This document shows, one piece after another, positions 1 to 33,451 of a stretch of 33,451 nucleotides of DNA. Made by a program: the position numbers and the translations under genes. The notes under the pieces were generated by a model. It was given only the letters and a program-made list of their open reading frames with translations. It did not search any database and had not been told where the DNA came from. The DNA lies in the NCBI GenBank assembly GCA_025362195.1, contig JANYHV010000236.1, positions 1-33,451 on the forward strand, in the 5' to 3' direction. Position 1 is the first letter of the stretch. Every line of letters starts with the position of its first letter. Source of the DNA: Fimbriiglobus sp. (GTDB lineage: Bacteria; Planctomycetota; Planctomycetia; Gemmatales; Gemmataceae).

Positions 1-402
1 CGCCGGGTGCCCCTGCCGGCCGACGTGATCGCCGAGCTGCACGCCGCCGCCGGGCCGACGTGGCTCTGGGAGCGGGCCGCGGCGGAGTGCAAAGTTCACC
101 GCCCCACGCGCAAGGCCGGCCACGCCGGGGGCTACAGCCCGTCGAGCTGGCGGCACACGGTTCAGAACCTGTTCCGGGAGTTCAACAAGGGCCGGCCGGC
201 GGCGGGGCGGCTGCGGCCCCACGACCTGCGGGCTCGGGCGATCACGCTGGTCGCGGCGGCGACGCAGTCGGTGGACGCGACGGCGCAGGCGATGGGGGTC
301 GACGCCCAGACGGCGCGGCACTACCTGGACGCGAAGAAGGCGTTCGACGGGTCGGCGATCCTGCGGGCGGCCCAGGTCGCCTTACGCGGGGCGGCGGAGT
401 AG
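1..402 (+). CDS. Tyrosine recombinase / integrase, C-terminal part (5' end outside window)
   Basis: The reading frame is open from the first base and stops with TAG at 400-402, so only the last 133 residues are visible. They hold the end of a tyrosine-recombinase catalytic domain: an HxLR box (P-H-D-L-R, visible residues 73-77) followed about 30 residues later by T-A-R-H-Y-L, where Tyr108 would be the DNA-attacking nucleophile. The LGH motif that usually lies between these is replaced by M-G-V-D, so one catalytic-pocket residue is unusual or shifted. Family members cut and rejoin DNA at attachment sites. The gene points towards the 3' end of the tRNA-Lys gene about 110 bases away, the usual position of an element's integrase beside its attachment site. 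Whether the enzyme is intact cannot be told here. Confidence 0.75.
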   Translation, partial: RRVPLPADVIAELHAAAGPTWLWERAAAECKVHRPTRKAGHAGGYSPSSWRHTVQNLFREFNKGRPAAGRLRPHDLRARAITLVAAATQSVDATAQAMGVDAQTARHYLDAKKAFDGSAILRAAQVALRGAAE

Positions 403-509
403 CCGGGGACGATTGTGTGGCGATAGTGTGGCGGTGAGAGGGGTCCGGCAACGAGTCGGGGGGCGGGGTTTTCGCCGCAACCCCCATATAAATCGGCCTT
501 TAAGTCGAG

Positions 510-582
<73 letters not shown>

Positions 583-592
583 TTGAAGAGGT

Positions 593-620
593 ATTAAACG
601 CGATTCCGGGCTTGCCGCAA
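593..620 (-). promoter_or_regulatory. Promoter of the tRNA-Lys gene
   Basis: Reading the minus strand, TTGCGG (615-620) and TTTAAT (593-598) are separated by 16 bases and lie 10 bases before the first tRNA nucleotide. The -10 box matches 5 of 6 consensus bases; the -35 box is weaker. Spacing and position fit a sigma-70-type promoter for a stable RNA. Confidence 0.5.
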
Positions 621-714
621 GACGCATTCCGGCGATTTCTCGCCGCGCGGTGCCCGCCTCGTTAGCATGGACACTTCCCCCGCCGACCGGTTCACGGCCC
701 GAGGTTCCTGGCCC

Positions 715-3204
715 ATGCGCGTCCCGCTCTCCTGGCTCCGCGATTACGTCGATCTGCCCGACCCCGGCCTGCTCGCCGAACGGCTCACCGTCGCCGGCCT
801 GGAGGTCGGCACCGTCGAGACGTTCGGGCTGCCGGGCGCGGCTCTCGAATGGGGCCGGGACACGATTGTGCTGGCCAAGGTGCTCAAAATCGAGAAGCAC
901 CCGGACGCCGACAAGCTCAAGATGGTCACCGTCGATTACGGGGCCGGAACGCCGAAGACCGTCATCACGGGGGCACCGAACATCGCGCCCGGGCAGTCGG
1001 GGATGACCGTCGTGCTCGGGCTGAAGGGGGCGCGCTACTTCTCCGCCGACAAGGAGGGTAAGAAGACCGTCGCCACGCTGGTGCCGAAGGAGTTGCGCGG
1101 CATCCTGAACGACGCGATGTGCATGTCGAACTTCGAGTTGGGCATCGCCGACGACCACGACGGCATCCTGCTACTCGACGACGCCGACGGGCTGCCGGGG
1201 ACGCCGGCGGCCGACGTGCTGGGCGACGTGGTCTTCGAGGTGGACGTGCTGCCGAACATGGCGCGCTGCTTCGGGCTGTTGGGCGTGGCCCGGGAGGTGT
1301 CGGCCCTGACCGGGAAGCCCGTGTGCGAGCCGGACCTGACCGTGCCGACCGTCGCCGAAAGCATCGCCGGCAAGGTGACGGTGACCATCCAAGACGCGAA
1401 ACTTTGCCCGCGGTATTCGGCGACACTGATCCGCAAGGTCGCGGTCGGGCCGTCGCCGCGCCTGGTGCGGTCGCGGCTGCAGGCGGCGGGGGAACGGCCG
1501 ATCTCGAACGCCGTCGATGTCACCAACTACGTCATGCTGGAGACGGGCCAGCCGCTGCACGCCTTCGACTACGACGTGCTGGTGAAGCGGGCCGGCGGGG
1601 GCGTCCCGGCGATTGCGGTGCGGCGGGCGAAGGCGGGCGAAAAGCTCGTCACGCTCGACGCGGTCGAGCGCGAGTTGACGCCGGACCACCTCGTCATCGC
1701 GGACGCACTCGGGCCGATCGCGCTGGCCGGGGTGCGCGGCGGACTCGACACCGAAGTCACGGCGGGGACGACTTCGATCCTCCTCGAAGCGGCGGCGTTC
1801 GACCCGGTCAGCGTCCGCAAGACGGCGCGGCACTTCACGCTGTTCAGCGAGGCGAGTACCCGCTACACCCGCGGCGTCCACCCGGAACTCGTGCCGGTCG
1901 CGGCCAAGCGGGCGGCCCGACTGCTGGCGAAGTACGCCGGCGGCGAGGTGCTGTCCGGCGTCGTCGAGGCGTACCCCGCGCCGCTGCCGCCGCAGGTGAT
2001 CGAGCTTTCGTTCCGCGAAGTCGAGCGGGTGCTCGGCTTCCGGCCGCTGGACGGCGAGATCGACCGCATCCTCACGGCCCTGCAATTCACGGTCGCCGAA
2101 AGCCTCTGGGGCCGGACGGTGACGGTCCCGGCGACGCGGCTCGACGTGCAGGCCGGGGCGGCCGACCTGATCGAGGAGATCGCCCGCGTGCTGGGGTACG
2201 ACAACCTGCCGTCCCGGCTGTTGCCGCTGGAGTTGCCGCCGCAATCGGGCAACGACTCACTGGCCTTCGAGCAGACGGTGCAGGACGCGCTCGTCGATCT
2301 GGGCCTGAGCGAGGCGATCAACTACACCCTGACCGGGGAAGCGGCCGAACGACCGTTCGCCGAGGCGCTCCCCGCGGCGGTCAAGCTCCTCAACCCGATC
2401 TCGCCGGAGCGCGGGGTTCTGCGGCGGACCTTGTTGCCGGGGTTGTTGACGGTCGCCAACGAGAACCTCGAACCGGGCCGCGCCCCGGGGGTCGCCTTCT
2501 TCGAGCTGGGGCCGGTCTTCCACGCCACGCCGACGGGGCTGCCGGCGGAGCCGCGCCGCCTCGCGCTGGTGCTGGCCGGCCGGCGGACGGTCGCGGCCTG
2601 GGACGACCCGCTCGGGGCGGCCCCCCCGGCGTGTGACTTCTACGACCTCAAGGGGGTCGTCGAAGCGCTGTTCGCGGCCTTGCACTTGCCGGCCGCGAGT
2701 TTCGCCCCGGCCAAGGAGGTGCCGTACTTGCACCCCGGTCGCACGGCGACGGTCAGTGTCAACGGGGTGACACTGGGCCACCTCGGGGAACTGCACCCGC
2801 GCACGGCGAAGGGGTTCAAGCACCTGGCCGACCGGCGGACCGCCCTGGCCGAGTTCGACCTGGACGCGATCGCCGCGCTGGTCCCGGCCCGCTTCGCCTA
2901 CCGGCCGGTGAGCGCCTTCCCGCCGACGCTGCGCGACCTGGCCGTGGTCGTCCCGCACGAGACCCCAGCGGAGGCCGTGACGGCGGAGATCGTCGCCGGC
3001 GGGGGCGTCGTGCTCGAAGCCGCGACGCTGTTCGACGTGTACTGGGGCGACAGCATTCCGGCCGGCACGAAGAGCCTGGCCTACGCCCTGACGTACCGCG
3101 TCGCCGGCCGCCAACTCGGCGACAAGGAAGTCGATCAGGCGCACCTGAAAATCGAAGGCCGGTTGAAGCACGTGTTGAAGGCGGCGATCCGCGGCAAGGC
3201 CTGA
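715..3204 (+). CDS. pheT: Phenylalanine--tRNA ligase beta subunit
   Basis: 829 residues, close to the usual ~800 for bacterial PheT, which with PheS charges tRNA-Phe and carries the editing site. In order: an N-terminal M-R-V-P-L-S-W-L start, a tRNA-binding OB fold (about 40-155, with the H-P-D-A-D-K-L motif), the B3/B4 editing domain including D-V-T-N-Y-V-M-L-E and Q-P-L-H-A-F-D, the B5 domain, the catalytic-like core and a C-terminal FDX-ACB anticodon domain (about 730-829). I chose ATG 715 because homologues begin at this motif; an in-frame ATG at 667 would add 16 unlikely residues and overlaps a possible -10 box (TAGCAT, 663-668). No pheS lies next to it, unlike the common pheST arrangement; the partner must be elsewhere. 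Confidence 0.96.
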   Translation: MRVPLSWLRDYVDLPDPGLLAERLTVAGLEVGTVETFGLPGAALEWGRDTIVLAKVLKIEKHPDADKLKMVTVDYGAGTPKTVITGAPNIAPGQSGMTVVLGLKGARYFSADKEGKKTVATLVPKELRGILNDAMCMSNFELGIADDHDGILLLDDADGLPGTPAADVLGDVVFEVDVLPNMARCFGLLGVAREVSALTGKPVCEPDLTVPTVAESIAGKVTVTIQDAKLCPRYSATLIRKVAVGPSPRLVRSRLQAAGERPISNAVDVTNYVMLETGQPLHAFDYDVLVKRAGGGVPAIAVRRAKAGEKLVTLDAVERELTPDHLVIADALGPIALAGVRGGLDTEVTAGTTSILLEAAAFDPVSVRKTARHFTLFSEASTRYTRGVHPELVPVAAKRAARLLAKYAGGEVLSGVVEAYPAPLPPQVIELSFREVERVLGFRPLDGEIDRILTALQFTVAESLWGRTVTVPATRLDVQAGAADLIEEIARVLGYDNLPSRLLPLELPPQSGNDSLAFEQTVQDALVDLGLSEAINYTLTGEAAERPFAEALPAAVKLLNPISPERGVLRRTLLPGLLTVANENLEPGRAPGVAFFELGPVFHATPTGLPAEPRRLALVLAGRRTVAAWDDPLGAAPPACDFYDLKGVVEALFAALHLPAASFAPAKEVPYLHPGRTATVSVNGVTLGHLGELHPRTAKGFKHLADRRTALAEFDLDAIAALVPARFAYRPVSAFPPTLRDLAVVVPHETPAEAVTAEIVAGGGVVLEAATLFDVYWGDSIPAGTKSLAYALTYRVAGRQLGDKEVDQAHLKIEGRLKHVLKAAIRGKA

Positions 3205-3232
3205 CCGTCGTTCAATTTGAAAGGGTTTCCCG

Positions 3233-3859
3233 ATGGACGACGTGGCGAACTGGCAGCCGATCCCGGCCCACGAGCGGCGGGTCTTGGGCGTGCTGATCGA
3301 GAAGCAGAAGACCTCGAAGACGGCCGACGCCTACCCGATGACGCTGAACAGCATCGTCGTCGGGTGCAACCAGAAGTCGAACCGCGACCCGGTCTACGAC
3401 CTGGACGACGACGCGGTCGAGGAGGCCCTGGACGCACTCCAGAAGAAGGGCGTGGTCGTCAAGATGACCGGCAGCCGGGCCGACCGCTGGCGGCACCAAC
3501 TGTACGAGTTGTGGCGGGTGACCAAGGTCGAAATGGCCGTGATGGCCGAGTTGCTGCTGCGCGGGCCGCAGAGCGAAGGCGACCTGCGCGGCCGGGCCAG
3601 TCGGATGGAAGAGATCGCCGACCTCGACGAGTTGCGCGGCCTGCTCAAGACCCTGGCGGACCGCATGCTGGTGGTGTACGTGTCGGGGGCCGGCGGGCGT
3701 GGCGCGGTCGTGACGCACGGCTTCCACACGGCCGACGAGTTGGCGACGGCCGCGGCGCACCCGCACCGGCCCGAAGTCAACAGCGCGCCGGCCGGGGGGG
3801 CGTTAGAAGCCCGGTTGGCCGCACTCGAAGCCCGTGTCGCCGCGCTGGAAGCCCGGTGA
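3233..3859 (+). CDS. YceH-family protein (UPF0502 / DUF480)
   Basis: 208 residues matching the YceH family, which is built from two winged-helix domains; its molecular role is not firmly known. Typical family segments are visible: E-R-R-V-L-G-V-L-I-E-K near the N terminus, D-A-Y-P-M-T-L-N-S, the C-N-Q-K-S-N-R-D-P sequence, and later L-L-L-R-G-P-Q. The last 20 or so residues are a short heptad-like helix of repeated L-E-A-R/L-A-A. It starts 28 bases after pheT with a GAAAGGG ribosome site and may be co-transcribed with it. Its TGA stop overlaps the GTG start of the next gene. Confidence 0.88.
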   Translation: MDDVANWQPIPAHERRVLGVLIEKQKTSKTADAYPMTLNSIVVGCNQKSNRDPVYDLDDDAVEEALDALQKKGVVVKMTGSRADRWRHQLYELWRVTKVEMAVMAELLLRGPQSEGDLRGRASRMEEIADLDELRGLLKTLADRMLVVYVSGAGGRGAVVTHGFHTADELATAAAHPHRPEVNSAPAGGALEARLAALEARVAALEAR

Positions 3860-4773
3860 CGCGGTCCGGCTGCTGCGCGGCGTGCGGAGCAACCTCCGCC
3901 GTGCCGGACGTCCTCGCCGAGGGGGCGACCGCCTGCGCCTGCCCGTACTGCGGCAGCGCGGTGCCCGTGCCGACCGCCGCGCGGCGGGCGACGGTGCTCC
4001 GCGTCGAACTGCCAGAAACTCCCGCCCCGACCGTGCCACTCGCGGTGTCCCGTCCGCGTGCGTCGAGTGGGGCGGCGTGGCGGGTCGGCGGCGTGTTCGT
4101 GGTCGCGCTCGTTGCCGCGCTAGGGTTCACGGGGCACGTCATCTGGCGAATCTTGGCCCCCGAACCGGTCGTCGAACCCCTCGTGGTGGTGCCGCCTCCG
4201 CCGCCGGTGGCCGCGCCGACGCCGACGAACTTGACGCAGCCACCGCCCAGGCCGCGCCTCGCCGCCCCGGCCGAGTTGGACGTGCCGGAGGCGGTCGTCA
4301 CCGACTGGCGGGCGGCCTGGACGCCGTTCGAGCCGGCGGGGTTGAAGTTGCGCGTGAGCCTGCCGGGCGAACGCCACCGCCGGACGATGAACTTTCCGAC
4401 GGCGGACGGCCCCGTCGTCGCGGTGCCGGAAGACTCGGGCGACGAGGGACCGGCCCGCTACCGCGTGATCGCCCTGCCGTCGCCCGGCGGCACGCTCACC
4501 CCCGCCGTGCTGACGAGACTCCTCGCCGGGCTGCGGCCCGACGTGACCGTGCCGGCGACGGTCGTGACGCTAGGCGGGCAGAAGTCCGTGACCCTGCAAT
4601 TCCTCGCCTACGACGGCCGCGACTGGACGGTCTACGCCGTGTCCCGGGGCGCGAAGGTCGTCCTGCTGGTGCGCAGCCTCGACGCGGACAAAGTGGCCAA
4701 TTCGGCCGGGTTCGACGCCGAGGCGACGCACCGCCGCTTCCTGGACTCGGTCGTACTGTTGCCCGGCGACTAA
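3856..4773 (+). CDS. Zinc-ribbon single-pass membrane protein of unknown function
   Basis: 305 residues if it starts at GTG 3856, which overlaps the preceding TGA as GTGA; this start keeps the whole Cys motif. Residues 6-33 hold Cys6/Cys7-x-x-Cys10 and Cys-P-Y-C-G (29-33), a small zinc-ribbon pattern. One hydrophobic segment follows at about 77-97, then a proline-rich stretch, then a globular domain of about 170 residues that should be extracytoplasmic. I do not recognise that domain. N-terminal zinc ribbons followed by one membrane helix are frequent in planctomycete proteins of unknown role. Its overlap with the YceH gene suggests translational coupling. It ends 12 bases from the convergent glycosyltransferase gene. 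Confidence 0.72.
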   Translation: MTRSGCCAACGATSAVPDVLAEGATACACPYCGSAVPVPTAARRATVLRVELPETPAPTVPLAVSRPRASSGAAWRVGGVFVVALVAALGFTGHVIWRILAPEPVVEPLVVVPPPPPVAAPTPTNLTQPPPRPRLAAPAELDVPEAVVTDWRAAWTPFEPAGLKLRVSLPGERHRRTMNFPTADGPVVAVPEDSGDEGPARYRVIALPSPGGTLTPAVLTRLLAGLRPDVTVPATVVTLGGQKSVTLQFLAYDGRDWTVYAVSRGAKVVLLVRSLDADKVANSAGFDAEATHRRFLDSVVLLPGD

Positions 4774-4785
4774 TCTGGTCCGGCG

Positions 4786-5595
4786 TTACGACTTCCGGGC
4801 GGCGTCGAGGGCGGCGCGGCGGGCGGCGATGGCGGTGTTCACGGCGTGGACGTAAGCGCGGCCGGACGGGGTCAGCGGTTTGACGATGTTGTAGTAGGCG
4901 ATGTACCAGAGGGCCGCGACGCCGTCCATCGGGCCGATCTTCTTGCCCTCTTCGTAGGGCCGGCCGTAGTACGAGATCGGCACCTCGTACGTACTCGCGC
5001 GGGTCTTACAGATCATCGCCGTGATTTCGACTTCGAGGCCGAAGCCTTTACTCGTCATGTCGAGCGGCTTAATCACTTCGGCGCGGAAGGCCTTGTAGCA
5101 GGTTTCGATGTCGGACATGTTGCGGTTAGTCAACATGTTCGACAGGAACGTCAGGCCGACGTTGGCCAGGTAGTGGTAGAAGTACAGGACGCGGGCCGCC
5201 TTGCGGACCAGGAAGCGCGACCCGAAGACCACGTCGGCGTGGCCGTTCAGGATCGGGGCGATGACTTCGGGGATTTCGGCCGGGTCGTACTCCAGGTCGG
5301 CGTCCTGGATGATGAGGATTTCGCCAGTCGCTTCGAGGATGGCGCGCTTGATGGCCGCCGTCTTGCCCTGGTTCTTGGGCGACTGGAAGAAGCGGACCCG
5401 CGGCTCGGTCGCCGCCTTGGCCCGGACGATCTCGGCCGTGCGGTCCTTCGACCCGTCGTCCACGACGACGACTTCCTTGACGAGCGGCCCGAGGGCGAGG
5501 ACGCGGTCGAGGATTTCGGACACGGTCCGCTCCTCGTTGTACACGGGGATCAGGACCGAGAGTTTCTCGAACGCGGCGGGCGGGGTCGTGGGCAT
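4786..5595 (-). CDS. Family 2 glycosyltransferase (dolichyl-phosphate mannose synthase-like)
   Basis: 269 residues. The GT-A fold is clear: S-V-L-I-P-V-Y-N-E at 13-21, V-D-D-G-S-K-D at 45-51, N-Q-G-K and the DxD-type Q-D-A-D-L-E-Y at 97-103. There is no strong multi-spanning region, so it is a cytoplasmic or membrane-associated enzyme that transfers a sugar from a nucleotide donor, probably to a lipid carrier such as polyprenyl phosphate. I chose ATG 5595, with GGAAG upstream and 4 bases after the previous stop; a longer frame from 5661 would overlap the acyltransferase gene. It is the last gene of the exosortase/polysaccharide operon. Confidence 0.88.
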   Translation of the reverse strand: MPTTPPAAFEKLSVLIPVYNEERTVSEILDRVLALGPLVKEVVVVDDGSKDRTAEIVRAKAATEPRVRFFQSPKNQGKTAAIKRAILEATGEILIIQDADLEYDPAEIPEVIAPILNGHADVVFGSRFLVRKAARVLYFYHYLANVGLTFLSNMLTNRNMSDIETCYKAFRAEVIKPLDMTSKGFGLEVEITAMICKTRASTYEVPISYYGRPYEEGKKIGPMDGVAALWYIAYYNIVKPLTPSGRAYVHAVNTAIAARRAALDAARKS

Positions 5596-5599
5596 CGGG

Positions 5600-6265
5600 T
5601 CAGCTTCCTGCGGGTTCGACGGCGGACCCCGGCTTCTCCGCGAAGCGGGGGCGAAGGACACGGCACGGCACGCCGGCGGCGACGACGAACGCGGGCAGTG
5701 GCCTGGTCACCACCGACCCCGCGCCGACGATCGTGCCGGCCCCCACGTCGGCGAGGACGACGGCGTTGTTGCCGATCCAGGCCCCCGCGCCGATGGTCAC
5801 GCACCGCCGCTCGCCGCCCTGGCCGCGGATCGGCACGTCGGGGTCGTCGAACGCGTGCGTCTTGCCGCCGCTGGGGACGTGGACCCCGGCGGCAAGGAGT
5901 ACGTCGGGTTCTAAGTGGACGAGGCCGAGTTGGCAACGGGGGCCGACGTAAACGTTCGCCCCGATGACCGCCCCGGCCTGCGAGAAGAGCGTGCCGAAGT
6001 GGACCTCGGCGGTCGCGTCGCACCGCGCCAGCACCCGCGCCAGGAAGGCCCGGCGCAGGTAAATCCCGGGCATTCCTGGCAGACAAGCCAACGCCTGGGA
6101 CGCGCCTTCGAGCGCGCGGTTCGGCCCGAACGCGGCGGCCGACAGCCAGTAACTTACGAGCCACGGAAGCACGCAAACCGTCGCGCCGGCGTGGGCCGCC
6201 GCCTTGGCGAAGTGCTTCACTCCGGACGGCTTCGCGGCCGGCGGCACGGCGACGGGGTCACTCAT
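5600..6265 (-). CDS. Hexapeptide-repeat O-acyltransferase (WcaF/LbH type)
   Basis: 221 residues. The C-terminal half, from about residue 100, is a left-handed beta-helix of hexapeptide repeats (V-I-G-A-N-V, V-T-I-G-A-G-A-W-I-G, T-I-V-G-A-G-S-V-V), the fold of acyl- or acetyl-CoA-dependent transferases. The motif G-K-T-H-A-F-D near 134-140 contains the probable catalytic His. Related enzymes decorate exopolysaccharide or O-antigen sugars with acetyl groups. The N-terminal 60 residues are more hydrophobic and may sit at the membrane. The ATG overlaps the stop of the preceding glycosyltransferase (ATGA, 6262-6265). The substrate is unknown; the operon suggests a secreted polysaccharide. Confidence 0.85.
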   Translation of the reverse strand: MSDPVAVPPAAKPSGVKHFAKAAAHAGATVCVLPWLVSYWLSAAAFGPNRALEGASQALACLPGMPGIYLRRAFLARVLARCDATAEVHFGTLFSQAGAVIGANVYVGPRCQLGLVHLEPDVLLAAGVHVPSGGKTHAFDDPDVPIRGQGGERRCVTIGAGAWIGNNAVVLADVGAGTIVGAGSVVTRPLPAFVVAAGVPCRVLRPRFAEKPGSAVEPAGS

Positions 6266-7455
6266 CGCGTGCCCCGCGGTCGCAAGTCTCGGAGCGGCGC
6301 GTAGAGGCTGGTCGCGGCCGGGCGGCGGCGGGCGAGGCGGCGGTAAAGCCGGTGGTAGGCGTCCACGGTTTGGTGCAGTTGGTACTTGTCGGCGACTCGC
6401 GCGCGGCCACTCGCCCCGAGGCGTGCGGCCAATTCCGGGTCGCGCAACAGTCGCCGCAGACAGGCCGCGCCGGCGGCGGCGTCGCCGCGCGGGAAGAGCA
6501 GGCCATCGACCCCGTCGCGGACGATCTCGGGGTTGCCGCCGACGGCCGTGACGACGACCGGCAGGCCGCTCGCCATCGCCTCCAACAGCGTCAGCGACGC
6601 CGCCTCACTGACGCTGGTCAGGGCGAAGACGTGGGCCGCGCGGAGCCAGTCGGCGACGTTCGACTGGATGCCGACGAACTTCACCCGGGTCGCCATACCG
6701 AGGCTCGCGGCCAGGGCCGTCAAGTCGTCGCGCTGCGGGCCGTCGCCGACCATCACGAGGTCGGTCTCGGGCGCGTCCGGAGCGGCCCGGGCGAAGGCGC
6801 GGATCAGGGTCGCCTGGTCCTTGACCGGGTGGTGCCGGGCGACGTGAACGACGCTCCGCCGCTCGGGGTCGAGGCCCAGACTTCGGCGCACCGCGGCCTT
6901 GTCCGGCGTCGGCACGTAGCGGGCCAGGTCGATGCCGTTCTCGATGACTTCGATGCGGCTCCCGGCAAAGCCATCGACCTTCGACAGCGCGTCGCCGCTG
7001 AAGTGGCAGCAGGCGTTGACGGCGTCGGCGAGGCGGTCGAGGACGACGCGGTTGACCGCCCGCCGCGGCGGGGAGACGGTGTCCGGGTAGTGCCGGCCGT
7101 GTTCGGTGAGGACGAGCGCGGGCACCGGCCGGATGAACGGCTTGGCCAGCGCGGCGTAAAAGAACGGCGTGTACTGGTGGGCGTGCAGCACCTCGATGCC
7201 CCGGTGCGTCGCCTCCCGGGCGAGTTTGCGGCTCACGGAAAAGTCCCACCCGGGGCGGCGGCCGAAGCAGACCAGATCGACGCCCTGGGCCGACAGCTCC
7301 TCGCCGATCGTGCCGACCCGGTCGAGGCAAAAGACGGTCGGCCGGATCGCCGGGCCGAGGCGGCGGATCGTCTCGCGGATGAGCACTTCCGCGCCGGCGA
7401 CCTGCATGACGTGAACGACGAAGCCGACCCGGAGCGGCGGAGAAACTGAGGGCAC
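6262..7455 (-). CDS. Family 4 glycosyltransferase (GT-B)
   Basis: 397 residues with a complete GT-B layout. The N-terminal Rossmann half has G-x-x-V-H-V-M-Q-V-A-G-A-E; the C-terminal half has V-A-R-H-H-P-V-K-D, M-V-G-D-G-P-Q-R, and an E-x7-E motif (S-E-A-A-S-L-T-L-L-E-A) that binds the nucleotide sugar. It is a cytoplasmic retaining transferase, probably adding one residue of the repeat unit made by this operon. The start is GTG 7455, one base after the stop of the ligase gene; no better upstream start fits. The closest general type is GT4 enzymes of exopolysaccharide clusters. Donor and acceptor cannot be read from sequence. Confidence 0.9.
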   Translation of the reverse strand: MPSVSPPLRVGFVVHVMQVAGAEVLIRETIRRLGPAIRPTVFCLDRVGTIGEELSAQGVDLVCFGRRPGWDFSVSRKLAREATHRGIEVLHAHQYTPFFYAALAKPFIRPVPALVLTEHGRHYPDTVSPPRRAVNRVVLDRLADAVNACCHFSGDALSKVDGFAGSRIEVIENGIDLARYVPTPDKAAVRRSLGLDPERRSVVHVARHHPVKDQATLIRAFARAAPDAPETDLVMVGDGPQRDDLTALAASLGMATRVKFVGIQSNVADWLRAAHVFALTSVSEAASLTLLEAMASGLPVVVTAVGGNPEIVRDGVDGLLFPRGDAAAGAACLRRLLRDPELAARLGASGRARVADKYQLHQTVDAYHRLYRRLARRRPAATSLYAPLRDLRPRGTR

Positions 7456-7456
7456 G

Positions 7457-8872
7457 TCAGGACCCCGCCGGGGGGAAGTCGGCGCGGGTCGGCAGGCGGC
7501 CGAAGTCGGTCCGCGCCGGCCGCGGGGCTTGCACGGCCGCCTGTCGCGCGGCGCGGGCGACCCGCGCGATCGGGACTTGCCGGACCCCCGGCGGCCGCGA
7601 CACCTGGGCGTTGGCGATGGCCCAGATTTGCCCGCCCAGCAGCATCAAGAAGTACGGCAGTTCGAGGGTTTCGAGCGACAGGAAGATCGCCCCGAAGTAG
7701 AAGGTCACCAGCGAACAGAAGATGCCGCCGATGATGGCCACGGTGAGGTTGGCCTCGTCGTCCGTGCGGTGCCGCAACCGCCACCGCGCCCGCAGCAAGG
7801 CGACGAGGGTGAACCCGGCCAACAGAATGTACCAGGCCATGCCGATCCACCCGGTGTCCGCGGCGATCTGCAAGTAGATGTTGTGGATCGTCCGGCCGTC
7901 CATGTCCGCCCCGTAGGACAGCGTGAGCAGGTTCGAGCAGCGGACGCCCGCGCCGAACACGGGGAAGTCGTTGGCGATGCGGCGGGCGCAGTCCCAGCTC
8001 ACGTACCGGCTGTTGATACTGTCGTCCTCGCCGCCCTTCTGCGACGACAGGAAGCGGTCCTGAATCTCCTTGCCGGCGACGACCGGGACGGCGCACGCGG
8101 TGGCGACGATGCAGGCGATCAAGAAGACCCGGCGGCGCGAGAAGAAGATGTAGAAGACCCCGCCGACGATGGCCGACAGCATCGCCCCGCGCGAGTAACT
8201 GCTCATGATCGACTCGACGACGAACGGGATCGGGACCAGGAAGGCGAACCGGTACCACCGCTTGGTGAACTCGAACGCGAAGTAGCACAACGGGATGCCC
8301 ATCGCCAGCATCAGGGCCGCGCCGTTGTTGTCGAGGCCGGCGAACCCCTTCTTGACGAGCACGAGGTACCCGGTCGTCAGGTACAGGTGAACGATGTCAA
8401 TGGCGATGTACGCGACCGACAGGGCCATGACGAGGTACAGGACCTTGACCTGCCACATCATGCGGATGACCTGCGTGCCGAGCAGGTACATGATGAAGAT
8501 TTTCATGAAGTCTTCGTACACCGGGTACGCCGTGTACATGTCGTTGGCGAACAGGTAGCTCAGGGTCATCCACAGGGAGAACCCGCACATGACGCGGTGC
8601 GACCAGGTGAACGGCGGGTGGACGAACCGCTCCGGGTCGCGGGGCGTGCCGAACATGCCGAACACCCACGGCAGGTAACTGCCCAGCGCGGCCAGCGAGA
8701 TGTAGAACGCCCAACTCGCGTCGGGCATCGACGCGAGCTGCCACTTCCACAGGAACTGCGGGCGGAACACCGAGATCAGGACGTACACGGCGAACGGCAC
8801 GATCGGCCCGCGGACCAAGGCCCCGAGGCTGCCGCCGACCGTCACGAACACCAACAGCAGGAACTGGATCAC
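7457..8872 (-). CDS. O-antigen ligase / polymerase-like membrane protein, exosortase-associated
   Basis: 471 residues, with about ten hydrophobic segments through most of its length and a longer periplasmic loop holding the Wzy_C-type motif I-H-N-I-Y-L-Q and the preceding F-P-V-F-G-A-G-V. The N terminus (V-L-I-S-V-F-R-P-Q) resembles the putative O-glycosylation ligases that accompany exosortase systems. Such enzymes join undecaprenyl-linked glycans to one another or to protein outside the cytoplasmic membrane. The start GTG 8872 overlaps the preceding stop (GTGA, 8869-8872). The frame stays open far upstream, but that part is antisense or out-of-frame shadow of the glycosyltransferase and must not be included. 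The last 55 residues are a basic, proline-rich cytoplasmic tail. Confidence 0.85.
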   Translation of the reverse strand: MIQFLLLVFVTVGGSLGALVRGPIVPFAVYVLISVFRPQFLWKWQLASMPDASWAFYISLAALGSYLPWVFGMFGTPRDPERFVHPPFTWSHRVMCGFSLWMTLSYLFANDMYTAYPVYEDFMKIFIMYLLGTQVIRMMWQVKVLYLVMALSVAYIAIDIVHLYLTTGYLVLVKKGFAGLDNNGAALMLAMGIPLCYFAFEFTKRWYRFAFLVPIPFVVESIMSSYSRGAMLSAIVGGVFYIFFSRRRVFLIACIVATACAVPVVAGKEIQDRFLSSQKGGEDDSINSRYVSWDCARRIANDFPVFGAGVRCSNLLTLSYGADMDGRTIHNIYLQIAADTGWIGMAWYILLAGFTLVALLRARWRLRHRTDDEANLTVAIIGGIFCSLVTFYFGAIFLSLETLELPYFLMLLGGQIWAIANAQVSRPPGVRQVPIARVARAARQAAVQAPRPARTDFGRLPTRADFPPAGS

Positions 8873-10125
8873 CCGTTCGCCCCCCGGAGACTCGCCACCC
8901 CCGCGGCCGCGACCCGGGCCGCGGCGTCCCAGGTGTGGTGTTCGCGGACCCAGACCCGTGCCGCCTGCCCGAGGGCGACCCGCGACGCTTCGTTCGACCA
9001 CAACTCGGCCAGGGCGTCGGCCCACTCGGCCGGCCGGTCGGCGAAGCGGAGCGGGGGCGTGCCGTTCAGGCCGTGCGTCGTCCGCCGGGTCGCCACCACC
9101 GGCATGGCCATCGCCGCCGCTTCGAGCAGCTTGTTCTTGATGCCGCCACCGCTGACGAACGGCAGCACGACCGCGCCGCACTCGCGCACGGCCGGCCGGA
9201 TGTCGGGCAGGTCGCCGGTCAAGTGAATGCCGTCGCGGCCGGCGAACCGGGTGACGGCCGGGGTCGGTTGGAAGCCGTAAATGTTCAACCGGGCGGTCGG
9301 CACCTTGGCGCGAACCCCCGGCCAGACTTTGGTGACGAACCACTCGAGGGCCTGGATGTTCGGCCCGAAGTCGAGCCGGCCCCAAAAGACGCAACTGTTC
9401 GGCACGACCGGCACCGGCGGCTGGGCGGGCGCGTAGTGGTCGGCGTCCACGCCGTTGGGCAGCACGTCCGTCTGGCCCACGCCGGCGAACCAGCGGAAGG
9501 CCTTGGCGTCGGCCTTCGACACGACCCAGACGCGGTCGAGCATCGTTCGGTAAGCCCGCTCGTACAGCCCCTTGACGACCGCGTGCTTGACCTCGGCCCA
9601 CGTCGAGCGGTGCCGGAGCTTGACCATCGACAGGTGGTGCCAGACCCACTCGTCGGCGGCGTACCAGACCCGCTGCCGGCCCGCGACGGCCCCCAACAGC
9701 GGCAGCACGTTCAACCCCGACACGACGACGACTTCGGCGGCGCAGTCGGCGGCGGCCGCGGCGAACTGGCGGACGCGGTCCTCGGTCACGCCCCAGTAGT
9801 TCAGGAACTTGGCCTGCGACTTGGTCGTGAGCAGTGGGATCGTCCCCGTGGGCGGCACGGGCGGGTGGGCCTCGCCGAGCACGTACCGGTTCGCCAGCGG
9901 CAGGCCGGCGAGGGCGGCGTCCGGCGCGGGGTCGGCGGTCGCCACAGAGACCGTGTGCCCCTGCCGGGCGAGCGCCTGCATCAGGTAGAAGGTGTGAACG
10001 TCGTGCCCGCTCGCGCGCGGCCAGGCGAACCGCTCCTTGTAGAAGAGCCAGCGGCGCGGCCGGTCGCCGGCCGGGGGCGGCGCGGTCAACGGGAGTGCGG
10101 GGTTCGGCGCGGTCGCAACGGTCAT
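8869..10125 (-). CDS. Family 4 glycosyltransferase, PEP-CTERM/EpsH-cluster type
   Basis: 418 residues, GT-B fold. The N-terminal half has R-A-S-G-H-D-V-H-T-F-Y and the C-terminal half V-F-W-G-R-L-D-F, N-I-Y-G-F-Q and G-G-G-I-K-N-K-L-L-E-A, the nucleotide-sugar site of GT4 enzymes. The overall layout resembles sugar transferases found with exosortases, although here the first 25 residues form an extra alanine/proline-rich tail. It would act in the cytoplasm on a lipid-linked sugar. It is locked into the operon by ATGA at its start (overlap with the VanZ-like gene) and GTGA at its end (overlap with the ligase). Confidence 0.87.
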   Translation of the reverse strand: MTVATAPNPALPLTAPPPAGDRPRRWLFYKERFAWPRASGHDVHTFYLMQALARQGHTVSVATADPAPDAALAGLPLANRYVLGEAHPPVPPTGTIPLLTTKSQAKFLNYWGVTEDRVRQFAAAAADCAAEVVVVSGLNVLPLLGAVAGRQRVWYAADEWVWHHLSMVKLRHRSTWAEVKHAVVKGLYERAYRTMLDRVWVVSKADAKAFRWFAGVGQTDVLPNGVDADHYAPAQPPVPVVPNSCVFWGRLDFGPNIQALEWFVTKVWPGVRAKVPTARLNIYGFQPTPAVTRFAGRDGIHLTGDLPDIRPAVRECGAVVLPFVSGGGIKNKLLEAAAMAMPVVATRRTTHGLNGTPPLRFADRPAEWADALAELWSNEASRVALGQAARVWVREHHTWDAAARVAAAGVASLRGANG

Positions 10126-11075
10126 GAAATCGCCTCGGAGGTCGCCCGGCGGCCGGGTGCCGTATCTCTAGCACACCGGTGGCGGAAAAGCCGACACCGG
10201 CGCAGCCCCGGGACGGTCACCCGACCGGCGGCGACGGCCGCCGCGCCGATCAAAAGGTCCGTGGTACTGGGGTGCCGCGAAACGACCAGTTGCGCGGCCT
10301 CGGTGCCGCCGGCCAACACGACGCCGACGGCGAACGCCCCGAGGACGCCGCCGCGCGACGGGATCGCCCCGAGAAGCAGCCCGGCCGGCAGGAACAGCCC
10401 AACGAGGGCCAGCGCGGCCAGCAGCCAGTCGGGGCGCTTCGGGTCGGCCAGTTCGTCGAACGGCACCACAGTCACGCGGCCGTCGGCGACCCCGTCGCGG
10501 AGCAAGCGGTACAGGTCACCAGGGCTGGTGTCGATGTCCAGGGGCAGCATCTGGGCGAGCAGGACGACCACGCAATACGCCAGAAAGCGCTGCCCCGGTC
10601 GGCCGGCCAGCCGCGGGTGGCTCCAGGCCGCGCGAAGGTGCCGGGTAAAGTACGGGCCGGCAATCAACCAGCCGGCGAGGCCGAGCGCGGAGCCGATTGT
10701 TTGCGCGAGAATGTCGCTGCCCGAGCAGGTCCGGCCGGGGACGAACAGTTGGGCAAACTCGACGGCGGCGGCGAACGCCCCGCACGCCGGCAACAGCACC
10801 AGTGCCGTGAGCCAGGCGGCGACCGTCCCGCGGCGGTCGGTGCGGAGCGCGGCCAGCGTGCAGAAGCCGAGCGGGACGCCCAGCAGCACATTCGCAAGCC
10901 CGTCGGCCCGGGATTCGACGGCGACGCGGTTCGACAGCACCCAGAGGAAGGCGTTGACCGCTTCGGCCGGCGGCCGCGCGCGGAAGTCGAACGGCACGAG
11001 ACTGCCGTAGACGGTGAAGAGGGCGAACCCGCAGGCGAGCCAGGCGTACGCGCCGCGGCCGGGACTGGCGCTCAC
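10122..11075 (-). CDS. VanZ-like integral membrane protein with two VanZ signatures
   Basis: 317 residues, strongly hydrophobic. The VanZ-type signature occurs twice: Glu106, Gln109, Arg115 and Asp121 within E-F-A-Q-L-F-V-P-G-R, and again Glu259, Gln262, Arg267 and Asp273 within E-A-A-Q-L-V-V-S-R. This suggests tandem copies of the same membrane module; most VanZ-like proteins have one. VanZ is known from teicoplanin resistance, but VanZ-like proteins are also common in exopolysaccharide and exosortase clusters, where their role is unclear. The start is GTG 11075, overlapping the exosortase stop as GTGA. The longer open frame upstream is a shadow of the exosortase gene. Confidence 0.8.
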   Translation of the reverse strand: MSASPGRGAYAWLACGFALFTVYGSLVPFDFRARPPAEAVNAFLWVLSNRVAVESRADGLANVLLGVPLGFCTLAALRTDRRGTVAAWLTALVLLPACGAFAAAVEFAQLFVPGRTCSGSDILAQTIGSALGLAGWLIAGPYFTRHLRAAWSHPRLAGRPGQRFLAYCVVVLLAQMLPLDIDTSPGDLYRLLRDGVADGRVTVVPFDELADPKRPDWLLAALALVGLFLPAGLLLGAIPSRGGVLGAFAVGVVLAGGTEAAQLVVSRHPSTTDLLIGAAAVAAGRVTVPGLRRCRLFRHRCARDTAPGRRATSEAIS

Positions 11076-12154
11076 GAGTGCGTCCCCGCGTCGCCGCGCG
11101 GGTCCGGCCGCATCGGGTTCGGGCCGGCCCCGGGGCCGCCGGCCGTCAACGGTTTGAGCGGGTTGAACGGGCCGTCCCGGTTCGACGACCCGCGGGTCAC
11201 CATCCGCGGTTCCCGGCCGCTCAAGCCGAGCAGTTCGTTCGTCGAAACGGTCTCGACCGGTGAGGTCACCCAGTCCATGACCCGCAGTTCGAGCCACAAG
11301 ATGAACAGCGCGAGCGGCATCATCAGCCAGCCGGCGAGGTCGTGTACGATGAGGTCGCCGAGTTTGGTCCAGCCGGCGTAGTAGACCAGGCCGGTGACGA
11401 CGATGCGAATCATGTTGCACACCAGCGAGATCGGCAGCGCGCTGGCGAACAGGATGGCGCGGTCCACCGTCGGGCGGGACTTGTACAGGAAGGCGATGGC
11501 CGCCGACAGGGCGACGAAGGCGAGGATCATGCTCAGGCCCGAGCACGCCTGCGCGACGCCGAGCCGGGTGTCCCCCTCGGCGTGCGGGAGGACGATGATG
11601 TTCCCCTCCGCATAGGACGGCAGGCCGAGGGTCTGGAAGCCGAAGTTGCCCCACTTCACGGCGAACGACTGGAGCTTGGCCGTCACCGCCTGCTCGACCA
11701 TGTTCGGCAGCGGGAAGGCGAGGGGGAAGAACACGAGCGCCGGCCAGGCCCAGCGCAGCCCCTTCCAGCCTCCGCAGAACATGACCACGACCCCGGCGAA
11801 CGCCAGCATCAGCGCGAACGCTTGCAGCCACTCCTTGGCGAAATTGGTGCGGTCGGCCACGAAGTAGACGGCGGCGCTCAGCGCGAACGGCGGCAGTGCC
11901 CAGAGGTCGGGCCAGGCGATCCACTTGGGGAAGAACTCCCGCCGCGTGACGAGCAGGTAGGCGATGAACGGCACGATCAGCAGGCCGTGCGAGTAGTCGG
12001 CCTTGGTCGTCCAGAGTTGGACCAGTTCGCGGAGGACGCCGGAGAAGGCGAACAGCAACGCGGCGACCACCACGGCAAGGCTGATCTGCCACGAACGCTG
12101 GCGGACGACGGCCGCGGAGGGAGTGGCGGTCACGGTCGGATCCTCGGGCGGCAC
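11072..12154 (-). CDS. Exosortase/archaeosortase-family transpeptidase
   Basis: 360 residues with about eight membrane segments. The exosortase catalytic set is visible: Cys204 in A-C-S-G-L-S, Arg250 in N-M-I-R-I and His271 in H-D-L-A-G. The D-Y-S-H-G motif (53-57) and F-P-L-P (147-150) are also family marks. Exosortases cut PEP-CTERM signals at the periplasmic side of the membrane and pass the protein to a next step linked to polysaccharide export. A PEP-CTERM protein is encoded at 19726-20706. The tail after residue 297 is a hydrophilic, Pro/Gly-rich cytoplasmic extension not typical of short exosortases. The start GTG 12154 is uncertain; GTG 12133 is also possible. The exact subtype (Xrt letter) was not determined. 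Confidence 0.93.
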   Translation of the reverse strand: MPPEDPTVTATPSAAVVRQRSWQISLAVVVAALLFAFSGVLRELVQLWTTKADYSHGLLIVPFIAYLLVTRREFFPKWIAWPDLWALPPFALSAAVYFVADRTNFAKEWLQAFALMLAFAGVVVMFCGGWKGLRWAWPALVFFPLAFPLPNMVEQAVTAKLQSFAVKWGNFGFQTLGLPSYAEGNIIVLPHAEGDTRLGVAQACSGLSMILAFVALSAAIAFLYKSRPTVDRAILFASALPISLVCNMIRIVVTGLVYYAGWTKLGDLIVHDLAGWLMMPLALFILWLELRVMDWVTSPVETVSTNELLGLSGREPRMVTRGSSNRDGPFNPLKPLTAGGPGAGPNPMRPDPRGDAGTHS

Positions 12155-12309
12155 GCGCGGAGTCTGAGAGGTGGGATTGTAGTGCCGGTTCCGGCGGCCG
12201 GCCGGGCGACTCTTCGGAATACACCGGTCCGGCCGGGTTGTGCCGGTCGTACCGTCCGTTGTGTGCTAGGCTTCGGCACGTCCAGAGAACCGGCCCGAGG
12301 CGTCCGCTT

Positions 12310-13491
12310 GTGGTCAACCTGTTTGAACTCACCCCGTTCGCGTCGGCCTGCGGCCTGCGCTCGCCCATCGACATCCGCATCGTCCGGAACGACGGGGCGG
12401 TCCTGGCCGAGGGCCAACTCGACCTGCCGTGCGCGCTGGCCGGCCGCGACCCGGCGTGCGAAGTCACGCTCACGGACGCCGAGATCAGCCTGCGGCACGC
12501 CTGCCTGCAAGCCGTCGGCGGCCGCGTGCTCGTCGCCGACATCGGCTCGCGGACCGGCCTGCACCTGACCGAGCACGAACTGGCCGCCGGGCCGGACCGC
12601 CAGCCGTTCTTGTGGCTCACACCGACCGACCCGGTCGCCGTCGGGCCGTTCCGCATCACCTTGCGCAAGCCGCTGTTCGTGCGGCCGACCGTGCCCGAGA
12701 CCAGCCCGTTCCTGCCCGACCCGGCCGCGACCGACGCCCTGCCCCGCGTGGCCGTCCGCTTCCTGAACGGCAAGAGCGTCACCGGGCAGTGGGTCGTCAA
12801 CCGCCTGATCACGTTCGTCGGCCGCGCCCGGGACTGCAAAATCAGCCTCGCGGCGGACGACATCGACCCGTTCCATTGCTATTTCCTGCTCACACCCGAC
12901 GGCCTGTGGGTGGTCGATCTGCTGAGCCGGGGGGGCATCCGCGTCAACGGCGAGGCGACCCGGTACGCGCACTTGAAGACCGGCGACGAACTGCAAGTCG
13001 GCCGCTTCCGCCTGGGCTTCGAGTACCTCGACGAAATCGTCCCGGCCCGCACCCCCGAGCGCGCCGTGCCCAGGCCGCGGACGATGCCGAACCTGACGCC
13101 GCGGTCGTCGTTCACCCCGCCGCACGGCATCCAACTCCCGACAACGCCCGCGCCGGTCGCCGCTCCCGTGGTGACCGCGGCCCCGCGGGAACTCGCCCCG
13201 GCGGTGCAGGCGTTCGCGGCCGCGCAGGCGCAAATGATGGCGCAGTTCGAGGCGTCGATGATGGCGATGGTCCGCAAGGTCGGCGAGATGCACCGCGGGC
13301 AGTTGGGCGCGATGCAGGCCGAACTCGCGCGGATGGAGGAGCTGAACGCCGAGATGCTCCACTTGCAGGCGCGGGCGACGACCGCCGCGCCGGAAATCTG
13401 GGTCCACGACCGCATGGCCGCGCTCCACGTCGAGCGGCAGACCCTGTGGCACCGCCTGTTCGACATGATCGCCCCGCAGACCCTGGCGTGA
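12310..13491 (+). CDS. Protein with two FHA domains and a C-terminal helix
   Basis: 393 residues. FHA domain 1 (about 20-118) has G-R-D-P-A-C-E-V-T-L and I-S-L-R-H-A; FHA domain 2 (about 147-238) has V-G-R-A-R-D-C-K-I-S-L, F-H-C-Y and R-G-G-I-R-V-N-G. FHA domains bind phosphothreonine on partner proteins and in planctomycetes often work with Ser/Thr kinases; no kinase lies here. A Pro/Ala-rich linker follows, then a Met/Glu/Gln-rich helix (about 290-360) that may be a coiled coil. In domain 2 the conserved S-x-x-H is P-F-H, so phosphopeptide binding there is doubtful. The start GTG 12310 has CGAGG 9 bases upstream; a possible -10 (TAGGCT) lies at 12267-12272. It is transcribed divergently from the exosortase operon. 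Confidence 0.87.
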   Translation: MVNLFELTPFASACGLRSPIDIRIVRNDGAVLAEGQLDLPCALAGRDPACEVTLTDAEISLRHACLQAVGGRVLVADIGSRTGLHLTEHELAAGPDRQPFLWLTPTDPVAVGPFRITLRKPLFVRPTVPETSPFLPDPAATDALPRVAVRFLNGKSVTGQWVVNRLITFVGRARDCKISLAADDIDPFHCYFLLTPDGLWVVDLLSRGGIRVNGEATRYAHLKTGDELQVGRFRLGFEYLDEIVPARTPERAVPRPRTMPNLTPRSSFTPPHGIQLPTTPAPVAAPVVTAAPRELAPAVQAFAAAQAQMMAQFEASMMAMVRKVGEMHRGQLGAMQAELARMEELNAEMLHLQARATTAAPEIWVHDRMAALHVERQTLWHRLFDMIAPQTLA

Positions 13492-13572
13492 GCCGGGCGT
13501 TCGCGCTTGCCGCACCTCCCCTCGCGCCGTTGAACATCTCTGTTCGCCGGCCCCGACCCCCGAGGTGATGTC

Positions 13573-15045
13573 ATGCTGCGCGTCCTGGCCTGGTCACTGC
13601 TATTCCTCTCGTCTTCGTCGCCGTTGTCGGCGCAAATCGACCCGTCGAAACCGCTGACGAAGATTGCCTTCGGGTCGTGCGCCGACCAGGGCAAACCGCT
13701 GCCGATCTACGACACGATCGCGGCGGCGAAACCCGACCTCCTGCTGCTCCTCGGCGACAACATTTACGCCGACCTGGACAAGGGCCGCAAGGTCACGCCG
13801 CAGGTCATTCAGGAGAAGTACGAACTGCTTGCGGCCGTGCCCGAGTGGCAGCGGTTGAAGGCCGCCTGCCCGGTGCTCGCCACCTGGGACGATCACGACT
13901 TCGGCAAGAACGACGGCGGGGCCGAGTTCGAGATCAAGGACGACTCGCAGAAGCTCTTCCACGACTTCTTCGGCACCCCGGCCGACTCGCCCCGGCGGTC
14001 GCGCAAGGGGGTCTACGACGCGCACGTCTTCGGGCCGGAGGGCAAGCGGGTCCAGGTCGTCCTCCTCGACACCCGGTACTTCCGGGCGGGCCTGAAGACG
14101 ACCAAGGGCCGCACCATCGCCCCCTACGGCTTCATCCGCGAACCGTACGCGCCGTCGAGCGACCCGGCCGGCGCGTTCCTCGGCGACGAACAGTGGAACT
14201 GGCTGGCCGAGCAACTCAAAGTCCCCGCCGAGGTGCGGCTGCTCTGTTCGAGCATCCAGGTGATTAGCGAGGACCACCCGTTCGAGAAGTGGGCCAACGT
14301 GCCCGCCGAGCAAGCCCGGTTGTACAAGCTGCTGCGGGACTCGAAGGCGAAGGGCGTCGTCATCCTGAGCGGCGATCGGCACCTCGGCGAACTCAGCGTC
14401 TCGACGAAGGCGATCGACTACCCGCTGTACGACATCACGGCCAGCGGGTTCAACCAGGGGGCCAAGCGGTGGCGCGAGCAGGAGCGGAACGCCTACCGCG
14501 TGTCGAGCATGCCCTACGGCGACCACTTCGGCCTGGTCACGGTCGATTGGTCCGCGGCCGACCCGGTCGTCGGCCTACAACTCCGCGACCTGGCCGGCGA
14601 GATCACGCTGAAGCAGACCTTCCCGTTGAGCCTGCTGACGCCGCAGAAGAAAGACCCGCCCAAGGTCCCGAAGCAGGACGACAAGAAAGACGACAAGCCG
14701 GCCCCGGTCGAGGAGAAGCGGCCCGAGGGCGTGCTGACCCCCGCCGAGGCCGCGAAGAAGGTCGGCGAGACGGTGACCGTGCAGTTCCTCGTCAAGAGCG
14801 GCCGGGCCGTCAACGAGGGCAAGCGCCTGCTGCTCAACTCCGACGCCGACTTCAAGGCGAAGGACAACTTCACGGTCCTGCTCAACCAGAAGGGCATGAC
14901 CGGCCCCTACGACAAGGCGACCTACGACACCTTCAAGGACAAGACGATCCGCGCGACCGGCAAAGTGTCGATGTACATGACCACCCCGCAACTCCAGATC
15001 GACGAGGCGGACTCGCTCGTCGTGGTCGAGCCGGCGAAGAAGTAG
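13573..15045 (+). CDS. PhoD-like exported phosphatase with C-terminal OB-like domain
   Basis: 490 residues with a signal peptide of about 20 residues (cleavage near S-A-Q). PhoD metallophosphatase motifs occur in order: F-G-S-C-A (33-37), L-L-G-D-N-I-Y-A-D (59-67), W-D-D-H-D-F-G and L-S-G-D-R-H. Such enzymes hydrolyse phosphate mono- or diesters outside the cytoplasm using metal ions. After residue about 355 a Lys/Asp/Pro-rich linker leads to a domain of about 100 residues with alternating strands (T-V-T-V-Q-F-L-V-K, F-T-V-L-L-N, I-R-A-T-G-K-V) that looks like an OB fold; this addition is not part of ordinary PhoD. A very good Shine-Dalgarno sequence (GAGGTGAT) precedes ATG 13573. Neighbours give no clear pathway. 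Confidence 0.88.
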   Translation: MLRVLAWSLLFLSSSSPLSAQIDPSKPLTKIAFGSCADQGKPLPIYDTIAAAKPDLLLLLGDNIYADLDKGRKVTPQVIQEKYELLAAVPEWQRLKAACPVLATWDDHDFGKNDGGAEFEIKDDSQKLFHDFFGTPADSPRRSRKGVYDAHVFGPEGKRVQVVLLDTRYFRAGLKTTKGRTIAPYGFIREPYAPSSDPAGAFLGDEQWNWLAEQLKVPAEVRLLCSSIQVISEDHPFEKWANVPAEQARLYKLLRDSKAKGVVILSGDRHLGELSVSTKAIDYPLYDITASGFNQGAKRWREQERNAYRVSSMPYGDHFGLVTVDWSAADPVVGLQLRDLAGEITLKQTFPLSLLTPQKKDPPKVPKQDDKKDDKPAPVEEKRPEGVLTPAEAAKKVGETVTVQFLVKSGRAVNEGKRLLLNSDADFKAKDNFTVLLNQKGMTGPYDKATYDTFKDKTIRATGKVSMYMTTPQLQIDEADSLVVVEPAKK

Positions 15046-15109
15046 GGCGCGACGCCCTGCCGCGGACGGCTTTGAGTTCACCCCATTCGCCCGGTCGGAG
15101 TTAGACCAC

Positions 15110-15658
15110 GTGGCCAAGTCCCCCGTGTCGCGTCGCTTGGCCATGTACTGGCGCGTCGAGCTTCTCAACGTCGTGATCGTGCCCGCATTGGCACTCTTCG
15201 TCAGTGTGGCCGCCGAGCAGCCGCTGGGTTGGCTGAGTGTGGCCTGTCTGGTGCCGACAATGCTGTTGCTGGGGATCGGCGGGTTTTACTGGCGTGGCAA
15301 GGCTCACCAAATCGCACGCCACGCGGCCACGCTCGACCGGGCACTCCACTGGGCCGGTCGCCTCCGACTCACGAGCTTGGCGCTTTCGGTCCTCGCGGTC
15401 GTGCTTTGCGTCGTCGATTTGCTCGCCGTCCGCTTGTCGGTTTCGCCCACGGACAGGGGCGTCGCGGTGTGCGCAGCGGCTTTGGCCGTCTTGGAGTACG
15501 TCAACTATTACGTGGTGCAACTCCAGCATTTCGACAACTGGCCGGATTTCGTCCGCCTCGTCCGCGGCCGCGGGTTCCGCACGGCGCACTTGAGGGCCGA
15601 CTTGGACGGCCGGCTGACCCCGTCGCGGGCCGGTTCCGCCCCCGCCGGCGAGTCGTAA
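15110..15658 (+). CDS. Small membrane protein, unknown function
   Basis: 182 residues starting at GTG 15110, with CGGAG 9 bases before it. Four hydrophobic stretches are visible at about 19-37, 41-60, 83-105 and 113-127, separated by a short basic segment, then a soluble C-terminal tail of about 55 residues with H-F-D-N-W-P-D-F-V. I do not recognise a family. It lies between the phosphatase gene and glgA on the same strand with short gaps and may share a transcript with glgA. Codon usage is slightly less GC-extreme than its neighbours. Confidence 0.65.
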   Translation: MAKSPVSRRLAMYWRVELLNVVIVPALALFVSVAAEQPLGWLSVACLVPTMLLLGIGGFYWRGKAHQIARHAATLDRALHWAGRLRLTSLALSVLAVVLCVVDLLAVRLSVSPTDRGVAVCAAALAVLEYVNYYVVQLQHFDNWPDFVRLVRGRGFRTAHLRADLDGRLTPSRAGSAPAGES

Positions 15659-15699
15659 GCTAACCCCCGTCAAGTTGTTCCCACCCCGGCGGACTCCGC

Positions 15700-17205
15700 A
15701 TGGCTAGTTTGAAGGTGCTGATCGCCGCGTCGGAGGTCGTCGGGTTCGCCAAGACGGGCGGCCTGGCGGACGTGGCCGGGTCGCTGCCCCGGGCGCTCGC
15801 GGCGCGGGGGCACCAGGTCGCCGTCGTCATGCCGTACTACCGCGGCGTGCGGCACCTGAAAGACCCGCCGGTCAACACCGGGGTCGTCATCCCCGTGCCA
15901 GTCGGCAACCGCACCCTCGCCTGCCGACTGTTCCGCTCGACTCTGCCGAAGAGCGAAGTGCCGATCTTCTTCGTCGAGGCCCCGGACTACTTCGACCGCG
16001 ACGACGCCCGAGAAGGCAAGGGCCTGTACCAGCAGACGATGCCGGGCGGGTACAAGGCCGACTACCCGGACAACGCCGAACGGTTCACGTTCTTCAGCCG
16101 CGCCGTCCTCGAAGCCATCCCCGCGCTGGGGTTCGTGCCGGACATCGTCCACGCCAACGACTGGCAGACCGGACTGGTCCCGGTGTACCTCGCCGAAGTC
16201 TACCGGTCGCGGCCCGGGTACGGCCAGATGCGGAGCGTGTACACGATCCACAACATCGCCTACCAGGGCAACTTCGGGGCGGACGTGATGGGCCTGACCG
16301 GCCTGCCGGGGTGGCTGTTCAACTCGACGCAGCTGGAGTTCCACGGCCGGCTCAACTTCCTCAAAGCCGGCGTCGTCTTCGCCGACGCGGTCAACACCGT
16401 CAGCCCGACGTACAGCCGCGAGATCACGACCTACGAGTACGGGTGCGGCATGGAGGGCCTGTTGCAACAGGTGCAGGGCAAGCTGTCGGGCATCGTCAAC
16501 GGGGTCGATTACGGCGTCTGGGACCCGGCCGTCGATCCGCACATCCCGGCCAACTACGACGCCGGGACGGTGTTCGAGCAGAAGCCCAAGTCGAAGGCCG
16601 AGTTGCTGACCCGCTTCAACCTGCCCGTCGAGATGGACAAGCCGGTCCTGGGCGTCGTCGCGCGGCTGGTCGTGCAGAAGGGGATCGACCTGATCTTGAG
16701 TGCCGCCCCCGGCTTCCTCGACCTCGGCTGCAAGCTGATCTTCCTCGGCGAGGGCGACCCCGAGTACCACAACGAACTCGAACAATTCCAGCGCCGCCAC
16801 CCGGACAAGGTCGGCCTGTACCTGGGCTTCGACGAGACCCTGGCGCACCTGATCGAGGCCGGCAGCGACCTGTTCCTGATGCCGAGTCGGTACGAGCCGA
16901 GCGGCCTGAACCAGCTCTACAGTTTGAAGTACGGCACCCCCCCGGTGGTCCGCGCGACGGGCGGCCTGGCGGACACGATCGTGAACGCCGACGAGGAGAA
17001 CCTGGCCGCCAAGACCGGCACCGGCTTCGCCTTCAACGACTACACGGCCGGGGCCTTGTACGACACGGTCAAGTGGGCGACGACGCTGTACCGCGACCGC
17101 CCCGAGGACTTCCGCCAGGTCGTCCGCACGGCGATGCGCCAGGACTGGTCGTGGGGCCGCAGCGCCGGCGAGTACGAAGCCCTGTACCGGCGAATCCTGG
17201 GGTAA
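15700..17205 (+). CDS. glgA: Glycogen (starch) synthase, GT5
   Basis: 501 residues, near the usual 480-500. The ADP-glucose binding loop K-T-G-G-L (18-22) is followed by A-D-V-A-G-S-L-P, as in bacterial glycogen synthases; H-A-N-D-W-Q and Y-T-I-H-N-I-A-Y-Q follow, and the C-terminal half has the P-S-R-Y-E-P-S-G-L-N-Q nucleotide-sugar motif and T-G-G-L-A-D-T. The enzyme extends alpha-1,4-glucan from ADP-glucose in the cytoplasm. No other glycogen gene (glgB, glgC, glgP) is next to it. ATG 15700 is the only start that gives the conserved beginning. A long open frame on the opposite strand is only its GC-rich shadow. Confidence 0.95.
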   Translation: MASLKVLIAASEVVGFAKTGGLADVAGSLPRALAARGHQVAVVMPYYRGVRHLKDPPVNTGVVIPVPVGNRTLACRLFRSTLPKSEVPIFFVEAPDYFDRDDAREGKGLYQQTMPGGYKADYPDNAERFTFFSRAVLEAIPALGFVPDIVHANDWQTGLVPVYLAEVYRSRPGYGQMRSVYTIHNIAYQGNFGADVMGLTGLPGWLFNSTQLEFHGRLNFLKAGVVFADAVNTVSPTYSREITTYEYGCGMEGLLQQVQGKLSGIVNGVDYGVWDPAVDPHIPANYDAGTVFEQKPKSKAELLTRFNLPVEMDKPVLGVVARLVVQKGIDLILSAAPGFLDLGCKLIFLGEGDPEYHNELEQFQRRHPDKVGLYLGFDETLAHLIEAGSDLFLMPSRYEPSGLNQLYSLKYGTPPVVRATGGLADTIVNADEENLAAKTGTGFAFNDYTAGALYDTVKWATTLYRDRPEDFRQVVRTAMRQDWSWGRSAGEYEALYRRILG

Positions 17206-17217
17206 CGAACCGAAAGG

Positions 17218-17320
17218 GTGCAGATTGCACAGTGCAGAGTGCAGAATTGAAACCTGTAGCCCGAGTGAACTGGTCCGAGTGCTTCTCTTCATTCTGCACT
17301 TTGCACTCTGCACTCTGCAC
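17218..17320. repeat. Inverted repeat built from a TGCAGAG-type heptamer
   Basis: Two 30-base arms (17218-17247 and 17291-17320) are reverse complements at 27 of 30 positions and enclose a 43-base loop. Each arm is itself made of iterated GTGCAGA/TGCAGAG units, and more TGCACTC units continue to about 17340. It lies between glgA and the next gene, so it could act as a transcription barrier, but it has no U-tract. The heptamer composition suggests a dispersed repeat. Confidence 0.75.
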
Positions 17321-17362
17321 TCGCTCGAAAGTATGCACTCTCTCGAAGCCACCACCCGAGCG

Positions 17363-17368
17363 TAAACT
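17363..17368 (+). promoter_or_regulatory. Possible -10 box for a leaderless transcript
   Basis: TAAACT ends six bases before ATG 17375. A transcript from it would begin at or next to the start codon, and no Shine-Dalgarno sequence is visible. A clear -35 box is not seen. The same geometry occurs before gluQ. Confidence 0.3.
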
Positions 17369-17374
17369 ACTCCC

Positions 17375-18250
17375 ATGACCTTCATCGAGCGTTACGCCGC
17401 CGCCGCGCGGCCGGGCGGGCCGTTGAGCCTGCAAGTCGTCTTCCCCGGGACGCTGCCCCTCGACGCCGTGCAGTTGGCGCGGTTCGTGCGCGGGTACGCG
17501 CCGGAGATGGCCGAGGCGGTCGTCGAACTGGTGCGGGCGGCCGACGAGCCGGGGGTGCGCGACCTGGTCAGTGAGGCGGGGCCGCCGGTCGCCGTCGTCG
17601 GGCTGGTGTCGTGGGGCGGGCACGTCGTCAAGGTCGCCGGGTTCGACGCGCCGATGCCCTACGGCCCGATCGCCAGTTGCGTTGACCCGGCGATGATGCC
17701 GCCGGAGGTGAAGGCCGACGCGGCCAAGCACCAGTCGCACGCCCTGCTCTACCACGCCGGCCCCGAGACCGACGCGACCGAGTGCTATCTGGCGCTCACA
17801 GGGGTCGCCGGGGCGCTGGCCAGTTTGGGGGCGACGGCGGTGCTGAACGAGGAGGCGCGGACGGCCGTGCCCGGCTTCGACCTGATCCCGGACCCCGAGG
17901 AGGACATCTACGCGACGCTCCGCAAACTGCCGCTGTTGTACCTGTTCGCCGGGTTCGTGCGGACCAACGTCGGCGCGCCGGACCGGCCGTGGATCCGCAC
18001 CTTCGGCTGCCACCACTTCGACCTGCCCGACCTGGCGACCCAGGCCAACGGACTGGGCGAGGCGAGTACCATTTTCCGCTGGTTCAACGGGATGCTGAAC
18101 TACCTGCGGACGACCGAAGCGAGCTTCGCCCCGGGCCAGGTGATCGACCTGGGGGACGGCGTGAAGCTGACCCTGCGCGAACCGCACCCGACGGAAGACG
18201 ACTTCCTGTTCGCCCCCGCCACGATGCTGGTCCTGGAGCGCGACTCATGA
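17375..18250 (+). CDS. DUF4261-like protein
   Basis: 291 residues, no signal peptide or membrane segment. General layout and motifs (V-V-G-L-V-S-W-G-G-H, a late W-I-R-T-F-G-C-H-H-F-D-L-P-D-L) resemble DUF4261-type proteins, a family without known activity; the assignment is from memory of the pattern and is tentative. It starts at ATG 17375 just after a possible -10 box. Its TGA stop overlaps the ATG of the next gene (ATGA, 18247-18250), so the two are very probably translated together. Confidence 0.6.
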   Translation: MTFIERYAAAARPGGPLSLQVVFPGTLPLDAVQLARFVRGYAPEMAEAVVELVRAADEPGVRDLVSEAGPPVAVVGLVSWGGHVVKVAGFDAPMPYGPIASCVDPAMMPPEVKADAAKHQSHALLYHAGPETDATECYLALTGVAGALASLGATAVLNEEARTAVPGFDLIPDPEEDIYATLRKLPLLYLFAGFVRTNVGAPDRPWIRTFGCHHFDLPDLATQANGLGEASTIFRWFNGMLNYLRTTEASFAPGQVIDLGDGVKLTLREPHPTEDDFLFAPATMLVLERDS

Positions 18251-19533
18251 CCCGCGCGCTGCTGACACTGTTACTCGTCGCCCTGCCGGCGCGGGCCGGC
18301 GTCCATTACTGCGGCGAGGCCTTCCGCGACTTCCCGGCGCGGTGGGCCGGGTACTTGCCCGACCACCGGTTGCTGCGCGCCGTCGGCGTCACCGACCCGC
18401 GCGGCCTCGTCCCGACGCCCCCCTTGCGCGACGCCTACACCGATGCCGTGTTAAAGCTCGAAGCGGCGGCGAAGGCCGGGCCGTTGACCGCCGACGAGGC
18501 CGCCGACCTGGGCGCTTTGCACTTGCGCCTCGGCCGGCCGGCGAAAGCCCTCGCGGTCCTCCGGCCGGCGGCCCGGCAGCACCCGGAGCACTTCCGCCTC
18601 GCGGCCAACCTCGGCACCGCCTGGCAACTCAACGGCGACCTGGGACAGGCCGCGGCGGCCCTCGAAGAGGCCGTGCGGCTCGCCCCGGCGAACCTCCGCG
18701 GCGTCGAAGCCTTGCACTTGAAGCTCGTCCAGAGCCGCCGGCGCGAGGTCAAGAAGTCGGGGATCGACGACCTCTTCGGCGTCCAGTACCTCGGCGAATC
18801 GGCTGCCCCCGAGGCGGGCAAACTCGCGGCGGCCGAGGCGAAGAAACTCCCGGCCGACGCGCTCGCCCTCGTGCAGCAACTCGCGCTGGCATTGCCCAAC
18901 GACGGCCGGCTGCTCTGGCAACTCGGCGAGTTGGCGAACGCCGCAGGGGACGTGCGCACGGCCGCGAACCTGCTCGACGGCTGCGTCGGTGAGTTCGCCC
19001 TGGACGGGGCCGACGTCCGCCGTCGCCGCGAGCTTTACCGCACCGCCGCCGAGGCCCTCGACACCACCGGCAAAGCCGCCGCACCGTCCGCCGTCGCCTT
19101 CCGCTCCGCCCGCGCCTTAAAACGGTCGCTCGACCCGGCCCGGCTGCCGAAGTTGAAGCCCGACGGCGTCAACGACCTGGTCTGGGCGGCCCTCGCCGAG
19201 ACCGAGTACGGCCCGCGCGGCACGCCGGCGTTCATGAAGTACCTCGACGACCTCGACGGCAAGCGGGTCAGCGTGACCGGGTTCATGGCCCCCGGAGCGG
19301 GCGGGCGGGGCGACGACCTGGCCGACTTCATCCTGACCGAGAACCCCGTCGGCTGCTGGTTCTGCGAGACCCCCGGCCCGACGCAAGTCCTGGTCGTCGA
19401 GCTCGCCCCCGGCCTCACCGCCGAGCCGACGCGGCAGGTCGTCAAAATCACCGGCACGCTCAAACTCAACCGCACCGACCCCGAGCAGTACCCCTTCACC
19501 CTGACCGGCGCGAAGCTGAGCGCGGCCGATTAG
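18247..19533 (+). CDS. Exported TPR protein with DUF3299-like C-terminal domain
   Basis: 428 residues with a short signal peptide (cleavage near A-R-A-G, residue 17). Residues about 75-150 form helical tetratricopeptide-like repeats (L-G-A-L-H-L-R-L-G-R-P-A-K-A and following L-G-T-A-W-Q-L-N-G-D). The last 110 residues (L-D-G-K-R-V-S-V-T-G-F-M, W-F-C-E-T-P-G-P-T-Q) resemble DUF3299, a periplasmic domain of unknown role, possibly metal binding through the W-F-C region. The protein should sit in the periplasm as an adaptor. It overlaps the DUF4261-like gene by 4 bases. The frame is open far upstream, but only from 18247 does it form a signal peptide. Confidence 0.72.
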   Translation: MTRALLTLLLVALPARAGVHYCGEAFRDFPARWAGYLPDHRLLRAVGVTDPRGLVPTPPLRDAYTDAVLKLEAAAKAGPLTADEAADLGALHLRLGRPAKALAVLRPAARQHPEHFRLAANLGTAWQLNGDLGQAAAALEEAVRLAPANLRGVEALHLKLVQSRRREVKKSGIDDLFGVQYLGESAAPEAGKLAAAEAKKLPADALALVQQLALALPNDGRLLWQLGELANAAGDVRTAANLLDGCVGEFALDGADVRRRRELYRTAAEALDTTGKAAAPSAVAFRSARALKRSLDPARLPKLKPDGVNDLVWAALAETEYGPRGTPAFMKYLDDLDGKRVSVTGFMAPGAGGRGDDLADFILTENPVGCWFCETPGPTQVLVVELAPGLTAEPTRQVVKITGTLKLNRTDPEQYPFTLTGAKLSAAD

Positions 19534-19725
19534 CCTTGGGGGCATCTCGGAAATTCGACGAAAATAAAACCTAGCGGGTAGCCACTTTCGAGTTCGTCAA
19601 ATAAACGTGTATTATAGCGTAATTCCTAGTAGTGCGCTCGTGGCGGGGCAGGAATGCCAAAAAGGCTCAGCGCCGGACGCTAGCCATTCGCCACCGATGT
19701 CAACTCCCGTATTTCGAAAGATGAA

Positions 19726-20706
19726 ATGAACCAACTTCTGCGTGGCGTTCTCGCGACAGTCGCGGTTTGCGTCTCCTCCGGCGTCGCTTCATCGCAGCTT
19801 ATCATCGTCCCGACGTTCGATGTCTCGATCACCGCCGATCCAAATAGCCTAGCGATGATGACGGCGATCAACTTGGCAATTGCCCAGGAGCAAAGCTTCA
19901 TCAAGAATCTCGTGATCGTGAACATCACTTTCAAAAATGTCAACACGGGCCTCGGTACCAGTGCGACGTATTACGGTCAAATCTCCTACTCACAATACCT
20001 CGCCGACCTCCACAACAATCAGATTCTCTCGGCGAAGGATACCACCGCCCTCGCAACACTCCCTGATGGTGCGAATAACCCGGTGAACGACGGCACTATT
20101 ATGATAATGACCCGGCCACTCTTACGGGCACTCGGCGAAAGCGTGTTAGGGGACAACACTGAACTTCCCTTCGACAGCGAAATTTCGTTAAACATGTCAC
20201 AAATGAATCTCCTCCGGACCGGCCCACAGGACCCCGACAAATACGACCTCCAACAAGTGGTCTTGCACGAGATGCAAGAGGTTCTCGGTGGCGGGGGGGG
20301 CGGCTCGCAGTTGAGCAGTGGCGGAAGTAATGTTGGTCCGCTCGACCTCTTCCGGTACAGTGCGGCTGGCACACGGAGTTACAGTGCGTCGGCGGCATCC
20401 GCTTACTTTTCCATTGATGGTGGGGCGACTAACCTCTCGTTCTTTAACCAGTCCGCGGGCGCGGACTACGCCGACTGGGCTGATTCGCCTCCCAACATGG
20501 GCCCCCAAGTGCAAGACGCATTTTCCACACCTGGCGTCCAGTTGAACCTGAGCGTTAACGAGATGACCTCGATTGATATTATCGGCTGGAACATTACCGC
20601 GTTAGAGGTTTCCGCCGTCCCCGTCCCCGCCACGGCGTTACTGTTCGGGCCGGCCCTTCTAGTCGGTGCCTTGGTTCGACGCTACCGGAATCGAGCGAAC
20701 ACATAA
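19726..20706 (+). CDS. PEP-CTERM protein with HExxE motif (NF038122-like putative metalloprotease)
   Basis: 326 residues: signal peptide (1-23), a domain of about 260 residues, and a C-terminal sorting signal V-P-V-P-A-T (298-303), hydrophobic helix and R-R-Y-R-N-R tail, the tripartite PEP-CTERM layout recognised by exosortases. Residues 181-185 read H-E-M-Q-E, followed by V-L-G-G; the classic zinc-protease HExxH has Glu in place of the second His. I recall relatives in planctomycetes with H-E-I-D-E at the same place, so this may be the family norm, and catalytic activity is uncertain. Base composition is visibly lower in GC than all neighbours, with more A/T-ending codons, suggesting recent acquisition or relaxed codon choice. 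Start ATG 19726 follows GAAAG. Confidence 0.85.
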   Translation: MNQLLRGVLATVAVCVSSGVASSQLIIVPTFDVSITADPNSLAMMTAINLAIAQEQSFIKNLVIVNITFKNVNTGLGTSATYYGQISYSQYLADLHNNQILSAKDTTALATLPDGANNPVNDGTIMIMTRPLLRALGESVLGDNTELPFDSEISLNMSQMNLLRTGPQDPDKYDLQQVVLHEMQEVLGGGGGGSQLSSGGSNVGPLDLFRYSAAGTRSYSASAASAYFSIDGGATNLSFFNQSAGADYADWADSPPNMGPQVQDAFSTPGVQLNLSVNEMTSIDIIGWNITALEVSAVPVPATALLFGPALLVGALVRRYRNRANT

Positions 20707-20720
20707 GTCACCGTTGTCGG

Positions 20721-20798
20721 TAAGAATAACGCCGCGGAGACGCAGAAGCGACCGAATTTAGGTTCGGCTTTTTCTGCGTTTCCGTGGCGCAATTCTTA
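20721..20798. repeat. Long hairpin, 27-base arms with nested inner hairpin
   Basis: The arms 20721-20747 and 20772-20798 are reverse complements at 23 of 27 positions. Between them a second short hairpin pairs CCGAA (20752-20756) with TTCGG (20763-20767), followed by a run of five T. It lies 14 bases after the PEP-CTERM gene and could end its transcription. The arm sequence with C-G-G-A-G-A-C-G-C-A-G-A-A is typical of widely dispersed intergenic repeats. Confidence 0.75.
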
Positions 20799-20836
20799 GT
20801 CTTGTAGTTTCGCCCCGCCGCGCTTATTGCCGCCCT

Positions 20837-22165
20837 ATGTTCCGCCACCACCTCGCCATGTGCTTGATATTCACGTTCGCCGTCCCGCTCCGCGCCGACG
20901 AGGGGGTCGAGCCGGCTGCCGCCGCGGACAAACCGGCGACGCCGACGGTCGAGGCGTTGCAGAAGCGCATCGAGGTCTTGGAGAAGCAGAACGGCACGAA
21001 GACGATTACGTCGGCGGGCCTCCCGGGGCCGGTCATTCGCTGGTCGGGCCAATTCCAGTCGGACGCGTACTTCTGGACGCAGGACGCGGTTAGTCGGGCG
21101 AGCGTCGGCGACATCCAGAACGGCGTCGCCTTCCGCCGGGCGCGCCTGGCCGTCAACGGCGAGTACGGGCCGACGGAGTTCCGCATCGAGGGCGACATGG
21201 CCCTCGCCGGTCGGCCGAGTTTTCTCGACGTGTTCGCCGGCATTAAGACCATCCCCGGCCTCGGCCAGGTCCGCGTCGGCCACTTTTTCGAGCCGTTCAG
21301 CCTCGAACGGTACACGGCCAACCGCTTCGTCACCTTCCTGGAGCGCGGCGTCCAGGACCAGCCGTTCGCCCCGGCGCGGAACACGGGCATTTTGGTCCGC
21401 AACACGTATGCCGGGCAACGCGGCACGTGGGCCGTGGGCGTGTTCCGGTCGGACAGCGACGTGTTCGGCGACGACAGCGGCGACCAGTTCCAGTCCGCCG
21501 TGACCGGCCGCGTCACCGGCTTGGTCTACGACCTCGACCAGAGCACGCGGTACTTGCACCTCGGCGTCGCCGGCAGTTACCGGGGCACGAAGGACGGCAC
21601 GGTCCGCTTCCGCGCGCAGCCCGAAGCCCGCCTCGGTTCGACGACGCCGAACGTGCCGTTCTTCGTGGACACGGGCAACATCGCCGCCGGGGATTACAGC
21701 CTGCTCGGCCTCGAAGCGCTGCTGACCGAGGGCAGCGTGTCGGTGCAGGGCGAGTGGATCGGCACGGCGGTCGGCACGGCCCGCGCCGGCAACGTGTTCT
21801 TCCAGGCGTGGTACGCGACGGCGACCTGGCTGATCACCGGCGAGCACCGGCCGTACCGGCACGACAACGGCACCTACGAGCGGACCGTGCCGACCCGCGA
21901 CTTCGTCCGCACCCAGGACGGCCGCACGGCGTTCGGCCCCGGCGCGTGGGAGTTGGCGCTGCGGCTGTCGCACATCGACCTCGACAGCGGGAGCGTCCGC
22001 GGCGGCCGGCTGACCGACCTGACGGCCGGCGTGAACTGGTACTTGAACCCGTACCTGCGGGTCAGCGCGAACTACATCCACGCCTTCCCCGCCGCGTCCA
22101 ACCTGAAGCCCAACGCCCGCGGCCAAACCGACGCCTTCGCCGCCCGCGTGTCGTTCGAGTTTTAG
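20837..22165 (+). CDS. Outer-membrane porin, OprP/OprO type
   Basis: 442 residues with a signal peptide of about 20 residues (A-V-P-L-R-A-D). A short coiled-coil (V-E-A-L-Q-K-R-I-E-V-L-E-K, about 37-49) comes first, as in many phosphate-selective porins, then a long series of amphipathic strands ending in Phe (S-F-E-F). Motifs such as G-V-A-F-R-R-A-R-L-A-V-N-G, V-G-H-F-F-E-P-F-S-L-E and V-G-V-F-R are typical of the OprP/OprO family, beta-barrel pores for anions in the outer membrane. The substrate cannot be read from sequence. The TAG stop overlaps the TAA stop of gluQ by two bases on opposite strands. Confidence 0.9.
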   Translation: MFRHHLAMCLIFTFAVPLRADEGVEPAAAADKPATPTVEALQKRIEVLEKQNGTKTITSAGLPGPVIRWSGQFQSDAYFWTQDAVSRASVGDIQNGVAFRRARLAVNGEYGPTEFRIEGDMALAGRPSFLDVFAGIKTIPGLGQVRVGHFFEPFSLERYTANRFVTFLERGVQDQPFAPARNTGILVRNTYAGQRGTWAVGVFRSDSDVFGDDSGDQFQSAVTGRVTGLVYDLDQSTRYLHLGVAGSYRGTKDGTVRFRAQPEARLGSTTPNVPFFVDTGNIAAGDYSLLGLEALLTEGSVSVQGEWIGTAVGTARAGNVFFQAWYATATWLITGEHRPYRHDNGTYERTVPTRDFVRTQDGRTAFGPGAWELALRLSHIDLDSGSVRGGRLTDLTAGVNWYLNPYLRVSANYIHAFPAASNLKPNARGQTDAFAARVSFEF

Positions 22166-23085
22166 CCGCCGCGGAAGTGCGATTCGTCGGCCACCCACGG
22201 GGCGCGCGGCACCGTGGACAGCGTGAACAGCGGGAGGAGTTCCCTCGCCGTGATCGGCTCGGGTTTCGCCAGCCAGCCGCAACTCCAGGCGAGGGTGCCG
22301 AGGACCGCTTCGGGTCGGACGCCGCGCTGCCAGTAGGTTTGCAACCGCGTGTCGCCGTGCCGTTTGGCGAGCCGCCGGCCGTCCGTGCCGACGACGAGCG
22401 GGACGTGCGTGAACGCCGGCGCGGGCAGTTTCAGCGCCTCGTACAAGAGCAGTTGCCGGGGCGTGCTCGGCACCAGATCGTCGCCGCGGAGGACATCGGT
22501 CACGCCCATCGCCGCGTCATCGACGACGACGGCGAGTTGGTACGCGGGGGCGTGGTACGACCGCCAGACGACGAAGTCGCCGCCGGCCTGCGTCAGGTCG
22601 ATCGCCGTCGGCCCGCGGAAGCCGTCGTCGAAAGTCGGCGAGTGGGTCACGCGGAACCGCCAGGCATAGGGCCGGTCGAGCGTCACCGCGTCGGAGGCAC
22701 TGCGGCCGGCGCACGTCCCCGGGTAGGCCGGGCCTTCGTGCTCGGCGTGCGGGGCGGCGGCGGCCGAGGCGATGTCCGACCGCGTACACGTACACGGGTA
22801 GACGAGTTCCCGCCGCTTCAACGCTTCCAGGGCCGCGACGTGGGCGTCGAGATTCGCCGACTGCACCACGGGCGGGCCGTCGAAGTCGAAGCCGAGGCGG
22901 GCGAAGTCGTCGAAGAGTTGCGCCACCGCGTCCGGCTTGTTCCGCGGCGTGTCGATGTCCTCGACGCGGAGCCGCAGGGTGCCGCCCTGGGATCGCGCGG
23001 CGAGCCAGGCGAGGAGGTACGTCCGCGCGTTGCCGAGGTGTTGCGCCCCGGTCGGCGACGGGGCGAGCCGGCCAATGGTGGGCAT
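22162..23085 (-). CDS. gluQ: Glutamyl-Q tRNA(Asp) synthetase
   Basis: 307 residues, the size of GluQRS, which lacks the anticodon-binding part of glutamyl-tRNA synthetase. It glutamylates the queuosine base of tRNA-Asp. Motifs: the HIGH-type A-P-S-P-T-G-x-x-H-L-G-N (8-19), zinc-binding Cys pair Y-P-C-T-C with a later Y-P-G-T-C, W-R-F-R-V, and the KMSKS-type R-R-L-A-K-R-H-G-D near the C terminus. It stands alone, convergent with the porin gene. ATG 23085 has no Shine-Dalgarno sequence; a TAGACT box ends six bases upstream, so it may be leaderless. Confidence 0.93.
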   Translation of the reverse strand: MPTIGRLAPSPTGAQHLGNARTYLLAWLAARSQGGTLRLRVEDIDTPRNKPDAVAQLFDDFARLGFDFDGPPVVQSANLDAHVAALEALKRRELVYPCTCTRSDIASAAAAPHAEHEGPAYPGTCAGRSASDAVTLDRPYAWRFRVTHSPTFDDGFRGPTAIDLTQAGGDFVVWRSYHAPAYQLAVVVDDAAMGVTDVLRGDDLVPSTPRQLLLYEALKLPAPAFTHVPLVVGTDGRRLAKRHGDTRLQTYWQRGVRPEAVLGTLAWSCGWLAKPEPITARELLPLFTLSTVPRAPWVADESHFRGG

Positions 23086-23091
23086 CGCGTC

Positions 23092-23121
23092 AGTCTACTC
23101 CCGGCGAGCCGGAAGCGTCAG
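23092..23121 (-). promoter_or_regulatory. Possible gluQ promoter (leaderless type)
   Basis: On the minus strand TAGACT (23092-23097) lies 18 bases after CTGACG (23116-23121) and six bases before the gluQ ATG. The -35 part falls inside the half-copy of the palindromic repeat at 23103-23136, so that repeat may supply part of the promoter. Matches to consensus are 4 of 6 in each box. Confidence 0.35.
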
Positions 23122-23136
23122 CGCCCGGAGTTTACG
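23103..23136. repeat. Single arm of the palindromic repeat found at 26232-26302
   Basis: The first 30 bases match the left arm of the large palindrome at 26232-26262 at 27 of 30 positions, in the same orientation. No facing arm is present, so this is a half-copy. It lies between divergent gluQ and the gene at 23241. Confidence 0.8.
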
Positions 23137-23240
23137 GCACGCGCAACTTGGGCTTGCCAACATCGAAGCGAACCTTCAAACTCGGTCGCCGCGGCGTCCG
23201 CACGGGACGCCCCCACCCGCTCGGAAGGAGTCCGGGTCTC

Positions 23241-23843
23241 ATGGTCCCTTGCCTCGTCGCCGTCGCCTTTGCCCTCGCCGCGCAACCGCCGACCGTGCTC
23301 ATGCCGAAGGTCGTCGCCCCGCCGACGCCGGAGCAGGTCCGCGCCGTCTCGCCGGACGTCGTCAAGTTCTTGCAGACGGGGGCTTTCGACCCGAACGTCG
23401 CAAAGACCGGCGGCACGCTCGTTCCCCCCGCCGCCGCGACGAACGCCCTCGACGGCACTGTCTGGGTGCGCGACACGAAGGGCTGCCGCGTCGTCGTGAC
23501 GTTCACGAAGGACGGCCTGCTCGCCGACCTGACGACGGCCGACGGCTTCGCGCTGAGCGTCGCCGGGGACTATGCCGTCGGCAAGGACGGGATCGTCTTC
23601 GGCGTCGTCACCCGCGCCGAGTCGCCCGGGGCCGACGGCTTCGCACTGGGGGCGAAACTGCTCGCGGCGGACGGCGCGCCGTACTGCTTCCGCTTCCGCG
23701 TCGAGGGGGCCGCGCTGAGCGTCCGTGACTTCCGCTGCGCCGCGGCCGACGCGACGTTCGCGGTGCTGGGCACATACCGAAAGACGACCCCGGCGGACTT
23801 GGAGAAGTTGCCGCCGGTGGCCAAGGCGGGCGGGGGGCGGTAG
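23241..23843 (+). CDS. Small exported protein, unknown function
   Basis: 200 residues. The start ATG 23241 has a strong GGAAGGAG sequence 10 bases upstream and gives a short hydrophobic N terminus (V-P-C-L-V-A-V-A-F-A-L-A-A), probably a signal peptide. The rest is a strand-rich domain with D-G-T-V-W-V-R, V-V-V-T-F and G-I-V-F-G-V-V repeating a beta pattern, and a conserved-looking Y-C-F-R-F-R-V. I do not recognise it; similar small secreted beta-proteins are common and uncharacterised in planctomycetes. A longer open frame begins at 23148 but lacks a ribosome site. Confidence 0.7.
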   Translation: MVPCLVAVAFALAAQPPTVLMPKVVAPPTPEQVRAVSPDVVKFLQTGAFDPNVAKTGGTLVPPAAATNALDGTVWVRDTKGCRVVVTFTKDGLLADLTTADGFALSVAGDYAVGKDGIVFGVVTRAESPGADGFALGAKLLAADGAPYCFRFRVEGAALSVRDFRCAAADATFAVLGTYRKTTPADLEKLPPVAKAGGGR

Positions 23844-23888
23844 CCCCTCCTTCGGTGGACTACCGCCCCGCGCTCGGCGTCGGTTCAC

Positions 23889-24716
23889 TCACGGCTTCAG
23901 GATTTGCAGCTCGACCTTGCGGAACTCGCAGGGGTGGCTTTCGGCTTGCAGGGCGATGTAGCCTTCGCCGATGACGAGCTTGTCGCCGACGATGAGCTTC
24001 TTGCCGTCGGCGTCCTTGGGGTCGTACTGCGGCTGCTCGTACTCCATGACCGTCTTGCCCCCGACGATGTGCTTGACCACGCCGCCGCCGTGGACTTCGA
24101 GGGTGATCGTCACCCACTGGTCGCCGTCGTACGTCTTGCCCTTCGACTGCGCGATGTGCGGCGTGTACAGCTTGCCGCCGATGACGACGTTCGTGCCCGG
24201 CGAGCACATGCTGCCCGTCGGCCGATCGCCCTTGCCCAGGCCGCCGAGGAATTGCGCCTCGATCGACACGGGGAACTCCTGGTCCTTGCGCATCGACTTC
24301 GGGTCCTGGCAGTGCAGCATCAGCCCGCTGTTGCGGGTCGCCCAGCCGGGGCCGCCCTTGCACTGGTCGCCGACGAACCGGTACTCAATGCGAAGACGGT
24401 AGTGCGATAACTTGTCCTTGTAGAAGAGGTGGCCGAACTGGCCCTTGAAGTCGTCGTACTTGTCGTAATTGACGGTGATTTTACCGTCGGCGACGCGGAA
24501 GGTGTCGTGCGCGTTGTCGCCCAACTCGAACCCGGTGATCTTCGGCGTCCACCCGGTCAGCGTCTTGCCGTCGAACAGTTGCGTCCACTGCCCGTCGCCG
24601 TCGGCCTCCGCACCGTCGATGCTGGCGGTCGGCTTGGGCTTGTCGTCGGCGTAGCCGACCGACGCCAGCGCGGCGACGGTCAGCGCACTTAGTGCGACCA
24701 GGGTGAGGCGGAACAT
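23889..24716 (-). CDS. DUF1080 protein (3-keto-disaccharide hydrolase family), exported
   Basis: 275 residues with a signal peptide (about 1-22, A-S-V-G-Y-A). The DUF1080 domain fills the rest: W-T-Q-L-F-D-G-K-T-L-T-G-W near its start, Y-R-L-R-I-E-Y-R-F, R-N-S-G-L-M-L-H, V-S-I-E-A-Q-F-L and Y-I-A-L-Q-A-E-S near its end. It is a concanavalin-like fold; some members hydrolyse 3-keto-glucosides and related sugars, and many are secreted in planctomycetes. ATG 24716 has GGAAAGG 7 bases upstream. An in-frame upstream start at 24788 would add a hydrophilic stretch before the signal peptide and is unlikely. Confidence 0.9.
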   Translation of the reverse strand: MFRLTLVALSALTVAALASVGYADDKPKPTASIDGAEADGDGQWTQLFDGKTLTGWTPKITGFELGDNAHDTFRVADGKITVNYDKYDDFKGQFGHLFYKDKLSHYRLRIEYRFVGDQCKGGPGWATRNSGLMLHCQDPKSMRKDQEFPVSIEAQFLGGLGKGDRPTGSMCSPGTNVVIGGKLYTPHIAQSKGKTYDGDQWVTITLEVHGGGVVKHIVGGKTVMEYEQPQYDPKDADGKKLIVGDKLVIGEGYIALQAESHPCEFRKVELQILKP

Positions 24717-24899
24717 CGGAGGGCCTTTCCGGAAGGGGAGGGGGACTCGTGACGGCAACATGGCCGCCGGTGGGTTCAACATATCCACGGCGAACCCGTC
24801 GGGGCGTGGGCGCTCGGCGGATCAACCCGGTTGCAACGGCCGCGGTCTTCGCCGACAATCAGCGGCTGACCCGCCCCTCGTCGCCGTGAGCCGTCCCCC

Positions 24900-26225
24900 A
24901 TGCGCCACTTTTTCACCCTGCTCGCCGTCGCGTTCGTGACCGCCCCCGCCCCCGGCCAGTCCCCGGCGAAACCGCACCTCGCGGCGGTCGATGCCCGCAT
25001 CGCCGCCGAGTCGCCGGACCTCGTCAAGCTGTACCTGCACCTGCACGAGAACCCCGAACTGTCGCTCTTCGAGGTGCAGTCGGCGGCGCGGATGGCGAAG
25101 GAACTGACCGCCGTGGGGTTCGCGGTCACGCCCGACTTCGGCGGCCACGGCGTCGTCGGCCTCTTCGCCAACGGCCCCGGCCCGACGATCATGGTCCGGG
25201 CCGACATGGACGCCCTCCCCGTCACCGAGCAAACCGGCGTGCCCTACGCCAGCAAGGTCCGCACCCGCGACCGGTCCGGCAACGACACCGGCGTCATGCA
25301 CGCCTGCGGGCACGACGTTCACATGACCTGCTTCGTCGGCACCGCCCGCGTTCTGGTCGCGCTCAAGGACAAGTGGTCGGGCACGCTGATGTTCGTCGCG
25401 CAGCCCGCCGAGGAGGTCGGCATGGGCGCGAAGGCGATGCTCGACGCCGGGCTGTTCACCAAGTTCAAGAAGCCGGACTACGGGGTCGCGCTGCACTGCG
25501 AGGCCCGCCTGCCGGTCGGCCAGGTCGCGTACAGCGAAGGGCTGGCGCTGGCCAACGTCGATACCGTGGACGTGACCATCAAGGGCAAGGGCGGGCACGG
25601 CGCGGCCCCGCACACGACCGTCGATCCCATCGTGTTGGCGGCGAAAATTATCCTCGACTTGCAGACGATCGCGTCCCGGGAAGTGAACCCGACCGACCCC
25701 GTGGTCGTCACCGTCGGGTCGATCCACGGCGGCACCAAGCACAACATCATCCCGAACGAGGTGAAGTTGCAACTCACCGTCCGCTCGACCAAGGACGGCG
25801 TCCGCGACCAGGTGCTCAAGGCCATCGACCGCAAGTGCAAGGCCGCCGCCCTGGGGGCCAACGCCCCCGAGCCGGAGGTGCGAGTGCGACTCGAGGAGTA
25901 CACCCCTTCGACGATCAACGACGTGCCGCTGACCCGCCGCCTGACGGGGGTCTTCCGCGACTTCCTGGGCGACGCGAACGTGATCGAGCGCGCCCCGATT
26001 TTGGGCGGCGAGGACTTCGGCCGGTTCGGCCGCGAGGGCGTGCCGATCTGCATGTACTTCCTGGGCACGATCGCCCCCGACAAGTACGCCGCCGCCCAAC
26101 GCCCCGGGGCGGGCACCCTCCCGAGCATGCACGCCGACAGCTTCGCCCCCCTCCCCGGCCCGAGCATCGCCGTCGGCGTCAAAACGTTGAGCGCGGCCGT
26201 GCTGGAGTTACTGGGCAAGAAGTAA
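24900..26225 (+). CDS. Exported M20-family amidohydrolase
   Basis: 441 residues with a signal peptide (about 1-19). It matches the M20D amidohydrolases/carboxypeptidases: M-V-R-A-D-M-D-A-L-P (98-107), H-A-C-G-H-D (134-139, Cys136 and His138 as metal ligands), P-A-E-E-V (169-173, catalytic Glu171 and ligand Glu172), A-L-H-C-E and G-G-E-D-F-G-R-F near the end. Such enzymes remove acyl or amino-acid groups from N-acyl amino acids or peptides; here it would act outside the cytoplasm. The exact substrate is unknown. It stands alone and is followed by a strong palindrome before the convergent CotH gene. Confidence 0.92.
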   Translation: MRHFFTLLAVAFVTAPAPGQSPAKPHLAAVDARIAAESPDLVKLYLHLHENPELSLFEVQSAARMAKELTAVGFAVTPDFGGHGVVGLFANGPGPTIMVRADMDALPVTEQTGVPYASKVRTRDRSGNDTGVMHACGHDVHMTCFVGTARVLVALKDKWSGTLMFVAQPAEEVGMGAKAMLDAGLFTKFKKPDYGVALHCEARLPVGQVAYSEGLALANVDTVDVTIKGKGGHGAAPHTTVDPIVLAAKIILDLQTIASREVNPTDPVVVTVGSIHGGTKHNIIPNEVKLQLTVRSTKDGVRDQVLKAIDRKCKAAALGANAPEPEVRVRLEEYTPSTINDVPLTRRLTGVFRDFLGDANVIERAPILGGEDFGRFGREGVPICMYFLGTIAPDKYAAAQRPGAGTLPSMHADSFAPLPGPSIAVGVKTLSAAVLELLGKK

Positions 26226-26231
26226 GTATCC

Positions 26232-26302
26232 GGCGAGCCGAGAGCGTCAGCGACCGGAGTTCGTAGCGTAAGAACTCCGGTCGCTCACGCTCTCGGCTCG
26301 CC
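26232..26302. repeat. Large palindromic repeat (31-base arms)
   Basis: Arms 26232-26262 and 26272-26302 are reverse complements at 30 of 31 positions around a 9-base spacer. It sits exactly between two convergent genes (amidohydrolase stop 26225, CotH stop 26325), where an RNA of either strand would fold into a very stable hairpin and could end transcription. A half-copy lies at 23103-23136, so it belongs to a repeat family rather than being a one-off terminator. Confidence 0.9.
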
Positions 26303-26324
26303 AATGAGCGCGGCGTCGTCGGCG

Positions 26325-28145
26325 TCAGTGGGCGGCTTTGATTTCGGGGTGGTTGAGCAGGTACGCCCGGCGTTGGTCCGCGAACGCGCGCACGCTCAGC
26401 GCGGGGCCGCGGCCTCCGGGCGGGGCGGCCGCGACCGGCTCGTCGGCCGTCATCCGCCGGAAGTCGGCGAGCGAGTCGAGCTTGCGGGTGTCGGCTTCGA
26501 CCTCCTTGTCGATCAGCGCGCGGTACCGGGCGACGACCGGGCCGAGCGTCTTCCAGTCGAGCGACTCGTCCGCGATGGTCTTGACGTTGGCCAGGTACTT
26601 GGCGCGGAACGCTGTGACCGCGAGCACCTTGCTGCGGAGCGGCTTGCGCGCGTCGTCGAGCGCGACCAGCGGGTCGAGTTCGATGCCGTTCCCGCCGCGC
26701 GGCCCGGCCATCCCGCCGGGACCACCCGGCCCGCCCGGGCGACCGCCCGGCCCAACGGGGCCACCGGTACCGCCGCCGGGTCCGCTGAACCGCTTGAGGT
26801 CGGCCTTCTGCGGGGCGGTCAGGAGCGCGTCGAGTTTGCCATCGACTTCCTTCTGGAGGTCGGCGAGTTGCTTCTTCTGCTCGTCGGTCATCTTGAGCAC
26901 GTCTTGCACGAACGAGGGGAGAACTTCGCCCGGGCGGGGCATCCGCATCCCGAAGCCGCCGGGGCCGCCGGGGCCGCCGCCGACGGGCTGGAAGGCCTCG
27001 TTCATGTCGTGCGGGACGGCGTGGAACTTCCCCTTCGGGTCGAGGTACAGGGTGTAGTCGCTGGCCCGCACCCAGTACCCGTCGTTGTTGATCAGGGCCA
27101 CGTCGAGGGCCAGAAACCAGAGCAGGCCGTCCACGTCGAGGATCGGCTTCAGGGCCGCTTCGAGCTTGTCCGCCGGAGTCTGGTCGAGGACTTTGCACAG
27201 GTGAATGAGGGCCTGCCACGGCTTTTCGCCGTCCGCCGACTTGATCGTGTACCGCCGCTTGTAGTCCTCGGGCTTGTCCCCGAGGTAGTCGAGCCCGCCG
27301 CCGCCGCCGGGGCTGCCCCGGACCTTCCAGCGGGTGCCCTTGTCGGTCTGGTAGTTCTCGGCGAGGAACTGCTTGTCGAACTGCTGGACGTTCGGGTAGA
27401 CGCCCCAACTCTCGCCGTTGACGACGACCTTGACGAAGTTCGCCTTCGGCGTCGGCGTGTGCCGGCGGGCGAGTTCGGAATAGAGAACGGTGCTCAGGAA
27501 CGACGGGTCGTCGTGCGAGTTGAGCAGGTTCAGCGTCTTGTACCCGCCCAGCCGCTGCTTCGGGTCGGCGAAGTCCATCGACAGGTTGAAGGACCGCTTC
27601 GACCCGGCCGGGACCATGCCGTAAGACGACATGCCGCGGAAGTGAACGCCGACGTTCGGGTAGACCTTGCCGTCCACGGTGAGGGTCGCCGGCACCTCGA
27701 CGTCGGTGCCGTGGAAGTCCTGGACCTCCGCCTCCCAGTCCTTGCCCTCGAAGTCTAGGAACAGGGTGCGCAGCACGGCCGGGTCGTACAGCCCGGCCCC
27801 CGGGTACGTTTGGACGTCCACCGGGGAGACCTTCGGCCCGGGCCGTGGGGCCTCCTTGACGCGCCCCCCCGGGCCGAAGCCGCCGGGGCCGAACCCGCCC
27901 GGGCCGCGCTGGCCGGCGTCCTTTTTGAGCGAGTCGCGGGCCGCCTGCCGTTCGACCGCGTTCAGCCAGCCGTCGCCGTTCTTGTCGAACTGCGCTAACA
28001 ACTTGCGCGGGGCTTGCTCCCACGGCGGCATGAACCCGCCCGGCCCGCCGGGACCACCCCCCGGCGGCTGGGCCGATCCGCTCGCGGCCGCCGCCACGAG
28101 GAGGAAGCCGCCGAGACCCACCGCCACCACGGACCGCCTAATCAT
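26325..28145 (-). CDS. Exported CotH-family kinase-like protein with EF-hand
   Basis: 606 residues with a signal peptide (about 1-25). An EF-hand loop D-K-N-G-D-G-W (54-60) comes first, then the CotH domain: F-R-G-M-S-S-Y, K-R-S-F-N-L-S-M-D-F and Y-K-T-L-N-L-L-N-S-H-D-D-P-S-F-L, and the later H-A-V-P-H-D-M-N-E-A-F with its acidic metal-binding residues. CotH proteins of Bacillus are atypical protein kinases. Gly/Pro-rich stretches (about 27-40, 85-95, 390-405 and 458-490) divide the chain, and a segment with M-T-D-E-Q-K-K-Q-L looks like an LTXXQ-type helix. Bacterial secreted CotH proteins are often tied to surface structures, but its substrate is unknown. It lies 174 bases downstream of the CRTAC1-type gene on the same strand. 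Confidence 0.9.
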   Translation of the reverse strand: MIRRSVVAVGLGGFLLVAAAASGSAQPPGGGPGGPGGFMPPWEQAPRKLLAQFDKNGDGWLNAVERQAARDSLKKDAGQRGPGGFGPGGFGPGGRVKEAPRPGPKVSPVDVQTYPGAGLYDPAVLRTLFLDFEGKDWEAEVQDFHGTDVEVPATLTVDGKVYPNVGVHFRGMSSYGMVPAGSKRSFNLSMDFADPKQRLGGYKTLNLLNSHDDPSFLSTVLYSELARRHTPTPKANFVKVVVNGESWGVYPNVQQFDKQFLAENYQTDKGTRWKVRGSPGGGGGLDYLGDKPEDYKRRYTIKSADGEKPWQALIHLCKVLDQTPADKLEAALKPILDVDGLLWFLALDVALINNDGYWVRASDYTLYLDPKGKFHAVPHDMNEAFQPVGGGPGGPGGFGMRMPRPGEVLPSFVQDVLKMTDEQKKQLADLQKEVDGKLDALLTAPQKADLKRFSGPGGGTGGPVGPGGRPGGPGGPGGMAGPRGGNGIELDPLVALDDARKPLRSKVLAVTAFRAKYLANVKTIADESLDWKTLGPVVARYRALIDKEVEADTRKLDSLADFRRMTADEPVAAAPPGGRGPALSVRAFADQRRAYLLNHPEIKAAH

Positions 28146-28319
28146 CGCTCGCCCTCGACCGGTGTTCGGACCCCCCCCGCACGAATTTCGGCGGGGCTGT
28201 GAGTGCCACGGTAACGACCCGGACGCGAACCCCGCCGTGAGAAGTTCGTGAGTCGATTTCGAGTGGATTGCGAGTCCTTCGACGTGAGCGAAGCGAAGCG
28301 GTTGTTCGCCGGCCGCGCG

Positions 28320-31300
28320 TCACGGCTTGATCGTCTGGCCCGGGGTGACGGTGTCGATCGAGTCGGGACCGTCCCGGGATTCGTCGATGATGACGTGCCG
28401 GTCCGCGGCGATACCGGTCAGCACTTGCACCCGCCCGGACGGCCAGCGGACCGTCAACGTGTCCACCTTCGCGTCCCCGGCGAGGCCGAAATGGACCTGA
28501 CTGGGGGCCTGCGAAAAGTACCCGCCGGCCGGGAAGAGTTCGCGGACGATCTTCCGCCCGTTGACCTCGGCGGTGAGCCGCGCGCCGATACCGCGGCGGT
28601 TGCTCTTTTCGCCGCGGAGGGAGACGGTCAGGTGGTGGGCGACCGGCAGCCGGTTTTCGAACAGCAACAGCGGCCCGCCCCCGGCCTGGCGGACGATCAA
28701 ATCGGGCATCCCGGTGTTGCGGAAGTCCGCGGCGACGACGGACCGGCCGTCGCCGTCGCTGTCGGTGCCGCTGAGGTGGCTCGCGTCGAGGAACTCCCGA
28801 CCGCCCGCATTGAAGTAGAGCCGGTTCCGCTCGAACGCGCTGAGGTTGTGGCCTTCCTTGATGATCTTCCACGGGTTGCCGACCCAGAACTCGCCGAGCT
28901 TGGGGTCGAGCGAGCCGGGCAGTTTGATTTCGCAGTTCCGGTTGCACGGCTGTGACACGACAGCCAACCAGACACAGTTTCAGCCGTCGGGTTTGTCGCG
29001 GTCGCGGCTGAGGTACCCGGCGGTGGCGTACACGTCCAGGAACCCGTCCCCGTTCAGGTCGGCCAGGGCGGCCCCGTACGCCCACCCGACGGACGCGAGG
29101 TGCTTGGCCGCGCCCGCCTGCTCGAACTTGAGATCGCCCTTGTTGAGGTGCAGTTGACTGCCGGCCACAAGCCGCTTGAGCTTTTCCATCACTTTGGGCG
29201 GGTACGCGTCCGGCTTCAAGTTGCCGATCACCCGGGTGCCGGCCTTGGAGTACATGTTCGCCGAGTAGATGTCGATCCGGCCGTCGTTGTCGATGTCGCC
29301 GACCGCCAGGCCCATCGTCCCGAAGTCGGACGGCCGGTCGGCGAGCGGGTGCGGTTTGAACGTGCCGTCCCGGTTGTTCACGAGCAGCACGCCGTCGCCG
29401 AACTCGTTCGGCACGTACAGGTCGGGCCAGCCGTCGTCGTCCGCGTCCAGCCAGGCGGCGGTGAACGACGACCGGTAGTCGCCCCGGGTGCCCGACTTCT
29501 TGGTCGCGTCTTCGAATTTCCAGTCGCCCAGATTCCGCAGGAGCAGGTTCCCGTGCGCGCTGTTGCTCCGGCCTTCGAGCCACGACATGTTCCCGGCGGC
29601 CCCGGCGCGGGTGAGGTACAGGTCGAGTCGCCCGTCGCGGTCGTAGTCGGCGACGAGGATGCCCGTCAGGTTCTCCGGCAGGGTCGCCGAACAGCGGTCG
29701 GTGGCGTCGGCGAACTTCGCACCGCCCTCGTTCCGGTACACCCGGCTCTCCAGGATGAGGTCGTCCCAGCCGTCACCGTCCAGATCGACCCACGCCGCGG
29801 CACTGATGCCGGCCGTCTTCCGCGGCAGTCCCGTCCGTTCGGTGACGTCGGTAAACTTCCCGCCGGGGCCGCCGCGGTACAGGGCGTTCCCGGTCACGTC
29901 TGTGACCAGCACGTCGAGGTAGCCGTCCCGGTCGAAGTCGGTGACGTACACCCCGCCGGTCGTCGGCACCCACTTCTTATTCGTCCAATTGTCGTGCAGC
30001 CCAGTGTTCAGGCCGCGTGCCGCCGCCGCCTCGGCGAACAGCGGCCGCGGGGATCGGGCCACGGCCAGGAGCCGGACGTGGGCGGCGCGGAGCCACCCGC
30101 CGGCCGCGAGGGCCGGTTCGGCGGGGGCCGGTACTTCAAACGCGAGGGTCGCGGTCACCTCGGCCGGCCCGCCCGCGGCCGTCGTGCCGTGCATCCGCAG
30201 TTGCGCCTTGCCCGCCCAAACGCCTTCGACGCGGGACGGGTCTTTCGGCTGCAAGGTGGCGACGACCAGTTTCACCTTCGGGGCGGCCCCGAACACCCGG
30301 CGCAGTTCGACCGCCCGTTGCACGAACTGTGCGGCCGTCACCGGGAGGGCCGCGGCCCCCGACTCCTGGAGCCGGTCCACGTCCGCGTACCCCGCCGACT
30401 TCGTTACCGTCGGGGCACCCGGCTCGGACCCGGCGAACTCCGGGGCCAGGAACCGGGCGAGTTCGGTCGCGTCGCCCCGGGCCACCGCCGCGGCGAAGAG
30501 CTCGAACCCGTACTTGTTCAGGACGTTGCCCCGGTGCTCGATCTCCCACAGCCGCTTCTGCTCCGCGTCCGGGAGTTCCATCGACTCGAATTCGTCGTTC
30601 CGGCTCGGGCCGGTCCGGTCCGCCCCGGTCCGCGCGAGGGCCTCGTCGGCCGCGACTCGGACGGCGGCGTTGTGGTCGCGCAGTAGCGCCCGGAGGAGCG
30701 GGGCGGCGTCCCGGGCGTGAACCCCGGCCAGCCCCAGCCCGCCCGCCGCGATCGCGCGAGTCGCGTCCGGGGCGGGGCGGTCGAGAACCCCGGACAGGGT
30801 CGGGACGGCGGCGTTCGTTCCGGCGGCCGCGGTCCCGAGCGCCCGCAGCGCGACCTGACGGATCGTCATCGGGAACACGTCCAGGTCGGTGTCGTTGTCG
30901 TCGTCGGCCGCCGCCTGAATCAGTTCGGGGACGGCCGGGCGGGCGTCCTCTTTGAGCCGGATCAGGGCCAGGGTGGCGTTCATCCGGACGAGCGGGTTCG
31001 GGTCGAGGACCGCGGCCGCCAGGTCGCCGACGACCGCCCGCGACGCCGGGGCCAGCTTACTCAGGGCCGCCGCTGCCGCCGCCCGCACGTCCGGGTCGGC
31101 GTCCCGGCGCATTGCCTCGGCGAGCCGCGGCAGGAACCCGGTAGGGTCCGTGCCGAGTTGGCCCAGGCCCCACGCGGCCGCGGTCCGCACTTCGGGGTTC
31201 GGGTCCGACAGCGCTCGGACCAACTGCCGCTCGGACCGCCCACTGCCGGCCACCGCTTGGTACACCACCGACAGGTGGACCGGACTTCCGGGCACGGCCA

Positions 31301-31388
31301 AGGCCGCGACCGACACGATTGCGATTCCGAGGCCGATCCACCGGCCGCGGTGTCGCGCCCGCGGCGGGGGAGGAGGACCGAGTGACAT
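28320..31388 (-). CDS. CRTAC1-type HEAT/FG-GAP/ASPIC protein; in-frame TGA, candidate selenoprotein
   Basis: 1022 residues if the TGA at 28980-28982 is read as selenocysteine 803. A membrane anchor or signal (16-34) is followed by HEAT-like repeats (about 55-260), a middle domain, then FG-GAP/VCBS repeats with D-x-D-x-D-G loops (484-785, for example D-F-D-R-D-G and D-L-N-G-D-G). After the TGA the same frame runs on through N-C-V-W, Cys815/Cys819, another D-S-D-G-D-G and the ASPIC/UnbV domain (about 930-995), which normally ends this family. The downstream part has no good start codon or ribosome site, so it is not a separate gene. A SECIS-like hairpin follows the TGA. Start ATG 31388 is chosen because upstream TTG codons give no signal. 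Alternatives are a true stop, a pseudogene or a sequencing error. Confidence 0.8.
28940..28969 (-). promoter_or_regulatory. SECIS-like hairpin downstream of the in-frame TGA
   Basis: On the minus strand, 10 bases after the TGA, GGUU pairs with AACC and GGCUGU pairs with ACAGCC; the loop CGUGUC begins 21 bases after the TGA. A 4-base bulge lies on the 3' side. Bacterial SECIS hairpins lie directly downstream of UGA with a small apical loop containing GU, about 16-37 bases away; this one fits both. No folding energy or covariance was computed. Confidence 0.5.
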
Positions 31389-31427
31389 GGGAGAGTCATC
31401 CACTTGGTTCGATGCTGCTTTGAGCAA

Positions 31428-31456
31428 AGTCTAGCCGCGCCGGCCCGGCGGCACAA
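31428..31456 (-). promoter_or_regulatory. Promoter of the CRTAC1-type gene
   Basis: On the minus strand TTGTGC (31451-31456) and TAGACT (31428-31433) are exactly 17 bases apart, the best sigma-70 spacing, each matching 4 of 6 consensus bases. They lie about 40 bases before ATG 31388, giving a leader of roughly 30 bases. Confidence 0.5.
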
Positions 31457-31550
31457 GAGGCCGGCCCCGTTTTCGCGGTAGTTCGCGCGCGACGGCCGGC
31501 CGCGGTTCGGGTAGACTGCCGTCGGTCTGCCCGCCCCCCGAGTGACGCCG

Positions 31551-31772
31551 ATGCCCATCTCCTGGAACGAAATCCGCCAGAACGCGACCGCCTTCTCCAA
31601 GCGCTGGGCCACCGAGTCGCGGGAGTCGGCGGAGCGGCAGACCTTCTGGAACGAGTTGTTCCGCGCTGCCCACATTATTGCCACAGGCAGGAGCGTGGGA
31701 AACATGACGCTCAAGGTCACCGGCTGCTGCGAGACGCTTATCGAGCGGGTGAAGGCAAAACTGAAAGGCTAA
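31551..31772 (+). pseudogene. N-terminal remnant of an MmeI-like type IIG DNA methyltransferase
   Basis: The first 35 or so residues (P-I-S-W-N-E-I-R, A-F-S-K-R-W, F-W-N-E-L-F) match the beginning of MmeI-like restriction-modification methyltransferases, proteins of about 900 or more residues. After about base 31660 the match is lost and the frame runs through unrelated sequence to a stop at 31772, giving 73 residues. A TAGACT box (31512-31517) lies upstream and may be the old promoter. The matching C-terminal end of the same family is found about 1 kb further on, so the central catalytic part is gone. Confidence 0.7.
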
Positions 31773-31829
31773 ATTCTTGCCTCGAAGTAGAACCTGATAC
31801 CGCGTGGGGCCAAGAGTAGAGCCATCTCG

Positions 31830-32357
31830 TCAAGGTAGTGTGCTGACAAGTTGCAAAAAGCTAGTCACCCGTTCCGTCGCCAAGTCCCGAGCTTCGACGA
31901 CCATATCCCTCGAAGATTTCGAGAATTCGGTACCAGCGATTTTGAACCTGGTGTACTCCGCCGGGTTATTGGAAAGCACTCGTCGCACCCGCGAGTGCGT
32001 CAGCGGGTTTCTCGCCTGAAGTACCTCGCAATACCTCAGATCGGCCAGAACGGAATCGACCCATTCCACTACAGGCGTCGGAAGGCGCATTCTCTCCCTT
32101 CCTACTGCTTTTATATCTTTACCTGACGGATCGAAACTCCTCATGTCGAGTTGCCGACGCACAACTATGTCCAAGCAGTAAAGCCGCCCGAGTACCGCCG
32201 CGCACAAGTCGAGTGCGGTGATTGACGACCCCACAGCCCAACGGACGTGGGAAATATCGACGATTTCTGCCGACTCGTCGGTGCCGGGAGCGGCTCGGAA
32301 CGTCTCGTCAATTCGGCCCAAGTAATGAAGCCCCTCGACAGTAAATGTTGACCACAA
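31830..32357 (-). CDS. Hypothetical protein, lower GC
   Basis: Up to 175 residues, with no recognised family. The frame is open from TTG 32357 (further upstream start codons CTG or ATT are possible; a GAGGAG-like site lies near 32375). It has a hydrophobic patch (S-S-I-T-A-L-D-L-C-A-A-V-L-G-R-L-Y, about 44-60) and a charged C-terminal helix. Its base composition is clearly less GC-rich than the chromosome around it, and it occupies the gap between two scraps of one methyltransferase gene, so it was probably brought in by the event that destroyed that gene. It could also be chance open sequence. Confidence 0.45.
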   Translation of the reverse strand: MWSTFTVEGLHYLGRIDETFRAAPGTDESAEIVDISHVRWAVGSSITALDLCAAVLGRLYCLDIVVRRQLDMRSFDPSGKDIKAVGRERMRLPTPVVEWVDSVLADLRYCEVLQARNPLTHSRVRRVLSNNPAEYTRFKIAGTEFSKSSRDMVVEARDLATERVTSFLQLVSTLP

Positions 32358-32656
32358 AATCAGAGCGCCGATTTCTCCTCGATCCTGTCCACGTTACTCG
32401 AACGCCGCGACGGTGTCACTCGGTAGTAGTGGCCAAGACTAACCCACCATAACTCTTCATCCCACGGCGGTCGAACGCCGGTCATCTTAGGTGTGGGGCA
32501 AATCCGTTCACTCAGCCGCCAATCAGTGATACGCCGATCCATTCTACTCCAAACCCTTCTAACGTCCCTTCTCGCTGATCGGCCCACGGGAGTTGACCAC
32601 TCTTGGCGTTCACATTCGAATGACAGACGGTGTCTTCGCCTCGACGGCCGCACGAG
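32358..32656. other. Intergenic sequence without a recognisable gene
   Basis: About 300 bases of lower GC content between the hypothetical ORF and the C-terminal methyltransferase remnant. Short open frames occur on both strands, but none has a family match, ribosome site or sensible start. I see no tRNA, hairpin or repeat in it. Confidence 0.5.
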
Positions 32657-32968
32657 CCGTCGGAGAAGTTGCGGGGGGCGGTCGAGGCGAAAGGGGCCGC
32701 GGTGCTGGCGGCGCGGGCCAAGTACCCGGCCGCAAGCCTGGCCGACCTGTACGACCCGCTGAGGATGCCGCCGGACCTGACGAAGGCGCACGCGGAGTTG
32801 GACCGCGCCGCGGAGCGCTGCTACCGCCCCGAGCCGTTCGCCGCCGACCGCGACCGGGTGGAGTTCCTGTTCGCGGAGTACGAGCGCCTGACGAACCCCC
32901 TAACCGCCGGCCTCGGCGCGAAGCCGAAGGCGGCCCGCCGCGCGGCGAAACCGGACACCGTACAATAA
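32657..32968 (+). pseudogene. C-terminal remnant of an MmeI-like type IIG DNA methyltransferase
   Basis: The frame, ending at 32968, encodes the typical end of MmeI-like methyltransferases: S-L-A-D-L-Y-D-P-L, then M-P-P-D-L-T-K-A-H, L-D-R-A-A-E-R-C-Y, and a last helix D-R-V-E-F-L-F-A-E-Y-E. No start codon or ribosome site fits, and nothing of the methylase or nuclease domains precedes it. It is in a different frame from the N-terminal remnant at 31551. GC content is again as high as in the core genome, unlike the sequence just before it, so the edge near 32650 is a likely junction. Confidence 0.75.
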
Positions 32969-33000
32969 CACGTACCGCCGTGCCCCCGAGGAGTATCGCC

Positions 33001-33213
33001 GTGCCCCGTACGTTGCCGCTGGCGGCCGTTCAACCCAAGCTCGCCGAACTCGTCGCCGGCATGGTGCCGGGCGAAGAAGTGGTGCTGACGACGCACGGCT
33101 AACCGGCGGCCGTGGTGACGCGCCCGGCCCGCACGAGTTGGCCGAGTCAACCCGGCACGGCCAAGGACCTCACGCTCTGGATGGCCCCGGACTTCGACGC
33201 CCCGCTCGAATGA
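33001..33213 (+). pseudogene. Phd/YefM-like antitoxin with internal stop
   Basis: Starting at GTG 33001 (GAGGAG 7 bases upstream; TACAAT at 32961-32966 as a possible -10) the first 33 residues read like the start of a small planctomycete Phd-type antitoxin (L-P-L-A-A-V-Q-x-K-L-A-E-L, P-G-E-E-V-V-L-T). A TAA at 33100-33102 follows, and the same frame continues with P-A-A-V-V-T, W-P-S-Q-P-G-T-A-K-D and M-A-P-D-F-D-A-P-L-E, the usual end of this antitoxin, to TGA 33211-33213. The TAA probably arose from a CAA (Gln) codon. The last few family residues are missing, and the repeat element begins right after the TGA. No toxin gene is visible. Confidence 0.75.
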
Positions 33214-33451
33214 CGACGCTGCTGCTCGAACGCCTCGGCGAAAAACCCATTCGTCGAAAGGTACACGGCGTCAAGCGAGTGCACCTCCGCCATCCTGCCG
33301 ACCTGGGAATCGGGCATCGATCAGGTTCTCGGCTCCGCCGCAGGCGACTCGTGTTAGCCCGACGCGCTAGCGAGGGTCGATGGGTCATTGACAATGACGG
33401 GGATCGCCGGCCGAAGGGGTTTTTCGCCGAGGCGTTCGAGCAGCAGCGTCG
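33214..33451. mobile_element. Short element with perfect 35-bp inverted ends (MITE-like), reaching the window edge
   Basis: 33214-33248 and 33417-33451 are exact reverse complements over 35 bases; the right copy ends with the window, so the arms may be longer. The 168 bases between encode no convincing protein, so if mobile it is non-autonomous. The interior includes a TCATTG/CAATGA small hairpin (33385-33397) and a segment around 33350-33380 that looks like a dispersed planctomycete intergenic repeat. The left end abuts the truncated antitoxin. Target duplication cannot be checked because the right flank is outside the window. Confidence 0.6.

Follow-up and report, generated by a model that had tools for sequence, protein, structure and literature searches.

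An in-frame UGA at codon 803 of a minus-strand gene in a 33,451-nucleotide stretch of Fimbriiglobus sp. DNA (contig JANYHV010000236.1; the whole stretch is called the window here) is very probably read as selenocysteine (Sec), and the gene would then make one selenoprotein. This reading is supported because the UGA is conserved, the downstream frame is intact, a cysteine counterpart exists, selenocysteine machinery is present and a hairpin follows the codon, and sequence evidence by itself could hardly make it stronger. The initial annotation had singled out one odd gene as a candidate selenoprotein; the selenoprotein reading was sustained, and the gene proved to be one branch of a phylum-wide family.

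The gene and its predicted product

In the window sequence, positions 31388 to 28320 of the minus strand form a single frame with an ATG start, one internal TGA and a terminal TGA (Table 1). The internal TGA lies where the initial annotation had placed it, with the frame kept on both sides, and the translation confirmed the residues that had been reported around it. Sec is followed by Asn-804 and Cys-805 (U-x-C, here U-N-C) and then by Trp-807, giving the motif P-D-G-U-x-C-x-W, with further cysteines at positions 815 and 819. The UnbV_ASPIC domain was likewise found downstream of the TGA, as had been claimed.

Table 1. Features of the window and their positions
Feature	Position	Strand	Remarks
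Whole coding frame	28320..31388	-	1022 residues, Sec at 803; stop TGA 28320-28322
N-terminal hydrophobic segment, aa 1-40	31269..31388	-	likely export signal, judged from the translation
HEAT repeats, approximately aa 51-247	30648..31238	-	5' of the TGA; limits approximate; HEAT_2 76.5 bits, three stretches
Sec-TGA codon, residue 803	28980..28982	-	TGA column conserved in S1; mostly Cys in C2
Sec-bearing loop, aa 799-852 (model residues 535-588)	28833..28994	-	predicted structure; pLDDT mostly near or below 50
bSECIS-like hairpin GGCUGU-CGUGUC-ACAGCC	28948..28965	-	apical loop 28954-28959; -7.8 kcal/mol in the window
UnbV_ASPIC domain, aa 933-998	28395..28592	-	3' of the TGA; Pfam 71.0 bits, cut-off 23.4
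CotH kinase protein	26328..28145	-	just downstream of the selenoprotein gene
Two large adjacent frames	7460..12863	-	O-antigen ligase (Wzy_C) and VanZ-like domains

Pfam placed both FG-GAP repeats (FG-GAP_3, 140.7 bits) and UnbV_ASPIC above their curated cut-offs, which is the domain content of the CRTAC1 family, and the Pfam scan found no thioredoxin-fold domain with a CxxC in the window protein. NCBIfam release 20.0 gave three weak matches far below cut-off, of which the HEAT-type ones reached residue 247. A structure model of residues 265–1022 had a mean pLDDT of 85, and its best solved match among those listed was CRTAC1 (cartilage acidic protein 1; 9etn), both in the fold comparison (E 9.8e-23; rmsd 4.0 across 609 columns; TM 0.71 when scaled to target length) and in the profile search (E 1.6e-10); integrins and other propeller proteins were far behind. 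The model places Sec in a low-confidence loop between propeller strands. The window protein shares with CRTAC1 the propeller fold, FG-GAP and UnbV_ASPIC; unlike CRTAC1, it has an in-frame Sec-UGA in this loop and HEAT repeats at its N terminus. The product would be one chain of about 1022 residues, probably exported, in which a CRTAC1-like FG-GAP β-propeller is combined with UnbV_ASPIC and N-terminal HEAT repeats.

No conserved gene neighbourhood was found: in a comparison of 22 stretches, no cluster of neighbouring frames other than the gene itself was shared by more than four. In two loci, L061 and L062, the gene follows one for a TPR protein. The CotH kinase protein encoded just downstream in the window was not recurrent among these stretches. 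Elsewhere in the window, two large adjacent frames carry O-antigen ligase and VanZ-like domains.

The TGA column in the S1, C2 and S3 branches

Close homologues (S1 branch) were collected in several searches. In a set of 59 genomes, made up of the organism's own and its relatives, all eight close homologues (E below 1e-100; six genomes, window gene included) had exactly one TGA, at the same column, within the motif P-D-G-U-[NS]-C-[VL]-W. Searches of 397 genomes of the class and of 392 genomes of the phylum, two sets that overlap, reported one TGA in all 51 best matches (E 4e-27 or better) and in all 18 best matches (E 8e-29 or better), respectively, and TAA or TAG at the Sec column in no close match. 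A pattern scan of 84,980 species genomes returned 13 loci, some of them the same genes as in the genome searches, and TGA was present in all; twelve are from MAGs of planctomycetes, and the thirteenth (L063, DLRJ01000056.1) is from a record that bears the name Dehalococcoidia. The S1 gene of this record nests among planctomycete S1 genes, and the G+C content of the locus is 40%, where the window and six further loci have 58–69%; transfer or mis-binning may account for this.

The S1 set of 64 distinct genes was picked by its U-containing motif, so TGA in 64/64 is true by construction; when genes were instead counted by model score, without that motif, the column was TGA in 63/63 fetched genes scoring at least 90 bits on the S1 model. 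Cys at +2 was found in 63 of the 64 genes and Trp at +4 in every one, and the frame continued for 202–249 residues past the Sec codon in all 63 genes uncut by a contig or locus end. An alignment of 14 proteins also showed a conserved coding frame on both sides of the UGA. Because 63 S1 genes end in a mixture of stop codons (TGA 28, TAA 18, TAG 17), an all-TGA column is unlikely for a real stop, the chance being about 3e-23 for 64 genes with kinship ignored. A change of genetic code, with UGA generally sense, was rejected on the same terminal TGAs and that of the window gene; the initial annotation had already taken TGA to be a normal stop elsewhere. No Cys form was seen inside the S1 branch itself. 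In one of the 64 (L113, G195:C59), an S1 copy that adjoins an S3 gene, the reading frame is interrupted shortly ahead of the Sec motif, by decay or assembly error.

Two related branches, C2 and S3, carry other forms of the motif. In a tree of 140 rows from which the Sec residue was left out, the S1 genes grouped together with SH-aLRT support of 99, a single misaligned row falling among them, and the C2 genes did so with support of 100. The C2 motif resembles K-D-Y-C-T-x-[FY]-W, and its proteins read through as one chain; at the TGA column, 17 of 18 C2 genes have Cys and one has Ala, after three Cys rows had been dropped as misaligned (L021, a remote paralogue with a long branch; the second match in L088; an extra row of L209). 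Seven of the C2 Cys genes come from four genomes (G233, G243, G308 and G354) with no selB or tRNA-Sec over cut-off, and C2 also occurs in selB-positive genomes, e.g. G168, G236 and G307. The comparison of homologues proposed in the initial annotation thus returned TGA throughout S1 and Cys in the same column of the related C2.

In S3, 39 genes have the TGA within D-L-U-S-[FL]-[FW]-W-R or a similar motif (L110, L111, L112, L113, L100 and L144–L165), and ten TGA-bearing paralogues were listed for a single genome (G389). S1 and S3 genes adjoin in L112 and L113, and C2 and S3 genes in L100. The C-terminal part of S3 proteins is mostly longer, and in the three scanned with Pfam it matched AhpC-TSA/Redoxin, with a CxxC; two of the three also had TPR repeats. 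We take this domain to be of the TlpA/ResA type, thiol-disulfide oxidoreductases to which it is similar. Unlike in those proteins, the S3 domain is fused behind a Sec-bearing propeller, and the window protein is without it.

Seventeen S3-type relatives without Sec (L201–L215) have Glu, Asp, Ala or Gln at the column if they are tailed and Asn, His or Arg if they are short; the 20 non-Sec regions had been chosen for having no reported stop inside, which inflates the non-Sec share, and their tails were not known at that choice. The Sec/Cys exchange anticipated in the initial annotation was therefore borne out by C2 and is incomplete as a description of the column; as judged from these alignments, exchange with Cys is not the sole route of Sec loss in the family.

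The tails of these proteins provide a clue to function. A CxxC stands at one aligned place in 38/38 Sec-bearing S3 proteins with a tail, a count from which L165, whose frame ends 114 residues past Sec, was left out. The aligned segment has neither Cys in 8/8 tailed non-Sec relatives (Glu, Asp, Ala or Gln at the Sec column); a Pfam redoxin domain was found in none of the seven of these that were scanned, the segment being called thioredoxin-like from the alignment alone. Nine further non-Sec relatives (Asn, His or Arg) are without the whole tail. The best tree of 50 rows implies three paired changes, of which only one falls on branches with good support, and with so few events a sign test of the co-loss cannot reach significance. 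The association of Sec with CxxC in these sequences is clean and rests on few events.

From the paired absence of Sec and CxxC in S3 we infer that the family acts in extracytoplasmic selenol-thiol redox chemistry, a role that we regard as somewhat favoured. Sec and the Cys two residues on would form a redox pair (selenol/selenenylsulfide) outside the cytoplasm. A partner with a TlpA-type thioredoxin fold may re-reduce this pair; in the sister branch S3 that partner would be fused to the same chain. In the window's own branch, the U-x-C motif and analogy with S3 suggest the same role. Alternatively, the inserted Sec could bind a metal or have a structural role in the exported propeller, with no thiol redox chemistry. 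FG-GAP propellers bind calcium, and Glu, Asp, Asn, His and Gln, all of which can occupy the column in S3-type relatives, are possible metal ligands. The replacements nevertheless go with a missing CxxC (8/8 tailed) or a missing tail (9/9 short), a pairing which suggests that a redox function was lost, and the near-invariant Cys at +2 in S1 also speaks against this alternative; we consider a metal or structural role possible but doubtful.

Probable decoding of the UGA codon

The stem of the window hairpin begins 14 nt after the TGA and its apical loop 20 nt after it; the hairpin reported in the initial annotation is present, with its loop one nucleotide closer than the 21 bases given there. Among S1 genes the DNA of GGCUGU-CGUGUC-ACAGCC hardly varies, and the same 20-nt spacing is found in 57 of 64. 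Published rules for bSECIS elements ask for a loop of 3–9 nt, a stem of 4–16 bp, G in the first two loop bases, a spacing of 16–37 nt and an energy of −7.5 or lower (PMC13188914), and the window hairpin conforms to them at −7.8 kcal/mol. Genes were screened against these rules using uninterrupted stems only, with synonymous recodings as the control, first on 53 S1, 10 S3 and 12 C2 genes and again on 64, 39 and 18. In the larger sets, conforming hairpins were found in 58/64 S1 genes (14% of synonymous recodings) and 26/39 S3 genes (7.5%), as compared with 0/18 C2 genes (2%) and 4/17 non-Sec S3-type genes (11%). Gene by gene, 27/64 S1 and 21/39 S3 hairpins beat 95% of their own recodings.

Codon choice and pairing in the hairpin were examined in 53 of the 64 S1 genes. 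Relative to usage in the same genes, the hairpin is biased toward GCT for Ala (48/52; gene usage 0.15), TCA for Ser (35/38; 0.10) and GTG for Val (49/53; 0.30). The inner helix was paired in 97.5% of cells, with few changes, and compensatory changes were seen at two inner pairs, in two sequences each; shuffled controls match or exceed the covariation score or the paired percentage in 39 to 43 of 500 cases, so that covariation alone is weak. The whole 57 nt after the TGA were not unusually stable (S1 mean z −0.50, with 6/53 below −2; S3 mean z 0.08), and folding of this stretch against synonymous recodings failed to tell Sec from Cys genes, whereas the bSECIS rules succeeded. Of the two checks on the hairpin that the initial annotation had proposed, folding gave a stem-loop that conforms to the bSECIS rules at a fixed position, and covariation is present but small.

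The GTG within the hairpin, at +8, could also be a start codon, in which case the TGA would be a stop followed by a re-start and two polypeptides would be joined into one propeller. Its conservation in 49/53 S1 genes and an SD-like stretch before it in 12/53 are in keeping with such a re-start. The other 41, the window gene included, are without an SD-like stretch, TAA or TAG in place of TGA was reported for none of the close matches, the Cys forms read as one chain, and the genes are associated with selB (below), all of which makes two separate polypeptides very improbable.

The window genome, a draft of 509 contigs that is 87% complete, encodes all four components that the initial annotation had named as a check on its reading: profile searches detected selB (333.9 bits), selA (559 bits) and selD (359.2 bits), and a tRNA-SeC with anticodon tca was found. 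Across the class set, selB was over cut-off in 195/397 genomes, in a survey that scored three candidates per genome and can therefore miss selB; 11 genomes were redone with all candidates. As counted from listings of that set, selB was present in 29/35 genomes having S1 with TGA and in 166/362 others (p 2.6e-5), and in 22/22 genomes having S3 with TGA (p 8.5e-8). Among S1 genomes at least 90% complete, selB was found in 27/29.

Six of the 35 S1 genomes were without a complete selB. Four of these (G036, G324, G271 and G340) are only 59–83% complete; a tRNA-SeC was found in G271 and none was confirmed in the other three, the best tRNA matches in G036 and G324 being tRNA-Ser. In G366 (95% complete), pieces of selB lie on separate contigs, and no tRNA-Sec was over cut-off. 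The sixth, G351 (99% complete), has an S1 gene and a tRNA-SeC with no selB over cut-off, through an assembly gap or a divergent SelB.

The UGA might be read through as an amino acid other than Sec, either Trp or, by near-cognate read-through or a suppressor, Cys. UGA read-through as Trp is known in other settings, and Cys is what C2 has at this column. Trp occupies the column in none of 141 alignment rows, TGA terminates 28 of the 63 S1 genes, and the SECIS-like hairpin, the selB link and the tRNA-SeC all point to Sec, so that insertion of another residue appears highly unlikely. A lone TGA in one draft genome of this completeness and fragmentation could be a sequencing error, a young pseudogene or the real stop of a split or decaying gene, and these readings can be set aside as extremely improbable given TGA in 63/63 high-scoring S1 genes, a long downstream frame in all 63 uncut ones, and conserved motif and hairpin codons. 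With the UGA taken as Sec, codon 803 would be decoded by SelB and tRNA-Sec, directed by the hairpin that starts 14 nt downstream.

Relation to catalogued selenoproteins and implications

A review of May 2026 lists 119 prokaryotic selenoprotein families in its Table 1, including families credited to Haft and Tolstoy 2025 (PMC13188914). That table holds no FG-GAP, UnbV_ASPIC, CRTAC1 or propeller family, and the strings 'planctomyc', 'propeller' and 'UnbV' are absent from the text of the review. The available text of the deep-Sep paper (PMC12013277) contains none of planctomyc, CRTAC1, FG-GAP or ASPIC. Sec genes were reported in 2016 in planctomycetes P1 and P2, Gemmata obscuriglobus and Isosphaera pallida; the selenoproteins named in the available text of that report are other ones (PMC4807772). 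The listings of our literature searches showed no selenoprotein of CRTAC1, UnbV or FG-GAP type, and one may still have been described elsewhere. The view of the initial annotation that an exported HEAT/FG-GAP selenoprotein would be new is supported to the extent of these searches and of the 119-family table.

The proteins share with catalogued selenoproteins a UGA with a downstream bSECIS, the SelB/tRNA-Sec machinery and a Cys counterpart, and the UxC motif also occurs in a thioredoxin-like family (Sec.2) and a Cu/Zn efflux transporter (PMC13188914). From their sequences they apparently constitute a new selenoprotein family, large and uncatalogued, with a fold not among the listed selenoproteins. 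The wider picture that we lean toward is of a large, uncatalogued superfamily of exported, Sec-bearing CRTAC1-type propellers in Planctomycetota, in which S1 would use U-x-C and S3 its own CxxC, co-lost with Sec, as parts of an extracytoplasmic selenol-thiol relay.

If the Sec reading is true, it adds a fold class, the FG-GAP propeller with UnbV_ASPIC, to the known selenoproteins. Standard gene callers would cut members of the family at the UGA, so that many genes of planctomycetes may stand in annotations as two separate pieces. With no Cys form seen within S1, such genes may escape finders that depend on homologues with Cys, a dependence that the deep-Sep authors state as a limit of their own method (PMC12013277). 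The family would also be a phylum-wide reason for planctomycetes to have retained the Sec machinery. That Sec and CxxC go missing together offers a direct, testable handle on what bacterial proteins of CRTAC1/ASPIC type do, a group for which we know of no role in bacteria.
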